The position numbers and the translations under genes are program-made. From positions 1 to 64,000 of the forward strand of contig CACWZP010000014.1 in the NCBI GenBank assembly GCA_902765395.1: a stretch of DNA of 64,000 bases, read 5' to 3'. Positions 1-64,000 of the stretch are shown here, in pieces. The stretch's first letter is position 1; the number at the start of each line of letters is the position of its first letter. A model generated the notes under the pieces. It was not told the DNA's origin, did no database searches, and worked only from the letters and a program-made list of their open reading frames with translations. The DNA comes from an uncultured Eubacteriales bacterium. GTDB taxonomy: Bacteria > Bacillota > Clostridia > Christensenellales > Aristaeellaceae.

Positions 1-53
1 TTCCTGCATATACATAAGGTGCTGCAGCCTCCAGCGTGCGCTTTGGGTGAGTA

Positions 54-169
54 TTCCGGGCGATTCTGAACCGCCGTTCCGGCGTTACAGTACCGCTATT
101 CCGTTTTCGACGATACCGCGAATCCGGGATTCGGATACCGTGATTCCGGTCAGATGATACCGATTCCCT
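54..169. repeat. Six-copy, 22-bp-period repeat array
   Basis: The motif ATTCCGG or a close variant occurs at about 54, 76, 98, 121, 143 and 163. Each copy from the second on is preceded by ACCG (70, 92, 115, 137, 159). Spacing is 22, 22, 23, 22 and 20 bp, close to two helical turns, which places the sites on one face of the DNA. The array ends at the promoter of the chimeric regulator. Such arrays are typical transposase binding sites in IS21-family ends. Confidence 0.7.
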
Positions 170-172
170 TTA

Positions 173-208
173 TAATGAATTCATACGCTTTGCAGCGTAA
201 ATTCATTA
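173..208 (+). promoter_or_regulatory. Hairpin overlapping a TATAAT -10 box
   Basis: A TATAAT hexamer lies at 171-176. It overlaps an inverted repeat whose arms are AATGAATT-CA-TACGCT (174-189) and AGCGTA-AATTCATT (194-207), with a TTGC loop and a two-base bulge. A strong ribosome binding site, AAGGAGG (211-217), follows. No good -35 is seen 17 bp upstream. The palindrome could be an operator or a leader hairpin. Confidence 0.45.
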
Positions 209-226
209 CGAAGGAGGTCACCATTT

Positions 227-886
227 ATGACCAAGTATCGTGAGATCATCCGGCTTGCCGGGTTGAATCTCAGCCAAACCAACATTGCCCTTAGCTGTAA
301 TGCATCCAAGACAACTGTCAACAAGGTGCTGAAGGCAGACATCCAGAACATCCGCTCCACGCTGGATGAGATGGACATCAACGCCTTCGAGGACGCCATA
401 GAAAAGATCATCGGCGCGCGCAGCATCTACGTGCTGGGCCTGCGGGCTTCCGCGCCTATCGCCGAGTTCTTCGGCCACTACCTGCGCTTCATCTTCCCGA
501 ACGTGACCGTGGTCACCAGCGGCGTCAGCGACGTGTTCGAGCAGCTGGCCCGCATCGGCGAGGGCGATCTGCTGATCGGCATCTCCTTCCCGCGCTACAC
601 GGCCCGCTCCATCGAGGCCATGGAGTTCGCCCGTGGCCGGGGCGCTTCGCTGATCGCCATCACCGACGGCCCGCTTTCGCCGCTGCACGCCACGGCGGAC
701 ACCTGCCTGATGGCCAAGAGCGACATGTCCTCCTTCGTGGACTCCTTTGCCGCGCCGTTGTCGCTGATCAACGCGCTGATCGTGGCGCTGGGCCAGCGCA
801 GGCGGCACGAGGTGACCGAGTACTTCGAAGAGATGGAGAGCATCTGGGGCCAGTACGACGTGTACCTGGCCAGGACCACCGAGTGA
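227..886 (+). CDS. Chimeric regulator: IstA-type HTH fused to RpiR-type SIS domain
   Basis: The protein has 219 residues. Residues 1-36 (MTKYREIIRL, a GLSQ-like turn, ending TVNKVLK) read like the N-terminal helix-turn-helix of IS21 IstA transposases. From about residue 37 (ADIQNIRSTLDEMD) the protein reads like the linker and SIS sugar-phosphate-binding domain of the RpiR/MurR family, with IYVLGLR, a VTSGVSD stretch and a GDLLIGIS segment. The usual RpiR helix-turn-helix of about 77 residues is missing. The ATG is set by AAGGAGG ten bases upstream. The flavoprotein gene follows 12 bp later, probably in one transcript. The protein may be a functional regulator with a borrowed DNA-binding helix or a decaying fusion. 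The domain assignments are secure; the function is inferred. Confidence 0.8.
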   Translation: MTKYREIIRLAGLNLSQTNIALSCNASKTTVNKVLKADIQNIRSTLDEMDINAFEDAIEKIIGARSIYVLGLRASAPIAEFFGHYLRFIFPNVTVVTSGVSDVFEQLARIGEGDLLIGISFPRYTARSIEAMEFARGRGASLIAITDGPLSPLHATADTCLMAKSDMSSFVDSFAAPLSLINALIVALGQRRRHEVTEYFEEMESIWGQYDVYLARTTE

Positions 887-898
887 CAGGGGATTGAA

Positions 899-2146
899 AT
901 GAGTCAGAAGCGAATCATCGTTATAGGCGGAGGCGCGGCCGGTATGATGGCCGCGCTCTTTGCGGCAAGGGGCGGGGCGGCCGTCACGCTGCTGGAGCGC
1001 AACGAGAAGCTGGGCAAGAAGGTGTACATCACCGGAAAGGGCCGCTGCAACCTGACCAACGCAGCGGACATGGAGGAGTTCCAGCGCAATATCTTCCGCA
1101 ACCCGCGCTTTATGTACGCCGCCTTTGCCAACCTGGACAACCGCGGCGTGATGGACCTGGTGGAGGGCCTGGGCACGCCGGTGAAGGTGGAGCGGGGAAA
1201 CCGGGTGTTTCCCGTCTCCGACAAGGCCAGCGACGTGATCGGCGCGCTGAAGCGGGGCCTGGACCGGGAGGGCGTGCGCGTGCGCCTGAATATCCGCATG
1301 GAGGGGCTGATCGAAAAGGAAGGCCGCTGCACAGGCGCAAAGCTGGAGGGTGGCGAAGCGCTTCCGGCGGACGCGGTGATCCTGGCCACCGGAGGGCTGA
1401 GCTATCCCTCCACCGGCTCCACCGGCGACGGCTACCGCATGGCCGAGGAGACAGGCCACGCCGTGACGGAGACCCTGCCCGCGCTGGTGCCCATCGAGAC
1501 GGTTGAAAGCTGGCCGGGCGTGCTGACGGGGCTTTCGCTGAAGAACGTGCGGCTGACGGCCTGGCAGACGGGCGGCAAGAAGGAAAAGAAGCTGTATTCC
1601 GACATGGGCGAGATGCTGTTTACCCACTTTGGCATCTCCGGCCCGCTGGCGCTGACCCTCTCCAGCTACCTTCCCGGGGACCTGTCGGGCGTCCGCATGG
1701 AGATCGACCTGAAACCCGCCCTGGACGATCAAACGCTGGACGCACGGCTCCTGCGCGATTTCAAGGCCATGTCCCGCAAGCAGCTGATCTCCGTGATGGA
1801 CGGCCTCGCGCCGCACAACCTGGCGGAGCAGCTGGTGAAGCTGGCGGGGCTGACGCCCACGATGCCGGTGAACGGCGTGACGTCCCAGCAGCGCGCGGCG
1901 CTGCTCAACGTCATCAAGCACGTGCCACTGACGCCCAAGGCCCTGCGGGACTACAACGAGGCCATCATCACCCGGGGCGGCGTGAGCGTGAAGGACATCA
2001 ACCCCTCCACCATGGAGAGCAAGAGACTGCCCGGGCTCTACTTCGCCGGGGAGCTGATCGACGTGGACGCCGCCACCGGCGGTTTCAACCTGCAGATCGC
2101 CTGGTCCACCGGGGCCCTGGCGGGCAAGAGCGCGGCGGAGGCATAG
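899..2146 (+). CDS. BaiN/YhiN-family FAD-dependent oxidoreductase (HI0933-like)
   Basis: This 415-residue flavoprotein has an N-terminal FAD-binding Rossmann motif GGGAAGMMAA (residues 10-19), the family signature GRCNLTN at about 47-53, and a C-terminal FAD motif around GLYFAGELIDVDAATGGFN. It matches the aminoacetone oxidase/BaiN-like family of NAD(P)/FAD-dependent oxidoreductases. Their physiological substrate is usually unknown, although BaiN itself reduces bile-acid intermediates. Length is normal and no membrane segment is seen. It lies 12 bp after the chimeric SIS regulator, so the two are probably cotranscribed, but nothing shows that the regulator controls it. Confidence 0.9.
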   Translation: MSQKRIIVIGGGAAGMMAALFAARGGAAVTLLERNEKLGKKVYITGKGRCNLTNAADMEEFQRNIFRNPRFMYAAFANLDNRGVMDLVEGLGTPVKVERGNRVFPVSDKASDVIGALKRGLDREGVRVRLNIRMEGLIEKEGRCTGAKLEGGEALPADAVILATGGLSYPSTGSTGDGYRMAEETGHAVTETLPALVPIETVESWPGVLTGLSLKNVRLTAWQTGGKKEKKLYSDMGEMLFTHFGISGPLALTLSSYLPGDLSGVRMEIDLKPALDDQTLDARLLRDFKAMSRKQLISVMDGLAPHNLAEQLVKLAGLTPTMPVNGVTSQQRAALLNVIKHVPLTPKALRDYNEAIITRGGVSVKDINPSTMESKRLPGLYFAGELIDVDAATGGFNLQIAWSTGALAGKSAAEA

Positions 2147-2150
2147 AAAT

Positions 2151-2180
2151 GGAGCCGGTTTCCGAATGGAAACCGGCTCC
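2151..2180. terminator. Bidirectional terminator between convergent genes
   Basis: A perfect 13-bp stem, GGAGCCGGTTTCC, with a GAAT loop sits between the convergent flavoprotein and flavodiiron genes. The U-tract is weak on the plus strand (CGCTTTG). Confidence 0.7.
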
Positions 2181-2194
2181 CGCTTTGCCTGCAC

Positions 2195-4039
2195 CTATTT
2201 CAGCTTCTCAAAGTCCGCCGCGCCGTGCTTGCACAGGGGGCAGACGAAGTCGGCGGGCAGCTCCTCGCCCTCGTAGACGTAGCCGCAGATCTTGCAGACC
2301 CAGCCCACCTTCTTCTCGGCGAGCTTCGGCGGCTTGGGCTTGATATGGTCGAAGTAGTAGGCGTAGGTGACGGAGGGGGCGCTGGAGAGCACCTGGGCCT
2401 CGGTCACGTCGGCCACGAACAGGGTGTGGGTGCCGTAGTCGTGGCTCTCCACCACCTTGCCGGAGATAAACGCGTTCACGCAGCCGGTGATGAAGATCAG
2501 GCCGTTCTTGCTGCGGGGGAAGCCGCTGCCTGGGAACTTGTTCACGTCGCGGCCCGACTGGAAGCCGTAGTACTTGAAGATGTCAAAGGGCGCCTCCGTG
2601 GTCAGCACCGACACGTTGAACAGCCCGGTCTTCAGGATCATGTCGTGGGTGAAGTTGCCCTTGTTCACGGCGATGGTGATGCGGTTGGGGTTGCTTGTCA
2701 GCTGGGCCGCGGTGTTGATGATGCAGCCGTTGTCCTTGTCGCCGTCCTTGGCCGTCAGCACGAACAGGCCATAGCTCAGCTTGAACATGGCGTTGGGCTC
2801 GATGGCCTCGCTGGCCTTGTGCTCGATCACCTCTGCCTTCGGCAGGGTGTCGACGATGGCGTTCACCAGCTCGTCCAGCTCCGCTATCTGGCTGTCCTTC
2901 AGCGCGGACTTCAGCGTCAGCGTGCTCTCCAGGATGGTCACGTTCTTGAGCCGGCCCAGCAGCTCGCGCATCAGGCCGCCGGAGGTGGGCGCCCAGCTGC
3001 CGTTCTCCATGATGGCCACGGTGCGGTTCTGCAGGTTGTGGGCCACGATGTCGTGCAACGCGTTCTCCATGTTCACGAAGATGCCCGCGTTGTAGGTGGT
3101 GGAGGCGAACACGATGTGGCTCACCCGGAAGGCCTCGGAGACGATGTAGGAGGGATGGGTGACGGAAACGTCGTACATCTTCATGTTGCGCACGCCGGCG
3201 TCGGCCAGCTTGCTGGCGATGATGTTGGCGGCGTTCTCGGTGTGGCCGTACACGGAGGCATAGGCGATCATCACGCCGTCCTCCTCGGGGGTATAGCTGC
3301 TCCACAGCTGATACTTCTCGATGAACCAGCCGATGTCCCTGCGCCACACGGGTCCGTGCAGCGGGCAGAGCATCTGGATGTCCAGGGCGGCGGCCTTCTT
3401 CAAAAGCGCCTGCACCTGGGTGCCGTACTTGCCGACGATGTTGGTGTAGTAGCGGCGGGCCTCGTCCAGGTAATCCGCCTCGAAGTTCACCTCGTCGGCG
3501 AAGATATTGCCGTTCAGCGCGCCGAATGTGCCGAAGGCATCGGCGGAGTAGAGCACCTTGTCCGTGGTGTCGTAGGTGACCATGACCTCCGGCCAGTGTA
3601 CCATGGGGGCCATCACGAAGGTGAAGGTGTGCCGCCCGGTGGTGAGCGTGTCCTTCTCCTTGACCAGGGTCACGCGGCTGTCGATGTCGAAGGTGAAGTA
3701 GTTCTTGATCATGTTCAGCGCCTTGGCGTTGGTCACGATCTTCACGCCCGGATAGCGCAGCACCAGCTCCGCCATGGTGGCGCAGTGGTCCGGCTCCATG
3801 TGGTTGACGATCAGATAGTCCAGACTGCGGCCGTCCAGCAGGTGTTCCAGGTTCTCAAAGAACACCCCGCTGACGCTCCTGTCCACGGTGTCCAGCAGCA
3901 CGGTCTGCTCGTCCAGCACAAGATAGGCGTTGTAGGAGACGCCGCCGGGCACGGGATAGACGTTCTCAAACAGGGCCAGCCGCCGGTCGCTGCCGCCCAC
4001 CCAATACATATCCTGTGTGATCCGCTTTTCGCAATGCAT
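2195..4039 (-). CDS. Flavodiiron protein with flavin reductase and rubredoxin domains
   Basis: The 614-residue cytosolic enzyme has four modules. Residues 1-250 form a metallo-beta-lactamase-like diiron domain with the ligand motif HMEPDH at 80-85 and later ligands in APMVHW, YSADAFG and CPLHGPV. Residues 255-395 form a flavodoxin-like FMN domain (AYASVYGHTENAA). Residues 400-560 form a flavin reductase-like domain. Residues 565-614 are a rubredoxin with CKICGY and CPLCKHG. The family reduces O2 to water, or NO to N2O, in anaerobes. The fused rubredoxin and flavin reductase suggest a self-contained electron path from NAD(P)H. The gene stands alone with its own sigma-A promoter and a strong AAGGAGG site. 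Confidence 0.93.
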   Translation of the reverse strand: MHCEKRITQDMYWVGGSDRRLALFENVYPVPGGVSYNAYLVLDEQTVLLDTVDRSVSGVFFENLEHLLDGRSLDYLIVNHMEPDHCATMAELVLRYPGVKIVTNAKALNMIKNYFTFDIDSRVTLVKEKDTLTTGRHTFTFVMAPMVHWPEVMVTYDTTDKVLYSADAFGTFGALNGNIFADEVNFEADYLDEARRYYTNIVGKYGTQVQALLKKAAALDIQMLCPLHGPVWRRDIGWFIEKYQLWSSYTPEEDGVMIAYASVYGHTENAANIIASKLADAGVRNMKMYDVSVTHPSYIVSEAFRVSHIVFASTTYNAGIFVNMENALHDIVAHNLQNRTVAIMENGSWAPTSGGLMRELLGRLKNVTILESTLTLKSALKDSQIAELDELVNAIVDTLPKAEVIEHKASEAIEPNAMFKLSYGLFVLTAKDGDKDNGCIINTAAQLTSNPNRITIAVNKGNFTHDMILKTGLFNVSVLTTEAPFDIFKYYGFQSGRDVNKFPGSGFPRSKNGLIFITGCVNAFISGKVVESHDYGTHTLFVADVTEAQVLSSAPSVTYAYYFDHIKPKPPKLAEKKVGWVCKICGYVYEGEELPADFVCPLCKHGAADFEKLK

Positions 4040-4055
4040 GAGGTTCCTCCTTATC

Positions 4056-4069
4056 CGCGGTCATCCGCG
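4056..4069 (-). promoter_or_regulatory. Short palindrome in the flavodiiron leader
   Basis: CGCGG-TCAT-CCGCG lies between the promoter and the ribosome binding site of the flavodiiron gene, where a repressor could act. The regulator is unknown. Confidence 0.3.
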
Positions 4070-4084
4070 CAAATATCTATTGTG

Positions 4085-4113
4085 ATTATAACATAGTTTC
4101 CAGCGCTTGGCAA
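4085..4113 (-). promoter_or_regulatory. Sigma-A promoter of the flavodiiron gene
   Basis: Read leftward, TTGCCA (-35, 4108-4113) and TATAAT (-10, 4085-4090) are separated by exactly 17 bp. Confidence 0.75.
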
Positions 4114-4185
4114 TTGCATAAACCAGCGGTTCAACGGGCAGGATAAGCCTGCGCCATGCGCAAATAAACGAAGGGGGAATGGATC

Positions 4186-4359
4186 ATGTCCCAGAAAAAG
4201 CCCAACACCAGCATCCACTGCCGCGTGTCCAGCTGCGAATACCACTGCGGCGACGAGGAATACTGCTCCCTGCGGGCCATCCGAGTGGAACCCTGCGAGT
4301 TCTGCGCCAGCGGCAAGCCCGACGACGAGAGCATGTGCGGAAGCTACTCCCGGCGTTGA
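4186..4359 (+). CDS. Small DUF1540-family cysteine-rich protein
   Basis: The 57-residue protein begins MSQKKPNTSIHC and carries eight cysteines in the spaced pattern typical of DUF1540 (HCRVSSCEYHC, EEYCSL, CEFCA, MCGSY). This pattern suggests a small metal-binding domain. DUF1540 proteins are widespread in spore-forming Firmicutes, often in single or double copy, and their role is not established. The start at 4186 is chosen because AAGGGGG lies just upstream and the reading frame covers the whole cysteine motif. The gene is divergent from the flavodiiron gene and followed by a strong terminator. Confidence 0.85.
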   Translation: MSQKKPNTSIHCRVSSCEYHCGDEEYCSLRAIRVEPCEFCASGKPDDESMCGSYSRR

Positions 4360-4366
4360 CGCGACG

Positions 4367-4393
4367 GCGGCGGCCCTGCGGCCGCCGCTTTCT
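4367..4393. terminator. Terminator between DUF1540 gene and gerC
   Basis: A perfect 9-bp GC stem, GCGGCGGCC-CTGC-GGCCGCCGC, is followed by TTTCT on the plus strand. It touches the stop codon of the convergent gerC gene. Confidence 0.75.
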
Positions 4394-5516
4394 ATTGCGC
4401 TTCAACACTGTGGATTTCGACCTGTACGGTCACGTTCGCACGCCTGTACTGCTCCCGCCAGTCACTGGCCAGCCAATCCGGCACGGTGGCAAAATGCCCG
4501 GCGGCGGCCTCTGAAAAGCCGAAGGGCTCCGCCCCGAGTCGCTGGCATTCCCGTATCACGTCGATCAGCGACGAGGCGAGCCTGGCTTCGAGCCTCCTTG
4601 CGTCCTCGGCGCACACGTCGTCCAGGGTGGTCAATCTGACGCGAAGCGACAGCGCCGCGCCGCCATCCTCCAAATCCACACTCAGATGCGGCCTGCCCTC
4701 CGTCGTCAGGGTAAAGGCCTTTCCGTCACATTCAAAGGGAAGCGCCTCGATGCTGCCGCGGATCAGGTTCAGAAGCCGCGTCTGGCCCGCGTCCAGCGTG
4801 CCCACCATGCGTCCCTGGCGGAACAGCGCAGCGCCTTCGTATCTTTGGCGCATGGGGGATTGGATGCCTGCATCCGGGGAGCCTATCGGGTCGATCATCG
4901 AAACGGCCGGGGCTTCCCCGGGCATCAGGAGGCAGAGTATGGCTGCCGGGTCGCCGTAGATGGAGCGCGACAGATAGCAGGCGTCCGCGAAGATGCCGTC
5001 CGGAACGAAGCCCTGCCGAACATAGTGGTCCAGCATGGCGCTGATCTCCGAGGACAGCCGTGTGCCGATGACGGTCTTCATGGCGCCGATGAATTCGGAG
5101 GCTTGTCCTGCGCAGACCGCGAAGCGGGCGGTGGTGTACAGGTGGGGCGTTTTGGCGATCCTGGCGATCAGCTCGCCAAAGCCTTCCTCCTTCGCCAGCG
5201 CTTCGGAGACGACGATCATGCCGATGTGGCTCAGGTTCATCTGCCGTGGCGTGGCCCGTTCCAGCGCGTCCAGTGCATGGGGCCAGTCCGCCCCGTTCGC
5301 GGAGAATGCCAGGTAGTCCCCGCCGCCGCTCTCCTCACCGGGCTTGCCCTTGCCGATCTGCGGTACACGGGCGGTGAGGAGAAGCTGTCCGTCCGCCGCC
5401 CGGTCGATGCCCAGCACCAGCACATAGGCCTGGTTCTCCAGCTCGCCGGAGACGTGACAGCCGCCCAGCGTCAGTGAGGACAGGACGATCAATGCGATCA
5501 GGCTTCGGATAAGCAC
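4392..5516 (-). CDS. gerC: Spore germination protein GerC (lipoprotein subunit)
   Basis: The 374-residue protein is the last gene of a gerA-gerB-gerC operon. It starts at a GTG preceded by GAAGGGAGG and begins with a lipoprotein signal peptide ending in the lipobox LTLGGC. The mature part starts with a GerC-like stretch around LVLGIDRAADG and has the family's Ger(x)C layout with the SNISHIG-like segment MNLSHIGMIVV. It should be anchored outside the spore inner membrane as part of the nutrient germinant receptor. The open frame extends far upstream of this start over gerB, but that extension is only an overlapping frame. It overlaps gerB by 19 bp, which suggests translational coupling. Confidence 0.85.
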   Translation of the reverse strand: MLIRSLIALIVLSSLTLGGCHVSGELENQAYVLVLGIDRAADGQLLLTARVPQIGKGKPGEESGGGDYLAFSANGADWPHALDALERATPRQMNLSHIGMIVVSEALAKEEGFGELIARIAKTPHLYTTARFAVCAGQASEFIGAMKTVIGTRLSSEISAMLDHYVRQGFVPDGIFADACYLSRSIYGDPAAILCLLMPGEAPAVSMIDPIGSPDAGIQSPMRQRYEGAALFRQGRMVGTLDAGQTRLLNLIRGSIEALPFECDGKAFTLTTEGRPHLSVDLEDGGAALSLRVRLTTLDDVCAEDARRLEARLASSLIDVIRECQRLGAEPFGFSEAAAGHFATVPDWLASDWREQYRRANVTVQVEIHSVEAQ

Positions 5517-6496
5517 GGGCTGCGGCCTCCCTTCAAGAGCATTGTCGCGGCGGTCAATGCGCCGACTGCCGGGTACGCCCATGGCGCGACGGCGTCTATC
5601 CAAGCGGGCAGCGCTTCCAGCCGCGACAGCATTAGTGCTGCTGCAACGACGATCAACGCGCATATCTTGCCGTCCAGGCGCCGGAACACCCTCTGTATCA
5701 GCGCCGCCCCGGCAAACAGCTCGCACAGCACGAGATGGAACAGCCCCGCAAACCAAAACGCGATCATTGGCAGCTGCAGGTAAAGCGGGGCGCGCCCATT
5801 GCACAGCAGCGCGTCCAGCCGGTCCAGCCATCCGCCAGAGGAGAGCGGTGCGGGCACCATCATCAGCTGCAGCGCGATCAGTATCGCGGATATTCCGGCT
5901 GCGATTGGAATAAGTGTCGCAGAAGCCATGGGACGATCCTGTTCCTCCGGCAGCAACAATATAGCGGAAGCTGACGCGATCCATCCCGCTGACCTCACGC
6001 CGCCCTCGAGGATCTCTGACCAACCGCTTCCGAGAATGGGACACAGCCAAGCAGGCCGGTAATAGGGCCATTGCAACAGCGCCACGACCAGCAGCAGCGC
6101 CGGTGCGATCCGCACCCAGAGCATCGCGCCGTAGCCAACGGCGTCTCCGTTGCGCCAGGCGCACCAGAGCGCTGCGATGCCCGTCGGCAGAAACAGCGCC
6201 AGGGCGGGGGAGCGATCCAGCGCCAGATAGCCCGCCGAGCGGTTGACGGCGGAAAGCACCCCGGCGGCATCCAGCAGCGAGAGAAGCGCCAATAGCGCAG
6301 GCAATGCCTTTCCCCGGGGCTTGAACCGGCAGACGCAGAACGCCCACGGCTGCGCCAGCAGGCCGCCGATCAGCGCCGAGATCCATGCGCCGTTGCACGT
6401 CAGGGACGCGTCCAAGGCAAGTCCAAGGAACAACCGCGCGGCGACGGCGGCCAGCGCGGCGAAGCGGGCCGGGTGGGAGGCGATCGACAGCCTCAT
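5498..6496 (-). CDS. gerB: Spore germination protein GerB (integral membrane subunit)
   Basis: This 332-residue protein is almost entirely hydrophobic, with roughly nine to ten membrane segments, as in the amino-acid-permease-like GerB subunit. A GerB-like sequence, PILGSGWSEILEGG, lies at about residue 170. It is divergent and Ala/Leu-rich, slightly shorter than usual (about 360), and is identified largely by its place between gerA and gerC. The ATG overlaps the gerA stop codon in an ATGA arrangement and has GGAAGGCG upstream, so the start is well supported. In germinant receptors this subunit is thought to bind the nutrient. Confidence 0.8.
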   Translation of the reverse strand: MRLSIASHPARFAALAAVAARLFLGLALDASLTCNGAWISALIGGLLAQPWAFCVCRFKPRGKALPALLALLSLLDAAGVLSAVNRSAGYLALDRSPALALFLPTGIAALWCAWRNGDAVGYGAMLWVRIAPALLLVVALLQWPYYRPAWLCPILGSGWSEILEGGVRSAGWIASASAILLLPEEQDRPMASATLIPIAAGISAILIALQLMMVPAPLSSGGWLDRLDALLCNGRAPLYLQLPMIAFWFAGLFHLVLCELFAGAALIQRVFRRLDGKICALIVVAAALMLSRLEALPAWIDAVAPWAYPAVGALTAATMLLKGGRSPCLSEA

Positions 6497-7971
6497 CGGG
6501 ACGCCTTCCTTCCGTTGGCCGCGAAGAACATTGGCCTGCGCTGCAGCCAAACCGGCAGCCGCAGCAGCAGGTCCGGGTTGTGCGGCCTGCGCGGCGCGAC
6601 GGGCGCGAGATAGGGGATGCCCACCGAGCGCATGCCGCACAGGCTGATGAGCATGACGAACGCCGCCAGGCATACGCCGTACAGCCCCAGTGCCGCGCCC
6701 AAGGCGATCACGAACAGACGGCAGATCACCAGGCCGATGCCGAACCCATAGTCCGGTATGGCGTAGTTCCCCAGGCCGGTGATGGCCACGATGATGATGA
6801 GTATGGGACTGATGATGGATGCCGAGACCGCCGCCTGGCCCAGGATCAGCGCGCCGACGATGCCCAGCGCCGAACCGATCTGCTGGGGCATGCGGGTGCC
6901 CGCCTCGTTGATCAGGTAGAACGAGAACTCCATGATGAGTATCTCGGCCAGTATGGGGAAGGGCACGTTGGCCCGGGCTTCCGCGATGGAGCCGATCAGG
7001 CTCAGCGGCAGGAGGTGCATGTGGTAGTCCGTCAGCGCGATGTACAGCCCCGGCAGGAACACGGAGATCAGCATGCCAGCCACGCGGATCAGCCGCAGGA
7101 AGCTGCCGTACTGCCAGCGGGCAAAGGAATCATCCGAGGCGTGCAGCTGGTGAAACAGCGTCACCGGCGCGATAAGCGCGCAGGGCGAGTTGTCTGCCAG
7201 GATCGCCACCTGGCCCTCCATCAAACAGGACGCGGCACGGTCGGGGCGTTCGGTCTCAAGCAGCTGCGGCAGCAGCGCCCATGGGCTGTCCTCGATCAGC
7301 TGCTGGACGGTACCCAATCCCTGCACCGTGGGCGCGTCGATGCCCTTCAGGCGGCTGCGCACCGCATCCACGATCTCCGGCTTCGCCGTTCCCTCCAGAT
7401 AGGCCAGCACCACCCGGCAGGGCACCGCGCGGCCCACCTCCAGGCACTCGGTGATCAGCCGGGGGGAGGGCACATAGCGCCGAAGCAGCGTCATGTTGGT
7501 GCGCAGGCTCTCCACGAAGCCCTCCTGCGCGCCGATGACCACGGATTCGTTGGTGGTGCGGTTCACGTTTCGCGCCGGATAGCCGCGGGTCTCCAGCAGC
7601 GCCGCCTCGCAGCAGCCGTCCATCAGCACCGCCGTCATGCCGGTGACCACCTTGCCGAGGATCACCTCCACCCGGCTCTCCGTCTCGCACTGGGCGATCT
7701 CCAGCACGTTCTGCGCAAGGTAATCCATGTCGGGCACCATGTCCTCCGGCAGCGTCCGTTCGGCGCAGGCCCGCAGCACGAAATCGTTGATCTTCTTGTC
7801 GTCGGCCATACCCTCGATGTAGATGACACACAGCTCCGTGCCCGCCAGTCGCAGGAAGCGGAACTGGGCGTCGGAGTTGACGGGACTGTTCAAGAGCGCC
7901 CTGAACGTTTCCACATCCTTTGAAAGCGCGCCGGTGAGCTGTGAGCGCAGCCGCTTCTCCCTGTTCTCCAT
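6493..7971 (-). CDS. gerA: Spore germination protein GerA (receptor A subunit)
   Basis: The 492-residue protein is a typical GerA/SpoVAF-family subunit. It has a soluble N-terminal half of about 280 residues (FRFLRLAGTELCVIYIEG, VEVILGK) and a C-terminal half with several membrane helices (LPGLYIALTDYHMHLLP, FPILAEILIMEFSFYLINEAG). GerA subunits form oligomeric nutrient-gated channels in the spore inner membrane. The start has GGGAGG eight bases upstream. It opens the gerABC operon and is preceded by a sigma-G-like promoter, consistent with forespore expression. Confidence 0.93.
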   Translation of the reverse strand: MENREKRLRSQLTGALSKDVETFRALLNSPVNSDAQFRFLRLAGTELCVIYIEGMADDKKINDFVLRACAERTLPEDMVPDMDYLAQNVLEIAQCETESRVEVILGKVVTGMTAVLMDGCCEAALLETRGYPARNVNRTTNESVVIGAQEGFVESLRTNMTLLRRYVPSPRLITECLEVGRAVPCRVVLAYLEGTAKPEIVDAVRSRLKGIDAPTVQGLGTVQQLIEDSPWALLPQLLETERPDRAASCLMEGQVAILADNSPCALIAPVTLFHQLHASDDSFARWQYGSFLRLIRVAGMLISVFLPGLYIALTDYHMHLLPLSLIGSIAEARANVPFPILAEILIMEFSFYLINEAGTRMPQQIGSALGIVGALILGQAAVSASIISPILIIIVAITGLGNYAIPDYGFGIGLVICRLFVIALGAALGLYGVCLAAFVMLISLCGMRSVGIPYLAPVAPRRPHNPDLLLRLPVWLQRRPMFFAANGRKASR

Positions 7972-8005
7972 GTGACCACCTCCCGAACGGACGCATATCC
8001 GGTTT

Positions 8006-8035
8006 TAGGATGGCGGCTTTGCGCCGGAACTATGC
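8006..8035 (-). promoter_or_regulatory. Sigma-G-like promoter of the gerA operon
   Basis: Leftward GCATA (8031-8035), an 18-bp spacer and CATCCTA (8006-8012) fit the forespore sigma-G pattern (gHATR, N18, cATWMTA) with one mismatch. It lies 35 bp before gerA, between the terminator of the previous gene and the gerA start. Confidence 0.6.
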
Positions 8036-8070
8036 AAAAAAAGAATCCTCCGCGATGAAGCGAAGGATTC
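8036..8070 (-). terminator. Terminator of the metallophosphoesterase gene
   Basis: On the minus strand GAATCCTTCGC pairs with GCGGAGGATTC and is followed by seven T residues. It separates this gene from the gerA operon. Confidence 0.85.
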
Positions 8071-8081
8071 AAGTGGTCTGG

Positions 8082-9542
8082 TTATTCCTCGACGGCCTCC
8101 AGCATGTTCTCCGGCAGCGTGGAGGTCAGCGTCAGCACCGAGATCTCCGGCTCGTTGAACAGCCGGAAGGGCATCAGGGGCACGCTTGAGTTGGTGGACA
8201 TGCCGCCTGTGATGAAGACCTGCGTCTCGCCCACGGTGGACAGCCCGGTCACGCGCTCCTGTTCCGGGAACCAGCCGCCCCGCGGCATGGTGTCGTCCGG
8301 CACGTAGATCGCGCCGACGCCGGGAACGCGCCACACGCCGCCGCAGTAGTGCCCCGCGATGATCAGCTCCGGCGAGGTGAGGAAGCGGTCGGTCTCGGGA
8401 TCGTGGTCCTCGCTGGTGTAGATGAACGCGTCAGAGGGCGGCTCGTGGGCCAGGGAGATGTGGATGTCCGTGGCGCTCATGGTCCGCTGCACGTCGTAGA
8501 GCTGCTGCGCCAGCTTGGCGCGATAGGTGGTCAGCGGCAGGGTGGTGTAGTCCTCGGTGATGCCGCTGCGCACGCCGTCCACCTCCTGGTCGGTCTGCTC
8601 CTGCCAGGTCTCCAGGGTGGTGACGGTCTCCAGGTTCAGCATGATGGCGGGGGAGATCCAGAGGCTGGAGGTCTTCACCGGGATGGCCATCGGCGCGTCT
8701 ACATAGTGCGCGCCGCGCTCCACCGCGCCCAGGATCCAGTCCTCCAGGATCAGCTTTGACAGCACGCCCTCCGTGCCCCGGGCGCCCTTGATGTAGGGGC
8801 CGGGATCGCTGTCGCCGCAGATGAAGTACACCTTGCCGGGATCCCGCAGGCCATCGATGAACTCCCAAAAGGGCTCGGCGTTGCCGGATTTGCCCACCAT
8901 GTCGCCCACGCAGAATATGGCGTCGTACTTGATGCCATTCAGCGTGCGCAGCAGCAGACTCTGTTCATCGCCGAAGCGCTTGCCGTTCATGTCGGAGAGC
9001 ACCACGATGCGATAGCCCTCCATGTCGTCCGGCAGGCCCACCACGGTGACCAGCTGCTCGTTGACGGCCAGGTTGCTGTTGTTCAGCATCACGCCGCCGG
9101 CGAGTATGGCGATGGCTGCCAGCACGATCAGCGGCCAGAAGCGGATCTCGCGACCGAAGATGTGGATGGGCTTGAACACGCCGTTGCTGCCGCTGGCGCT
9201 CATCAGCTCATAGAACGAGCGATAGACCCGGCGCTTCTTGCGCTTGGGCTTCTTCTTGCGCTTGGGGGCCACCTTGGGGAACTGCTCTGTGGACTTCTTT
9301 TGCTTTTTGGGCTTTTCGCTGTCGGTTGGTTCGTCCTCGGCTTCGGCCGCCTTGCTGTCCTCGCGCCTGTGCATGATGGGCACGCGGGCGTCTGTGCGCT
9401 TGCGGCGTCGGGGCGTGATCTCCGCCTCGTCGCCGTACAGGCCGGTTTCATCGCGCAAAACGTCCTCCGACGCCCCGGATGCGGGCTTCGGTATCGGTAT
9501 ATCCTTTTTCGCTGTGCGCTTTTTCTCTTCGGACTCGGCCAT
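8082..9542 (-). CDS. Membrane-anchored metallophosphoesterase-like protein, degenerate active site
   Basis: The 486-residue protein has a charged, Lys-rich cytoplasmic tail of about 145 residues, one membrane helix (LIVLAAIAILAGGVML), and an outward-facing calcineurin-like phosphoesterase domain. Metal-ligand motifs are only partly kept. The DxH motif reads SDMNG, the GDxx motif is kept as VGDMVG, GNHD reads GDSD, SLAHEP keeps a His, and GHTHGG reads GHYCGG. Three usual ligands are therefore replaced, so catalysis may be altered or lost. The ATG at 9542 is preferred over a TTG 15 bp upstream because GAGGAA lies at the right distance from it. It has its own promoter and terminator and may act at the cell surface on phosphorylated lipid or wall material. 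Confidence 0.8.
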   Translation of the reverse strand: MAESEEKKRTAKKDIPIPKPASGASEDVLRDETGLYGDEAEITPRRRKRTDARVPIMHRREDSKAAEAEDEPTDSEKPKKQKKSTEQFPKVAPKRKKKPKRKKRRVYRSFYELMSASGSNGVFKPIHIFGREIRFWPLIVLAAIAILAGGVMLNNSNLAVNEQLVTVVGLPDDMEGYRIVVLSDMNGKRFGDEQSLLLRTLNGIKYDAIFCVGDMVGKSGNAEPFWEFIDGLRDPGKVYFICGDSDPGPYIKGARGTEGVLSKLILEDWILGAVERGAHYVDAPMAIPVKTSSLWISPAIMLNLETVTTLETWQEQTDQEVDGVRSGITEDYTTLPLTTYRAKLAQQLYDVQRTMSATDIHISLAHEPPSDAFIYTSEDHDPETDRFLTSPELIIAGHYCGGVWRVPGVGAIYVPDDTMPRGGWFPEQERVTGLSTVGETQVFITGGMSTNSSVPLMPFRLFNEPEISVLTLTSTLPENMLEAVEE

Positions 9543-9573
9543 AGCAAACTTCCTCAAAATAACCTTTCCCTAT

Positions 9574-9602
9574 ATTATAGAATCTTTTTTGTGCCGTGAC
9601 AA
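9574..9602 (-). promoter_or_regulatory. Sigma-A promoter of the metallophosphoesterase gene
   Basis: TTGTCA (9597-9602) and TATAAT (9574-9579), read leftward, are spaced by 17 bp and lie about 30 bp before the start. Confidence 0.8.
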
Positions 9603-9657
9603 GATTTCGCCTGGGGCAAATATAATAAAAACAGGTAAACAAAACCACGGCCCGGTC

Positions 9658-9686
9658 TTCACGGAGCCGCGGAATTGTGGTATAAT
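9658..9686 (+). promoter_or_regulatory. Probable sigma-A promoter of radA
   Basis: TTCACG (9658-9663), 17 bp, then TATAAT (9681-9686), about 32 bp before the radA start. Confidence 0.6.
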
Positions 9687-9718
9687 CAGCCTATACTCAC
9701 GCAATCGGAGGGAATAAC

Positions 9719-11107
9719 TTGGCAAAGGTTAAGACGATATACGTATGCAGCGAATGCGGCTACGAGACGCCCCGCTGGCTGGGCAAGTGCCCGGACTGCG
9801 GCAGCTGGAACACGCTGGAGGAACAGGAGAGCGCGCCCGCGGTAAAAGCCGATGAAAAGAAGCTGAAGCGGGCCCCCGGCAGCGACGCCGTGGCCGTGCG
9901 AGTGGACGAGATCCCGGACGAGGCCATGGAGCGGCGCTCCAGCGGCATCGCGGAGCTGGACCGGGTGCTGGGCGGCGGCGTGGTGGACGGCTCGCTGGTG
10001 CTGGTGGGCGGCGACCCAGGGATCGGAAAGTCCACGCTGCTCACCCAGCTGTGCGCCAACATGGCCTCCGATGGCGCCACGGCGCTGTACGTGTCCGGCG
10101 AGGAATCCGCCCGGCAGATCAAGATGCGCGCGCGGCGGCTGGGTACGTCCCAAACGGGCTTCTATGTGCTTTCCGAGAACGACATGAACACCGTGGAAAA
10201 GCGCATGCAGGAGCTGTCGCCCACGGTGATGATCGTGGACTCCATCCAGACCATGTACCGCCCGGAGATGGCCAGCGCGCCGGGCAGCGTGTCCCAGGTG
10301 CGGGAATGTGCCTCGATGCTGATGCGGCTGGCGAAGGTCAGCGGGTGCAGCGTGTTCCTGGTGGGCCACGTCACCAAGGAGGGCTCCATTGCCGGGCCGC
10401 GCATATTGGAGCACATGGTGGACGCCGTATTGTACTTCGAGGGCGATCGCCAGCACCAGTACCGGCTGCTGCGGGCGGTGAAGAACCGCTTCGGCTCCGT
10501 CAACGAGCTGGGCATGTTCGAGATGACCGAGCAGGGCATGCGCGAGGTGGACAACGCCAGCGAGGCATTGCTGTCCGAGCGGGCCCACGACGCCAGCGGC
10601 TCGGTGGTAATGTGTGCCATGGAGGGCTCCAGGCCGCTGCTGACCGATGTGCAGGCCCTGGTGAGCACCACCGTGTTCGGCAATCCCCGGCGCATGGCCA
10701 GCGGCGTGGACCAGGGCAGGCTGGCGCTTCTGCTGGCGGTGTTGGAAAAGCGCGTGGGCCTTCGCATGTACGACCAGGACGTGTACATCAACATCGCCGG
10801 CGGCATGTCGCTGACGGAGCCCGCGGCGGACCTGGCACTCTGCGCCGCCATCGCGTCATCCTACAGGAACAAGCCAATCGGCGGCAGCTGGTCGGTGATG
10901 GGTGAGGTGGGCCTGGCGGGCGAGGTGCGCGCCATTTCCCAGGCTGAGCGGCGCATCGCGGAGTGCGCGCGACTGGGCTTCGACCACTTGATCCTGCCCA
11001 AATACAACCTTCGCAACATGCGCGTCCCCGAGGGCATCGAGGTGCTGGGCGTGGAGACCGTGGCCCAGGCCGTGGCTGCGCTGGGCCTGCATGGCAGCGG
11101 GAGATAG
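9719..11107 (+). CDS. radA: DNA repair protein RadA
   Basis: The 462-residue protein matches RadA/Sms, a RecA-like branch-migration helicase in recombination and DNA repair. The N-terminus has a C4 zinc finger (CSECGYETPRWLGKCPDC). Walker A is GGDPGIGKST at about residues 99-108, the RadA-specific KNRFG motif is present in AVKNRFGSVNE, and the C-terminal third is a Lon-protease-like domain without a proteolytic role. The start codon is TTG, chosen because GGAGGG lies upstream and the zinc finger begins at once. It is monocistronic with its own promoter and a strong terminator. Confidence 0.97.
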   Translation: MAKVKTIYVCSECGYETPRWLGKCPDCGSWNTLEEQESAPAVKADEKKLKRAPGSDAVAVRVDEIPDEAMERRSSGIAELDRVLGGGVVDGSLVLVGGDPGIGKSTLLTQLCANMASDGATALYVSGEESARQIKMRARRLGTSQTGFYVLSENDMNTVEKRMQELSPTVMIVDSIQTMYRPEMASAPGSVSQVRECASMLMRLAKVSGCSVFLVGHVTKEGSIAGPRILEHMVDAVLYFEGDRQHQYRLLRAVKNRFGSVNELGMFEMTEQGMREVDNASEALLSERAHDASGSVVMCAMEGSRPLLTDVQALVSTTVFGNPRRMASGVDQGRLALLLAVLEKRVGLRMYDQDVYINIAGGMSLTEPAADLALCAAIASSYRNKPIGGSWSVMGEVGLAGEVRAISQAERRIAECARLGFDHLILPKYNLRNMRVPEGIEVLGVETVAQAVAALGLHGSGR

Positions 11108-11116
11108 GGGTTGGTG

Positions 11117-11154
11117 AAAAAGCAGAGGCGTCATTTGGATGCCTCTGCTTTTTT
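11117..11154 (+). terminator. radA terminator
   Basis: A stem of GCAGAGGC pairing with GCCTCTGC, with A-tract and T-tract flanks, follows radA directly. Confidence 0.9.
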
Positions 11155-11400
11155 GTATACAATCGAGACTTTGGTCTTAAATAACAGACTTCGGTATATT
11201 ATACACAGGATTCAATTAATTTGAAATATTACTGAAATATTATTAACATATAACAGCTTTGCGACATAAGCAGAATGGCATCGCCAGCGCATTAAAATGG
11301 CAATGCGCTACAAAAATGCCGCCGTCCGTTGATGTTATGTTTACAATGGCCCTGTATAATAGGGGACGTTGAGCGAAAGGATTTCGGAGGCGCAGGGGGC
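11155..11400 (+). other. AT-rich intergenic region before the DUF5685 operon
   Basis: This about 245-bp stretch is much more AT-rich than its surroundings. A TATAAT hexamer (11355-11360) lies about 40 bp before the next gene, but no convincing -35 is found at 17 bp. CGGAGGCGCAGGGGG forms the ribosome binding region. No open frame, tRNA or riboswitch fold was recognised. Confidence 0.4.
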
Positions 11401-12249
11401 ATGTTTGGATACATCATCACCAATCCCGAAGCGCTGCCGAAGGAGCGCCAGCAGCGCTTTCGCGCCGTCTATTGCGGTCTGTGCGCCACACTGCGCAGGC
11501 GGCACGGCCTGTCTGGCAGTGCCACGCTCAGCTACGACATGACCTTCCTGGCGCTGCTGTTGAATGCGCTATATGAGCCGGGGGAGCGATCCGGCCGGGA
11601 GCGCTGTCCGACGCATCCGGTGAAGGCCCACGATTATGTGCTTTCGCCGGTGATGGACTACGTGGCAGACATGAACGTGGCGCTGGCTTATCACAAGTGC
11701 CTGGACAACTGGCGCGACGACAGGAACGTCCTCGCCGCCGGGGAAGGCACGCTGCTGAAGCGGGCCTATCGCAGGGTGGAGGCCGCCTGTCCTGAAAAGT
11801 GCGCCGCCATCGAGGCGTGGCTCGATGAGATCCACGCCATCGAGGAACAGAAGCACCTGGAGATCGACCCGCCGGTAAACGCTACGGGAAGGCTCCTGGG
11901 CGAATTGTTCGTCTATCCGGGGGATGACACCTGGTCGGAAGACCTGTGGGCCATCGGCGACGGCCTGGGCCGGTTCATCTACTTCATGGACGCCTACGAC
12001 GACCTGCCGGGAGATCTGCGCAAGGGGCGCTACAACCCCCTGAAGACCCTGCGGGACCGGGAGGATTACGAGGAACTGTGCCAGTCCGCCATGACGATGA
12101 TGGTTGCCGACGCTACCGAGGCCTTTGAGCGCCTGCCGGTGGTGCTGGACGCGGATATCCTCCGGAACGTGCTGTATTCCGGGGTTTGGAGCAAGTACGC
12201 GTATCTGCAGAACAAGCGGAACGCGGCTGGAAAAGGAGCGAAGCAATGA
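11401..12249 (+). CDS. DUF5685-family protein
   Basis: The 282-residue protein begins [20 protein letters not shown] and contains the family's conserved YCGLC motif (about residues 24-28) and a [13 protein letters not shown] segment. Several later Cys and Asp-rich helices ([11 protein letters not shown]) give it the look of an alpha-helical protein. DUF5685 proteins have no assigned function and are commonly found beside J-domain genes in Clostridia. The ATG at 11401 is chosen because it follows a purine-rich ribosome binding region and matches the family N-terminus. Its stop overlaps the start of the J-domain gene (ATGA), so the two are translationally coupled. Confidence 0.85.
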
Positions 12250-12926
12250 CCGATCCCTATCGCGTATTGGGCGTTTCGCCCCAGGCGACGGACGAGGAGA
12301 TCAAGAAGGCCTATCGGGCCCTGGCCAAGAAGTACCATCCCGACGTGAACAACGGCTCAGCCCAGGCGGAGGCGCGGATGAAGGAGGTCAACGAGGCCTA
12401 CTCCCTGGTGATGAAGATGCGCCGGGAGGGGAGTACCGGGGCCTACGGCGGCGCGTCCGGCTACGGCGGCTATGGCGCTTCGAGCGGCTATGGCGGCGCG
12501 TATGGCGGCTATGGCGGCGGTTACGGCGCGTCCAGCGCCAATCCGCACCTGCAGGCCGCCCGGAACTACATCCGCTCCGGCCACTATCAGGAGGCCATGA
12601 ACGTGTTGGAGGGCATGATGGAGCGCGGAGCGGAGTGGTACTATCTCTGCGGCGAGGCTTGCCTGGGCCTGGGCAACCGCGTGGCCGCGCTGAATTACGC
12701 CCAGCAGGCCGTCCGGATGGACCCGAACAGCTTCGAATACCGAGCACTGCTCAGCCGCTTGCAGGGCGGCGCGCAGTTCTACCGCCAAAACGGCGCCAGC
12801 CAGGGCTTTTCGATGCCCACGGTGCTCTGCGGGAATCCACTTTTGAGCTGCTGCGCCGTCAACATGCTGTGCAACTGCCTGTGCAGCCTTTGCGGCGGCG
12901 GCAGGTACTATGGCGGCTGGTGCTGA
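12246..12926 (+). CDS. J-domain protein with Gly/Tyr-rich linker and Cys-rich tail
   Basis: The 226-residue protein has an N-terminal J domain (residues 1-65) with the HPD motif that stimulates DnaK ATPase (KKYHPDVNN). A low-complexity Gly/Tyr/Ala/Ser linker follows, built from repeated YGGYGAS-like units (about 68-98). A TPR-like helical part (about 100-170) comes next, with a cysteine-rich C-terminus ([16 protein letters not shown]). It lacks the DnaJ zinc finger and C-terminal substrate domains, so it is a type III J protein. Such proteins recruit Hsp70 to a specific client. The client here is probably linked to the coupled DUF5685 protein, but this is inference. Confidence 0.88.
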
Positions 12927-12956
12927 ACCGAAAATAATCCAGGAGGAAATGATAAA

Positions 12957-13370
12957 ATGACGTTTTTGCAGAAGGCGCGCGAGGGACTGCACAAGCTGAT
13001 GGTGGGCCGACGCGGCGCGGACGAGCTTTCCCTGGCGCTGCTGATCACGGGCCTGGCGCTGTCCGTGTTGACCAGTATCACGCGCATCGGGGTATTTTAT
13101 CTCATCGGCCTGGTGGCCTACGGCTTTTCCATCTACAGGATGTTTTCCCGACAGATCGAGAAGCGCTACAAGGAGAACGTGAAGTTCCTGACGTTTTGGC
13201 ACGGCTGGCGTTCCAGTTTCAAGCAGTTCATCAACCGCGTGAAGAACATGCGCCAGTACAAGTACTTCAAGTGCCCGGAGTGCAAGTCGCGCCTGCGCCT
13301 GCCCAGGAAGGTGGGCGAAGTGACCGTCACCTGCGGCAAATGCCACCATGCGTTCAAGCAAAAAGCCTGA
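12957..13370 (+). CDS. Small membrane protein with C-terminal zinc ribbon
   Basis: The 137-residue protein has two predicted membrane helices (about residues 23-60, LSLALLITGLALSVL and IGVFYLIGLVAYGF), a basic region, and a C-terminal zinc ribbon (CPECKSRLRLPR with CGKCHHAF). AGGAGG lies eight bases before the ATG. It follows the J-domain gene by 30 bp and probably belongs to the same operon. Function is unknown. The ribbon could bind nucleic acid or protein on the cytoplasmic face. Confidence 0.8.
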   Translation: MTFLQKAREGLHKLMVGRRGADELSLALLITGLALSVLTSITRIGVFYLIGLVAYGFSIYRMFSRQIEKRYKENVKFLTFWHGWRSSFKQFINRVKNMRQYKYFKCPECKSRLRLPRKVGEVTVTCGKCHHAFKQKA

Positions 13371-13376
13371 TTCCAG

Positions 13377-13409
13377 GAGGGCCGTCCGGCGGCTCTCTTG
13401 TATTTTTGG
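13377..13409 (+). terminator. Terminator after the zinc ribbon gene
   Basis: GAGGGCCG pairs with CGGCTCTC (one G-U pair) and is followed by TTGTATTTTT. The T-rich part also forms the -35 region of the next promoter. Confidence 0.6.
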
Positions 13410-13426
13410 TAAAAACCTGCTACAAT
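13398..13426 (+). promoter_or_regulatory. Sigma-A promoter of the DUF6062 gene
   Basis: TTGTAT (13398-13403), 17 bp, TACAAT (13421-13426). Confidence 0.7.
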
Positions 13427-13447
13427 GGACAAGAGGAAGTGATTGCC

Positions 13448-14203
13448 GTGAAGCAGCATATCGATACCGCGCCCATCTGGGAGAGCTACAGGCAGGACTG
13501 CGAATGTCCGCTGTGCCTGCTGTACGCGAAGGTGGAGGCGGGCAACGTGGACTATTTCCTGGGGGAATCCGTGATGGAGCCCAGCCAGCGCATCGAGGTC
13601 AACAAAAAGGGCTTCTGCGCGGACCACTTCAAGCTGATGTATGACGCCGGCAACCGCTTGGGCTTGGCACTGATGACCCACACCTATATGAAGGAGAGCA
13701 TGAAGACGCTGAAGGAGAACGCCCAGCGCGCCCGCGACGCCGCGGCGGCGGAGGCTGGAAAGCCCATCTTCAAGCGGTTCGGCGGCTCAAAGGGCGCGGG
13801 GCTTTCCGAGGTGGCGGGCGAACTGACGAAGCTGCAGAACACCTGTTTGATGTGCGAGCGCATCAATGAGAGTATGGAGAGGTACATGTATACAGTGTTA
13901 TACATGTATAAGCACGAGCCGGAGTTTCCGAAACTTTTCGCTGAATCGAAGGGCATGTGCCTGCGGCATTACGCCCAGGCGCTGGAGATGGCCCCGAAGC
14001 ACCTGTCCGGCGAGCCTCTCAAGAGTTTCGTGGATGCGCTGACGGACATCGAGATGAAGAGTTTTGAGCGCCTTGAGGGCGAAATTGAGTGGTTTACCAA
14101 CAAATTTGACTATCGCAACCAGGACAAGCCCTGGGGCAACAGCCGCGATGCCGTGAAGCGCTCCGTGAACAAGCTGGGCCACCAGGTGGTCAACGAGGAT
14201 TGA
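13448..14203 (+). CDS. DUF6062-family protein with paired Cys motifs
   Basis: The 251-residue protein starts at a GTG nine bases after GAGGAA and begins MKQHIDTAPIWESY. Cysteine pairs recur in a regular way: CECPLCLL, GFCADHF, CLMCERI and GMCLRHY. These resemble two half-repeats of a Cx2C...CxxH metal site. A FLGESVMEPSQRIEVNKKGF segment is characteristic of DUF6062. No enzyme motif or membrane segment is seen and function is unknown. It has its own promoter but sits in the same Cys-rich gene cluster and is followed at once by another Cys-rich gene. Confidence 0.82.
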   Translation: MKQHIDTAPIWESYRQDCECPLCLLYAKVEAGNVDYFLGESVMEPSQRIEVNKKGFCADHFKLMYDAGNRLGLALMTHTYMKESMKTLKENAQRARDAAAAEAGKPIFKRFGGSKGAGLSEVAGELTKLQNTCLMCERINESMERYMYTVLYMYKHEPEFPKLFAESKGMCLRHYAQALEMAPKHLSGEPLKSFVDALTDIEMKSFERLEGEIEWFTNKFDYRNQDKPWGNSRDAVKRSVNKLGHQVVNED

Positions 14204-14475
14204 TGGGGAATATGGCGACGAAATATTGCGTGTTGGACGAGACCAAGATCTGCGACGACTGCGGCGAGTGCAACGTCTGCGATCTGGATCCCAACAAGAT
14301 CTGCGACAACTGCATGAAGTGTCTGAAGACCGGCGCGGATTACAACGCCATCGAGATCGATGAGATCATCGACGACGGCACCGGCGCACAGGCCTATGAG
14401 CAGCTGCGAAAGGATCTGGCGGAGACTGACGGCACGGAGCCGTTCGACTGCTTTAAGGATCAACCGAACGGCTGA
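14203..14475 (+). CDS. Small Cys-rich acidic protein (CxxC repeats)
   Basis: The 90-residue protein has seven cysteines in a dense N-terminal block (CDDCGECNVCDLDPNKIC, then CDNCMKC) and an acidic C-terminus. The spacing resembles a ferredoxin-like or zinc-cluster site. The ATG at 14203 overlaps the DUF6062 stop (TGATG) with GAGG upstream; an in-frame ATG at 14212 is an alternative. Tight coupling to DUF6062 suggests the two proteins work together. Function is unknown. Confidence 0.78.
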   Translation: MGNMATKYCVLDETKICDDCGECNVCDLDPNKICDNCMKCLKTGADYNAIEIDEIIDDGTGAQAYEQLRKDLAETDGTEPFDCFKDQPNG

Positions 14476-14477
14476 AC

Positions 14478-14493
14478 CGCCGGTTTTCCGGCG
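14478..14493 (+). terminator. Weak hairpin after the Cys-rich cluster
   Basis: CGCCGG-TTTT-CCGGCG immediately follows the stop codon. The following ATTTGA is a poor U-tract, so termination may be partial. Confidence 0.4.
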
Positions 14494-14540
14494 ATTTGAC
14501 CGCACGGGGGGATGGCCGATGTTGCGGGGGCTGTTCTCTG

Positions 14541-14660
14541 CATCTCTGCGCAAAAGGCAGCTTTTGCGAAAAGATATGGCGCAGAGATGGGGATTTGAAG
14601 GGTTTTCGCACTATTCGATGATACTCCATTAATCGCGCCATATCTGTATCGCAAAAGCAA
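14541..14660 (+). repeat. Overlapping, mutually exclusive inverted repeats
   Basis: Three inverted repeats are packed here. CATCTCTGCGC (14541-14551) pairs with GCGCAGAGATG (14579-14589). CGCAAAAG-GCAG-CTTTTGCG is nested inside it. AGATATGGCGC (14572-14582) pairs with GCGCCATATCT (14635-14645). The first and third share 14579-14582, so they cannot form together. A further TCGCAAAAGC copy lies at 14649-14658. The region lies 70 bp before the tyrosine recombinase gene. Confidence 0.6.
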
Positions 14661-14730
14661 ATGCGTTATAACATGTTACTGATTGAATTATGTACTGTCC
14701 GATTGTCTTTAATTGGAGGCTCACACTGAT

Positions 14731-15801
14731 ATGTCCACCTATGCCGAAGAACGCGCCAAGGAACTACAGCTGCTGACGCGATCCGCGCTGCGCGAGCTTC
14801 CCGACGTGTGCTTCGATTTTATCAACGCCATCGATTCGACGACCCAGCCGCTGACCCGATACGCCTATGTATCCGATTTAAAGCTCTTCTTCGGATTTCT
14901 GGTCAGCGAGCTGCCGAAATTCGCGGACAGGACGCCGCAGTCGCTGGACGTTGCCGACCTGGCCAGGGTCTCATCACGGGACATCTACATGTACCTGGAC
15001 TTCCTGGGCCTTTACGTCAAGGACGACGTCGAGTTTTCCAACCAGGATCTTGGCAAGATGCGGAAATTGTCGTCTTTACGCAGCTTTTACAAATTTCTTT
15101 ACAAAAATGGCTATATTTCGTCCGATCCGGCGTCGCTGGTGGACATGCCCAAGCGTCACAACAAGCCGATCATCCGTCTGGAGATCGACGAAGTGGCCCG
15201 GATGTTGGACCTGGTGGAGTCCGGCGAGAAGCTCTCTGAGCACCAGAAGAAGTACAACGACCACACAAGAGCCCGGGATTTGGCCATTCTGACGCTGTTT
15301 TTGGGCACCGGCATCCGCGTGAGCGAGCTGGTTGGCATCAATATCGGCGATTTGGACTTCTCCATCAACGGCTTTCTGGTCACCCGCAAGGGCGGCAGCC
15401 AGGCCATACTCTACTTCCCGGACGAGGTGGCCCAGGTGCTCAAGGATTATCTGAAGCTGCGCCGCGAGATCACGCCGCTGCCCGGCCACGAGGACGCGCT
15501 GTTCCTGTCGCTGCAAAACAAGCGCATCTCCGTGCGCGCTGTGCAGCTGATGGTCAAGAAATACGCCACACAGGCCGCGCCGCTGAAAAAGCATTTGAGC
15601 CCCCACAAGCTGCGCAGCACCTTTGGCACGAACCTCTACCACGAGACCGGCGACATCTACCTGGTGGCCGACGTGCTGGGCCACAGCGATGTGAACACCA
15701 CCCGGCGGCACTACGCCGCCATGTCGGACGATCGGCGGCGCATGGCAGCCCAAAAGGTGCGCCTGAGGGACGACCCGACGGACGACGAAACGGCGGATTG
15801 A
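14731..15801 (+). CDS. Tyrosine recombinase (XerC/XerD-type integrase family)
   Basis: The 356-residue protein has the SAM-like N-terminal core-binding domain (about 1-140) and a catalytic domain with all six active-site residues: Arg in GTGIRVSELVG, Lys in VTRKGG, HxxR in LSPHKLRSTFG, His in VLGHSDVN, and the nucleophile in RRHYAAM. It resembles chromosomal Xer-like recombinases of Clostridia more than phage integrases, but is longer than XerC/D (about 300). The ATG at 14731 lies 11 bp after GGAGG; a TTG 18 bp upstream is in frame. No other mobile genes flank it. Target and role are unresolved. Confidence 0.88.
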   Translation: MSTYAEERAKELQLLTRSALRELPDVCFDFINAIDSTTQPLTRYAYVSDLKLFFGFLVSELPKFADRTPQSLDVADLARVSSRDIYMYLDFLGLYVKDDVEFSNQDLGKMRKLSSLRSFYKFLYKNGYISSDPASLVDMPKRHNKPIIRLEIDEVARMLDLVESGEKLSEHQKKYNDHTRARDLAILTLFLGTGIRVSELVGINIGDLDFSINGFLVTRKGGSQAILYFPDEVAQVLKDYLKLRREITPLPGHEDALFLSLQNKRISVRAVQLMVKKYATQAAPLKKHLSPHKLRSTFGTNLYHETGDIYLVADVLGHSDVNTTRRHYAAMSDDRRRMAAQKVRLRDDPTDDETAD

Positions 15802-15827
15802 TCCGCTGCCCAATGTATATATTATAA

Positions 15828-15901
15828 GGAAATCCTTCGACTTCGCTTGCGCTTGGCTATGAATCTCTGAGCGTGAGCGTCGGCAAAAGCCGAAGGATTC
15901 C
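15828..15901. repeat. Palindromic intergenic element between recombinase and rnhA
   Basis: GGAAATCCTTCGACTT (15828-15843) pairs imperfectly with AAGCCGAAGGATTCC (15887-15901). The inner part, TTCGCTTGCGC, resembles the repeat near 52770. It fills the gap between two convergent genes and could terminate both. Confidence 0.55.
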
Positions 15902-16347
15902 TATATCTGCAAACGATGCTGCTTGATCTCGCCGGTGGCCAGCTCGTCGCAGCGGTTGTTGTAGGAATTGTCCGCGTGGCCCTTCACCTTGTGCCACTGG
16001 ATTCGATGCACGCAAGTGAATTCAAGGATTTCCTTCCAAAGATCCTGGTTTTCCACGGGCTTTTTGTCGCTCTTGACCCAGTTTTTTCGCTGCCAGTTGT
16101 CCAGCCAGTGCTTCTGGAAGGCGTTCACCAGATAGGCGCTGTCGGAATAGACCTCCACCTCGCAGGGCTCCTTCAGCCGCTTCAGCGCCTGGATCGGAGC
16201 CATCAGCTCCATGCGGTTGTTGGTGGTGTGCGCCTCATAGCCGGAGAGCTCCAGCTTCTTGTCTTTATACATCAGTATCGCGCCCCAGCCGCCCGGGCCG
16301 GGATTGCCGGAGCACGCGCCGTCGGTGTAGATGATGACTTGCTTCAA
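15901..16347 (-). CDS. rnhA: Ribonuclease HI
   Basis: The 148-residue enzyme cleaves RNA in RNA-DNA hybrids. The start matches the family (MKQVIIYTDGACSGNPGPGG). The DEDD catalytic residues are visible as Asp in YTDGAC, Glu in NRMELMAP, Asp in VYSDSAYL and Asp in NRCDELAT. The basic handle region WQRKNWVKSDKK is present as in E. coli RNase HI. It is the last gene of a long leftward run and its ATG overlaps the stop of the upstream lipoprotein gene by 4 bp. Confidence 0.96.
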   Translation of the reverse strand: MKQVIIYTDGACSGNPGPGGWGAILMYKDKKLELSGYEAHTTNNRMELMAPIQALKRLKEPCEVEVYSDSAYLVNAFQKHWLDNWQRKNWVKSDKKPVENQDLWKEILEFTCVHRIQWHKVKGHADNSYNNRCDELATGEIKQHRLQI

Positions 16348-17291
16348 TTCATATCCTCCGTGGATGCCGCCCGGGCAAAGGCGTCAAAAATCGCCTGTGC
16401 GTTGGCGGACTGCTGTTCAACATAGGTCTCGAAGCCCTCGCCCTCCCGGTGTGCCGAGAACACGTCCAGCCGCGCCACGGCGTAGCCAGCGGCTTCCAGC
16501 GCGTCCGTGAGCGCCTGTGGGGCCTGCTTTTCGATCAGAATCACCTTCGCGTCCGCGCTCTCCAGCCGCTCCAGGAGTTGACTCAATTCGTTGCCGTACA
16601 GCCCTTCGCCGCTCTCCCGGTCGATCCAGTCAGCGACCTCGAGACCGTAGTCGTTCACCGCGTAGATCATGGCCTCATTCATCAAAACGACCCTGCAGCC
16701 CGCGCAATCCGCCAGCAGCGCCCGGTTATCCGTCAGCAGCTGATCCAGTCGCGCGTCGGCGGTCTGCGCGTTCTGGATGTACCTCTGGGCGTAACCCGGG
16801 TCCAGCGACTGCATCGTCGCGGCCACGCTGTCGATGATCTCCTTCGCGCCGTCGATGGACATATAAAGGTGCGGATTAGCGCCGTCCAGGTGGCTCTCCG
16901 ATTCACCGTCAGCGGGCTTATCCTGGTTGTAAAGCTCCAGATTGTACAGCACCGCCGACACAGCCGGGCCGTTCTCCTCCAGGCTGAACAGTGCGCTTTC
17001 AAACCCCTCCAGCCCGTGCCCGCCGATGATGATGGCGTCCGCATTGGCCAGCATCGCCGCGTCCCAGTCGGAGATATGATAATCCCTCAGACACCCGTCC
17101 TGGGGCTGGGCCATCACGTGCAGCTCGGCGTCCGGTACGCCGTCCATCACGGCGTCCGTCAGCGCATAGACCGGCCAAAAGCTGGCGTAGACGGAAATAG
17201 ACTGGTTTTCCGGCTCGACAAGCCGTTTGCAGCCCGTCAAAGCCGTCAATATACACAAAATTAGCGTGACGATGGCGATTCTTCGCCGCAA
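16344..17291 (-). CDS. Metal ABC transporter substrate-binding lipoprotein (ZnuA/TroA-like)
   Basis: The 315-residue protein has a signal peptide ending in the lipobox LTALTGC and a TroA-type fold: ASFWPVYALTDAV, DYHISDWDAAMLANADAIIIGG, NPHLYMS and a C-terminal SANAQAIFDA helix. Likely metal ligands are His in DYH, His in NPH and Asp in LDVFS. The third usual His, in the segment before YGLEV, reads NEAMIYAV, so the site is altered. TTG at 17291 is preferred because AAGGAAG lies eight bases upstream; a GTG overlapping the miaA stop is possible. No permease or ATPase gene is nearby, so it is an orphan binding protein, probably for Zn or Mn. Confidence 0.8.
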   Translation of the reverse strand: MRRRIAIVTLILCILTALTGCKRLVEPENQSISVYASFWPVYALTDAVMDGVPDAELHVMAQPQDGCLRDYHISDWDAAMLANADAIIIGGHGLEGFESALFSLEENGPAVSAVLYNLELYNQDKPADGESESHLDGANPHLYMSIDGAKEIIDSVAATMQSLDPGYAQRYIQNAQTADARLDQLLTDNRALLADCAGCRVVLMNEAMIYAVNDYGLEVADWIDRESGEGLYGNELSQLLERLESADAKVILIEKQAPQALTDALEAAGYAVARLDVFSAHREGEGFETYVEQQSANAQAIFDAFARAASTEDMN

Positions 17292-17296
17292 GCCGG

Positions 17297-18250
17297 TCAC
17301 TTCCTTTTGATGCGCTCGTCGATGATTTCCTTCATTTGCAGGGCCAGCGCTTCCGCGCCCTGTCCCTGCGCGGGCAGCCAGATCACCCGTTCGTCCCGCC
17401 GGAACCAGGTCAGCTGGCGCTTGGCCAGGTTTCGGCTGGCCTTTTTCGTCAGGTACACGGCCTTGTCCATGGAACACTCGCCCCGCAGCGCGGCGGCGAT
17501 CTCCTTGTAGCCGATGGCCTGCATGGCCGTGGGATGCCGTTGCTCGTCGGCCATCAGATTGCGCACCTCGTCGACGAGCCCTGCCGCCAGCATGCCGTCT
17601 ACGCGCTCGTCGATGCGCGCGTAGAGCGCCTCCCGGGGCCAGTCCAGCGCGAAGATCACCGCGTCATGCTCCCCCTCCCGCTGCCTGTCCAGCCGGGTAT
17701 GCTCGGTCTGGGTCACGCCGGTCAGGCGATAGATCTCGATGGCCCGGGACACCCGCCGAACGTCGTTTTCGTGCAGCCTCGCGGCGCTTTCGGGGTCGAT
17801 TTCAAGCAGCATGTCGTGCAGCCGACGCTTGCCGTCCGGCTCCTGCGCCAGGGCCAGCAGTTCCTGGTGCATGGCCGCGTCGCTCGCCTGGGTGGAAAAG
17901 CTCATGGGCCGGGTCACGGCGTCGATGTACAGTCCTGTGCCGCCGCAGAGCACCGGAATGCGTCTGCGGGCCGTCACGTCCGCGATGCATGCCTTGGCGG
18001 CTTCCCGGTAGGCATCGGCGGAGAACTTCTCGCTTGGCGACACGCAGCCCAGCAGGTGGTGCGGCACGCCGCCCATCTCGTCCTTCGAGGGCATCGCGGA
18101 GAGCACATTCATGCCGGAATAGATCTGCATGGAATCCGCCGAGATCACCTCGCCGCCGATCAATTGACACAACGCTACGGCGCAGGCCGTCTTGCCGGAG
18201 GCCGTCGGCCCGGCGATCACCGGCAGCAGCGGTTTGCTCGTCATATCCAT
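17297..18250 (-). CDS. miaA: tRNA dimethylallyltransferase MiaA
   Basis: The 317-residue enzyme prenylates A37 of tRNAs reading UNN codons. The P-loop GPTASGKT sits at about residues 14-21, followed by ISADSMQIY, the GGTGLYIDA motif and the C-terminal QLTWFRRD motif. The start overlaps the mutL stop (TAATG). The miaB gene, which acts on the product base, lies in the same gene run. In many Firmicutes miaA follows mutS-mutL, as it does here. Confidence 0.97.
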   Translation of the reverse strand: MDMTSKPLLPVIAGPTASGKTACAVALCQLIGGEVISADSMQIYSGMNVLSAMPSKDEMGGVPHHLLGCVSPSEKFSADAYREAAKACIADVTARRRIPVLCGGTGLYIDAVTRPMSFSTQASDAAMHQELLALAQEPDGKRRLHDMLLEIDPESAARLHENDVRRVSRAIEIYRLTGVTQTEHTRLDRQREGEHDAVIFALDWPREALYARIDERVDGMLAAGLVDEVRNLMADEQRHPTAMQAIGYKEIAAALRGECSMDKAVYLTKKASRNLAKRQLTWFRRDERVIWLPAQGQGAEALALQMKEIIDERIKRK

Positions 18251-20259
18251 TATTGTATCCGCTTGAACATCTTTTCAAGCTCGCGGCGGCTGATGACCTT
18301 CATCACAGGCCGGCCGTGGGGACAGGTCGGCGGCGCGCCGGTCTCAAGCAGCTGGCGGATCAGCGATTCGATCTCGAATTCGCTCAACGGGTCGCCGCCC
18401 TTGATGGCCGCCTTGCAGGACATCTGGGCCACCTCCGCCCGGCGCAGGTCGATGGTGGCGTTCTTCAGGCGATACAGCGCGTTGATGGTGTCCATGAACG
18501 CGGGCTTCAGGTCGGCCCGACCCAGTATGAAGGGCACGGCGCGCACCTGGATGTCCTGCTCGCCGAAGGGCTCCACGTCGTAGCCGGAATCCTTGAGCAC
18601 GTCCATGTTGTCCTGGATCAGCGCCATTTCCCGGGATGTGACCCGGATCACCAGGGGCGTCAGCAGCTGCTGGGAGCCTCTCCCGGCATCCAGCTGGGCC
18701 ATGAACTTCTCGTAGTTCAGGCGCTCGTGGGCGGCGTGCTGGTCGATCATCACCAGGGAGTCGTCCGCTTCGATGAGTATGTAGGTCTTGAGCACCACGC
18801 CGATCACGCGATAATAGACGGGCTTGTCAAAGTTATTCTGTACCGACGTCGGTTTGTTATCGATGCTTTTATCTGCGACTTCGGTCTGTATTTCGGCGGC
18901 TTCGGGCTGCCTCACGGAATCCAGGCCGCCGATCGTATCCTCCCGCAGCGCTTTGCCGGTGGTCGGGCCGTATTTTTCCATCTCCCGGCGCATCACCTGT
19001 TGGAACACGTCCATCTGCACAGGCTTTTCCCGGACGACAGGCGCGGGCTTTGACGGTTCGACGGGGACTTCTTCCCGGGGCGGCACCGGAGGCGCTTCCG
19101 TGGGCGGAGCAGCGTCCTGTGCGGACGGCTCGGCCGGAGGCTCCATGGGCGGAGCAACCGACTTCGGCGGCTCCGGCGGAGCTTCCGTGGGCGGCGGCGG
19201 GACGATCTCCCGCACGGTGGCCACCCGCTCGATGGGCTTGGTCAGCGGGCGCTCCGGCCCCAGCTGCAGCACGTGCTCGCCCTCAAATGCCGTGGCCAGC
19301 AGCCGCTCGCAGGCCGTGCGCATGGCGATCTCGTCCTTGAAGCGCACCTCCAGCTTGTTGGGGTGGACGTTCACGTTCACGCTGGCGGGCGGAATGACCA
19401 GGTTCAGCGCACACATCGGGTACATACCGATGGTCACGCGGGTGCGGCAGACCTCCTCCAGCGCTCGGGTCATCATCGCGCAGCGCACGCTGCGGCCGTT
19501 GATGAAAAAGTGCTGGTGGGCCCGGGTGGACTTGGCCAGCTCCCCCACGCCGATCAGCCCGTACACGCGCACGCCGCCCTCGCAGGCGTCTACCTCCACC
19601 ATCTGCTCGGCGGTGGTCTTGCCGTAGACGGCGAAAACCGCGTGGCGCAGCTTGCCGTCGCCGAAGCTGTGGTAGACGTTTTGGCCGTTGTTGATGTAGC
19701 GCACGGCCACGCCGGGATTGCCCATGATCATCCGGGCCACGGCGTCGCCCACCAGGCCGCCCTCATAGCCGGGCTTCTTCAAAAACGCCTGGCGCACGGG
19801 CACGTTGTAGAACAGATCCTTCATCACGAAGGTGGTGCCCTCCGGACAGCCGGTCTCCTTCAAGCGCAGGTCCTTCCCGCCGTCGATATTGAGCCGTACG
19901 CCGGTATCCTGTCCCTTGGCGCGGGTGGTCATCTCCACATGGGCGACGGACGCGATGGAGGGCAGCGCCTCGCCGCGGAAGCCCAGCGTGCGGATGTCGT
20001 CCAGCTGGTCGGCGGTCTGCAGCTTGCTGGTGGCGTGGTTTTCAAATGCGAGGCGAACCTGCCCCGGCTCGATGCCGCAGCCGTTGTCCGTCACCCGCAG
20101 GTATTCGATGCCGCCACCCTTGATCTCCACCGTGACGGCGGTGGCCCCGGCGTCGATGGAATTCTCCATCAGCTCCTTTACCACGGAGCTGGGCCGCTCC
20201 ACCACCTCGCCGGCGGCGATGCGCCCCACCGTGGCCGCGTCCAGTATGCGAATGGGCAT
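18250..20259 (-). CDS. mutL: DNA mismatch repair endonuclease MutL
   Basis: The 669-residue protein has an N-terminal GHKL ATPase (KELMENSIDAGA, DNGCGI, GFRGEALPSI), a Pro/Glu-rich linker (about 350-430) with repeated PPTEAPPEPP-like units, and a C-terminal dimerisation domain with the endonuclease motif DQHAAHERLNYEKF, ACKAAI and CPHGRP. MutL here should therefore nick DNA itself, as expected in bacteria lacking MutH. It follows mutS by 50 bp and is coupled to miaA. Confidence 0.97.
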   Translation of the reverse strand: MPIRILDAATVGRIAAGEVVERPSSVVKELMENSIDAGATAVTVEIKGGGIEYLRVTDNGCGIEPGQVRLAFENHATSKLQTADQLDDIRTLGFRGEALPSIASVAHVEMTTRAKGQDTGVRLNIDGGKDLRLKETGCPEGTTFVMKDLFYNVPVRQAFLKKPGYEGGLVGDAVARMIMGNPGVAVRYINNGQNVYHSFGDGKLRHAVFAVYGKTTAEQMVEVDACEGGVRVYGLIGVGELAKSTRAHQHFFINGRSVRCAMMTRALEEVCRTRVTIGMYPMCALNLVIPPASVNVNVHPNKLEVRFKDEIAMRTACERLLATAFEGEHVLQLGPERPLTKPIERVATVREIVPPPPTEAPPEPPKSVAPPMEPPAEPSAQDAAPPTEAPPVPPREEVPVEPSKPAPVVREKPVQMDVFQQVMRREMEKYGPTTGKALREDTIGGLDSVRQPEAAEIQTEVADKSIDNKPTSVQNNFDKPVYYRVIGVVLKTYILIEADDSLVMIDQHAAHERLNYEKFMAQLDAGRGSQQLLTPLVIRVTSREMALIQDNMDVLKDSGYDVEPFGEQDIQVRAVPFILGRADLKPAFMDTINALYRLKNATIDLRRAEVAQMSCKAAIKGGDPLSEFEIESLIRQLLETGAPPTCPHGRPVMKVISRRELEKMFKRIQ

Positions 20260-20309
20260 GGTTTACCACCTCCCTGACCCTTGGTCAACCCCTCAAAAGG
20301 GATGAAATG

Positions 20310-22901
20310 TCATATCCTCTTGGCTTTTTCGTTCAGTTCAAACAGCTTGTTCAGCGCGTCGATGGGCGTCATGCTGACCACGTCCAGCGCGGCGATCTCC
20401 TGCACCAGCGACATGGGCGCGAAATCCAGCATGCCCAGCTGGCGATCCTGGGGCTTGGCGTGGTCGTCCAGTATGTTCTGGCCCAGGGTGCCCCGCATCT
20501 CCCCCTCCACCTCCAGCCGCGCCATGATCTGTCGCGCCCGGCCGATCAGCGATTTTGGCAGCCCGGCCAGCCGCGCCACGGACACGCCGTAGCTGCGATC
20601 CGCGCCGCCGCGCACGATCTTGCGCAGGAAGATCACGTCCTCGCCCTGCTCCTTGGCGGTGATTCGGAAATTCACCACGCCCGGCAGCTGGCCCTCCAGC
20701 TCGGAGAGCTCGTGATAATGGGTGGCGAACAGCGTGCGCGCGCCGCACTTTTCCCCTGCGATGTACTCCACTGCCGCCCAGGCGATGGACAGGCCGTCGA
20801 AGGTGGAAGTCCCCCGCCCCACCTCGTCCAGGATCAGGAGGCTTTGGGACGTGGCGAATTTCAGGATCGTGGCCATCTCGCTCATCTCCACCATGAAGGT
20901 GGACTGGCCGCCGTACAGGTCGTCTGACGCGCCGATGCGGGTGAAGATGCGGTCGGTGACGGCGATGTCCGCGGCCGTGGCGGGCACGAAGGAGCCCATG
21001 TGGGCCATCAGCACGATCAGCGCCACCTGGCGCATATAGGTGGACTTGCCCGCCATGTTCGGGCCGGTGATGATCATTACCCGCTCGTCCTGGGTGAGCG
21101 TGGTGTCGTTGGGCACGAACCGCTCCCGGCCGATGGATTCCTCCACCACGGGGTGGCGTCCGTTTTCGATGTGATAGCGGCCTTCCTCGTTGATGGAAGG
21201 GCGGGTGTAGCCGTATTCGGACGCGGCCTTTGCCAGCGCCAGCAGCACGTCCAGCGTCTTGAGGCCGCTCACCGTCCCCTGCAGCTCGTTCAGGTTTTCC
21301 TTCAGCATCTGGCGCAGCTCGCAGAACAGCGAATACTCCAGGCGCATGGCGTTCTCCTCCGCGCCCAGGATCTTGCTCTCCAGCGTCTTCAGCTCGTCGG
21401 TGATGAATCGCTCAGCGTTGGCCAGGGTCTGCTTGCGCACGTAGTCGTAGGGCACCTGGTCGTAGAAGGACTTGGTGACCTCAATGTAATAGCCGAACAC
21501 CCGGTTGTAGCCCACCTTCAGGTTCTTGATGCCGGTGCGCTCCCGCTCCCGGGCCTCCAGGCCAGCCAGGTATTCCTTGCCGTGGCTGCCGATCTGGCGC
21601 AGCTCGTCCAGCTCGGCGTTGTAGCCTTCGGCGATCATGCCGCCGTCGCGCACGGAAAGCGGCGCGTCCGGGGAGATGGCGCGGCGCAGCGTGTCGGTGA
21701 GCGCCGTCAGCGGGTCGAGCATGTCCAGCGTATCCGCGATCAGCGGCGCGGTGAAGGCCTTGGCGCAGTCCTTGATCAGCGGGATGGTCTCAAGCGTCGC
21801 CACCAGGGACAGGCAGTCCCGGGCGTTCACGGTGTCGTAGGCGATGCGGGACAGCAGGCGCTCCACGTCGTATACGCTGTCGAAGGCCTGACGCAGGCTG
21901 TCCGAGGTCATGGGATCCTCCAGCAGCTGCTGCACCGCGTCTAGGCGGCGCTCGATCTGCCTGGGCTCCTTCAGGGGCCGTTCGATCCAGGAACGCATCA
22001 GGCGGCTGCCCATCGCGGTGCGGGTCTTGTCCAGGATCCACAAGAGCGATCCCCGGCGGGTCTTGCCCCGCGCGGTCTCCACCAGCTCCAGGTTGCGCAG
22101 CGCGGCACGATCCAGCGCCATATAGCGCTCGGCCTCGTAGGACTTGGCGGTGAGTATGTGGGACAGGGCGTTTTTCTGGGTCTGTGTAAGATAGGACAGC
22201 AGCGCTCCGGCGGCGCTCACCGCCAGCCGCTGGCTCTCAAAGCCCAAGTCGGCCGGGGCCTTTCCGAAGTGGGCCTTCATCACCTTGGCGGCCACGGCGT
22301 AGCTGTAGCTCTCCGCATCCAGCGCCTCCGCCTTCGCGGCGCGCTCCGGTTCAAACTGGCTGAAGGCCTCCCGGTCGTTGACGATGATCTCGCTGGGGTC
22401 GAGCCTGGCCAGCTCGTCGGACAGGCTGGCCCGGGCGTCGGGGATCTGATAGAGATAAAACTCGCCGGTGGACACGTCGCAGAAGGCGCAGCCCGCCTGG
22501 TTCTTCTTCAGGCACAGCGAGGCGATGTAGTTGGCCTTGCGATCCTCGAGCATGTTGGTCTCGATCACGGTGCCGGGGGTGACCACGCGGATGACCTCCC
22601 GCTCAACGAGGCCCTTGGTGGTGGCCGGGTCGGTCATCTGCTCGCAGATGGCCACCTTGTAGCCCTTCTCGATCAGCTTTTGAAGATACGTGTCCACCGC
22701 GTGATAGGGCACGCCGCACATGGGCGCGCGCTCGGAAAGGCCGCAGTCCTTGCCCGTCAACGTCAGCTCCAGCTCCCGGGACACCAGCTTGGCGTCGTCG
22801 AAGAACATCTCGTAGAAGTCCCCCAGGCGGTAAAACAGTATGGTGCCGGGGTACTGCTCCTTGATGTTCAGGTATTGCTGCATCATGGGCGTGACGGGCA
22901 T
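20310..22901 (-). CDS. mutS: DNA mismatch repair protein MutS
   Basis: The 863-residue protein recognises mismatches. The N-terminal domain starts with the standard MMQQYLNIKEQYP and contains the mismatch-probing motif FYEMF at about 28-32. The ATPase has GPNMAGKSTYMRQ, the ST(F)DG segment GTSTFDGLSIAWA and the FATHYHEL motif. A short helix-turn-helix and DALNKLFEL end close the protein. It is a full-length MutS1 and is cotranscribed with mutL. Confidence 0.98.
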   Translation of the reverse strand: MPVTPMMQQYLNIKEQYPGTILFYRLGDFYEMFFDDAKLVSRELELTLTGKDCGLSERAPMCGVPYHAVDTYLQKLIEKGYKVAICEQMTDPATTKGLVEREVIRVVTPGTVIETNMLEDRKANYIASLCLKKNQAGCAFCDVSTGEFYLYQIPDARASLSDELARLDPSEIIVNDREAFSQFEPERAAKAEALDAESYSYAVAAKVMKAHFGKAPADLGFESQRLAVSAAGALLSYLTQTQKNALSHILTAKSYEAERYMALDRAALRNLELVETARGKTRRGSLLWILDKTRTAMGSRLMRSWIERPLKEPRQIERRLDAVQQLLEDPMTSDSLRQAFDSVYDVERLLSRIAYDTVNARDCLSLVATLETIPLIKDCAKAFTAPLIADTLDMLDPLTALTDTLRRAISPDAPLSVRDGGMIAEGYNAELDELRQIGSHGKEYLAGLEARERERTGIKNLKVGYNRVFGYYIEVTKSFYDQVPYDYVRKQTLANAERFITDELKTLESKILGAEENAMRLEYSLFCELRQMLKENLNELQGTVSGLKTLDVLLALAKAASEYGYTRPSINEEGRYHIENGRHPVVEESIGRERFVPNDTTLTQDERVMIITGPNMAGKSTYMRQVALIVLMAHMGSFVPATAADIAVTDRIFTRIGASDDLYGGQSTFMVEMSEMATILKFATSQSLLILDEVGRGTSTFDGLSIAWAAVEYIAGEKCGARTLFATHYHELSELEGQLPGVVNFRITAKEQGEDVIFLRKIVRGGADRSYGVSVARLAGLPKSLIGRARQIMARLEVEGEMRGTLGQNILDDHAKPQDRQLGMLDFAPMSLVQEIAALDVVSMTPIDALNKLFELNEKAKRI

Positions 22902-22978
22902 TGGAAATCACCTCGTTTGTGTTGCGTATGGTTTTGGACGGGCCGCGCACGGCAGCCCACAGTGAAAGTCAAATTCGA

Positions 22979-23377
22979 TCAATGGCAGCCGGAGCAGGTG
23001 GCGCAGCTGCCTGTGCAGCCGCCGGCAGGCTCTTCCATGTTTCCGGTGACGATGAACTGCAGCACCTGGTTGATCTGGCCGATCAGACCGTTGAACTCGT
23101 CCCGCGCGGCGTTCAGGGCCACGATGTCGTCCATCATCTGCAGCCGCTGCTGGGCCTCGTCCATCTCGTCGGAGAGGCGCTTGAGCACCGCCGGGTCGGG
23201 ATTCTCGCCCTGCACCATGGCCTGCAGCTCCGTGCGCTTTTCCAGATACTCACTCATCGCGGCGGCGGCCTGCTCGTTCTTCATGGCCCTGTCCTCCGCT
23301 TCCTTCACCCGCTGATAGGCCTCGCTCTCCAGCAGCGCCTGGCCCAGTTCCCGGGTCTTTTCAAACACCTTGTCCAT
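22979..23377 (-). CDS. YlbF/YmcA-family protein with C-terminal Cys cluster
   Basis: The 132-residue, largely helical protein matches the YlbF/YmcA (Ric) family: MDKVFEKTRELGQALLES, and NQVLQFIVTG near the end. The tail GGCTGSCATCSGCH carries four cysteines. In Bacillus the RicA-RicF-RicT complex binds Fe-S clusters and helps RNase Y mature mRNAs. The Cys tail here could do the same. It lies 2 bp after miaB, a neighbour pairing seen in other clostridia. Confidence 0.88.
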   Translation of the reverse strand: MDKVFEKTRELGQALLESEAYQRVKEAEDRAMKNEQAAAAMSEYLEKRTELQAMVQGENPDPAVLKRLSDEMDEAQQRLQMMDDIVALNAARDEFNGLIGQINQVLQFIVTGNMEEPAGGCTGSCATCSGCH

Positions 23378-23379
23378 TG

Positions 23380-24780
23380 CTATTCCTCCGTCATGATCTG
23401 TCTGCCGCGCAGGGTGTTGCGCCCGGCGGACGTGATTTCAACCTCAACAAACTTCCCGATCAGGCTGGCGTCGCCGGGGAAGTTCACCATGTGGCCCCGG
23501 GGCGTCTTGCCGCCCACGGCGCCCGCGTTCCGGGTGGAGACGGCCTCCACCAGCACGGTTTCCCGCTCCCCCACCTGCTGCTGAAGCACCTCCAGTGAGA
23601 TGGCCTGCTGCAGGTCGATCAGCCGCTGGATGCGCTCGCTCTTCACCTCATAGGGCGTGTCGTCCGGATAGGACGCGGCGCGGGTGCCGGTGCGGGGCGA
23701 GTAGATGAAGGTGTAGGCCGCGTCAAAGCGCACCTGGCGCACCAGGCTCATGGTCTCCTCGAACTGCGCGAGCGTCTCTCCCGGGAATCCCACGATGATG
23801 TCGCTGGTCAGGCCGATATCCGGCTTGACCGCGCGCAGCTTCCCGACCAGTTCAAGATAGTGTTCCCGGTTGTAGCTGCGGTTCATGCGCTTGAGCACCT
23901 CGTCGCTGCCGGCCTGCACGGGCAGGTGCAGCTGTGGCATCAGGTGGGAAAGCTCCCCGAAGGCGTGGATCAGCTCGTCCGACAGGTCCTTGGGGTGGCT
24001 GGTCATGAAGCGGATGCGCGGGATGCCCAGTTTGTCGATGCGATACAGCAGCTCGGCAAACTCCGCCCCGCCGCCGCGATAGGAATTGACGTTCTGTCCC
24101 AGCAGCATGATCTCCTGCGCGCCCTCGTCCTGCAGCCGCACGCACTCGGCGATCACGGCCTCCGGCGTCCGGGAACGCTCCCGCCCGCGCACATAGGGCA
24201 CGATGCAGTAGGTGCAGAAGTTGTCGCAGCCGTACATGATGTTCACGAAGGCGTTGAAGTGGTTGCGGCGCCGCTCGGGCATGCCCTCCACCACCTCGCC
24301 GTCGATGTCCATGACCTCCACCACGGGCCGCTTCTCCGTCAGCACGCGATAGACGTACTCCGGCAGCTTGTACAGGTTGTGGGTGCCGTAGACCAGGTCG
24401 ATGAATGGATAGCGCTTCTTCATCATGGCCGCCATGCCCTTTTCCTGGGTCATGCAGCCGCCCACGCAGATCATCAGCTCCGGCTTGTCCTTTTTCAGCT
24501 CCTTCAGCCAGATGACGTTGCCCAGGGCCTTGTTTTCGGCGTTTTCCCGCACGCAGCAGGTGTTATAGAGTATCAAGTCGGCGTTTTCGCGCACGGGCTC
24601 GGCAGCCATGCCCATTTCGCTGAGCATGCCGGCGATGGACTCGGAGTCCCGCTCGTTCATCTGGCAGCCCATGGACACGATGTGATAGCTCTGCGGGCGA
24701 ATGTCCATCGCCTTCACCAGCTTCATGAACTCCCGCTGGCGCAGCATCTCCTGTTCGGAGACGATCGGCCTTTCCTTCAT
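23380..24780 (-). CDS. miaB: tRNA-2-methylthio-N6-dimethylallyladenosine synthase MiaB
   Basis: The 466-residue radical SAM methylthiotransferase modifies ms2i6A37. Three N-terminal cysteines hold an auxiliary cluster (MGCQMNERD, NTCCVREN, CVGGCMTQ). The radical SAM motif is CDNFCTYC (about residue 190) and a TRAM domain closes the protein (VGERETVLVEAVS). A leader of about 30 residues precedes the UPF0004 domain, as in other clostridial MiaB. It uses the product of MiaA, encoded in the same run. Confidence 0.97.
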   Translation of the reverse strand: MKERPIVSEQEMLRQREFMKLVKAMDIRPQSYHIVSMGCQMNERDSESIAGMLSEMGMAAEPVRENADLILYNTCCVRENAENKALGNVIWLKELKKDKPELMICVGGCMTQEKGMAAMMKKRYPFIDLVYGTHNLYKLPEYVYRVLTEKRPVVEVMDIDGEVVEGMPERRRNHFNAFVNIMYGCDNFCTYCIVPYVRGRERSRTPEAVIAECVRLQDEGAQEIMLLGQNVNSYRGGGAEFAELLYRIDKLGIPRIRFMTSHPKDLSDELIHAFGELSHLMPQLHLPVQAGSDEVLKRMNRSYNREHYLELVGKLRAVKPDIGLTSDIIVGFPGETLAQFEETMSLVRQVRFDAAYTFIYSPRTGTRAASYPDDTPYEVKSERIQRLIDLQQAISLEVLQQQVGERETVLVEAVSTRNAGAVGGKTPRGHMVNFPGDASLIGKFVEVEITSAGRNTLRGRQIMTEE

Positions 24781-24784
24781 AGGT

Positions 24785-26272
24785 TCATCCTCGTTTCAGT
24801 GTCTTGGTGCCCTGGGGCAGGCGCTCGGGGTCGGCGGGCGAGATGTCGTACTCCCCTGCCCCTTTGCTCCCGTTGGAATGAGCGTAGGTCGCGCCGCCGT
24901 CAGGCACGCCGATGGTCTTCAGCCAGCCGCACACCTCTTGCGCGGCCTCGATCAGAAGCGGGCTTCCATCCCCCTGCCGACGCCGGCGGGAGATCTCCCG
25001 CGCGATGCGGCGGGCCGTGGTCTCGTGGGAGGGCACAAAGCCGTTGCCGCCGCAGTCGGAGCAGGTGTGCAGAAGCTGCCTGGACAGGCTCTGCCGCTCC
25101 TTCTTCCGGGTCAGCTCCACCAGCCCCAGGCCGGTGATGCCCACCACGTTCACCTTCACGCGATCCCGCGCGGCCTGTGTCCGCAGAGCGTCCAGCAGCG
25201 CTTCCTTCTGTTCCCTTGACTTCATGTCGATGAAGTCGATTACCACGATGCCGCCGATGTCCCGCAGCCGAAGCTGGCGCATGATCTCCTCTGCGGCCTC
25301 CAGGTTGTTTTTGAAGATCGTTTCCTCGGCGCCTTTCCGGCCGGTGTTTTTGGCGGTGTTCACGTCGACGACGGTCAGCGCCTCGGTCTCCTCGATCACA
25401 AGGCTTCCGCCGCTCTTGAGCCACACGTACTTTTGAAGCGCCTTGTCCAGCTGCGCGTCCACCCTGTACAGGTCGAAAAGCGGCGCGGCGCTGTCATGCA
25501 GCCGGATCCTGTCGGCATATTCCGGCGCCAGCGTTTCAGCGATGCCGCGAAGCTCGTCAAAGCAGGTCGTACCGTCGGCCCAAAGGGCGTCCACGCCGTC
25601 GTTCAGATAATCCCGCACGGCCCTGAGTGCGAGGGCGTTGTCGTCGTGCATGCGCTTCGGCGCGATGCCGTGCACGGCTCGATTCTGAATCTCCGCCCAG
25701 AGCGCGTTCAGGCGCGCGTATTCGGCGCGTATGGCCTCCTCCGGCGCTTCCGCCGCGGCGGTGCGCAGGATCAGCCCCGCACCTGTCTCGCCCACCAGGA
25801 CCTTTCCCAGGCCGTGCAGGCGGGCCCTGTCAGCTTCGGTCAGCTTCCTGGACACCCCGACATACTTCACGTCCGCAAGCAGCACCAGAAGCCGCCCCGG
25901 AAGGGTGATGTGGCTGGAGAGCCGGGGACCCTTGCCGCCGGGCTGGGACTTGATGGCCTGCACGAGCATATCCTGCCCGGGCCGTACCAGCTTTTCGATG
26001 CGGGCTTCTCCCAGCGCGTCCGAAAAACTCCTGTCGCCGCGCAAGTCCACGCCGATGTCCCCCGCCGCCAGGAAGCCGTTCTTGTCCATTCCGATGTCCA
26101 CGAACGCGGCGTTCATCCCCGGCAGCACGTTTTCGACCCGGCCCAGGTAGATGTTGCCGGACAGGTTCTCGGTATCCGGGCACTGGATGTATATCTCCGC
26201 CAGCCGGCCGTCTTCGATCACCGCCAGCCGCGCCTCATCCTGCACGCGTTCGAAGAGCAGCGTCTGCGCCAT
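24785..26272 (-). CDS. rng: Ribonuclease G/E family endoribonuclease
   Basis: The 495-residue enzyme has the N-terminal RNase H-like and S1 parts (IYLGRVENVLPGMNAAFVDIG) and a DNase I-like catalytic part. The Mg-binding aspartates lie in LTVVDVNT and VVIDFIDMK. The zinc-link cysteines are in CSDCGGNGF. It lacks the long RNase E scaffold tail and so is RNase G-like. ATG at 26272 has GGAG nine bases upstream; a GTG overlapping the previous stop is less well placed. In Clostridia this gene often sits downstream of the two radical SAM-linked genes and before rplU, but here miaB follows. Confidence 0.95.
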   Translation of the reverse strand: MAQTLLFERVQDEARLAVIEDGRLAEIYIQCPDTENLSGNIYLGRVENVLPGMNAAFVDIGMDKNGFLAAGDIGVDLRGDRSFSDALGEARIEKLVRPGQDMLVQAIKSQPGGKGPRLSSHITLPGRLLVLLADVKYVGVSRKLTEADRARLHGLGKVLVGETGAGLILRTAAAEAPEEAIRAEYARLNALWAEIQNRAVHGIAPKRMHDDNALALRAVRDYLNDGVDALWADGTTCFDELRGIAETLAPEYADRIRLHDSAAPLFDLYRVDAQLDKALQKYVWLKSGGSLVIEETEALTVVDVNTAKNTGRKGAEETIFKNNLEAAEEIMRQLRLRDIGGIVVIDFIDMKSREQKEALLDALRTQAARDRVKVNVVGITGLGLVELTRKKERQSLSRQLLHTCSDCGGNGFVPSHETTARRIAREISRRRRQGDGSPLLIEAAQEVCGWLKTIGVPDGGATYAHSNGSKGAGEYDISPADPERLPQGTKTLKRG

Positions 26273-26277
26273 GGCCG

Positions 26278-26946
26278 TCACAGCTCCATCAGGGGCTTCA
26301 AGTTCCCCTCTCCGTCCTCACCCAGCAGCAAAAGCCGGTGGATGGCGGCCTCCGGCGGCTCCACGCCCGCCATGTCCGAAAGCAGTGAAATCAGCAGGTC
26401 GGGCTTGATGGATTCCCGCTCGGTGAGCATCAGCCGGGCGTTGAAGCCGCTTTCAAAAGGCTCCATGGAGATCACCATGGGCCTGGCGTTGATCTCCTTC
26501 TCGCCGGACTTGGTCTTCTTCACCGCAGGCACGTTCTCCCGGGCCATGAACGCGGAAATCTGCGCAAGGACAGCCCCGGCGCCCTCCCCCTCCAGCGTCA
26601 CGCGGTAGTCCGCCATCTTCACCAGCGCCATGGGCGCGGGATGGCGGTCGTCCACCATGCGCACCTCCAGTACCGGCAGATCCTCCGGCAGCGCGGCGCG
26701 AATGGCGTCCTCGGTGCGCTTTCGGCCCATGGGGGCGGAGAGCTTGATGTCGATGATCTCATAATCGCTGGTCCAGCCCAGCGCCAGCGCCGAGCCGAAG
26801 GACATCACCGGATGGGGGTTGAAGCCCTGGGACCAGGCGATGGGCAGGCCTGTGCGGTTCACGGCCCGCTGGAAAAAGCGCTGCAGGTCCAGATGGGAGA
26901 TGAAGCGCAGCCGGGGCCGCTTGGCAAATCGAATCATGGCCCTCAT
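26278..26946 (-). CDS. TIGR03936 / DUF2344 radical SAM-linked protein
   Basis: The 222-residue protein begins with the typical IRFAKRPRLRFISHLDLQR and has the AWSQGFNPHPVMSFGSALALG motif. Some bacteria fuse this domain to the C-terminus of the TIGR03960 radical SAM protein. Here the two genes are separate but overlap (ATGA), which supports a shared complex. Its biochemical role is unknown; an RNA-related modification is often guessed because of linkage to rng. AGGGGG nine bases before the ATG fixes the start. Confidence 0.9.
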   Translation of the reverse strand: MRAMIRFAKRPRLRFISHLDLQRFFQRAVNRTGLPIAWSQGFNPHPVMSFGSALALGWTSDYEIIDIKLSAPMGRKRTEDAIRAALPEDLPVLEVRMVDDRHPAPMALVKMADYRVTLEGEGAGAVLAQISAFMARENVPAVKKTKSGEKEINARPMVISMEPFESGFNARLMLTERESIKPDLLISLLSDMAGVEPPEAAIHRLLLLGEDGEGNLKPLMEL

Positions 26947-28799
26947 ACGCACGCCCCCTCATAGCGCTTCATGCCGCAGCCGGTGCAGCCCTTGCGGCAG
27001 TCCGGCGTGCACTCGGCCCGCTGGGCCTTTTCCCACTCCCGAAGCAGGTATTGCTTGGTCACGCCGCAGTCCAGGTGGTCCCAGGGGAACACCTCGTCCG
27101 TGGGCCGTGGCCGGGTGGCATAGAAGTCTGGGTCGATGCCGGTCTCCTCAAAGGCCTTCAGCCACATGTCGTACTTGAACTGGTCACTCCAGCCGTCCAT
27201 GCGGCAGCCCAGTCGCCAGGCCCGCTCCAGGGCCTCGCCCATGCGGCGGTCGCCACGGGCGAACACGGCCTCGATATAGCTGATGTCCGGCGCGTGGTAC
27301 TTGAAATCCACGCCCTTCAACCGGGACAGCGCCTGCCTGAGCAGCTGCTGGCGGCGCACCACCTCATCGTAATTCAGCTGGGGCGACCACTGGAACGGCG
27401 TGTCGTTCTTCGGAACGAACACTGAGGCGCTCACCGTGATGCGCAGGCCCGGCGCGCGTCGCTCCTTGGGGATGGAGAAGTAGCACTTGCGCACCTTCTC
27501 GGCCAGGTCGGCTATGCCCAGCACGTCCTCGTCCGTCTCGGTGGGCAGGCCGAGCATGAAGTACAGCTTCACGGCAGACCAGCCCTGGTCGAAGGCATCA
27601 GTGACGGAGCGGATCAGGTCCTCCTCCGTGACGCCCTTGTTGATCACGTCCCTGAGGCGCTGGGTACCCGCCTCCGGGGCCAGCGTCAGCGCCGTCTTCT
27701 TCACCTTCTGGGTCTCCTTCAGCGTGTCCGTCAGCACGTTGTCGATGCGCTGGCTGGGCAGCGCGATGCGCACCCGCTTTGCGGCGAATTTCTCCACCAT
27801 CCGATGGGCCAGCTCCGGCAGGCAGGAATAGTCACCGCTGGACAGGCTCATCAGCGAGATCTCGTCATAGCCGGTGGAGGACACCAGCTTTTCCGCCAGC
27901 GCCATCAGCGTGTCGATCTTTCGCTCGCGGATGGGCCGGTAGATCATGCCCGCCTGGCAGAAGCGGCAGCCACGGGTGCAGCCCCGGAAGATCTCCAGCA
28001 TGATTCGGTTGTGCACGATCTCACCATAGGGCACGATCAGCTTTTCCGGATAGACGGCGCTGTCCAGGTCCTTCACCATGGCCTTTTTCACCACGGCCGG
28101 CGTGCCGGAGCCGCTCTTGGGTGTCACAGCCTTTATCGTGCCGTCGTCGTTGTAGGTTACGTCGTACAGGCTGGGCACATAGATGCCGGGGATCCTGGCG
28201 CACATCTTGAGGTATTCTTCCCGGGGCAGACCCGCGGCCTTCCACTGCTTGTACACGTCGATGGTCTGCTGGGTCTCCTCCTCCCCGTCGCCCAGCGCCA
28301 CCAGGTCCACAAAGGGCACGAGCGGCTCCGGGTTGAAGGCGCAGGGGCCGCCCACGATCACGAAGGGGCCCTCCGTCCGATCCTCCCGGCGCAGCGGGAT
28401 GCCCGCCAGATCCAGCGCCTCCAGGATGTTGGTAAAGCTCATCTCATACTGCAGCGTGATGCCCAGGATGTCAAAGTCCTTCACAGGTGTGCGGGATTCC
28501 AGCGAAAACAGCGGGATGTCGTTCTCCCGCATCAGCTGGGCCATGTCCACCCACGGGGAAAACACCCGTTCGCACCAGGCGTCGTCCCGGGCGTTGATGG
28601 AGTGATAGAGTATCTTCATGCCCAGGTGGCTCATGCCCACCTCGTAGGTGTCTGGGAACAGGAACGCGTAGCGCACGTCCACGCTATCCGGATCCTTCAT
28701 CACGGCGTTGAATTCGCCGCCCATGTAGCGCACCGGCTTCTGCACGGACATCAGCAGTTTTTCTATGCGATCAGAAAGGGACAAGTCCATTCCTCCCAT
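26943..28799 (-). CDS. TIGR03960-family B12-binding-like radical SAM protein
   Basis: The 618-residue protein has an N-terminal cobalamin-binding-like region (about 40-190, YEVGMSHLGMKILYHSIN), a radical SAM motif CTRGCRFC (about residue 276-283), and a Cys-rich C-terminus (CTPDCRKGCTGCG) that could hold another Fe-S cluster. The substrate is unknown. It opens the ten-gene leftward run that ends with rnhA and has a good sigma-A promoter upstream. The ATG at 28799 is preferred; a second ATG three codons in lacks spacing to its ribosome binding site. Confidence 0.92.
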   Translation of the reverse strand: MGGMDLSLSDRIEKLLMSVQKPVRYMGGEFNAVMKDPDSVDVRYAFLFPDTYEVGMSHLGMKILYHSINARDDAWCERVFSPWVDMAQLMRENDIPLFSLESRTPVKDFDILGITLQYEMSFTNILEALDLAGIPLRREDRTEGPFVIVGGPCAFNPEPLVPFVDLVALGDGEEETQQTIDVYKQWKAAGLPREEYLKMCARIPGIYVPSLYDVTYNDDGTIKAVTPKSGSGTPAVVKKAMVKDLDSAVYPEKLIVPYGEIVHNRIMLEIFRGCTRGCRFCQAGMIYRPIRERKIDTLMALAEKLVSSTGYDEISLMSLSSGDYSCLPELAHRMVEKFAAKRVRIALPSQRIDNVLTDTLKETQKVKKTALTLAPEAGTQRLRDVINKGVTEEDLIRSVTDAFDQGWSAVKLYFMLGLPTETDEDVLGIADLAEKVRKCYFSIPKERRAPGLRITVSASVFVPKNDTPFQWSPQLNYDEVVRRQQLLRQALSRLKGVDFKYHAPDISYIEAVFARGDRRMGEALERAWRLGCRMDGWSDQFKYDMWLKAFEETGIDPDFYATRPRPTDEVFPWDHLDCGVTKQYLLREWEKAQRAECTPDCRKGCTGCGMKRYEGACV

Positions 28800-28820
28800 T
28801 GTACAAACCTATACACACTA

Positions 28821-28849
28821 ACTTTACCACGAATCGCCCTTTTCTTCAA
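28821..28849 (-). promoter_or_regulatory. Sigma-A promoter of the ten-gene leftward run
   Basis: TTGAAG (28844-28849), 17 bp, TAAAGT (28821-28826), read leftward. Confidence 0.65.
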
Positions 28850-28916
28850 CGCCTGAATGTTAAATCACCAATGACAGGCAAACACACTTGTTTACAAAAA
28901 AAGCAAAGGGATTTAC

Positions 28917-28945
28917 TTGACGCAGAGGCGCAAACATCCTATCAT
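28917..28945 (+). promoter_or_regulatory. Sigma-A promoter of the lysA-like gene
   Basis: TTGACG (28917-28922), 17 bp, TATCAT (28940-28945). The leader would be only about 20 nt, so there is no room for a lysine riboswitch. Confidence 0.75.
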
Positions 28946-28970
28946 GTTAGCAGAATGGAGTTGAATAAAT

Positions 28971-30236
28971 ATGCAAAAGCAGCCCTTCGTCAGCCACGAG
29001 AAGCTGAAGGAGATCACCGCCCAGTTCCCCACCCCGTTCCACCTGTATGACGAGGCGGGCATTCGCCGCACCGCGCGGGATGTCGCCGACGCCTTTTCCT
29101 GGAACAACGGCTTCAGGGAATACTTTGCCGTGAAGGCCTGCCCCAACCCCTTCATACTGAAGATCCTGAAGGAAGAGGGCTGCGGCGTGGACTGCGCCTC
29201 CATCGCGGAGCTGAAGCTGGCGGAAGCCCTGGGCTTCAGCGGCGAAGAGATCATGTTCTCCTCCAACGAGACGCCCGCCGAGGAGTTTGAGTACGCCCGC
29301 AAGCTGGACGCCATCATCAACCTGGACGACATCACCCACATTGACTTCCTGGCCAAACACGGCGGCCTGCCGGAGCGGGTGTGCCTGCGCTACAATCCCG
29401 GTGGAGAGCTGCTGATCGGCTCGGTCTACATGGGCCAGCCGGACTCCTCCAAGTTCGGCATGACCAAGCAGCAGATCTTTTCCGCGGTGCAGCGGCTTAT
29501 GCAGCTGGGCGTAAAGCGCTTCGGCCTGCACGCGCTGCTGGCCAGTAACGCCGCCGACAACAACTATTATCCCGCCAACGCCCAGATCCTGTTCGACTTG
29601 GCCGTCGAGCTGCATCGCAAGCTGGGCGCGGAGCTGTTCATGGTGAACCTGTCCGGCGGCATCGGCATCCCCTACCTGCCGGAGCAGGTCATGCCCGACA
29701 TCCACGTCATCGGCGCCTCCATTCGCGAGACCTTCGGCAAGCACATGAGCGGCGAGGGGCTGGGCGGCGTGGCGCTGGCCACGGAGCTGGGCCGCTTCAT
29801 GACCGGCCCCCATGGCTGCCTGGTGGCCAGGGCCATCCACAAAAAGCACATCTACAAGGAGTACATCGGCCTGGACGCCTGCGCCGTGAACCTGATGCGC
29901 CCGGCGATCTACGATGCCTACCACCACATCACCGTGGCCGGCAAGGAGGATGCCCTGTGCGACCATGTGTATGACGTCGTGGGCTCCCTGTGCGAGAACA
30001 ACGACAAGTTTGCCGTGGACCGCGCCCTTCCGCAGATCGACGACGGAGATCTGGTGGTCATCCACGACACCGGCGCCCACGGCTATTCCATGGGCTACAA
30101 CTACAACGGCAAGCTCAAGAGCGCGGAGATCCTGCTGCATCCCGACGGGACGTTCGACATGATCCGCCGCGCCGAGACTGTGAAGGACTACTTTGCCACC
30201 TTCGACTTCTGCGACATCCTTAAGGACGTCGAATAG
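28971..30236 (+). CDS. lysA: Diaminopimelate decarboxylase-like PLP enzyme
   Basis: The 421-residue fold-type III PLP enzyme has the Schiff-base lysine in YFAVKACPNP (about residue 54), CGVDCASIAEL, a glycine-rich phosphate loop NLSGGIGIPY and the catalytic Cys in GSLCENNDKFA. It most likely converts meso-diaminopimelate to lysine. The usual HxHIGS substrate-loop motif reads GLHALLASN, which marks a divergent clade, so another D-amino acid or polyamine substrate cannot be excluded. The gene stands alone between a promoter and a perfect terminator, with no other lysine genes nearby. Confidence 0.85.
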   Translation: MQKQPFVSHEKLKEITAQFPTPFHLYDEAGIRRTARDVADAFSWNNGFREYFAVKACPNPFILKILKEEGCGVDCASIAELKLAEALGFSGEEIMFSSNETPAEEFEYARKLDAIINLDDITHIDFLAKHGGLPERVCLRYNPGGELLIGSVYMGQPDSSKFGMTKQQIFSAVQRLMQLGVKRFGLHALLASNAADNNYYPANAQILFDLAVELHRKLGAELFMVNLSGGIGIPYLPEQVMPDIHVIGASIRETFGKHMSGEGLGGVALATELGRFMTGPHGCLVARAIHKKHIYKEYIGLDACAVNLMRPAIYDAYHHITVAGKEDALCDHVYDVVGSLCENNDKFAVDRALPQIDDGDLVVIHDTGAHGYSMGYNYNGKLKSAEILLHPDGTFDMIRRAETVKDYFATFDFCDILKDVE

Positions 30237-30253
30237 AATACGGTCGACCGCAT

Positions 30254-30291
30254 AACAGACCAAAGTCTTTAAAGACTTTGGTCTGTTTTTT
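30254..30291 (+). terminator. Terminator of the lysA-like gene
   Basis: A perfect 17-bp palindrome centred at 30270/30271 (arm AACAGACCAAAGTCTTT) is followed by a T-tract. It abuts the stop codon of the convergent sigF gene. Confidence 0.92.
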
Positions 30292-31021
30292 ATGTGTCCG
30301 TGCCCGCCAACTGACGCATGCGCTTCAGAATGCGGCTCTCCATGCGGGACACCTGCACCTGGGATACGCCCATCTCCTTTGCGATCCGGGTCTGGGTGTG
30401 GGATTTGAAGTAGCGCCGGACGATCAGCGCGCGCTCCTCATCGGTGAGATCCCGCAGCAGCTTGCAGAGGGTCAGCCGCCTGTCCACTTTGGCCATGCTC
30501 TCCGTGCCCAGCACGTCCATCAGCCGAAGGTCGCCGTCCCCGCCCACCGGTTCGTTCAGCGACCGGACTGAGCGCTTGCTGTTCAGCGCCAGCAGCACGT
30601 CGCCGCTCTCCATATCAAGCGCCGACGCGATCTCCTCCACGCCGGGCTGGCGCTGATGCTCGGCTTCAAAGGTCTGGATGAACGCGGTCACCTGCCGCGC
30701 CCGCTCATGGATCGTCCGGGATACGTGGATCGGGCCGTCGTCCCGCAGGTACCTTCGGATCTCGCCCATGATCACCGGCACGGCATAGGTGGAAAACTGC
30801 ACCGGGAATGTCGGATCAAATCGATCCACGGCCTTCAGCAGTCCCAAGCAGCCGTACTGGAACAGGTCGTCGTATTCCGCCCTCCCGGCAAAGCGCTTCA
30901 CGATGTACTTCACCAGTGCCAGGTTGTCCCGGATCAGCTCCTCCCGGGCCTGCGCGTCGCCGTTTCTGGCGCGAATCAGTTTCTCCCGCGTGTCGTCGCT
31001 TTGGTAGGCCTGTTCGCTCAC
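30290..31021 (-). CDS. sigF: RNA polymerase sporulation sigma factor SigF
   Basis: The 243-residue sigma-70 family protein has region 2 (RDNLALVKYIVKRF, YDDLFQYGCLGLLKAVDRFDP), region 3 and a region 4 helix-turn-helix (TRIAKEMGVSQVQVSRMESR). It is assigned to sigma-F rather than sigma-G because it is the third gene of spoIIAA-spoIIAB-sigF. Sigma-F is the first forespore-specific sigma factor and is held inactive by SpoIIAB. Its ATG overlaps the spoIIAB stop by 4 bp. Confidence 0.96.
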   Translation of the reverse strand: MSEQAYQSDDTREKLIRARNGDAQAREELIRDNLALVKYIVKRFAGRAEYDDLFQYGCLGLLKAVDRFDPTFPVQFSTYAVPVIMGEIRRYLRDDGPIHVSRTIHERARQVTAFIQTFEAEHQRQPGVEEIASALDMESGDVLLALNSKRSVRSLNEPVGGDGDLRLMDVLGTESMAKVDRRLTLCKLLRDLTDEERALIVRRYFKSHTQTRIAKEMGVSQVQVSRMESRILKRMRQLAGTDT

Positions 31022-31473
31022 GCCCGGCGCGGAACGGCCTCGTCCCGCGGCTGGAGGCGCTTGTACAGGCGCACGGTGGTGCCCTTTCCCGGCGCGCTGC
31101 GCACGACCACCCGGTCCATGAAGCTCTCCATCACGGTAAAGCCCATGCCGCTGCGCTCCTCGTCCTCGCCGGTGGTAAAGAAGGGCTGGCGGGCCCTCTC
31201 CACATCCTCAATGCCCCTGCCCCGGTCGCTCACGTCCACCTCGATCAGCCCGTCCGCGCTGTAGCGTGCCCGCAGCCGCACCGTGCCGCTTCCGCGGGGA
31301 TAGGCGTGGACGATGGCGTTGGTCACGGCCTCGGACACGGCGGTCTTCACGTCCGCCAGCGCCTCCATCGTGGGATCCAGCGGCAGTATGAACCCACTCA
31401 CCGCCAGCCGCGCAAAGGCCTCGTTCTCCGGCAGCGCCGGGAAAACCAGCCGCATTTCGTTGACAAATTCCAT
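31018..31473 (-). CDS. spoIIAB: Anti-sigma-F factor SpoIIAB
   Basis: The 151-residue GHKL serine kinase binds and blocks sigma-F and phosphorylates SpoIIAA. The ATP-binding motifs are visible: EAVTNAIVHAYP (N box), DRGRGIEDV (G1) and ERSGMGFTVM (G2). The C-terminal VVVRSAPGKGTTV closes the fold. It sits between spoIIAA and sigF as in all endospore formers. Confidence 0.96.
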   Translation of the reverse strand: MEFVNEMRLVFPALPENEAFARLAVSGFILPLDPTMEALADVKTAVSEAVTNAIVHAYPRGSGTVRLRARYSADGLIEVDVSDRGRGIEDVERARQPFFTTGEDEERSGMGFTVMESFMDRVVVRSAPGKGTTVRLYKRLQPRDEAVPRRA

Positions 31474-31485
31474 GATGCAACCTCC

Positions 31486-31791
31486 TCAGGCCCTGCGCTC
31501 CACCAGCTGGTAGAGCCCCGCCATGTCAAATAGCTTGTCGATGCGCCGGTTCGCCGCGATCACCGCCACGCTGCCGCCCCGCCGGGCCATTTTCTTGTAG
31601 CGCCCGATGATCAGTCCGATGCCGCTGGAGTCCATGAATGTGAGCCCGCTCAGATCCAGCAGCAGCTGCTTCGCGCCGGTTTCGGCGATCAGCCTGTCCA
31701 GTTCCCGGCGCAGCCCCTCCGCGGCGCTGTGATCCAGCTCCCCGGTCAGGCGTACCACCAGGCCGTTTTTTTTCACTTCATAAGAAAGCAT
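31486..31791 (-). CDS. spoIIAA: Anti-sigma-F factor antagonist SpoIIAA
   Basis: The 101-residue STAS-domain protein has the phosphorylated serine in FMDSSGIGLIIGRYK (about residue 57). Unphosphorylated SpoIIAA releases sigma-F from SpoIIAB. The start at MLSYEVKKNG is set by GGAGGG eight bases upstream; the open frame extends further but that part would overlap the promoter. First gene of the spoIIA operon. Confidence 0.96.
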   Translation of the reverse strand: MLSYEVKKNGLVVRLTGELDHSAAEGLRRELDRLIAETGAKQLLLDLSGLTFMDSSGIGLIIGRYKKMARRGGSVAVIAANRRIDKLFDMAGLYQLVERRA

Positions 31792-31823
31792 GGAACCCTC
31801 CTGTCTCCTGTTGAGACAATAGA

Positions 31824-31851
31824 ATTCCATGCTTCGCGGGTCGAATCCTCT
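31824..31851 (-). promoter_or_regulatory. Sigma-H promoter of the spoIIA operon
   Basis: Read leftward, AGAGGATTC (31843-31851), 12 bp, ATGGAATTC (starting at 31830; core ATGGAAT 31824-31830) fit the sigma-H consensus RnAGGAwWW, N11-12, RnnGAATww. It lies 33 bp before spoIIAA and overlaps the last codons of the FtsH-like gene. Confidence 0.75.
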
Positions 31852-31857
31852 ATCGAA
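31839..31857 (-). promoter_or_regulatory. Two candidate Spo0A boxes at the spoIIA promoter
   Basis: GGTCGAA (31839-31845) and TATCGAA (31851-31857) each differ from the 0A box TGTCGAA by one base. They are 12 bp apart and cover the -35 region. In Bacillus subtilis the same promoter is driven by sigma-H and Spo0A, so the arrangement is plausible. Confidence 0.5.
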
Positions 31858-33415
31858 CAAGGTCTGACTGTGCCGATTCGCGTCTTTCGCTCGACAGGTG
31901 CGCGTCGATGATCGCCGTCGTCTCCGCGCCTTCCAGAGATTCCCGCTCCATCAGTGCCCCTGCCAGCGCCTGCAGCGCGTCCCTCTCGCCGTCGATCAGC
32001 CGCAGCGTCTCCTCGTACAGCCCGTCCAGCAGCGCCCGGCTGCGCTCCGCCGCGCCGCTCACGCCGCCGCAGGCCCGATTCAGCGCCTTCAGGGACACCG
32101 CCGGCTCCCCGGCCATGCCCAGGTCCGCGACCATGGAGGCCGCCAGTTCCGTGGCCCGGGCGATGTCGCTGGACGCTCCGGCGGTCAGCTCATCCTCGCC
32201 GAAGGCCAGCTGCTCCGCCGCGCGTCCCGCCAGCAGCACGCAGATTTGGTGCTCCATGTGCTTCTTGCCCACCATCACCCGCTCCGCCGGCACGCACAGG
32301 TTGTAGCCCGCCGCGCCGTGGCCCGCGGGAAGGATGCTCACCCGCGCCAGCCGGTTTTCAGGGGCAAGCACGCAGCTGACCAGGGCGTGCCCCGCCTCGT
32401 GCACGGCGATGATCCGCCGCTCCTGCTCGGTGGCCGCGATGGCTCGATCCGCCCCGGCGACGGTCTTGTAGAACGCGGCCTGTATGTCGGCCTGTTCGAT
32501 GCATTCGCCGTCTCGCGACGCCGCCAGCAGCGCTGCCTCGTTCAACAGGCTCTCCAGCGACGCGCCGGAAAAGCTGACCGTCTGCTCCGCCAGCGCCTCC
32601 AGGCTCACGTCCCGGGCCAGGGGCTTGCCCTGGCTGTGCAGACGGAGTATGCTCAACCGCTCGGCCCGCCCGGGCAGGCCCACCTCGATCTGCCGGTCGA
32701 ACCGCCCGGGCCGCAGCAGCGCCGGGTCCAGCGCGTCGACGCGGTTCGTGGCGGCGATGACGATCACGCCGTCGCCAGTGTGAAAGCCGGACATCTCACT
32801 GAGCAGCGCGTTCAGCGTCTGGTCGCGTTCGTCGGAGGCGCTCTCGTCCCGGCGCTTGCCCAGCGCGTCGATCTCGTCAATGAAGATCACACACTTGCCC
32901 GCCTTCCTGGCCTTCTTGAACAGCTCCCGGACGCGGCCCGCGCCGACGCCCACGTACTTTTCCACAAAATCCGAGCCGGACAGGGCGAAGAAGGGCACCC
33001 GCGCCTCCCCGGCCAGCGCCCGTGCCAGCAGCGTCTTGCCGGTGCCCGGCGGGCCATAGAGCAGCACGCCCCGGGGCATCCGCGCGCCGTAGCGTGCGTA
33101 CTTTTCAGGCTCGCGCAGATAGTCCCGCAGCTCCGCGAGGCTGCCCAGTGCCTCCGCGTTGGCAGCGACGTGGGAGAAGTCGCACTGCACCCGCGCCCTG
33201 TCGCTGACCGCGCCCCTTGCGACGCCCACGGCCTCTGTGCCTCTCGCCGGTCGCAGAGCCACGCTGGCCACGAACCCGGCCAGGGAGGCGAGTATCAAGG
33301 CCTGCGAAAGCGTCGCCCGCGCGGTGCTTCCGCTCTCAAGCGTGAATGAGAGCAGCATGCCGCCCACCGCCGCCGCCAGCGTCATCGCAGTCAGTGCCGC
33401 CTGCCATCGCTTCAT
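31850..33415 (-). CDS. Short FtsH-like membrane AAA+ metalloprotease
   Basis: The 521-residue protein has two N-terminal membrane helices separated by only about ten residues, then an AAA+ module (Walker A GPPGTGKT at about 119-126, Walker [15 protein letters not shown]-like [16 protein letters not shown]) and an M41 zinc protease domain with HEAGH. The large extracytoplasmic domain of housekeeping FtsH is missing, and the C-terminus is short. It is probably a paralogue with a special client. It lies directly upstream of spoIIA with the spoIIA promoter inside its 3' end, so a sporulation role is possible but unproven. Confidence 0.9.
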
Positions 33416-33443
33416 GGAATCACCCCGTTATGATTGTACAAGT

Positions 33444-33472
33444 ATTGTACGCGAAGTGCACACAAATGTCCA
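33444..33472 (-). promoter_or_regulatory. Sigma-A promoter of the FtsH-like gene
   Basis: TGGACA (33467-33472), 17 bp, TACAAT (33444-33449), read leftward. A second TACAAT lies 13 bp downstream. Confidence 0.65.
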
Positions 33473-33552
33473 TGCACAACTTCTGGCAGCGGTGACTAAT
33501 TCCGGCGCTGATGGGAATACTTTGTACGAATGACATGAAACGGGATGATTGC

Positions 33553-35934
33553 ATGAAGAAGAAAGTGCTCGCGGGGATCGGAATAGCGCTGCTGGTGGCG
33601 CTGGCGGCGTTCATCTGGCGGCTGGATTTACCCCACTGGCAGAAGCTGGATCTGTCGAAGATTACGGACATGCCCGGCACCACCACGGTATTTGCCGCAA
33701 ACGGCGAGGCCGTCGGCGCGCTGCACGGCGGCGAGAACCGGGTCTGGGTGCCGCTTTCAGAGATTCCAACGGATGTGCAAAACGCCTTCATCGCGGCGGA
33801 AGACCTGCGCTTCTATCGGCACAACGGCGTGGATCTGTATCGGCTGTTCGGCGCGCTTTGGCAGGACATCCGCACCTTCAGCTATGCCCAGGGCGCTTCC
33901 ACCATCACCCAGCAGCTGATCAAGCTGACCCACCTGACCCAGACCAAGACACTGTCCCGCAAGGCCCAGGAGATCGCGCTGGCGCTGCAGCTGGAGCGGA
34001 AGCTGGAGAAGGAGCGAATATTGGAGGCCTATCTGAACGCGGTGTACTTCGGCCACGGAGCTTACGGCGTGGAGGCCGCTGCCAACGCCTATTTCGACAA
34101 GCCCGCCTCCGAGCTGACCCTGGCGGAGGGCGCGCTGCTGGCGGGGGTCATCAAGTCCCCCAGCAACTACGCGCCGCATCTGCACCCGGACAAGGCGGTG
34201 GCGAGGCGCAACACCATCCTGGACACGATGTATGAAAACGGCTTCATCACGGAGAGCCAGCGCGCGCAGGCGCGGGGCGAGGCTTTGAACCTCGCAATGA
34301 GAGATGACGATACCCACTTTGCCTGGTACATGGACGCGGTGCTCGCGGAGGCGTCGGAGGCGCTGGGGCTCACCGCCGACGAGGTGATCTCCGGCGGATA
34401 TCGCGTGTATACGGGCCTGGATGCCGCCATGCAGGGCGTGGTGGAGTCGCTGTTTGCGGACGCCGGTAACTTCCCCGCCGGCGCAGACGACGGCACGCCG
34501 GTGCAGGCCGCGCTGGTGGCGCTGGACACCGGAAGCGGCGAGATCAGCGCCGTGGTCGGCGGCAGGAGCTACGACGTTCGCCGGGGACTGAACCGGGCCA
34601 CCCAGATGCTGCGGCAGCCGGGCTCCGCATTCAAGCCGGTGTCCACCTATGCCGCCGCCGTGGATGCCTTCGGCTATGTGCCCTCCTCCATCGTGGACGA
34701 CACGCCCCGCACGTTCACCGGCGGATATGCCCCCGGAAACGCCGGCGGGGCCAGCTACGGCAGGGTGACGCTGCGGCAGGCGCTGTCACGGTCGCTGAAC
34801 ATCGCCACGGTGTCCCTGGCGGAGGAGATCGGAACGCCCGCTCTGCGCAACTATGCCCAGCGCTTCGGCCTGCCCTTGCCCCCGGAGGACGCGAACCTGT
34901 CCCTGGCGCTGGGCAGCCTCACCTACGGCGTCTCCCCGACCCAGCTCGGCGCGGCCTACTGCGCGCTGGCCAACGGCGGCAAGCGGGTTTCGGGCCACAC
35001 CATCCGCTCCATCGAGGACAACGAAGGCCGCCTCGTGTATGAAGCGGAAGTGAAAGGCGCTCGCGCCGTCAGCCCGGAGACAGCCTATATGCTCACGGAT
35101 ATGCTCAAGACCGCCGCCGGCAGCGGCAGCGCCAGGGCCCTCTCGGCGTGCGGGGTTCCCGTGGCCGGAAAGACCGGCACCGTGGCCGAGAATGGCGGCG
35201 GCACAAGGGACATCTGGACGGTGGCCTATACGCCGGACATCGCCGTATCGGTCTGGATGGGCTACGACAGTCCGGACGAGGCCCATCGCCTGCCCTCTGA
35301 TCAGGGCGGCAGCGGCTACCCGGCGCGGCTGTGCGCGGCGTTCCTTAAGGACGTATCATCAGAATTGGACGGCACAGACTTTGCGCGGCCCGCAGGCGTG
35401 CGCACGGCGCTTCTGGACGCGCTGGCGTTGGAAAACGACCAGCAGGCCCTGCTCAGCACGGAAAAGACCCCGGCGGAGTACACCGTCCGGGAGCTGTTCC
35501 GGGCGGGTGCACTTCCAACGGCTTTCTCCGAGAACTGGGTGTCTCCGAAACCCGTTCCGGATTTCCGACTGCTGACCGCCACCGGCGAGATGCCCGTGCT
35601 GGCCTTCACCGTCCAGGAGAGCACGGCGGAATACGCGATCCTGCGCACTGTGAACGGTGAGAGCGCGGAGCTTGCGGCGCTTTCCGGCGCGCTCGGCGAG
35701 GAGATCCGGTTCGTCGACGACACGCTGGACCTGTCCCAGCGCGCGGAATACACCCTCCTGCCCCGAAACGCGCTGCTGCACGCCCAGGGCGAGCTGTTGA
35801 GCGGCCCCGTCGCTGGCCCGGTGAATTACGCCCCCGACGGGCTTTTGAACCAAATAATGGGCGTCGGCGCGGCCGAAGCCACACCGACGCCCGCCGAGAT
35901 CGAATACGACCCGGATCAGTCGCTCTTTACCTGA
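33553..35934 (+). CDS. Class A penicillin-binding protein (PBP1A family)
   Basis: The 793-residue bifunctional peptidoglycan synthase has one N-terminal membrane helix (about 5-27), a glycosyltransferase domain (AAEDLRFYRHNGVD with catalytic Glu, QGASTITQQLIK, ERILEAYLNAVYFG) and a transpeptidase domain with the serine motif PGSAFKPV, the SLN motif in SRSLNIA and KTGT. A C-terminal extension of about 150 residues has no recognised domain. The ATG at 33553 has GGGATG upstream and starts MKKKVLAG; an ATG 18 bp earlier lacks a ribosome site. Its 3' end overlaps the 3' end of clpC by 19 bp on the opposite strand. Confidence 0.93.
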   Translation: MKKKVLAGIGIALLVALAAFIWRLDLPHWQKLDLSKITDMPGTTTVFAANGEAVGALHGGENRVWVPLSEIPTDVQNAFIAAEDLRFYRHNGVDLYRLFGALWQDIRTFSYAQGASTITQQLIKLTHLTQTKTLSRKAQEIALALQLERKLEKERILEAYLNAVYFGHGAYGVEAAANAYFDKPASELTLAEGALLAGVIKSPSNYAPHLHPDKAVARRNTILDTMYENGFITESQRAQARGEALNLAMRDDDTHFAWYMDAVLAEASEALGLTADEVISGGYRVYTGLDAAMQGVVESLFADAGNFPAGADDGTPVQAALVALDTGSGEISAVVGGRSYDVRRGLNRATQMLRQPGSAFKPVSTYAAAVDAFGYVPSSIVDDTPRTFTGGYAPGNAGGASYGRVTLRQALSRSLNIATVSLAEEIGTPALRNYAQRFGLPLPPEDANLSLALGSLTYGVSPTQLGAAYCALANGGKRVSGHTIRSIEDNEGRLVYEAEVKGARAVSPETAYMLTDMLKTAAGSGSARALSACGVPVAGKTGTVAENGGGTRDIWTVAYTPDIAVSVWMGYDSPDEAHRLPSDQGGSGYPARLCAAFLKDVSSELDGTDFARPAGVRTALLDALALENDQQALLSTEKTPAEYTVRELFRAGALPTAFSENWVSPKPVPDFRLLTATGEMPVLAFTVQESTAEYAILRTVNGESAELAALSGALGEEIRFVDDTLDLSQRAEYTLLPRNALLHAQGELLSGPVAGPVNYAPDGLLNQIMGVGAAEATPTPAEIEYDPDQSLFT

Positions 35935-38384
35935 CCGGCCAGCGCCAGCTCCCGGTCGTCGTTCTCCACCGGCGTGAACGCCAGCTTGTCGCCCTCCCGC
36001 ACCACGCGCACATGGTCGCCCAGGCGGATCCTGCCCAGCAGGATCTCCTCGCTCAGGGCGTCCTCCACCATGCGCTGGATGGCCCTGCGCAGGGGGCGAG
36101 CGCCGTACTGGATGTCGGTGCCGGAGCTGCTGATGAGCCCCAGGGCGGAATCGTCCACGTCCAGCGAGATGCCCCGCTCGGACAGCCGGTCGCACACCTG
36201 CTTCAGCAGCAGCCGGGCGATTTCGTCGATCTCTGCCTGCTCCAGCGCATGGAACACGATGATCTCGTCCACGCGGTTCAGGAATTCGGGCCTGAAGATG
36301 TTCTTCACCTCGCCCATGATGTTTTCCTTCATGGACTCATAGGTCTTTTCGCCGTCCTCCGCGCCGCCGAAGCCCAGGCTGCGCTGCTTGCGCAGGGTAT
36401 GCGCGCCGGCGTTGCTGGTCATGACGATCACGGTGTTCTTGAAATCCACCACCCTGCCCTGGCCGTCTGTCAGCCGACCGTCCTCCAGGATCTGCAGCAG
36501 GATGTTGAACACGTCCGGGTGGGCCTTTTCCACCTCGTCCAGCAGGATCACGGAATAGGGCTTGCGGCGCACCTTTTCGGTCAGCTGGCCGCCCTCGTCG
36601 TAGCCCACGTAGCCGGGCGGGGAGCCGATCATTCGGGACACGGAGTGCTTCTCCATGTACTCGGACATGTCCACGCGGATCATGCTGTCCTCGTCGCCGA
36701 ACAGCGCCTCCGCCAGCGCCTTGCACAGCTCCGTCTTGCCCACGCCGGTGGGGCCCAGGAAGATGAAGGAGCCGATGGGTCGGTTGGGATCCTTCAGGCC
36801 CGCCCGTGCCCTGCGGATGGCCCGGGCCACGGATTTCACGGCCTCCTCCTGGCCGATGACCCGCTCGTGCAGGATCGCCTCCAGGTTGATCAGCCGGCTG
36901 GATTCGTCCTCGGTGATGCGGGACACGGGGATGCCCGTCCACGCGCCGACGATCTGGGCCACTTCTTCCTCGCCCACGATCTCCACCTTGCTGTTGCGGC
37001 TGTGCTCCCACTCGCTCCTGAGCCGGGACATCTCGTTCTGCAGTTCCTTCTTGCGGTCGCGCAGGTGGGCGGCCTTCTCGAAGTCCTCGTGGGCCACGGC
37101 TTCCTCGGTCTCCTTGTTCAGCGCGTCCAGCTTTGCCTGCTGGGCCTTCATGTCCGGCGGCGCGGTGAAGGCCTTGATGCGCACCCGGGAGGCGGCCTCG
37201 TCGATCAGGTCGATGGCCTTGTCCGGCAGGCAGCGGTCTGAGATATACCGGTCGGACAGGTACACCGCCGCGGTGATGGCCTCATCGGTGATGCGCACGC
37301 GGTGGTGCGCCTCGTAGCGGTCCCGCAGGCCCTTCAGGATATCCACGGATTCCTCGCGGGTGGGCTCACCCACGTTCACCGGCTGGAAGCGGCGCTCCAG
37401 CGCGGCGTCCTTCTCGATGTGCTTGTGGTACTCGTTCAGCGTGGTGGCGCCGATGCACTGCATCTCGCCCCGCGCCAGGGCGGGTTTCAGGATGTTGGCG
37501 GCGTCGATGGCCCCCTCCGAGGCCCCGGCCCCGCAGATGGTGTGCAGCTCGTCGATGAAGAGTATGACGTTGCCCGCCTTCTTGATCTCGCCCATGGCGT
37601 TCTTCAGGCGCTCCTCGAACTCGCCGCGATACTTCGCCCCCGCCAGCATGCTGGCCAGGTCCAGCGACACCACGCGCTTGCCCCGCAAGATCTCCGGGAT
37701 ATTGCCCTCGACGATCAGCTGGGACAGCCCCTCCACGATGGCGGACTTGCCCACGCCCGGCTCGCCGATGAGCACGGGGTTGTTCTTGCGGCGGCGGGAA
37801 AGGATCTGCACGATGCGCTCGATCTCGCCCGCGCGGCCTACTACGGGGTCCAGCTCGCCGCCCTTGGCCAGGGCCGTCAGGTCATGGGAAAACTGGTTCA
37901 GCGTGGGCGTATCGGCGCCCTGGCCGTCCTGGGGCGCGGTCTCTTCGTCCGTGCCTGTGAGGATGTGCAGCAGCTCGTCCCGGGCCTTGGACAAATCCAG
38001 CCCCATCTTGATGAGCACGTGGGCGGCCACGCCCTCCCGCTCGCGCATCAGCGCCAGCAGGATGTGCTCGGTGGACACATAGTTCTGCTTCAGTTCCCGG
38101 GCTTCGCGGGTGCTCTGCTCCAGCACCTTCTTGGTGCGGGGCGTCAGCGTCATCTGCTTGCCCTGGGCGTTTTCATCGCCCATGCCGAGGATCTGGATGA
38201 TCTCGTTGCGCGCGGATTCCAGCGTGATGCCCTTCAAAACGGGCACAGCCCCGCCGGGCTCGGTCAGCACGCCCAGCAGCAGATGCTCCGTGCCCACATA
38301 AGTCCGGCCCAGCCTTGCGGCCTCCTGTTGAGCGGCCAGCAGCGCCCGCTGCCCCCGCTCGGTGAATTTCGCCATATATGCCAT
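35916..38384 (-). CDS. clpC: ATP-dependent Clp protease ATPase subunit ClpC
   Basis: The 822-residue Hsp100 protein has a double Clp-N repeat domain (residues 5-150), AAA-1 with GEPGVGKS, a short coiled M domain with a UVR-like motif (about 420-460), and AAA-2 with GPTGVGKT. ClpC unfolds proteins for ClpP and recognises phospho-arginine tags made by McsB. It is the last gene of the ctsR-mcsA-mcsB-clpC operon. Confidence 0.97.
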   Translation of the reverse strand: MAYMAKFTERGQRALLAAQQEAARLGRTYVGTEHLLLGVLTEPGGAVPVLKGITLESARNEIIQILGMGDENAQGKQMTLTPRTKKVLEQSTREARELKQNYVSTEHILLALMREREGVAAHVLIKMGLDLSKARDELLHILTGTDEETAPQDGQGADTPTLNQFSHDLTALAKGGELDPVVGRAGEIERIVQILSRRRKNNPVLIGEPGVGKSAIVEGLSQLIVEGNIPEILRGKRVVSLDLASMLAGAKYRGEFEERLKNAMGEIKKAGNVILFIDELHTICGAGASEGAIDAANILKPALARGEMQCIGATTLNEYHKHIEKDAALERRFQPVNVGEPTREESVDILKGLRDRYEAHHRVRITDEAITAAVYLSDRYISDRCLPDKAIDLIDEAASRVRIKAFTAPPDMKAQQAKLDALNKETEEAVAHEDFEKAAHLRDRKKELQNEMSRLRSEWEHSRNSKVEIVGEEEVAQIVGAWTGIPVSRITEDESSRLINLEAILHERVIGQEEAVKSVARAIRRARAGLKDPNRPIGSFIFLGPTGVGKTELCKALAEALFGDEDSMIRVDMSEYMEKHSVSRMIGSPPGYVGYDEGGQLTEKVRRKPYSVILLDEVEKAHPDVFNILLQILEDGRLTDGQGRVVDFKNTVIVMTSNAGAHTLRKQRSLGFGGAEDGEKTYESMKENIMGEVKNIFRPEFLNRVDEIIVFHALEQAEIDEIARLLLKQVCDRLSERGISLDVDDSALGLISSSGTDIQYGARPLRRAIQRMVEDALSEEILLGRIRLGDHVRVVREGDKLAFTPVENDDRELALAGQVKSD

Positions 38385-38399
38385 GGATTACCTCCGGTT

Positions 38400-38426
38400 C
38401 AGGGATTAGGGATCAGGGATTAGGGA
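38400..38426. repeat. Telomere-like tandem repeat in the mcsB-clpC gap
   Basis: CAGGGATTAGGGA occurs twice in tandem (38400-38412 and 38414-38426), giving a GGGATTAGGG-type G-rich run. It lies between the mcsB stop and the clpC ribosome site. Confidence 0.6.
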
Positions 38427-38439
38427 GCAGAAACAGCGG

Positions 38440-39465
38440 TTATTCCGCCACCAGTTCCTGCAATTCTTCCCTCAATATCTTCGCCCGCAGGATCTCGGAC
38501 TCCCTCGGGCTGATCAGCTTGCCCGCGCGCACCCCCAGGGAGCCGGGCTGCACGTCCATCATCAGCGTGTCCAGCCCCGGCAGCGGTGCGTGCAGATAGC
38601 CCATGCTGGCGGCGTAGCGGATGTCGGAATAGCGGCGCATGAACTCGTTGGCGCTCATCAGCCGCGCATACATCAATTCTCCCCAGGAGCGCATCAGCCT
38701 ATCCTGCAGCTGGAGCATGTCCTTCTTTTCTGTGCTCTCGCGCATGTTGCGCTCGTGCTCCACGATCTGGCCGGTGGCGGCGGAGAGTGCGCGGATCACG
38801 TCCTCCTCGCTGCGGCCGAGGGTGGCCTGGTTGGAGAGCTGGTAGAGATTCCCCTGGGCCTCGGTGCCCTCGCCGTAGAGCCCGCGGATGGTCAGGCCCA
38901 GCTTGGCGATGGTCTGCATCACCGCGCCCATCTGGCCGCCGCCGGCGATGGCCGGCAGGTGCAGGATCACGCTGGCGCGCATGCCGGTGCCTGTGTTGGC
39001 CGGGCAGGCCGTCAAAAAGCCCCATTGATGGTCGAAGGCGAAGGGATAGCGCTTCTCCAGCGCCTCGTCCAGCCGCAGGGCCATCTCCGCCGACCGCTCC
39101 AGCTGGAGCCCGGGCAGCAGGCCCTGGAAGCGCACGTGATCCTCCTCGTTCAGCATCACCGATACCGTGCCTGCCGACGACACCATGGCCGCCGAACGGT
39201 TCACGAATTTCAGCAGGTCATAGCTGATCAGGTGGTGCTCCACCAGGCGCGAGCGGGCGTCCTCCTCCATCTCGCTCATGCGCAGCAGCGTGAACGCCGC
39301 GCCGTTCTCCGTCTTGAACACCGCGTCGGCGGTGCGCTCGATCACCTCTTCGGCGTATTCCGGCGTCAGCTTCGGGGAGAAGGGCAGATCCTCATAGTTG
39401 CGGGAGAGCCGGACGCGGCTGGAGATGACCACGTCCTGATCCGGCGCGAGCACATACTCATACAT
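38440..39465 (-). CDS. mcsB: Protein arginine kinase McsB
   Basis: The 341-residue phosphagen-kinase-fold enzyme phosphorylates arginines on damaged proteins and on CtsR, marking them for ClpCP. Family motifs are visible: VVISSRVRLSRN (about 14-25), FLTACPANTGTGMRAS with the reactive Cys, and GNLYQLSNQATLG. The ATG lies inside the last codons of mcsA (8-bp overlap), which indicates coupled synthesis with its activator McsA. Confidence 0.96.
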   Translation of the reverse strand: MYEYVLAPDQDVVISSRVRLSRNYEDLPFSPKLTPEYAEEVIERTADAVFKTENGAAFTLLRMSEMEEDARSRLVEHHLISYDLLKFVNRSAAMVSSAGTVSVMLNEEDHVRFQGLLPGLQLERSAEMALRLDEALEKRYPFAFDHQWGFLTACPANTGTGMRASVILHLPAIAGGGQMGAVMQTIAKLGLTIRGLYGEGTEAQGNLYQLSNQATLGRSEEDVIRALSAATGQIVEHERNMRESTEKKDMLQLQDRLMRSWGELMYARLMSANEFMRRYSDIRYAASMGYLHAPLPGLDTLMMDVQPGSLGVRAGKLISPRESEILRAKILREELQELVAE

Positions 39466-40045
39466 CGTCCTCACTCCCCTCTTCACCTTCAAGCCGCTCC
39501 GGCGGGCGCACCCGGATGTCCTGCTCCCGGCGCTCCAGCTGGGCGTTCAGCGCGCGGATGGTATCGCGCAGCTTGGCGGCCTGCTCGTATTCCTCGTCTG
39601 CGATGGCCTTTTGCAGCTTCTGCTTCAGACGGTCGATGTTCATGCGGATGGACGTGCCGCTGTGCACGCCTCCGGGCACGCGCCCAGCGTGCTGGGTGTT
39701 GCCGTGCACCCGCTGCAGAAGCGCCGTCATGGGCGTCTTGAAGGCCTGGTAGCAGGCCGCGCAGCCCAGCATGCCGCACTTCTGGAATTCGCCGTAGGTC
39801 ATGCCGCACTGCTCGCAGACCAGGTCGTCGTATTCCGTGTCCCGGCGCTCCTGTTCCTGGCCGCCGGGCTTGTTCTCCAGTATGCTGTTGAGTATGCCGG
39901 CCAGGTTGGAAAAGTCCAGACCCGGCAGCTGCTTCTGGTGCCTCGCCATGCAGGCCGGGCACAGGTTCCGCTCCACGCGATCGCCGTTGATGATCGTCAT
40001 CAGGTGGAACTTCGCGGGCCGGATGCCGCAATCCTCACACATCAT
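39458..40045 (-). CDS. mcsA: McsA, zinc-finger activator of McsB
   Basis: The 195-residue protein has an N-terminal zinc finger (CEDCGIRPAKFHL and CPACM), a second zinc site (CEQCGMTYGEF, CGMLGCAACY) and a C-terminal UVR motif (DEEYEQAAKLRDTIRAL). It activates McsB. GGAGGAGGG precedes the ATG (MMCEDC). It overlaps the ctsR end by 11 bp. Confidence 0.94.
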   Translation of the reverse strand: MMCEDCGIRPAKFHLMTIINGDRVERNLCPACMARHQKQLPGLDFSNLAGILNSILENKPGGQEQERRDTEYDDLVCEQCGMTYGEFQKCGMLGCAACYQAFKTPMTALLQRVHGNTQHAGRVPGGVHSGTSIRMNIDRLKQKLQKAIADEEYEQAAKLRDTIRALNAQLERREQDIRVRPPERLEGEEGSEDDV

Positions 40046-40517
40046 GGCGCTTGCCCTCCTCCAGATTCTTGAATACTTGCACCAGCATGTTCCTGAACAC
40101 CGCCGCCCGCAGCACATCCTTGGCGCTGATGGGCAGGGCCAGGGCGTTCCGGGACACGGCGGCGCGCATCAGCGCGGCCTCGCTGTCCGTCACCATATCC
40201 CGCTCCCGCAGGTTGGAGATGATGGCGACGGCGGTCTCCTCGTCCACGGAGTTGCCCACCCGGTTCAGAAGTATGTTCAAAAGGTTGGGCTCGCCCCTGG
40301 TCTGCATGCGCACGATGCGCACATAGCCGCCGCCCCCGCGCCGCGATTCGATGATATAGCCGTGGTCCACGGAAAAGCGGGTGGCCAGCACGTAGTTGAT
40401 CTGCGACGGCGCGCAGCCGAAATGCTGGGCCAGTTCGTTGCGCCGAAGCTCAACATGGGCGTCCTCGGTCATCAGATCCTTTATGAAATGCTCGATGCTA
40501 TCGCTCAACTGAGCCAT
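40035..40517 (-). CDS. ctsR: Class III stress gene repressor CtsR
   Basis: The 160-residue repressor has a winged helix-turn-helix with the temperature-sensing glycine loop RRGGGGYVRI (about residues 57-66) and the family start MAQLSDSIEHFIKDLM. It represses its own operon until heat or McsB activity inactivates it. The ATG at 40517 has AAGGTGAT upstream and is preferred to a GTG 9 bp earlier. The operator and promoter are clear just upstream. Confidence 0.96.
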   Translation of the reverse strand: MAQLSDSIEHFIKDLMTEDAHVELRRNELAQHFGCAPSQINYVLATRFSVDHGYIIESRRGGGGYVRIVRMQTRGEPNLLNILLNRVGNSVDEETAVAIISNLRERDMVTDSEAALMRAAVSRNALALPISAKDVLRAAVFRNMLVQVFKNLEEGKRHDV

Positions 40518-40531
40518 ATTTATCACCTTCT

Positions 40532-40548
40532 ATTGACCATCTTTGACT
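40532..40548 (-). promoter_or_regulatory. CtsR operator
   Basis: Read leftward, AGTCAAA-GAT-GGTCAAT matches the tandem heptad consensus RGTCAAA-NAN-RGTCAAA with one mismatch. It lies directly after the -10 box, where repression would be effective. Confidence 0.9.
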
Positions 40549-40577
40549 ATTATAGCGCATGGAAGTCGAAAATGCAA
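40549..40577 (-). promoter_or_regulatory. Sigma-A promoter of the ctsR operon
   Basis: TTGCAT (40572-40577), 17 bp, TATAAT (40549-40554), read leftward and abutting the CtsR operator. Confidence 0.85.
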
Positions 40578-40594
40578 GAGGGAATTTTTAAATG

Positions 40595-40623
40595 AAAAAG
40601 GCAGCGTGTCGCGCTGTCTTTTT
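40595..40623. terminator. Terminator after mtnN, symmetric
   Basis: AAAAAGGCAGCG pairs with CGCTGTCTTTTT around a TGTCG loop. It ends the ispDF-mtnN transcript on the minus strand. Confidence 0.85.
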
Positions 40624-40635
40624 GCGTTGCAGGCG

Positions 40636-41325
40636 TTATCCCCTGTCCTTCAGATACCGCATCAGCACCCGGGCGGAGTTGTCCGCCGCCACCGGCAGGA
40701 ACTGGTAGAACTCCACCTGGTGCTCGCCGTCAGTGCTGTCGGAGATGGCCCGGATCACGGCGCACTTCACGCCGTTGTTGAAGCAAACATGGGCGATGGC
40801 CCCGGCCTCCATCTCGCAGGCCTCGGCGCCGAACATCTTTACCAGCCGGGTCTTGGTGTCGGCGTCGGAGATAAACTGGTCGCCGGAGGCCAGCTTCGCG
40901 GGCACGGCGTGCACGCCCTCCGCCTCGCAGGCGCGGAGAATGGCGGAAGCGACGTCCGGGTCGCAGGGAAAGGGCTCGCCGTTCGTCTCGTTGAAGAAAG
41001 CGGGCGGGTCGCCCACGGCGGTGGTGTCGAAGTCATGCTCCACCACGCCGGTGCCCACGGCGATATCGCCGATGTCCAGCCGCTTGGACAGGCTCCCGGC
41101 CACGCCGGAGTTGACGATCAGCTCCGGGGCGTATTTTAGTATCATCGTCTGGGCGCATATGGCGGCGTTCACCTTGCCCACGCCGGCCATGCCGATCACA
41201 ACGTCCTGGCCCACGAGTTTGCCACTGACAAACGCCAGCCGACCGATCTGTTTCGTCACGGGGTTTTCGATATTGGCTTTCAGCTTTTCTGCCTCGATGT
41301 CCAAAGCACAGATAATTCCGATCAT
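40636..41325 (-). CDS. mtnN: 5'-methylthioadenosine/S-adenosylhomocysteine nucleosidase
   Basis: The 229-residue enzyme hydrolyses MTA, SAH and 5'-deoxyadenosine. The family start MIGIICALDIEAEKL, the GMAGVGKVNAA motif, the NSGVAGSL loop, the substrate-binding ACEMEAGAIAH and the catalytic Asp in RAISDSTD are all present. It follows ispDF by 15 bp and likely shares its transcript. Removal of 5'-deoxyadenosine fits a genome with several radical SAM enzymes. Confidence 0.96.
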   Translation of the reverse strand: MIGIICALDIEAEKLKANIENPVTKQIGRLAFVSGKLVGQDVVIGMAGVGKVNAAICAQTMILKYAPELIVNSGVAGSLSKRLDIGDIAVGTGVVEHDFDTTAVGDPPAFFNETNGEPFPCDPDVASAILRACEAEGVHAVPAKLASGDQFISDADTKTRLVKMFGAEACEMEAGAIAHVCFNNGVKCAVIRAISDSTDGEHQVEFYQFLPVAADNSARVLMRYLKDRG

Positions 41326-41340
41326 AACATGCTCCTGTAT

Positions 41341-42498
41341 CTATTTGTACAACAGTGCCACGGCCTGGGCCGAGATGCCCAGCCCCTCCCCCTCGAAGCC
41401 CAGCCTCTCGGTGGTGGTGGCCTTCACGTTCACCCGGGACGGGTGGATGCCCAGCCCCGCGGCGACGCTTGCCTTCATTTGATCCATGTATCCCGCCAGC
41501 TTGGGCCGCTGCGCCACGATGGTCACGTCCGCATTGCCCACGCTGTAGCCCGCGGCGCGCACCTTCTCCATGACCACTGCCAGCAGCTTCATGGAGTCCG
41601 CGCCCTTGTAGGCCGGGTCGGTGTCTGGGAAGTGGCGGCCGATGTCGCCCTCGCCCAGCGCCCCCAGCAGCGCGTCCATCAGCGCGTGCACGGCCACGTC
41701 CGCGTCGGAATGGCCGTCCAGGCCCTTTTCATAGGGCACGTCCACGCCGCAGAGGATCAGCCTGCGTCCCTCCACCAGCCTGTGGACGTCGTAGCCCTGG
41801 CCGATGCGCACCTCCGGCGGCTTCGGCCCGTTCAGCGCCTCAAAATCCGCTTTCGTGGTCAATTTGCGGTTCGCCTCCGCTCCCGGCGCGCCCACGAGGC
41901 GCACGCCTTTATAGTAATGCTCGAACAGCATGGCGTCGTCGGTGACGGGCAGGTCCTCCGCCTGCGCCCGCTCGTGGGCCGCCAGGATCCTGCGGTAGTC
42001 GAAGGACTGGGGCGTCTGTACCGCCCGCAGGCTGTCCCGCTCAAGCGAGGTCACCGCACCATCCGGGCCAACCTGCTTGATGGTGTCCACCACGGGCGTT
42101 GAGATCACGCCGCTGCCGTATGCTTTTGCGGACTCAAGCGTGGCGACGATCACGTCCGACGTTACGAAGGGCCGTGCGGCGTCGTGAATGGCGACGATTT
42201 CGCAGTCCTCCGGCAGGGCCCTCAGCCCGCTGTACACCGAATCCCGCCGGGTCGCGCCGCCGCGGGCGATGGCCTTCACCAGCGGGAAGGGGCCCTCGCG
42301 CCGCTCAAGGTCTGTCCAGGCGGCCATGTCGCTTTCTGAGAGCGCCAGCGCCGCGCCGTCAAAGCGCCCGCAGGCCTGGAAGGCGTCCAGGCATCGGGAG
42401 AGCACCGACCGGCCGTCCAAGGGCCAGAAGGCCTTGTTCATGCCAAGGCCCGCCCGCTCGCCCCGGCCGGCGGCCACGATCACCGCCCAGGTGCTCAT
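41341..42498 (-). CDS. ispDF: Bifunctional IspD-IspF (MEP pathway)
   Basis: The 385-residue fusion carries two isoprenoid enzymes. Residues 1-225 are the cytidylyltransferase IspD (VAAGRGERAG, IHDAARPFV, TPQSF). Residues 230-385 are the cyclodiphosphate synthase IspF (IGQGYDVHRL with Asp/His zinc ligands, LDGHSDADVAVHA, FPDTDP, and the closing ATTTERLGFEGEGLGISAQAVALL). The middle enzyme IspE is not nearby. It overlaps rqcP by 4 bp. Confidence 0.96.
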   Translation of the reverse strand: MSTWAVIVAAGRGERAGLGMNKAFWPLDGRSVLSRCLDAFQACGRFDGAALALSESDMAAWTDLERREGPFPLVKAIARGGATRRDSVYSGLRALPEDCEIVAIHDAARPFVTSDVIVATLESAKAYGSGVISTPVVDTIKQVGPDGAVTSLERDSLRAVQTPQSFDYRRILAAHERAQAEDLPVTDDAMLFEHYYKGVRLVGAPGAEANRKLTTKADFEALNGPKPPEVRIGQGYDVHRLVEGRRLILCGVDVPYEKGLDGHSDADVAVHALMDALLGALGEGDIGRHFPDTDPAYKGADSMKLLAVVMEKVRAAGYSVGNADVTIVAQRPKLAGYMDQMKASVAAGLGIHPSRVNVKATTTERLGFEGEGLGISAQAVALLYK

Positions 42499-42794
42499 AC
42501 CTTCGCGCGGTACATGTCCGCAGCATCCTGCTTTGCCGCGTGCTCGGCGATGGACAGGATCTCATATTCGCTGTATTTCTCGCCGAAGCGAATACCCAGC
42601 ACGTCGCCCACCTTCACGTCCGTGCCTGGCTTGGCCTCCTTGCCGTTCACGGTGACGTGGCCGGTGGAGCAGGCGTCGTTGGCGACGCTGCGGCGCTTGA
42701 TGATGCGGGAAATCTTCAGGAACTTGTCCAGGCGAATGGCATCCGGAGCGTCGCGCTCCACGGGCTTCTTCGCCTCCATGGCCTTCCTGCTCAT
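42495..42794 (-). CDS. rqcP: S4-domain RNA-binding protein RqcP (YabO/Hsp15-like)
   Basis: The 99-residue protein has an S4 domain (RLDKFLKISRIIKRRSVANDAC, then HVTVNGKEAKPGTDVKVGD). RqcP acts with RqcH in adding alanine tails to stalled chains on the 50S subunit. Its place after spoVT-mazG-hup matches the Firmicutes order. An N-terminal extension of about 20 charged residues is longer than in Bacillus. Confidence 0.9.
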   Translation of the reverse strand: MSRKAMEAKKPVERDAPDAIRLDKFLKISRIIKRRSVANDACSTGHVTVNGKEAKPGTDVKVGDVLGIRFGEKYSEYEILSIAEHAAKQDAADMYRAKV

Positions 42795-42875
42795 AGTTCG
42801 TTGCCTCCAAACGGTTTATAAATCACAACAAGGCGCCCCTGAACGGAAGCGCCCTGTCGCTGATCGTGGTTCTGA

Positions 42876-43145
42876 TTAGAACTGATCCTTGAAGCCCTTG
42901 CCAGCCTTGAAGCCGGGGGTCTTCTTGGCGGGGATCTCGATGGTCTCGCCAGTGGAAGGCTTGCGGCCAGTGCGGGCGGCGCGCTCCTTCACCTCAAAGG
43001 TGCCAAAGCCCATCAGCTGGACCTTGTCGCCGGCCTTGAGGGCCTCGGTGATGGTGTCGGTGAAAGCGTTCAGCGCGGCCTCGGCCTGCTTCTTGCTCAG
43101 TTCGGACTTCTCAGCCATCTTGGCAATCAGAGTAGCCTTGTTCAT
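42876..43145 (-). CDS. hup: HU family DNA-binding protein
   Basis: The 89-residue histone-like protein has the complete HU fold: [20 protein letters not shown] at the start, [26 protein letters not shown] with the DNA-intercalating Pro arm, and [16 protein letters not shown] at the end. It dimerises and compacts DNA. GGAGGTG lies upstream of the ATG. Confidence 0.97.
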
Positions 43146-43164
43146 GAAAAATACACCTCCAGAT

Positions 43165-43210
43165 ATTATAAGCACATTGAGCACAATAAATCATTGCATA
43201 TTGAGCACAA
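43165..43210 (-). promoter_or_regulatory. hup promoter region with two identical 11-bp repeats
   Basis: TATAAT (43165-43170 read leftward) is the -10. ATTGAGCACAA occurs at 43176-43186 and again at 43200-43210, between and upstream of the core promoter elements. The spacing of 24 bp suggests an operator pair. No matching known regulator is recognised. Confidence 0.45.
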
Positions 43211-43262
43211 CTGTCCTGAATATTCGCCCTCTCCTGCTTCGATTCCTGCTTATTTTTGGATT

Positions 43263-44648
43263 TCAGCACAATTTTACCAAATCCCAATAATTTCTCAACG
43301 TTTCGAGAGGCAGATCCCCGGGTTTATCGGTCATTTCAGCCTCGACCTCGCCAAATCTGGCGATAAAGCGCTTCACCGCGCTGTTCAGGGCCAGCTCCGG
43401 ATCCAGCTTCAGAAGCCGTGCGATGCCGCAGACGCCCATCAGCACCTCCCCCAGCCAGGCCTCGGCGTCGGCGTCCCCGGACAGGCCGGACAGCTTCTCC
43501 GCGCATCGCCTCGCCAGCGCAGCCGCGTCCCCGTCCTTCAGACCCGCCTCCGCGCTGCGCTTCAGCACCTTCACGGCCCTCAGCGTGGCGGGCAGCGCCC
43601 GCGTCACGTCCTCCATGGCCTCCCGCCGGCTGTGCTGGCCGCGCTCGGCCATCTTGTTCCGGGTCCACAGGTCCAGCACCTGCTCCGCATCCACGGCCTG
43701 GTCCCCGCCGAAGATATGGGTGTGCCGGGAGATCATCTTGTCGCAGATGGCGGTGGTGACGTCGGTGATGTCGAATTCGCCGTGACGCCGGGCCAGCTCC
43801 GAGTGGATGGCCACCTGCATCAGCACGTCGCCCAGCTCGTCGTACAGGTGGTCGGTGTCGCCCTCGTCGATGGCGTCGATCACCTCATAGGCCTCCTCCA
43901 GCATGCAGGTGCGCAGGCTCTCGTGGGTCTGCGCCCGGTCCCAGGGGCAGCCGCCGGGGCCGCACAGGCGGCGCATGATCTCGTTGAGATGCTCGAAGTC
44001 GTAGCGCTCCAGCACCGTGATCTCCCGCTCCGCCCGAACCAGCGCGCAGGTCATGTGGTCGTAGTGGTCCGCCCGGTCCAGCTCGTACAGCGGCAGCTTT
44101 ACCGGCGCTTCCCCGCCGTTCAGCAGCCACGCGTCCGCCTCCTCCGGATAGACCTCCATCAGCTTCAGCTTCACCTCGCAGGCCAGCTCCCGGCTCTCCA
44201 GCTCCCGGATCAGGCAGTGCTCCCGGGCGGTGACGTGGAAATCCTCCCAGTCGGAGGCCTCCACCGAGCGCGTCTCGCCGGTCAGGATGGCCAGCAGCGG
44301 CCCCTCCGCGGGCGGCCCGGCGATCACGCGGACGTTTTCCCCCGCTGCTTGTACGATGGGCGGCACGGTGCGGTCGCGGATGTCGGCCACACAGTAGCAC
44401 ACATCGCCCGCTTCGGCGGCCCCCAGCACGGCCTTCGCGGCGGCCTGGGCGTGTTCGTCGAAGTCCTCACAGGTCTCGTAGAGCGCATCCAGCGATTCCC
44501 AGGCGATGCCCTGCCCGTCCAGCCACGCCGCGCAGCCGCAGCGCTCCGTGTGCAGAAGCACGCGCCCGCCCGAGCGAAGCGCCTCCGCAGCCTCCAGCGT
44601 CAGCTGTCCGGCCTGCCAGCCCGTTCCGATGATCGTGATCACACCCAT
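43263..44648 (-). CDS. mazG: YabN-type MazG with N-terminal tetrapyrrole methylase-like domain
   Basis: The 461-residue protein joins an N-terminal tetrapyrrole (corrin/porphyrin) methylase-like domain (residues 1-215, ITIIGTGWQAGQLTLEAAEAL, ending with a LPLYELDR segment) to a MazG nucleotide pyrophosphohydrolase (CPWDRAQTHESLRTCMLEEAYEVIDAI, DELGDVLMQVAIHS with the ExxE and ExxD metal sites). MazG removes aberrant NTPs. The role of the methylase-like part in YabN is not known. The ATG at 44648 directly follows GGGAGG, which lies in a predicted stem. Confidence 0.93.
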   Translation of the reverse strand: MGVITIIGTGWQAGQLTLEAAEALRSGGRVLLHTERCGCAAWLDGQGIAWESLDALYETCEDFDEHAQAAAKAVLGAAEAGDVCYCVADIRDRTVPPIVQAAGENVRVIAGPPAEGPLLAILTGETRSVEASDWEDFHVTAREHCLIRELESRELACEVKLKLMEVYPEEADAWLLNGGEAPVKLPLYELDRADHYDHMTCALVRAEREITVLERYDFEHLNEIMRRLCGPGGCPWDRAQTHESLRTCMLEEAYEVIDAIDEGDTDHLYDELGDVLMQVAIHSELARRHGEFDITDVTTAICDKMISRHTHIFGGDQAVDAEQVLDLWTRNKMAERGQHSRREAMEDVTRALPATLRAVKVLKRSAEAGLKDGDAAALARRCAEKLSGLSGDADAEAWLGEVLMGVCGIARLLKLDPELALNSAVKRFIARFGEVEAEMTDKPGDLPLETLRNYWDLVKLC

Positions 44649-44651
44649 GCG

Positions 44652-44680
44652 CCTCCCGGAAATCATGAATTACCGGGAGG
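44652..44680 (-). promoter_or_regulatory. Hairpin covering the mazG ribosome binding site
   Basis: CCTCCCGG pairs with CCGGGAGG, extended by three more pairs after one mismatch. The 3' arm is the mazG Shine-Dalgarno sequence, so the stem would hide it in transcripts that read through from spoVT. Confidence 0.5.
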
Positions 44681-44681
44681 T

Positions 44682-44711
44682 ATTATACCACAGGCGGGGC
44701 GGAGCTGGCAA
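44682..44711 (-). promoter_or_regulatory. Probable promoter of mazG
   Basis: TTGCCA (44706-44711), 18 bp, TATAAT (44682-44687), read leftward. Transcripts from here would start inside the 5' arm of the hairpin. Confidence 0.6.
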
Positions 44712-44714
44712 GGC

Positions 44715-45269
44715 TTACTGCTCCATCTGGCGTCCGATGATATTGGCCGTGGTCTCGGCCACCTTCTGGTCCACGTTGGTCATCTGAAGGCCGGATTCCC
44801 GGCTAAGCAGCATCAAGCCGCCCACGATCTCCCCGTCGGCCAGGATCGGCGCCACGATCTGGGCAGAGTAGGCCTCGGGCCGGTCGTCCTGGGTCATGGG
44901 AATCATCTTCATGCCCGCCGACAGGTTCAGCATCACCAGCTGGCGGCCCTGCAATATCTGGTCCGCTTCCGGGCTGAGCGCCTTTTCCACATACTCCCGC
45001 TTTGCCGCGCCGGAGGAGGACACGATGGCGTCCCGGTCGCTGATCAGCGCCACGTGGCCCAGCGTGCGGTACAGGCTGTCGGTGTAGTCCTTGGCGATGG
45101 ACGCGATCTCGCCGATGGGCGAATACTTTTTGAGTACCACCTCCCCATCGTGGTCGGTGAATATCTCCAGCGGGTCGCCCTCCCTGATCCGCAGGGTCCT
45201 GCGGATTTCCTTGGGGATGACCACCCGCCCCAGCTCGTCGATACGCCGTACAATGCCCGTTGCTCTCAT
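44715..45269 (-). CDS. spoVT: Stage V sporulation protein T
   Basis: The 184-residue transcription factor has an N-terminal AbrB/MazE swapped-hairpin DNA-binding domain (MRATGIVRRIDELGRVVIPKEIRR) and a C-terminal GAF-like domain (about 55-184). SpoVT tunes sigma-G-dependent genes late in forespore development. The ribosome site GGAGG precedes the ATG. No clear sigma-G promoter was found in the short upstream region. Confidence 0.96.
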   Translation of the reverse strand: MRATGIVRRIDELGRVVIPKEIRRTLRIREGDPLEIFTDHDGEVVLKKYSPIGEIASIAKDYTDSLYRTLGHVALISDRDAIVSSSGAAKREYVEKALSPEADQILQGRQLVMLNLSAGMKMIPMTQDDRPEAYSAQIVAPILADGEIVGGLMLLSRESGLQMTNVDQKVAETTANIIGRQMEQ

Positions 45270-45394
45270 AAAAACGCCTCCATAAGCTCAAACTGGCTGA
45301 AAATGCTTTCAGCGCCACATACATCAAAGTCGTGTGCGTAGTTTGCGCGAAACGGGGCGTTTTATGCGCGTCGCCAGGCGGACGCAAATCGCGG

Positions 45395-45423
45395 TTTACA
45401 TCGGCGGCGCGGCGTTGTATAAT
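45395..45423 (+). promoter_or_regulatory. Sigma-A promoter of the FTR-like gene
   Basis: TTTACA (45395-45400), 17 bp, TATAAT (45418-45423). Confidence 0.8.
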
Positions 45424-45453
45424 GCTTTTGAGGAAGAGTTGGGAGGGAGCACC

Positions 45454-45651
45454 ATGAAGATTCGTTTCAACGAGAATCAAGAGGTCGTCAGGACCATCAA
45501 GGAGGGCCTGGAGCGCACGGGCGGCTACTGCCCCTGCCGGCTGGCACGCACGCCGGAGAACAAGTGCATGTGCAAGGAGTTCCGGGAGCAGATCGCCGAT
45601 CCGGATTACGAAGGCTATTGTCACTGCATGCTGTACTACAAGGAAAAATGA
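45454..45651 (+). CDS. Ferredoxin-thioredoxin reductase catalytic-chain-like protein
   Basis: The 65-residue protein carries the cysteine pattern of the FTR beta chain: CPCR, CMCKEFR and CHCMLY, which in plants and cyanobacteria hold a [4Fe-4S] cluster next to a redox disulfide. It is far shorter than chloroplast FTR beta chains and has no variable-chain partner here, so it is a minimal bacterial form whose partner (thioredoxin or other) is unknown. GGGAGGGAG precedes the ATG. It is monocistronic between a clear promoter and terminator. Confidence 0.85.
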   Translation: MKIRFNENQEVVRTIKEGLERTGGYCPCRLARTPENKCMCKEFREQIADPDYEGYCHCMLYYKEK

Positions 45652-45660
45652 GCGCAAAGA

Positions 45661-45697
45661 AACGGGCTTCCGTCGCTGGACGGAAGCCCGTTTTTCA
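45661..45697. terminator. Bidirectional terminator
   Basis: AACGGGCTTCCGTC pairs with GACGGAAGCCCGTT around GCTG and is followed by TTTTT. It serves the FTR-like gene and, on the other strand, the PrsA-like gene. Confidence 0.92.
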
Positions 45698-45703
45698 TAT
45701 GGG

Positions 45704-47131
45704 TCAGTTCTCGCTGGTCTGCAGCTTGAAGTTCTCGATGGTGTACACCGGCTTGAGCGCCTCGACCCAGGCGTCCAGCTCGCTGTCGAAGTGCTCGGAC
45801 TTCTTCTCCTCCAGGGTCTGGTCATACAGGGCGTCGTGAATGTCCTCCAGCGCCACCGCGCCAGGGGTCACGTCGCTCTCGTAGCGGATGATGTGCACGC
45901 CGCTGGAGCTGATGACCGGCTTCTCGGACACGTCGCCCACGTTCTCAAGGGCCATCGCGCCATCGGTGAAGTGCTGGTCCCAGGTGGTGGAAGCGCTGCT
46001 GACGTAGTAGCCGCGGGTCTTGGTGGGCTCGTTCTGCATGCCGGGATCCTCGCCGTATTCCTCGATCAGGGCGCCGAAGTCCTCGCCGTCGTTGATCTTC
46101 TCATAGATCTCGTCCAGCTTGTCCTGCACGGAGGCCAGGCAGTCGGCTTCGGCCTTCTCGGCATCGGCCTTCAGGCCTTCCAGGTTCTTCTCGGCTTCGT
46201 CGATGTCGGCCTGGATCTCCTCGGCGGTGCGGGGCGCCTCGGTGGGCTCGGCATCCTCAGCATCCTCGGTGTCCTCGGCATCGTCGTCGTTCAGGGCATC
46301 CAGTTCGCTGCGCAGGTTCTCCAGACTGGTCTCGGCGCTGGTGACGGCGCTGCGGGCGTCGTTCACGGCGGTCAGCACGTCGTCCTCGGGCTTGACCAGG
46401 ATGTGCTTCACGGTGCGATAGCCCTCGGGCATCCAGGTCACCACGTCGTCGTCGGAGGACATGGCGCTCTCAAAGCTGGCGGGAGAGTCGGCGTAGGTCT
46501 CCTCGTCGCTCTTCACCTGCTCGTCGTAGGCGGCGGTCAGGTCTTCCTCGGAAACCTCGGTGACCTCGTCGCGCACGGCCTGCTCGATCAGCTCATAGTT
46601 GGCGGTGGCCAGCTCCATCTTCAACAGGGCTTCCTTGGTGTAGCCCATGGTGTACATGTTGTACTCGATCTGCTTGGCCTTGACTTCCTCGTTCTTGCTG
46701 GTCACGTTGCCGGAGACGGCCTCGTAGGCCTCCTGGTAGTGCTCCTCGGCCTCGGCCTCCACCTCGGCCTGCTTATCGTCGTCCAGCTTCAGGCCGCGGC
46801 TCTCGATCTGCTGGGCGATGGCCACGTTCTGCACGGCGTTCTCCACCACGTCCTGCTCCACATCGGTGATGGCGTCGGCCGGCATGCTGATGCCGTACAT
46901 GCTGTACATCTGGCTCATGTAGGAGTACTGGGAATTGAAGGCCAGCATCGCGTCCTCCTGGGTGATCTCGCCGCCTTCGTAGCTGGCGACCACGCCGGCA
47001 TACTGCTTCTTCAGGGCGGCAAAGTCCTGATCCAGCTGCTTGAGCTCGTCAACGCCGATCAGGTTGCAGCCGGAAAGCACCAGCATCAGTACGATCAAAA
47101 GGCCCGTGAGGCGCACAATCGCGTGTTTCAT
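45704..47131 (-). CDS. PrsA/SurA-like peptidylprolyl isomerase lipoprotein with split parvulin domain
   Basis: The 475-residue protein has a lipoprotein signal (LVLSGC), a SurA/PrsA-type helical N-domain (about 25-215) and a parvulin domain. The parvulin start (TVKHILVKPEDD, about 240) is separated from its remainder (KINDGEDFGALIEEYGEDPGM to SSSGVHIIRY, about 345-430) by an inserted acidic coiled-coil of about 90 residues with a DDDAEDTEDAEDAE run. It should fold exported proteins outside the membrane. The gene is monocistronic and its promoter lies over the 3' end of the upstream gene. Confidence 0.9.
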   Translation of the reverse strand: MKHAIVRLTGLLIVLMLVLSGCNLIGVDELKQLDQDFAALKKQYAGVVASYEGGEITQEDAMLAFNSQYSYMSQMYSMYGISMPADAITDVEQDVVENAVQNVAIAQQIESRGLKLDDDKQAEVEAEAEEHYQEAYEAVSGNVTSKNEEVKAKQIEYNMYTMGYTKEALLKMELATANYELIEQAVRDEVTEVSEEDLTAAYDEQVKSDEETYADSPASFESAMSSDDDVVTWMPEGYRTVKHILVKPEDDVLTAVNDARSAVTSAETSLENLRSELDALNDDDAEDTEDAEDAEPTEAPRTAEEIQADIDEAEKNLEGLKADAEKAEADCLASVQDKLDEIYEKINDGEDFGALIEEYGEDPGMQNEPTKTRGYYVSSASTTWDQHFTDGAMALENVGDVSEKPVISSSGVHIIRYESDVTPGAVALEDIHDALYDQTLEEKKSEHFDSELDAWVEALKPVYTIENFKLQTSEN

Positions 47132-47181
47132 AGTAAATCTTCCTCTCCATCCAGGGCATGTAAACCCAAAAATAAACTCAC

Positions 47182-47760
47182 TCAGTGATTATACAGCATT
47201 TCAGAATTTTGCGCAAGGTTTTTTGGCAATTCTTCACCCAGCAAAAACGCAAACAGCGCCCTTTGCGCGTCGTTTTCACAATTTGTATAAAATTTCGCGC
47301 CGGTTTTGACGGGCATAAGTGCCACTCGCTCGCTTGACCGCAGTCCCTTGGCGATCCGCCGGGCCACGCGGCCGTCGCCCGCTTCCAGGATCAGCGCGTC
47401 GGACACGCACAGCGCCAGATTGCGCATGGCAAAGCCTGTGAACCTCCGGGCCCGGATGAGCGCCCACGCCGGTTCACAGGCCGGCTCCACCAGCGCCAGA
47501 CGCTCCACCGGCAGCTGCTCCGCCAGAGCCAGCGCCGCCATACAGCCTGTGCCGCGGGCCAGCACGCATGCCGCACCGTATTCCCGCCGCACCCGCTGCA
47601 AAAGGGTCTGCAGCGCCGGAAGGGGCCGTTCCCCCGCCGGTCGATGAAAGGCGTGGGGCGCGATGCCGTCAGGAAAAGAAAGCCCGGAAAGAAGATTCTC
47701 TCCGGACGTGGGTTCGTCGATCAGTATGCAGCCGACGGGTCTGTTTCGGGTTTTGCTCAC
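47182..47760 (-). CDS. Hypothetical protein, possibly a degenerate alpha/beta hydrolase
   Basis: The 192-residue protein starts at a GTG (VSKTRNRP) 37 bp after ktrA. The middle (ARGTGCMAALALAEQ then RLALVEPA) has the look of an alpha/beta-hydrolase nucleophile elbow, but with Gly where the serine should be. A later VALMPVKTGAKFYTNCE segment would match the strand bearing the acid. No family can be named. It is the last gene of the pfkB-ktrB-ktrA run. Codon use is like its neighbours. Confidence 0.6.
   Translation of the reverse strand: MSKTRNRPVGCILIDEPTSGENLLSGLSFPDGIAPHAFHRPAGERPLPALQTLLQRVRREYGAACVLARGTGCMAALALAEQLPVERLALVEPACEPAWALIRARRFTGFAMRNLALCVSDALILEAGDGRVARRIAKGLRSSERVALMPVKTGAKFYTNCENDAQRALFAFLLGEELPKNLAQNSEMLYNH
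47188..47216 (-). promoter_or_regulatory. Sigma-A promoter of the PrsA-like gene
   Basis: TTGCGC (47211-47216), 17 bp, TATAAT (47188-47193), read leftward, within the last codons of the upstream gene. Confidence 0.75.
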
Positions 47761-47797
47761 GGAAGCACCGCCCCCCCTGCCGGGCGGCAGCGCCCGG

Positions 47798-48466
47798 TTA
47801 TTTTCGGTTCAGCTTCGCCAGGGTCTCGTCCTTCACCACCACCAGCAGCACGTCCTCCTCCCGGAGCACGGTGTCCGGCATGGGCATGGCGTTCAGGTCT
47901 TCGCCGGTGCGGATGGCCACTACGTTGATGCCCAGCTTGCTGCGCATGGCCAGGCTCATCAGCGTCTTGCCCACCCATTCCGGCTTCGGGCGGATCTCCG
48001 CCATGGAGTATTCGGAGGACAGCTCCAGGAAGTCGATGATGTCGCCCGATACAAGGTTATGCGCCACCCGGCGGCCCATATCCCGCTCCGGGAACAAAAC
48101 CTGGTCTGCACCCAGCTTTTCCAGCATCCGGCCGTGGAACTCGTCCTGGGCCTTGGCGATGACCCGCCGGCAGCCCAGCTCCTTCAGGCTCATCACGATG
48201 GTGCCGCTGGCGCGGATGTCCGAACCCATGGTGACGAAGGCCACGTCGAAGTCCGGGATGCCCAGCGCCGAGAGGGCGTCCTGGTCCATGGCGTCCATCT
48301 GCACGGTGTGGGTCAGCGTGTCCCGCAGGTCTTCCACCACGTCCATGCGCCTATCCACGCCCAACACCTCGTAGCCATCCTGGCACAGGGTCTTGGCGAT
48401 GGCGGTGCCGAAGCGGCCCAGGCCCACCACGATAAACTGCTTCTTCTGCTTGCTCTTGTTGGCCAT
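47798..48466 (-). CDS. ktrA: Potassium uptake regulatory subunit KtrA
   Basis: The 222-residue RCK protein has a Rossmann NAD/ATP-binding motif (VVGLGRFGTAIAKTL), the VDRR acidic strand end, and a C-terminal TrkA-C domain (MPDTVLREEDVLLVVV). It forms an octameric ring that gates KtrB. It directly follows ktrB in the same operon. Confidence 0.96.
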   Translation of the reverse strand: MANKSKQKKQFIVVGLGRFGTAIAKTLCQDGYEVLGVDRRMDVVEDLRDTLTHTVQMDAMDQDALSALGIPDFDVAFVTMGSDIRASGTIVMSLKELGCRRVIAKAQDEFHGRMLEKLGADQVLFPERDMGRRVAHNLVSGDIIDFLELSSEYSMAEIRPKPEWVGKTLMSLAMRSKLGINVVAIRTGEDLNAMPMPDTVLREEDVLLVVVKDETLAKLNRK

Positions 48467-48502
48467 ATTGGAAAACCTCCGTAAAGGATGTTGTACAGTA
48501 AC

Positions 48503-49930
48503 CTAACCTATCATCACCCGGTCCTCGGGATAGCGGATCAGCTCCCTGCTGCGGCTCTGGCGGCGCATGAACAGCAGCGCCATGGTCAGCGGGCCGATGC
48601 GGCCGATGTACATGGTGATGATGATGAGTATCCGCGCCAGCGGCACCAGGTTTGCGGAGCCGATGGCGGATATGCCCACCGTGCCCACGGCGGACACGCA
48701 TTCATAGTACAGGTCCAGGAACGCCGCGCCGGGCTGCAGGATCGAAAGCGCGCAGATGTCCACGAAGGCCACGGCCATGGCGATGAACGTGATGGCGATG
48801 GTGCGCTGGATCAACTCCCGGTCGATGCGCCGCTCGAACACCACGATGCTGCTCTCGCCCCGAGCCACCATGCGCACCGTCAGCACCAGTATGGCCAGGG
48901 TGGTCACCTTGATGCCACCGCCGGTGGAGGCTGGAGCCGCGCCGATCAGCATGAGGAAGCCGCCGATCAGCTTCGTGCAGTCCCGCAACGCGCCTTGGTC
49001 GACGGTGTTGAAGCCAGCCGTGCGCAGCGTCATCGACTGGAACAGCGCCGCCAGCAGCTTGTCCTTGACGGACAGCGGCCCCAGCGTGCCGGGATTGTTC
49101 CACTCCAGGGCCAGCACGATCGCCATGCCACCGAAGAGCAGCGCGAAGTAGCTGACCAGCACCAGCTTGGTATGCAGGCGATACTTCCGGAAGCTGCGCT
49201 TCTTCAGCATGTCGTGGAGCACGCCGAAGCCCAGGCCCCCGATCACCACCAGGCCCACCGCCGTCAGGTTCATCAGCACGTCTCCGGTGAAGCCGGTCAG
49301 GCTGCGCCCGCCGCCGAACAGGTCAAAGCCGGCGTTGCAAAACGCGGAAACCGAGTGGAACACCGCGAAGAACGCGCCCTTCAACGGCCCGTACATCGGC
49401 ACGAGCCGTATGGCGAACAGCAGCGCACCCACGAATTCCACGGTGAAGGCGCTGCGGGCCACCCAGCCGATCAGCTGCACCACGCCGCCCATGTCGTCCT
49501 CGTTCAGTGAATCCTGGATGATCATGCGTTCGCGCATGGAGACGCTGCGGCCGATGATTCTAAATAGCATCGTGGCGAAGGTCATGAAGCCCAGGCCGCC
49601 GATCTGGATCAGAACCAGCAGCACCACGTGGCCGAAGGTGGAATAGGCCGTGCCGGTGTCACGCACCACCAGGCCCGTGACGCACACCGCGCTGGTGGCG
49701 GTGAACAGCGTGTCAAACCAGGGCACGCGCACGCCCGTGGCGGATGCGACAGGCAGCGTCAACAGCAAACTGCCCAGCAGTATGATGCCCAGGAACCCCA
49801 GGGCGATCATCGGCAGGGCGTTGAAGCCGGAGCGCCTGTACAGGTGCTGCACGAGGCTGCCAATAAACCGACGTCGGTTTTTATTGTGGGCATCCCCGAC
49901 GGACAGGGGCCCTTTCCAGTTGGACAGCAC
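48503..49930 (-). CDS. ktrB: Potassium uptake channel subunit KtrB (TrkH family)
   Basis: The 475-residue membrane protein has four M1-P-M2 repeats with filter loops SAVCVTGL, SAFCNAGF, TLRTAGF and SAVGTVGI, each with the conserved glycine. With KtrA it forms a Na+-dependent K+ transporter. It starts at a GTG just after the pfkB stop, with GAGAGGG upstream, so it is cotranscribed with the sugar kinase gene. Confidence 0.96.
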   Translation of the reverse strand: MLSNWKGPLSVGDAHNKNRRRFIGSLVQHLYRRSGFNALPMIALGFLGIILLGSLLLTLPVASATGVRVPWFDTLFTATSAVCVTGLVVRDTGTAYSTFGHVVLLVLIQIGGLGFMTFATMLFRIIGRSVSMRERMIIQDSLNEDDMGGVVQLIGWVARSAFTVEFVGALLFAIRLVPMYGPLKGAFFAVFHSVSAFCNAGFDLFGGGRSLTGFTGDVLMNLTAVGLVVIGGLGFGVLHDMLKKRSFRKYRLHTKLVLVSYFALLFGGMAIVLALEWNNPGTLGPLSVKDKLLAALFQSMTLRTAGFNTVDQGALRDCTKLIGGFLMLIGAAPASTGGGIKVTTLAILVLTVRMVARGESSIVVFERRIDRELIQRTIAITFIAMAVAFVDICALSILQPGAAFLDLYYECVSAVGTVGISAIGSANLVPLARILIIITMYIGRIGPLTMALLFMRRQSRSRELIRYPEDRVMIG

Positions 49931-49931
49931 G

Positions 49932-50861
49932 CTAAACCCTCTCGATCTTCACCATGTCCAGGAAGGCCTTGTACACCGTCCTGTCGATGGCCTTATAGCC
50001 CTCGGTCATGCAGCGGGCGCTGGCACAGGCCACGCCCATGCGGAAGGCCTCCTCCAGCTCGCTGTCAGCCATGAAGCCGGCCACCAGGCCCGCCACCATG
50101 GCGTCCCCGGCGCCCACGGTGCCCTTCACCTCGATGTTCATCCGCGGCGCGTAAAGCGTGGAATCGCCGTCGGTGATCAGCGCGCCGTCCGCGCCAAGGG
50201 ACACGGCCACCACTTCGACGCCCATGTCGATATACTTCAGCGCCGCCTTCTTGACCTCGTCGATGCTGGCCAGGCGGCCGCCGGTCATGCCCTCCAGCTC
50301 ATAGCGGTTGGGCTTGATCATGAAAGGCCTCGCCTCCAGGCCGTACTTCAGCCGCTCGCCGTCCGCGTCCAGCACGCAGCGGCAGCCCAGGCCCTCCACC
50401 GCCCGGATCAGCGTGCGGTAGTAATCCTGGGGGCAGCCCGGCGGCGTGGAGCCGGACAGGATCAGGTAGTCGCTGGCATCGGCGTGGCGCGCCACAAGCT
50501 CCACCATCTCTGCAAGCTTTTCCTCCTCCACCGGCTGGCCGTTTTCGTTCAGCTCTGTGATAACGCCCGCGGCCCGGTCGAACACCTTGATGTTCGTGCG
50601 GGCGCGGCCATCGCACCAGATGAAGTCGTAGGCGGTGGAGTTCATCATCAGCCGCTTTTCAAACAGCGGCGCGCTGTCGCGGTACATGAAGCCCACGCAC
50701 TCGGCGTCCAACCCCAGGCTGGACACGGTCAGCGCCACGTTGATGCCCTTGCCGGCGGCATTGTCGCCCCGGGAGATGATGCGGTTCAGCCCGCCGGGGG
50801 TGAAGTTCTCCACCGTCAACGTGCGGTCGATGCTGGGATTCAGGGATACAGTCGTAATCAT
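49932..50861 (-). CDS. 1-phosphofructokinase family sugar-phosphate kinase (PfkB)
   Basis: The 309-residue ribokinase-fold kinase has the 1-PFK start (MITTVSLNPSIDRTLTVENF), the GGKG-like AAGKGINVA motif, the KPN loop (IKPNRYELE) and the catalytic GTVGAGDAMVAG. It probably phosphorylates fructose-1-phosphate or tagatose-6-phosphate. No PTS gene is present, so the substrate is open. Its genetic link with K+ uptake genes is unusual. It overlaps the preceding small membrane protein gene by 4 bp. Confidence 0.9.
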   Translation of the reverse strand: MITTVSLNPSIDRTLTVENFTPGGLNRIISRGDNAAGKGINVALTVSSLGLDAECVGFMYRDSAPLFEKRLMMNSTAYDFIWCDGRARTNIKVFDRAAGVITELNENGQPVEEEKLAEMVELVARHADASDYLILSGSTPPGCPQDYYRTLIRAVEGLGCRCVLDADGERLKYGLEARPFMIKPNRYELEGMTGGRLASIDEVKKAALKYIDMGVEVVAVSLGADGALITDGDSTLYAPRMNIEVKGTVGAGDAMVAGLVAGFMADSELEEAFRMGVACASARCMTEGYKAIDRTVYKAFLDMVKIERV

Positions 50862-51058
50862 TCGGTTCGCTCCTGCTGTGTGTTGTCCTTTGGATGCTCT
50901 TTCTCTTCGGCCTTACGGGCTTCTTCCTCCTCGCGGGCCTCCTCCTCCACATGGCGGATGAAGCCGCCGATGTGGTGGGAAAGCGTGAAGCCCACCAGCA
51001 GGCAGAGCGCGCCCAGCACGACCAGGGCGATCAATACGATCTTTTGCGTGCCCGTCAT
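50858..51058 (-). CDS. Small single-pass membrane protein
   Basis: The 66-residue protein has one membrane helix (IVLIALVVLGALCLLVGF, residues 7-24) and a highly charged Glu/Lys-rich tail (EEEAREEEEARKAEEKEH). GGGGAGG precedes the ATG. It opens the pfkB-ktrB-ktrA run and overlaps pfkB (ATGA). Function is unknown. Confidence 0.7.
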   Translation of the reverse strand: MTGTQKIVLIALVVLGALCLLVGFTLSHHIGGFIRHVEEEAREEEEARKAEEKEHPKDNTQQERTE

Positions 51059-51106
51059 GCCGTCGCCTCCCCTGCCGGATGTGCGCAGTCATCCAATGTA
51101 CATATC

Positions 51107-51134
51107 AGTATATCACAATTTTGTCAAATTTCAA
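51107..51134 (-). promoter_or_regulatory. Probable promoter of the pfkB-ktrBA run
   Basis: TTGAAA (51129-51134), 16 bp, TATACT (51107-51112), read leftward. A second reading, TTGACA with a TATGTA 17 bp on, overlaps it. Confidence 0.6.
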
Positions 51135-51136
51135 GT

Positions 51137-51179
51137 GGGATTATACAAATACAGGGCGGACGCTTCCGCGCCCGCCCTG
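51137..51179 (-). terminator. Terminator of the dipeptidase gene
   Basis: CAGGGCGG pairs with CCGCCCTG with three further inner GCG pairs; the minus-strand tail TGTATTTG is only partly U-rich. Confidence 0.65.
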
Positions 51180-51196
51180 CTGACAGTCCCCTTGCA

Positions 51197-52660
51197 TCAA
51201 TTGTCTGCCCGGTTGTAGCCGTTCTTCATGTGCTCCGTGGCGTCCAGCAGTACCTTGTTCAGCGTTGAGATGGTCTGCTCCTTCGCCATGGCGCACAGCT
51301 TCCGGTTAGCCTCCTTGGCCAGGGAGGAATCGCCGCTTTCCGCTATCTTCTTATCGTATTCCAGGATCAGCTGGCGTCCCTTGGTGGCCACGGCGTTCTG
51401 ATAGCGCTCGATGTGCTGGATGCTGGTGGCGTAATGGGCGTCCGCCAGCGCGGCGATCAGCCGGCTGCCCCAGTAGAAAGTGTCGGTGGAGGTATCCAGC
51501 GTCACGCTGCTCAGGTAGCCCGGCAGGCTGGGCACGTTGGCGTACACCGGCAGCATGGCGTCGAAGGTGGTGGAGCCGAAGCAGATCCACTCCACGCCCT
51601 TGACGGCGTCCGGCGCGTCCGGCCGGATCTGGCAGATGGAGGTGACGCCGGTGCGGTTGATGCCGATGGAGCGGTACATGCCGCGCTTGCCGGTGTCCTG
51701 GCTGGAATAGGGGTTGAAGGGCGTGCCCTGGAAGTGGCCGGAGAGCAGGTACTTCACGTCCTCCGCGGCCAGCTTGCGATCCGGCACCAGCGCCCAGGGA
51801 ATGTTGTCGCTCTCGGGGTTGAACTCGGCGTTGGGGCCATCCCAGCGGTGGCTGCAGGGCGTCAGGTACCGTCCCATGAACCAGGCACGGGGCGTGTTGT
51901 AGATGTGGTCCATGTCGGTGTGGGAGCCGAACACGTCCCGGGGGTTGAATGCGCCGTTCTGGTTGAGGTCCAGGTGGTTTTCGGCGATGAATTCGCGCAG
52001 GTCTGCCGAGCACAGGTGCGCCTTCTTCGCGCCAAAGGCGTCGTCCAGGTCAAAGGCGTCCATGCCGAACTGGTTGGGCGCGATCACCACCATGTCGTCC
52101 GGCACGCGGCGGGCCATCCAGTGGTGGCCGCCGATGGTCTCCATCCACCAGATTTCATTGGAATCATTGAAGGCGATGCCGTTGGACTCATAGGTGCCGT
52201 ACTGCTCCAGCAGCGCGCCCAGGCGCTCCACGCCCTCCCGGGCGGTATGGATGTAGGGCAGCACCAGCACCAGGAAGTCCTCCTCGCCGATGCCGCCGGG
52301 CACGTCCTTCTCCCGGCGGGTCTTGGCCTTCTGATACTCCACCAGCGGGTCCGCCGCAAGCACGCGGGGGTTAGAGGTGATGGTCTCGGTGGCGGTCATG
52401 CCCACGTTCACTGCGTTGATGCCCGTGGCGGCCCAGATGCCGTCCTTTTTGTCCACGTTGGGGCAGGCGGTGTAGCGCATGGGTTCCCCGGGCAGGTCGA
52501 TCTCCAGGTGGGAGTTGACGCCCCTGTATTTACGGGGCTGGTCCTTCGGCTCCACCACGATGAGCTTCTTCACGTCGATGTGCCCGTCGTCGGTGCGGGC
52601 GATCATGGTGGAACGGTCGTTGCTGGCGTCTCTGCCAACCAATACGGTGGTGCAAGGCAT
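51197..52660 (-). CDS. C69-family dipeptidase (PepD-like)
   Basis: The 487-residue Ntn-hydrolase begins MPCTTVLVGRDAS, with the catalytic Cys at position 3, which becomes N-terminal after processing. RTDDGH, VNVGMTATET, WWMETIGGHHW and TPRAWFMGRYLTP match the C69 family of dipeptidases. No signal peptide is seen, so it acts in the cytosol on imported dipeptides. It has its own promoter. Confidence 0.94.
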   Translation of the reverse strand: MPCTTVLVGRDASNDRSTMIARTDDGHIDVKKLIVVEPKDQPRKYRGVNSHLEIDLPGEPMRYTACPNVDKKDGIWAATGINAVNVGMTATETITSNPRVLAADPLVEYQKAKTRREKDVPGGIGEEDFLVLVLPYIHTAREGVERLGALLEQYGTYESNGIAFNDSNEIWWMETIGGHHWMARRVPDDMVVIAPNQFGMDAFDLDDAFGAKKAHLCSADLREFIAENHLDLNQNGAFNPRDVFGSHTDMDHIYNTPRAWFMGRYLTPCSHRWDGPNAEFNPESDNIPWALVPDRKLAAEDVKYLLSGHFQGTPFNPYSSQDTGKRGMYRSIGINRTGVTSICQIRPDAPDAVKGVEWICFGSTTFDAMLPVYANVPSLPGYLSSVTLDTSTDTFYWGSRLIAALADAHYATSIQHIERYQNAVATKGRQLILEYDKKIAESGDSSLAKEANRKLCAMAKEQTISTLNKVLLDATEHMKNGYNRADN

Positions 52661-52695
52661 GGTGGGTAGTCCCCTTTCGTTTATTCACTGGGGTT

Positions 52696-52724
52696 ATTCT
52701 ACACCAACCGAGGGAAAATGGCAA
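52696..52724 (-). promoter_or_regulatory. Sigma-A promoter of the dipeptidase gene
   Basis: TTGCCA (52719-52724), 17 bp, TAGAAT (52696-52701), read leftward. Confidence 0.75.
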
Positions 52725-52763
52725 CAAAAAAATGCGGGAAGTGCGCACCGTGAAGAAAAGAGC

Positions 52764-52842
52764 AGATTCTTCGGCTTCGGCTGCGCCTCCGCTCAGAATG
52801 ACAGCGACAGCGAGCGCATCATCCTGAGCGGAGAGAAGAAAC
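52764..52842. repeat. Interspersed palindromic repeat
   Basis: CTCCGCTCAGAATGA (52787-52801) pairs with TCATCCTGAGCGGAG (52819-52833), flanked by GATTCTTC and GAAGAA. It resembles the dispersed GATTCTTCG...CAGAATGAC repeats common in Firmicutes intergenic DNA. The rest of 52725-52889 holds nothing else recognised. Confidence 0.6.
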
Positions 52843-52889
52843 ACATGCGATTTTCCGACATCATGTCATTGGGCGGCCGCGCCCTCTTT

Positions 52890-53576
52890 TCAATTCAAAT
52901 GCTTTCGTCCCGCCGGCTCGAACACGTACCGGTTCTCCCCCAGCACGTAGGCCGGGGCCGGCGCGGGCTCGCCGTCGGCGGCCTCCAGCGTGAAGCAGGA
53001 CACCTCGTAGGCGTTGCGGGACAGGTATTCCCCGCTCTCCAGCAGCTTCTGGTACTCCCTGGACTGCAGCCGCCCCGTCAGCCGCACCCGGTCGCCCACG
53101 TTGAAGCGGGAGGCGTACTGGGCGTTGCGTCCCCAGGCGATGCAGGGGATGTAGTCGCTCTTGCCGAAGGCGCGGTTCACGGCCAGCATCATATCGCAGA
53201 TCTCCCGGCCAAAGGGCGTGGAGCGATAGACGGGCGGCTTGCACAGCGCGCCGGTGAGCGAGACCTTGTTCAGCGTGTCGTTGTCCGGCGACGGCGCGAT
53301 GCTCTGGGCAAACAGCGTGACCATCAGCCGCCCGGCGCCCTCCACCACCTTGTTGTAGGAGCGCACCTGGCCGGTCATCACCAGCTGCACGTCCTCCTGG
53401 GGCAGCATGCCCATCAGCTTGCCGGGAATGGTCACCGGCAGGCGGTCCACCGCCCCCGACAGCCGCTTTACCAGCAGTGTTCCGGTGTAAAACGGCTCGT
53501 TCATTACCTCGTGGCTCAATTCCAGGCCGCCCTCCAGGCGGCCCACCGCTATGATTCGGTTGTTTGGATTTTCCAT
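52890..53576 (-). CDS. SSB-like protein with two OB-fold regions
   Basis: The 228-residue protein has an N-terminal OB-like region (about 5-105, RIIAVGRLEGG to GAGRLMVTLFAQ) and a second region with clear single-stranded DNA-binding protein character (KVSLTGALCKPPVYRSTPFGREI, CIAWGRNAQYASRFNVGDRVRLTGRLQSREY). It lacks the acidic SSB tip that recruits repair partners and ends in a basic RKHLN. It is therefore unlikely to be the main replication SSB and may be a PriB-like or recombination accessory protein. GGAGGG precedes the ATG at 53576. It lies next to dinB. Confidence 0.8.
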   Translation of the reverse strand: MENPNNRIIAVGRLEGGLELSHEVMNEPFYTGTLLVKRLSGAVDRLPVTIPGKLMGMLPQEDVQLVMTGQVRSYNKVVEGAGRLMVTLFAQSIAPSPDNDTLNKVSLTGALCKPPVYRSTPFGREICDMMLAVNRAFGKSDYIPCIAWGRNAQYASRFNVGDRVRLTGRLQSREYQKLLESGEYLSRNAYEVSCFTLEAADGEPAPAPAYVLGENRYVFEPAGRKHLN

Positions 53577-53646
53577 CGTATCCCTCCGGTTTTGGGTGTT
53601 TTTCGATATAATATATGTGCGGATGTCCCGTTTGATGATACCCCGC

Positions 53647-53898
53647 TCAAATTTCCCCGGGCGCGTCCTTCGCCTCCACGAACCAGCGGCCCTCGTCCTC
53701 GAACAGGTACACCTCCCGGCTCCGCACCCGGCAGGTGTAGCGGACGCCCTGGCCGCCCACCTTGGTGGAGGCGGCGCGGCGGGTGTCCAGCAGCCGGTCC
53801 ACGGAAAAGCTGCGGCCATCCTCCCAGTAGATGCGCAGGGGGCAGACCTTCCCCGTCTCGTCCACGTCCACCAGCACGCGCACATAGGCCCGATGCAC
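53647..53898 (-). CDS. Conserved small protein next to DinB
   Basis: The 83-residue protein contains RIYWEDGRSFSVDRLLDTRRAAS, GGQGVRYTCRV and a YLFEDEGRWFVE end, a beta-rich pattern known from small uncharacterised proteins beside DNA polymerase IV in clostridia. GGAGG precedes the ATG. It lies 108 bp after dinB in the same direction and may be part of the SOS transcript. Function is unknown. Confidence 0.78.
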   Translation of the reverse strand: MHRAYVRVLVDVDETGKVCPLRIYWEDGRSFSVDRLLDTRRAASTKVGGQGVRYTCRVRSREVYLFEDEGRWFVEAKDAPGEI

Positions 53899-54006
53899 AG
53901 TCGATCCCTCCTTGCTCGATTCTCTCCGTGCTCCCCGCTCCCGGATTGCCCCGCTTTCGCCGCCAAAGGCGCCCTTGCAGGGGGCGGCGCGAAGCGTCCG
54001 GGAAGC

Positions 54007-55239
54007 TTATCCATTTTTCCACCCCACCGGGTGGATGGTGTGGTCGTCCCGGGGGTTGATCGCCCCGAACTCCCGGCAGCCGATCAGGCACGCCCGCTGG
54101 ATGGCGTAGTGGCCGAACCGGCGGCGAATGTCCCCCACGGTGTTCTCCAGGTCGTAGCGTCGCTCGCGCCCGGCGTCCGGGAACATGGTCAGCTGCGCGT
54201 CTCCATCGGCAAATTCCAGGTCAGACACGCTGACGCCCAGGCTCCGGATGGGCTTTTCCCAGTGGCAGTGTGCCCGGAGCAGCTCCATCGCGCAGCTGCA
54301 GATCTCCGACGCCAGCGCCGTGGCAGTGGGCAGCTTGCGCTGCACGCCGAAGCTCGACAGGTCGCAGTCCCGCACCCCAAGGCTCACCACCCGGCCCATC
54401 AGCCCCTGCTCCCGCAGACGCTCGGCCACGCTCTCCGAAAGCAGCATCAGCACCATGTGGGCGTCCTGCTCGTCGGCGATGTCCCGGGGCGTGGTGGTGC
54501 TGTTGCCCACGCTCTTCACCGGCACGCTCTCGTCCGCCTCCATCACCGGCGTGCGATCCAGGCCGTTGGCGAAGATCCACAGCATCTCGCCGTTCTTGCC
54601 CAGGGCCGCGCGCATCTCGTTCGGGTCGCAGCGGGCGATATCGCCGATGGTGCGCAGGTTGCGCTTCAACAGCCTGCGCCGGGTGGCCGGGCCCACGAAC
54701 AGCAGATCCGCCGCCGGCAGCGGCCAGACCAGCTGCCTGTAATTCTGCGGCGTGATGACGGTGGTGGCGTCGGGCTTTTTCATGTCGCTGCCCAGCTTGG
54801 CGAAGATCTTGTTGAAGGACACCCCCACCGACAGCGTCAGCCCCAGCTCCTCCCTGGCCCGCCGGCGCAGCTCGTCGGCGATCTCCGGGCCGCTCATCCT
54901 GTGGCCGGTCACGTCCAGCCAGCACTCGTCCAGGCCAAACGGCTCGATGCGGAAGGTGTAGTTCGCGTAGATCTCCTTCATCATCCTGGAAAAGCGCTGG
55001 TAGCGGCCGTAGCTGGGCGGCATCACCACCAGCCCCGGGCACTTCTGCTTCGCCTGCCAGATGGCCTCGCCCGTCTGGATGCCCGCCGCCTTGGCCAGCA
55101 TGTTCTTGGCCAGCACGATGCCGTGCCGTGCCTCGGGGTCGCCGCAAACCGCCATGGGTACCTTCTTCAGCCGGGGCTCGTAGACGCACTCCACGCTGGC
55201 ATAGAAGTTGTTCAGGTCGCTGTGCAGTATGGTCCGCAT
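54007..55239 (-). CDS. dinB: DNA polymerase IV (Y-family)
   Basis: The 410-residue translesion polymerase has the N-terminal Asp motif (ILHSDLNNFYASVE), the catalytic pair in PFGLDECWLDVTG (usually SxDEAxLD), the helix-hairpin-helix (LRTIGDIARCDPNEM) and the little-finger domain. It copies damaged DNA with low fidelity. A LexA box and a strong promoter lie upstream, so it should be SOS-induced. Confidence 0.95.
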   Translation of the reverse strand: MRTILHSDLNNFYASVECVYEPRLKKVPMAVCGDPEARHGIVLAKNMLAKAAGIQTGEAIWQAKQKCPGLVVMPPSYGRYQRFSRMMKEIYANYTFRIEPFGLDECWLDVTGHRMSGPEIADELRRRAREELGLTLSVGVSFNKIFAKLGSDMKKPDATTVITPQNYRQLVWPLPAADLLFVGPATRRRLLKRNLRTIGDIARCDPNEMRAALGKNGEMLWIFANGLDRTPVMEADESVPVKSVGNSTTTPRDIADEQDAHMVLMLLSESVAERLREQGLMGRVVSLGVRDCDLSSFGVQRKLPTATALASEICSCAMELLRAHCHWEKPIRSLGVSVSDLEFADGDAQLTMFPDAGRERRYDLENTVGDIRRRFGHYAIQRACLIGCREFGAINPRDDHTIHPVGWKNG

Positions 55240-55264
55240 GTCCTCGCCCCGCTTCCAATAAATA

Positions 55265-55276
55265 GAACACGTGTTC
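55265..55276 (-). promoter_or_regulatory. LexA (SOS) box of dinB
   Basis: GAACACGTGTTC is a perfect match to the Gram-positive LexA/DinR core GAAC-N4-GTTC. It lies just after the -10 box. A half-match, GAACACGATGTG, lies at about 55321-55332. Confidence 0.88.
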
Positions 55277-55289
55277 GATTTATGAGTAT

Positions 55290-55318
55290 ATTATAGCGTG
55301 CCTCCCCGAAAATTGCAA
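55290..55318 (-). promoter_or_regulatory. Sigma-A promoter of dinB
   Basis: TTGCAA (55313-55318), 17 bp, TATAAT (55290-55295), read leftward. Confidence 0.85.
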
Positions 55319-55368
55319 TCGAACACGATGTGAAAAAAATACGGGCGACGCTTTCGTTAAAAACATGT

Positions 55369-55397
55369 TTGCCTGTTTGGCAATAATGTGTTATAAT
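55369..55397 (+). promoter_or_regulatory. Sigma-A promoter of glgB
   Basis: TTGCCT (55369-55374), 17 bp, TATAAT (55392-55397). An in-frame ATG at 55396 lies inside the -10 box and therefore cannot be the start codon for this promoter. Confidence 0.75.
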
Positions 55398-55434
55398 GGA
55401 AACAGCCTATTATGATACGCGGGAGGTGCTGTTT

Positions 55435-57459
55435 GTGAACAAAGGCAACAAACAGACGCAATACAAGATTCTGTCCATCGACCCCTGGCTGCAGCCCTAT
55501 TATTCCGACATCGCGCTGCGCATGGAGCGCCACGCCAACACCCGCAAGGCCCTGCTGGGCGACATGGCGGATTTGTCCTCCTTTGCCAACGGCTATATGT
55601 ACTATGGCATCCACCGCACGGAGACCGGCTGGGTCTACCGCGAGTGGGCGCCCGGCGCGGACGCGCTGCACCTGATCGGCGATTTCAACGACTGGAACCG
55701 CCAGTCCCATCCGCTGACCCGCCTGCCGGACGGCTCCTGGGAGATCTACCTGGACGGCGAGGATGCCCTGAAGCACAAGCAGCTGATCAAGGTGCAGGTC
55801 ACCAAGAACGGCCAGTCCCGGGACCACATCCCCGCCTACATCCGCCGTGCCGTGCAGGACGAGCAGACCAAGATGTTCAACGGCCAGGTCTGGGCCCCGC
55901 CCCATCCGTTCCAGTGGACGGACGGCGGCTATGGCAAGCGCAAGATCGCCCCGCCCTACATCTACGAGGCCCACATCGGCATGGCCCAGGAGAAGGAAGG
56001 CGTGGGCACCTACCGGGAGTTTGCCGACTTCAACCTGGAGTACATCCACGACCTGGGCTACAACACCGTGCAGCTGATGGCCATCCAGGAGCACCCCTAC
56101 TACGGCTCCTTCGGCTACCAGGTCAGCAACTTCTTCGCGGCCTCCTCCCGCTTCGGCGAGCCGGAGGATTTGAAGTACCTCATCAACAAGGCCCACGAGC
56201 TGGGCATGTACGTGCTGCTGGACGTGGTGCACAGCCACGCATGCGCCAACGCCGACGAGGGCCTGAACGGCTTCGATGGCACCGACACCCAGTACTTCCT
56301 GCCCGGCGACCGCGGCTGGCACCCCGCCTGGGAGACGCGCCTGTTCGACTACGGCAAGCACGAGGTGCTCCATTTCCTGCTGTCCAATCTGAAGTTCTGG
56401 CTGGAGGAATACCACTTCGACGGCTTCCGCTTCGACGGCGTTACCAGCATGATCTACCAGGATCACGGCCTGGGCTCCAACTTCACCGACTACTCCCAGT
56501 ACTTCGGCCTGAACACCAACGTGGACGCGCTGACCTATTTGCAGCTGGCCAACGAGCTGATCCACGCGGTGAACCCCTTCGCGCTGACCATCGCTGAGGA
56601 AATGAGCGGCATGCCCGGCATGTGCGTGCCCATCCGCTCCGGCGGCATCGGCTTTGACTATCGCCTGTCCATGGGCGTGCCGGACTTCTGGATCAAGCTG
56701 CTGAAGGAATACTCCGACGATCAGTGGGACATGTTCAAGATGTGGTATGAGCTGACCACCCGCCGCCCCCAGGAGAAGAACGTGGGCTACTGCGAATCCC
56801 ACGACCAGGCGCTGGTGGGCGACAAGACGCTGATGTTCTGGCTGGCGGACGCGGAGATGTACACCGGCATGAACAAGAGCTACCACTCCATCATCATCGA
56901 CCGCGCCGTGGCCCTGCACAAGATGATCCGCTTCATAACGCTGACCCTGGGCAGCGACGGCTATCTCAACTTCATGGGCAATGAGTTCGGCCACCCGGAG
57001 TGGATCGACTTCCCCCGCGAGGGCAACGGCTGGAGCTACAAGTACGCCCGGCGGCAGTGGTCGCTGGTGCAGAACGGCATGCTGAAATACGAGTGGCTGG
57101 CCAACTTCGACAAGGCCATGCTGAAGTTCAGCCGCAAGTACCGGGTACTGAACAAGACGGACACGGTGAACCTGTGGATCGACCAGCCCGGCAAGATCAT
57201 CGCCTTCTCCAAGGGCGGGCTGGTGTACGTGTTCAACTTCCATCCCACCTATTCCCCCACCGATTTCTTCCTGCCCACCCACTCCGTGGGCGAGGGCAAG
57301 TACAAGGTGATCTTCTCCACCGACGACATCGACTTCGGCGGCATGGACCGCACCAGCAAGGACTACGTGTACTACACCAAGTTCGTCGAGGGCAAGGGCA
57401 CGGGCTTCGAGATCTACATCCCCTGCCGCACCGCCATCGTGTTCAAGAAGATCGACTGA
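55435..57459 (+). CDS. glgB: 1,4-alpha-glucan branching enzyme, eukaryote-type (GH13_8)
   Basis: The 674-residue enzyme makes alpha-1,6 branches in glycogen. It has an N-terminal CBM48-like domain (WVYREWAPGADALHLIGDFN), a GH13 barrel with SFGYQVSNFFAASSRFG, LLDVVHSHA, the nucleophile Asp in GFRFDGVTSM, the acid Glu in TIAEEMSGMPG and ESHDQALVGDK, and a C-terminal beta domain. The wording of these motifs matches animal and plant branching enzymes rather than typical bacterial GlgB. The GTG at 55435 has GGGAGG eight bases upstream. No other glycogen gene is adjacent. Confidence 0.93.
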   Translation: MNKGNKQTQYKILSIDPWLQPYYSDIALRMERHANTRKALLGDMADLSSFANGYMYYGIHRTETGWVYREWAPGADALHLIGDFNDWNRQSHPLTRLPDGSWEIYLDGEDALKHKQLIKVQVTKNGQSRDHIPAYIRRAVQDEQTKMFNGQVWAPPHPFQWTDGGYGKRKIAPPYIYEAHIGMAQEKEGVGTYREFADFNLEYIHDLGYNTVQLMAIQEHPYYGSFGYQVSNFFAASSRFGEPEDLKYLINKAHELGMYVLLDVVHSHACANADEGLNGFDGTDTQYFLPGDRGWHPAWETRLFDYGKHEVLHFLLSNLKFWLEEYHFDGFRFDGVTSMIYQDHGLGSNFTDYSQYFGLNTNVDALTYLQLANELIHAVNPFALTIAEEMSGMPGMCVPIRSGGIGFDYRLSMGVPDFWIKLLKEYSDDQWDMFKMWYELTTRRPQEKNVGYCESHDQALVGDKTLMFWLADAEMYTGMNKSYHSIIIDRAVALHKMIRFITLTLGSDGYLNFMGNEFGHPEWIDFPREGNGWSYKYARRQWSLVQNGMLKYEWLANFDKAMLKFSRKYRVLNKTDTVNLWIDQPGKIIAFSKGGLVYVFNFHPTYSPTDFFLPTHSVGEGKYKVIFSTDDIDFGGMDRTSKDYVYYTKFVEGKGTGFEIYIPCRTAIVFKKID

Positions 57460-57473
57460 AGGATAGCCGAGGA

Positions 57474-57619
57474 ACCGGATTGCCACGTCGGCTGCTGACG
57501 CAGCCTCCTCGCAACGACGCTGTATGGCGGCGCCGCGCAGTGCTATGCACAAGGCGTATACAATGCAGCTGCCTGCCATGTCATTGCGAGGAGCGAAGCG
57601 ACGTGGCAATCCGGTTTTT
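57474..57619. repeat. Large interspersed inverted repeat (MITE-like)
   Basis: ACCGGATTGCCACGTCG (57474-57490) and CGACGTGGCAATCCGGT (57599-57615) are perfect 17-bp inverted ends. Inside, CCTCCTCGCAACGAC and GTCATTGCGAGGAGCGAAGCG continue the symmetry. This is the widely dispersed type of palindromic element built around ATTGCCACGTCGC and CTCGCAATGAC. It follows glgB and ends in TTTTT, so it may double as terminator. Confidence 0.75.
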
Positions 57620-57643
57620 CCTGCTCTTGGAAGGCATGACAAA

Positions 57644-57672
57644 GGGCCGCCTCAGATGTGAGGCGGCCCCTT
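57644..57672 (-). terminator. gpmA terminator
   Basis: GGGCCGCCTCA pairs with TGAGGCGGCCC around a four-base loop; the minus-strand tail is TTTGTC. Confidence 0.85.
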
Positions 57673-57684
57673 GATTCGTTTTTC

Positions 57685-58431
57685 TTACTTCTTCTTGCCC
57701 TGGTTCGCCACGGCTTCCATCTTGGCCTTCAGCGCTTCCTGGTCGCCCAGGTAGTAGTGCTTGATGACCTTGAAGTCGTCGTCAAACTCGTACACCAGCG
57801 GGGTGCCGGTGGGGATGTTGACGGAGATGATCTCCTCGGCGGTCAGGTTGTCGAAGTACTTCACCAGCGCGCGCAGGCTGTTGCCGTGGGCGGCGATGAT
57901 GACGCGCTTGCCGGCCTTCATGTCGGGCTTGATGACCTCTTCAAAGTAGGGCACGGCGCGCTCGATGGTGGTCTCCAGGCTCTCGTTGGCGGGCAGCAGG
58001 GCCTTGTCAACGTCGCGATACATGGGCTGGTTCACGGCGGAGCGCTCGTCCGTCTCCTCCAGGGCCGGCGGCTTGATGTCGAAGCTGCGGCGCCAGATCT
58101 TCACCTGGTCCTCACCGTACTTCTCGGCGGTCTCGCTCTTGTTCAGGCCCTGCAGGGCGCCGTAGTGGCGCTCGTTCAGCTTCCAGGTCTTGATGACCGG
58201 CAGCCAGGCGCGGTCCATCTCGTCCAGCACATGGTACAGCGTGTGGATGGCGCGCTTGAGGTAAGAGGTGTAGCACACGTCGAAGTCATAGCCCTCGGCC
58301 TTCAGCAGACGGCCCGCGGCCTTGGCTTCCTCGTGGCCCTTCTCGCTCAGGTCCACGTCGGTCCAGCCGGTGAACAGGTTCAGCTTGTTCCACTCGCTTT
58401 CGCCATGGCGAACCAAAACCAGTTTCATCAT
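57685..58431 (-). CDS. gpmA: 2,3-bisphosphoglycerate-dependent phosphoglycerate mutase
   Basis: The 248-residue enzyme interconverts 3- and 2-phosphoglycerate. The catalytic histidine motif is VRHGESEWN at about residues 7-15, with [20 protein letters not shown] and the second His in [10 protein letters not shown]. It lies 30 bp after tpiA and completes a pgk-tpiA-gpmA glycolytic run. Confidence 0.96.
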
Positions 58432-58461
58432 GGGAATCTACCTCCTATTTTGCGTGATAAA

Positions 58462-59208
58462 TCAGAAGTTCACGACCTGCGCGAAGTCCTCGGCCTTGAG
58501 GGACGCGCCGCCGATCAGGCCGCCGTCGATCTCCGGCTGAGCCATCAGGCCCTTCACGTTGGAGCCTTTCATGCTGCCGCCGTACTGGATGCGGATCTTG
58601 GCCGCGGCTTCCTCGCCGAACTTGGCGGCGATGGCCTTGCGGATGACGCCGATGGTCTCGTTCGCCTGCTCGTCGGTGGCAGTCAGGCCGGTGCCGATGG
58701 CCCACACGGGCTCATAGGCGATCACGACGTTGTCCAGCTCCTCGGCGGTCAGGCCGTGCAGCGCCATCTGGGTCTGATAGGTGACGATCATGTCGGTATA
58801 GCCGGCTTCGCGCTCGTCCTTCATCTCGCCCACGCAAACGATGGCCTTCAGGCCGGCCTTCACGGCCGCGACGGTGCGCAGGTTGACGGTCTTGTCGGTC
58901 TCGCCGAAGTACTGGCGGCGCTCGGAGTGGCCGATGATGACGTACTCGCAGCCAGCGGCCTTGAGCATGTCGGCGGACAGCTCGCCGGTATAGGCGCCGG
59001 AGGCCTTGAAGTGGACGTTCTGGGCGCCCAGCTTGATGTTGGTGCCCTCGATGACGGGCTTGACGGCCGCGAAATTCACGGCGGGGGTGCAGACGACCAC
59101 GTCACACTTGGCGTCCTTCACCAGGGGAATCAGGTCCCGGACCAGCTGGGCCGCCTCTTCGGGCGTCTTGTTCATCTTCCAGTTGCCGGCGATAATGGGC
59201 TTGCGCAT
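58462..59208 (-). CDS. tpiA: Triosephosphate isomerase
   Basis: The 248-residue barrel enzyme has the active-site Lys in GNWKMNK, the His in IGHSERRQYFGE, the Glu in YEPVWAIGTG and the phosphate loop GGLIGGASL. The ATG is set by GAGGAG eight bases upstream; the frame stays open above it but that is intergenic. Middle gene of pgk-tpiA-gpmA. Confidence 0.97.
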   Translation of the reverse strand: MRKPIIAGNWKMNKTPEEAAQLVRDLIPLVKDAKCDVVVCTPAVNFAAVKPVIEGTNIKLGAQNVHFKASGAYTGELSADMLKAAGCEYVIIGHSERRQYFGETDKTVNLRTVAAVKAGLKAIVCVGEMKDEREAGYTDMIVTYQTQMALHGLTAEELDNVVIAYEPVWAIGTGLTATDEQANETIGVIRKAIAAKFGEEAAAKIRIQYGGSMKGSNVKGLMAQPEIDGGLIGGASLKAEDFAQVVNF

Positions 59209-59235
59209 GGGAATCTCCTCCATTTCACTGTATTT

Positions 59236-59257
59236 GGCGGGGCGATGCCGCCCCGCC
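59236..59257 (-). other. GC-rich intercistronic hairpin between pgk and tpiA
   Basis: GGCGGGGCG pairs perfectly with CGCCCCGCC around ATGC. No U-tract follows on the minus strand, so it is more likely an mRNA processing or stability element than a terminator. Confidence 0.5.
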
Positions 59258-59272
59258 GTATTGTTCATTGGA

Positions 59273-60463
<1,191 letters not shown>

Positions 60464-60647
60464 AGAGCGTCACTCCTTAATCATATTGATACCCATATTC
60501 TAACACATTCCCGAGGAAATTAAAAGGGGCTTTCGCCCATTCAGCTCTATAAAATTTGCGTTGAATGTGTCCGGATCGGCAAAAACCGCGGCGTTCGACG
60601 GATTACTCTTAACGAAGAAGTGATATACTTACCAATAATACACTTTT

Positions 60648-60673
60648 CCGGGGCGGTTTCCATGCCGCTCCGG
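60648..60673 (+). promoter_or_regulatory. Leader hairpin directly before the ecfA ribosome site
   Basis: CCGGGGCGG pairs with CCGCTCCGG (one G-U pair) around TTTCCATG, two bases before GGAGG. It may stabilise the 5' end or affect translation. The rest of 60464-60647 shows no clear riboswitch. Confidence 0.35.
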
Positions 60674-60688
60674 CGGAGGCCTTTCAGC

Positions 60689-62449
60689 ATGAAAAAAGCG
60701 ATCATCGAGGCGAAGAACGTCTCTTTCACCTATGAGGGCGCGCCATCTCCGGCGGTACAGGACGTGAGCCTGACCGTCACGGAGGGCGAGTTCCTGGCCA
60801 TACTGGGCCGAAACGGCAGCGGCAAGAGCACCTTTGCCAAGCTCCTGAACGCGCTGCAGCTGCCCTCCTCCGGCCAGCTGACCGTGAACGGCATCCGTCC
60901 CGAGACCGAGGACGACTGCTATGAGGTGCGCAAGTCCTGCGGCATGGTGTTCCAGAACCCGGACAACCAGATCGTCACCACCATCGTGGAGGAGGACTGC
61001 GCCTTCGGGCTTGAGAACCTTGGCACGCCCCCGCAGGAGATCCGCGCTCGGGTGGACGACGCCCTGCGCAGCGTGGGCATGAGCGACTACGCCCAGGCTT
61101 CCCCCTCCATGCTTTCCGGCGGCCAGAAGCAGCGCATCGCCGTGGCGGGCGTGCTGGCCATGAAGCCCAGGATCATCGTGTTCGACGAATCCACCGCCAT
61201 GCTGGACCCCATCGGGCGGCGGGACGTTTTCAGCCTGGCCAGGAAGCTGAACCTGGAGGAGGGCATCACCATCGTGTGGATCACCCACTTCATGGAGGAA
61301 GCCGCGCTGGCGGACCGACTGGTCGTGATGGACAGCGGCCGGATCGCCCTGGAGGGCGCGCCCCGGGAGGTGTTCGCCCGGACGGAGCAGGTGCTCTCGC
61401 TGGGGCTGGATGTGCCCGAGATGATGAAGCTGGCGGACGCGCTGCGCCAGGCAGGTGTGAAGCTGCCGGAGGGACTGATGACCGTCAACGAGATGGCGGT
61501 GGAGCTGAGCGGCAGGCCCCATGCCGCGCCGAATGCCGCCGCCGAGGCGCCTGAAGAAAAAGCCGCCGCGCCGGGCGGAAAAGCCGTGATCGAGGTGCGC
61601 GACCTCACCCACGTCTACATGGCCGGCACGCCCTTTGAGGCCAAGGCGCTTGACAGCGTGAGCCTGGATATCGCCCAGGGCGAGTTCATCGGCATCATCG
61701 GCCACACCGGCAGCGGCAAGAGCACGCTGATCAGCCATCTGAACGGGCTGGAGAAATCCCTGCCCGGCGAGGTGAAGGTGAACGGCGTCGACCTGGGCGA
61801 CAAGGACACCAATCTGATCGACGTGCGCCGAAACGTGGGCCTGGTGTTCCAGTACCCGGAATACCAGCTGTTTGAGGAAACCGTGGCCAAGGACGTGGCC
61901 TATGGGCCGACGAACCTTGGACTCGATCCAAATGAGATCGACGCGCGGGTGACCTGGGCGCTTAAGCAGGTGGGTCTTGACCCGGCGGAGGTGGCGGAAA
62001 AGTCCCCCTTCGAGCTTTCCGGCGGCCAGAAGCGGCGCGTGGCCATCGCGGGCGTGCTGGCCATGAAGCCGGCCATACTGATCCTGGACGAGCCGGCGGC
62101 GGGCCTGGACCCGCAGGGCCGTCGGGACATGCTGCAGCTGATCCGCGGCATCCACGACAACGGCACCACCGTGGTGATGGTCTCCCACTCCATGGACGAC
62201 GTGGGCCGGTTCTGTGACAAGCTGTACGTGCTGAGCAAGGGCGAGATCGCCTATTCCGGCACGCCGGCGGAGGTGTTCACCCACGACCGGCGGCTGCACG
62301 AGATCGGCCTGGACGTGCCGGAGTGCGCCAAGCTGGCGCGGCGGCTGCGGGAAGCGGGCTTCGACATGCCCGCCGACATCTATCGCACGGAGGACGTCTG
62401 CGCCGCCATCGTGCGCAATCTGAACGCGGGAGGTGAGGCAGCATGCTGA
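60689..62449 (+). CDS. ecfA: ECF transporter ATPase, EcfA1-EcfA2 fused in one chain
   Basis: The 586-residue protein carries two complete ABC ATPase units joined by an Ala/Pro/Glu-rich linker (about 275-300). The first has GRNGSGKST, VFQNPDNQ, LSGGQKQR and IIVFDEST. The second has GHTGSGKST, VFQYPEYQ, LSGGQKRR and LILDEPAAG. The N-terminal half is EcfA1-like, the second EcfA2-like. With EcfT it powers vitamin or metal uptake through separate S components, none of which is encoded here. GGAGG nine bases before the ATG fixes the start. It overlaps ecfT by 7 bp. Confidence 0.93.
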   Translation: MKKAIIEAKNVSFTYEGAPSPAVQDVSLTVTEGEFLAILGRNGSGKSTFAKLLNALQLPSSGQLTVNGIRPETEDDCYEVRKSCGMVFQNPDNQIVTTIVEEDCAFGLENLGTPPQEIRARVDDALRSVGMSDYAQASPSMLSGGQKQRIAVAGVLAMKPRIIVFDESTAMLDPIGRRDVFSLARKLNLEEGITIVWITHFMEEAALADRLVVMDSGRIALEGAPREVFARTEQVLSLGLDVPEMMKLADALRQAGVKLPEGLMTVNEMAVELSGRPHAAPNAAAEAPEEKAAAPGGKAVIEVRDLTHVYMAGTPFEAKALDSVSLDIAQGEFIGIIGHTGSGKSTLISHLNGLEKSLPGEVKVNGVDLGDKDTNLIDVRRNVGLVFQYPEYQLFEETVAKDVAYGPTNLGLDPNEIDARVTWALKQVGLDPAEVAEKSPFELSGGQKRRVAIAGVLAMKPAILILDEPAAGLDPQGRRDMLQLIRGIHDNGTTVVMVSHSMDDVGRFCDKLYVLSKGEIAYSGTPAEVFTHDRRLHEIGLDVPECAKLARRLREAGFDMPADIYRTEDVCAAIVRNLNAGGEAAC

Positions 62450-63252
62450 AGGGCATGACGCTGGGCCAGTATTTCCCCGGGGATTCGCTGATCCACCGGC
62501 TGGACCCCCGAACCAAGCTGCTGGCCACCATCGCGCTGATCGCCATCGTGTTCGTGTCCCAGGGCTTTGCGGGCTTTCTGCTGATCGCGGCCTTCGTGCT
62601 GGCCTGCGCGGCTTCCACGAAGATCCACCTGAAGTTCCTGATCCGCGGACTGAAGCCCATATTCTTCATCATCGTATTCACGTTTGTTCTGAATCTGTTC
62701 TTCCAGACGGGCGGGAATGAGCTGGTGCGCGTGGGCCCGGTGCGCATCACCGACCAGGGCCTGCGCATGGCCTCGTTCATGGCCGTGCGGCTGATCCTGC
62801 TGGTGGTCTGCTCCCAGCTTCTGACGCTGACCACCTCCCCCATCGCCCTGACCGACGGCCTGGAGACGCTGTTCCGGCCGCTGACGGTGATCCACTTCCC
62901 GGCCCACGAGATCGCCATGATGATGTCCATCGCGCTGCGGTTCATTCCCACGCTAATGGACGAGGCGGACAAGATCATGAAGGCCCAGAAGGCCCGCGGC
63001 GCGAACTTTGAGACCGGCAGCCTGATCCAGCGAGCCAAGGCCATGATCCCGCTGCTGGTGCCGCTGTTCGTGGGCGCGTTCCGCCGGGCCGAGGAGCTGG
63101 CTCTGGCCATGGACGCCCGCTGCTACCGCGGCGGCGCGGGCCGCACCCGCATGAAGCAGCTGAAGTTCCAGGGGATCGACGCCCTGGCGGCGCTGGCGAT
63201 CCTCATGCTGCTGGCGGCGGTGATCGTACTCAACCATTTCAGGGTGTTCTGA
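62443..63252 (+). CDS. ecfT: ECF transporter transmembrane component EcfT
   Basis: The 269-residue membrane protein has about five to six helices and the two Ala-Arg-Gly-type coupling motifs that contact the ATPases (KAQKARGANFE and DARCYRGG). The start, MLKGMTLGQYFPGDSLIHRLDPRTK, is typical of EcfT. It is translationally coupled to the fused ATPase and followed by truA, the usual Firmicutes order. Confidence 0.95.
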   Translation: MLKGMTLGQYFPGDSLIHRLDPRTKLLATIALIAIVFVSQGFAGFLLIAAFVLACAASTKIHLKFLIRGLKPIFFIIVFTFVLNLFFQTGGNELVRVGPVRITDQGLRMASFMAVRLILLVVCSQLLTLTTSPIALTDGLETLFRPLTVIHFPAHEIAMMMSIALRFIPTLMDEADKIMKAQKARGANFETGSLIQRAKAMIPLLVPLFVGAFRRAEELALAMDARCYRGGAGRTRMKQLKFQGIDALAALAILMLLAAVIVLNHFRVF

Positions 63253-63254
63253 CC

Positions 63255-64000
63255 ATGCCCAGGATCCACATGATCGTCGAGTACGACGGTACGGATTACG
63301 CCGGCTGGCAGCGCCAGAGCAATGCCCTGGCGGTGCAGCAGGTCATCGAGGAGAAGCTGGAGAAGCTCACCGGGGAGAAGATCGTTCTCCACGGGGCCAG
63401 CCGCACCGACGCCGGGGTGCACGCCCTGGGCCAGTCCGTACACTTTGACACCGACAGCCATATCCCCGGCGAAAAGTTCAGCTACGCGCTGAACACCATG
63501 CTGCCCCACGACATCCGGGTGATCCTTTCCGAGGATGCCGCGCCGGACTTCCACGCCCGCTTTTCCACGAAGGGCAAGCGCTACCGCTATCTGTTCTGGG
63601 ACGCGCCCCACGCCGGGGCGTTGAACCGCAACACCCACGCCCACAGCATCTATCCGCTGGACGTGGAGAGGATGCAGGCAGAGGCCAACGCCCTGATCGG
63701 CACCCACGACTTTGCCGCCTTCGCGGCCAGCGGCTCGGTGGTGAAGGACACCGTGCGCACCATCTGGCGCGCGGAGGTCACACGGGAGGGCCACGAGGTG
63801 AAGCTGATCGTGGAGGGCAGCGGATTCCTCTACAACATGGTGCGCATCATCGCCGGGACGCTTCGGGACGTGGGCTCCGGCAAGCTGGAGAGCGGCGCGC
63901 TGGCGCGGGCCATCGAGACCGGCGACCGGCTGGACCTGGGCGTCACCGCCCCGGCCCACGGGCTGACGCTGATGGATGTGTTCTACGCCATCCCGGACAC
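63255..64000 (+). CDS. truA: tRNA pseudouridine synthase TruA (runs off the window)
   Basis: The frame starts with ATG two bases after the ecfT stop and stays open to the window end, giving 248 codons. It encodes MPRIHMIVEYDGTDYAGWQR, the catalytic Asp in ASRTDAGVHALGQ (about residue 54), GKRYRYLFWDAP and the FLYNMVRIIAGTL motif. TruA converts U38-U40 of tRNA anticodon arms to pseudouridine. The last residues visible (LMDVFYAIPDT) show that only the C-terminal end lies outside. The ecfA-ecfT-truA order is common in Firmicutes. Confidence 0.96.
   Translation, partial: MPRIHMIVEYDGTDYAGWQRQSNALAVQQVIEEKLEKLTGEKIVLHGASRTDAGVHALGQSVHFDTDSHIPGEKFSYALNTMLPHDIRVILSEDAAPDFHARFSTKGKRYRYLFWDAPHAGALNRNTHAHSIYPLDVERMQAEANALIGTHDFAAFAASGSVVKDTVRTIWRAEVTREGHEVKLIVEGSGFLYNMVRIIAGTLRDVGSGKLESGALARAIETGDRLDLGVTAPAHGLTLMDVFYAIPD

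Follow-up and report, generated by a model that had tools for sequence, protein, structure and literature searches.

An apparent in-frame fusion of an IS21 transposase N-terminus to an RpiR-type SIS domain at a contig end is most probably a false join

Introduction

Close to one end of a contig from an uncultured Eubacteriales bacterium, a single open reading frame joins the start of a transposase to the sugar-phosphate SIS domain of a transcriptional regulator. RpiR/MurR regulators bind DNA through an N-terminal helix-turn-helix (HTH) and sense a phosphosugar with their SIS domain, and a frame of this composition raises the question of whether a cell has replaced the DNA-binding half of such a protein with one taken from a mobile element, or whether the two halves were never together in a cell. 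The window, meaning the whole stretch of DNA analysed, comprises bases 1-64000 of contig C14 (80,554 bases), which belongs to a draft assembly of 53 contigs and 3.38 Mb. Because the window begins at C14 base 1, the frame starts 226 bases from a contig end. A first-pass annotation, made from the letters of the window, had proposed a new regulator created by capture of a transposase DNA-binding helix, with exaptation, decay after insertion and deletion, and an assembly join as competing readings.

Results

The open reading frame at 227-886 on the + strand encodes a 219-residue product (open reading frame listing and translation) in which residues 1-36 of IstA are followed, in frame, by an RpiR SIS domain. 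By Pfam, the SIS domain (PF01380) occupies residues 61-187 with 92 bits against a cut-off of 25; a sub-threshold SIS_2 match is the sole other match at E up to 1, and no HTH_6 domain was found at that limit. Against NCBIfam, RpiR/MurR models ranked at the top, far under their cut-offs, with a best score of 54.4 of 378. The product therefore contains the C-terminal SIS domain of RpiR/MurR proteins and no N-terminal HTH_6 in the same polypeptide. A plausible ribosome-binding site, aaggagg, precedes the frame. Directly 3' of rpiR lies a gene for an HI0933-like FAD-dependent oxidoreductase (899..2146, + strand; Pfam HI0933_like, 281.7 bits), and the same order, rpiR followed by the HI0933-like flavoprotein gene, is present in the related genome G018. 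Elsewhere in the window, frames at 4392-7971 on the - strand resemble spore-germination proteins of the GerA/B/C type, judged by eye from the translation.

To the left of the join, the sequence belongs to an insertion sequence (IS). A degenerate KTTVNKVLK pattern, run against genome contigs, returned 14 loci, 11 of which (L055-L059 and L063-L068) resemble the window DNA, the other three (L060-L062) matching merely over 10-16 residues. Over residues 1-36 there is no difference from the IstA N-terminus of a Lachnospiraceae bacterium (L058) and of Clostridium sp. Marseille-P2415 (L067), which bears out the annotation's assignment of the first 36 or so residues to IS21 IstA; seven further loci are 86-94% identical over all 36 residues (tblastn), and L065 and L063 match them partially. 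At the DNA level, the window from 48 to 336/338 is 82-83% identical to L068, L064, L055, L056 and L059. According to NCBI taxonomy, seven of the 11 related copies are carried by Lachnospiraceae (L055, L058, L059, L063, L065, L066 and L068), and the records of the other four name Fimimorpha, uncultured Clostridia, Eubacterium sp. ER2 and Clostridium sp. For window 263-341, no DNA relative found is closer than L065 (3152-3230, Hominifimenecus microfluidus), which is 95% identical there; its istA match starts at window 263, near a contig end.

The left boundary of this piece is defined by comparison among copies. The motif TGAGTATTCCGG stands at the base equivalent to window 48 in eight IS copies, with 12 of 12 bases conserved in seven and 11 of 12 in L059, and the DNA to its left is unrelated among the eight; single alignments extend further left, to 42 in L058 and to 47 in G550. 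On this sequence comparison, we place the left end of an IS at base 48. The region 48..226 (+ strand) then comprises the IS21-family left end, beginning TGAGTATTCCGG and common to the eight copies, and a repeat-rich istA leader, and bases 1..47, the first 47 of C14, form the left flank of the IS piece. Codons 1-36/37 of istA, the HTH-1 region, follow at 227..338 (+ strand; tblastn) and are cut off at or inside 318-338.

A complete element of this type is available in L064, where the copy measures about 2640 bases, as estimated from the point at which homology between L068 and L064 stops, and encodes a complete IstA (519 aa) and IstB (258 aa). The IstA scores 78.8 bits for Mu-transpos_C_2 and 23.8 bits, under the cut-off of 32.6, for rve; the IstB scores 165.6 bits for IstB_IS21. 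Against the solved IS5376 IstA (PDB 8q4d, 8b4h), the L064 IstA matches over residues 64-362 (2.1e-14), so the N-terminal 36 residues fall outside the IS5376 match. Judged from these protein matches, the L064-type element is a member of the IS21 family. The piece in the window has the left end in common with other copies, and contains neither an istA with both HTH and DDE domains nor istB; the right end of the IS, sought with the left-end 12-mer, was not found.

We searched for the rest of the element and for its source. The remainder of the 2640-bp L064 element has no counterpart in the window's own genome at E <= 0.001, where window 48-336 (289 bases) is the sole match. A search of 300 genomes, own included, with window 1-345 and two candidates scored per genome, revealed neither a copy of window 1-317 nor the junction in the 299 other relatives; outside the own genome, G018 and G024 alone were matched, over the 28-base rpiR part. 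Among 396 genomes of the order, own included, the IstA N-terminus matched one other genome at E <= 1e-6 (G525, 72% identical). The 47-base flank gave nothing beyond 17-base overlapping matches in the own genome, no match beginning before base 42 in the 11 IS-bearing genomes, and no match in 397 genomes of the G548 family with two candidates scored per genome; 14 of those 397 have some match, none of which extends into bases 1-47, and five of the 14 were already among the IS-bearing genomes. Four patterns run against viral contigs returned 0 matches to a closer copy of the IS or to the 47-base flank, and plasmids gave none either, by protein or by DNA. The phage search yielded two partial matches, 71% identical over 167-321 and 78% over 170-285, corresponding to the leader and the istA start. 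An IS remainder missing from the assembly, together with the near absence of the IS piece from relatives, suggests that the piece did not originate in this genome but falls short of proof; a foreign origin is what we infer, because no genome was found in which this IS is accompanied by this 47-base flank.

Two further IS21-type sequences were seen in the genus. The own genome has a separate truncated istA (L002, C1:121713) with a 178-aa frame that is 48% identical to the window N-terminus, and G013 has another istA start (C38:520-630), 51% identical over residues 1-37. Other istA starts thus occur in this genus.

The right-hand part of the frame, 318..886 (+ strand), is the 3' part of an ordinary rpiR gene of the RpiR/MurR type and encodes the linker and the SIS domain. 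Protein comparison across 60 genomes, own included, identified matches from residue 28 onward at 87-97% identity in 25 of 27 genomes of the same genus (G007 has no match, and G012 a weak one with E 3.7e-4) and matches at 51-81% identity in all eight other genomes of the same family. The open frames of these orthologues span 288-370 aa, with one of 723. The latter is the first piece of a split rpiR (L038, G021:C242), which the window protein matches in separate pieces, residues 28-195 and 190-219, and is a frameshift or assembly error near the gene end. Throughout the 59 other genomes, strong matches begin at residues 22-33. Five weak matches begin at residues 5-19, four at 36-51% identity and one at 26%; they come from genomes of the same order outside the family and, with open frames of 290-344 aa, are taken from frame size as full-length RpiR-type proteins.

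These comparisons bear on whether the short N-terminus could be ancestral in some RpiR subfamily that has no relation to IS21. We fetched the locus from 29 relatives (25 of the genus and four of the family), and all 29 match the full RpiR protein from residue 1 (tblastn), L038 only to residue 266; the full-length G018 orthologue scores 55.1 bits for HTH_6 and 90.8 bits for SIS. The N-terminal half of RpiR is thus present in every fetched relative, orthologues occur in 25/27 and 8/8 genomes with the frame lengths given above, and residues 1-36 of the window protein are identical to the IstA of other genomes. No support for an ancestral short form was found, and we reject it, with full-length RpiR in the relatives, as having next to no chance of being correct.

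If the gene is ordinarily full length, its 5' half should be sought elsewhere in the assembly. The G018 DNA upstream of the join, comprising the rpiR 5' half and a divergent neighbour, maps to the minus strand of own contig C46 (1-1498) at 93% identity, and its other matches in the own genome span just 26 and 35 bases. C46 is 3416 bases long, is collinear with G018 throughout (92.6%) and ends within rpiR at GACATGGATCA (C46 base 1, minus strand). In all 29 relatives, exactly 11 bases lie between the homology of the C46 end and the start of the stretch at which the window becomes rpiR, and rpiR is continuous there. At the thresholds used, the assembly contains one rpiR 5' half and one 3' half, other SIS-type matches being 30-31% identical. 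The two halves of rpiR hence lie on separate contigs, both of which stop near one common position in this gene. The annotation was right that the frame itself has an RpiR/MurR SIS domain without its own DNA-binding domain, but that domain has not been lost: the HTH half is on C46.

Codon comparison with G018, the nearest relative, revealed 11 synonymous and 0 non-synonymous differences in the 95 codons of the C46 part, and 18 synonymous and 1 non-synonymous in the 188 codons of the C14 part, or 29 synonymous and 1 non-synonymous in total. From these differences, neither half appears decayed, and both look conserved.

At the other end of C46 (3115-3416, L050), a uridine-kinase-like gene, named by eye, is cut at 3416 and is 96% identical to G018. 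A second, different start of a uridine-kinase-like gene occurs at the end of C28 (L099; 86% identical to G018). The two starts, each at or near a contig end, may reflect either a paralogue or mixed strains. C22 holds the stretch that follows the uridine-kinase-like gene in G018, in a contig-internal position and not at an edge.

What, then, joins the two parents? Identity to the G018 rpiR begins at window 318. The 21 bases TCAACAAGGTGCTGAAGGCAG (318..338, + strand), common to istA and rpiR, occur exactly in the istA of three of the 11 related copies (L055, L065 and L068); the other eight loci reach at best 16-19 of 21. In the rpiR of all 29 relatives, 14-20 of these 21 bases match. The G018 rpiR has 19 identical bases in common with the istA of L055, L065 and L068, and 16 with that of L064. 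Sequence common to both parents at the join is TCAACAAGGTGCTGAAGGC(AG), a stretch of 19-21 bases (21 if the own rpiR has GCA there), as expected at a chimeric join. Behind the match is the motif NKVLK(A/T), which occurs in both proteins and is encoded in the same frame. Since both genes read the stretch in this one frame, any crossover inside it joins them in frame automatically, and the open frame is no sign of selection. The junction that the annotation had set near 334 does fall inside the stretch, but it is not a point: the crossover lies somewhere within 318-338.

The position of the join also bears on an IS21 insertion into rpiR followed by deletion and decay, with the frame as a pseudogene remnant. 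IS elements do insert into genes, and here an IS piece adjoins half of one. Simple insertion is nevertheless rejected because the sequence abutting rpiR is internal to istA and is no IS end; C46 is rpiR to its last base, without IS sequence; neither rpiR half shows decay; and the junction sits at the common stretch and not at a random deletion point. The annotation's reading of decay after insertion and deletion thus finds itself contradicted by both the undecayed halves and the internal istA point, and we consider it very improbable.

Discussion

We conclude that the fusion is, with a probability of roughly 0.84, a false join made by an assembler or in a chimeric read at the 19-21 bp stretch, splitting an ordinary RpiR/MurR gene; among the readings that the annotation had listed, the evidence favours its third, an assembly join. 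An ordinary rpiR of about 288 codons (HTH_6, linker and SIS) would run from C46 into C14, and the assembly would have broken it in the linker. The IS21 left end with the first 36 istA codons and the 47-base flank would then have been attached to the C14 side, because istA and rpiR have 19-21 bp in common in the same frame. The common stretch, the two rpiR halves, the collinearity with relatives and the missing IS remainder are the observations on which this reading rests; from them we infer how the join was produced and where the IS piece came from. One route could be that an assembler, working on a de Bruijn graph, bridged the two sequences at its smallest k-mer, k = 21 being where common assemblers start. 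Another could be a chimeric read or amplicon arising from template switching at the stretch. As for the IS piece, its probable source would be a different organism present in the sample, or else a copy that was not assembled. Counting against a false join are the extension of the contig by 47 bases past the IS end, which a simple artefact at a single k-mer need not generate, the other IS21-type istA starts in this genome (48%) and in G013 (51%), and the halt of C46 11 bases before the shared stretch.

The main competitor is that recombination at the 19-21 bp stretch did take place, very recently, and set the IS left end and istA start before the SIS half. We regard this as unlikely, and the accompanying proposal, that an IstA HTH-1::SIS protein is then expressed in the cell from the istA leader, as improbable to the same degree. 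The in-frame join with a plausible ribosome-binding site upstream, the presence of the IS left end from 48 and the occurrence of some IS21-type istA starts in this genome and genus all speak for it. So does the extent of HTH-1 in the IS5376 IstA, given as residues 1-39 in PMC10122671, so that most of a DNA-binding unit could fit within 36 residues. However, in-frame joining follows from the common reading frame of the two genes; the rpiR 5' half, with 0 non-synonymous differences in 95 codons against G018, lies at the very end of C46, so a real rearrangement requires that a conserved 5' half happened to remain precisely where a contig ends; the assembly has neither the IS remainder nor, lacking any istA 3' part, a reciprocal product; and the join occurs in no other genome searched (59 others in the protein comparison and 299 other relatives). 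Were recombination nonetheless correct, one strain would have swapped its own HTH for HTH-1 and put a phosphosugar-sensing domain under the istA leader, in a gene adjoining IS terminal repeats that HTH-1 could still bind, adding a new case in which a regulator has taken over the DNA-binding domain of a bacterial transposase.

A false join would leave little of the proposed new regulator. Searching the halves separately, as the annotation had advised, led on the left to the IS21 istA of other Clostridia and on the right to the rpiR of relatives. Capture of a transposase HTH is at odds with an HTH half present on C46, an IS remainder not in the assembly and a join, near a contig end, within 19-21 bp common to both genes. 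An exapted regulator would be expected to have its junction in more than one genome and its original HTH lost or decayed; related genomes, where the annotation had suggested looking for the same junction, carry it in 0 of 59 and 0 of 299 cases, and the original HTH half is neither lost nor decayed. Our literature search found no report of an RpiR-family SIS domain fused to a transposase. As a biological claim the fusion thus probably matters little. It does carry a caution: where two unrelated proteins happen to have a few residues in common in the same frame, a contig end can show a fusion that is in frame and makes sense by its domains, and the missing half is worth seeking at other contig ends first. 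On gene order and domain content, the real gene encodes an ordinary regulator of the RpiR/MurR type and lies immediately 5' of the HI0933-like flavoprotein gene. Like its family, the real protein should use its HTH on operator DNA and its SIS domain to sense a phosphosugar.

Compared with known systems, the locus resembles chimeric contigs and reads in its contig-end position, the 19-21 bp in common, two identifiable true partners and occurrence in one assembly only; it differs in being known from assembled sequence. With the IS21 family, the contig carrying the frame shares a left end and the first 36 istA codons, whereas the catalytic domain, istB and the right end are missing, and 289 of 2640 element bases match the assembly. 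With the HTH_6 and SIS regulators of the RpiR/MurR family, the frame has residues 28-219 in common, which are their linker and SIS domain, and the HTH_6 half that is absent from C14 sits on C46 of the same assembly.
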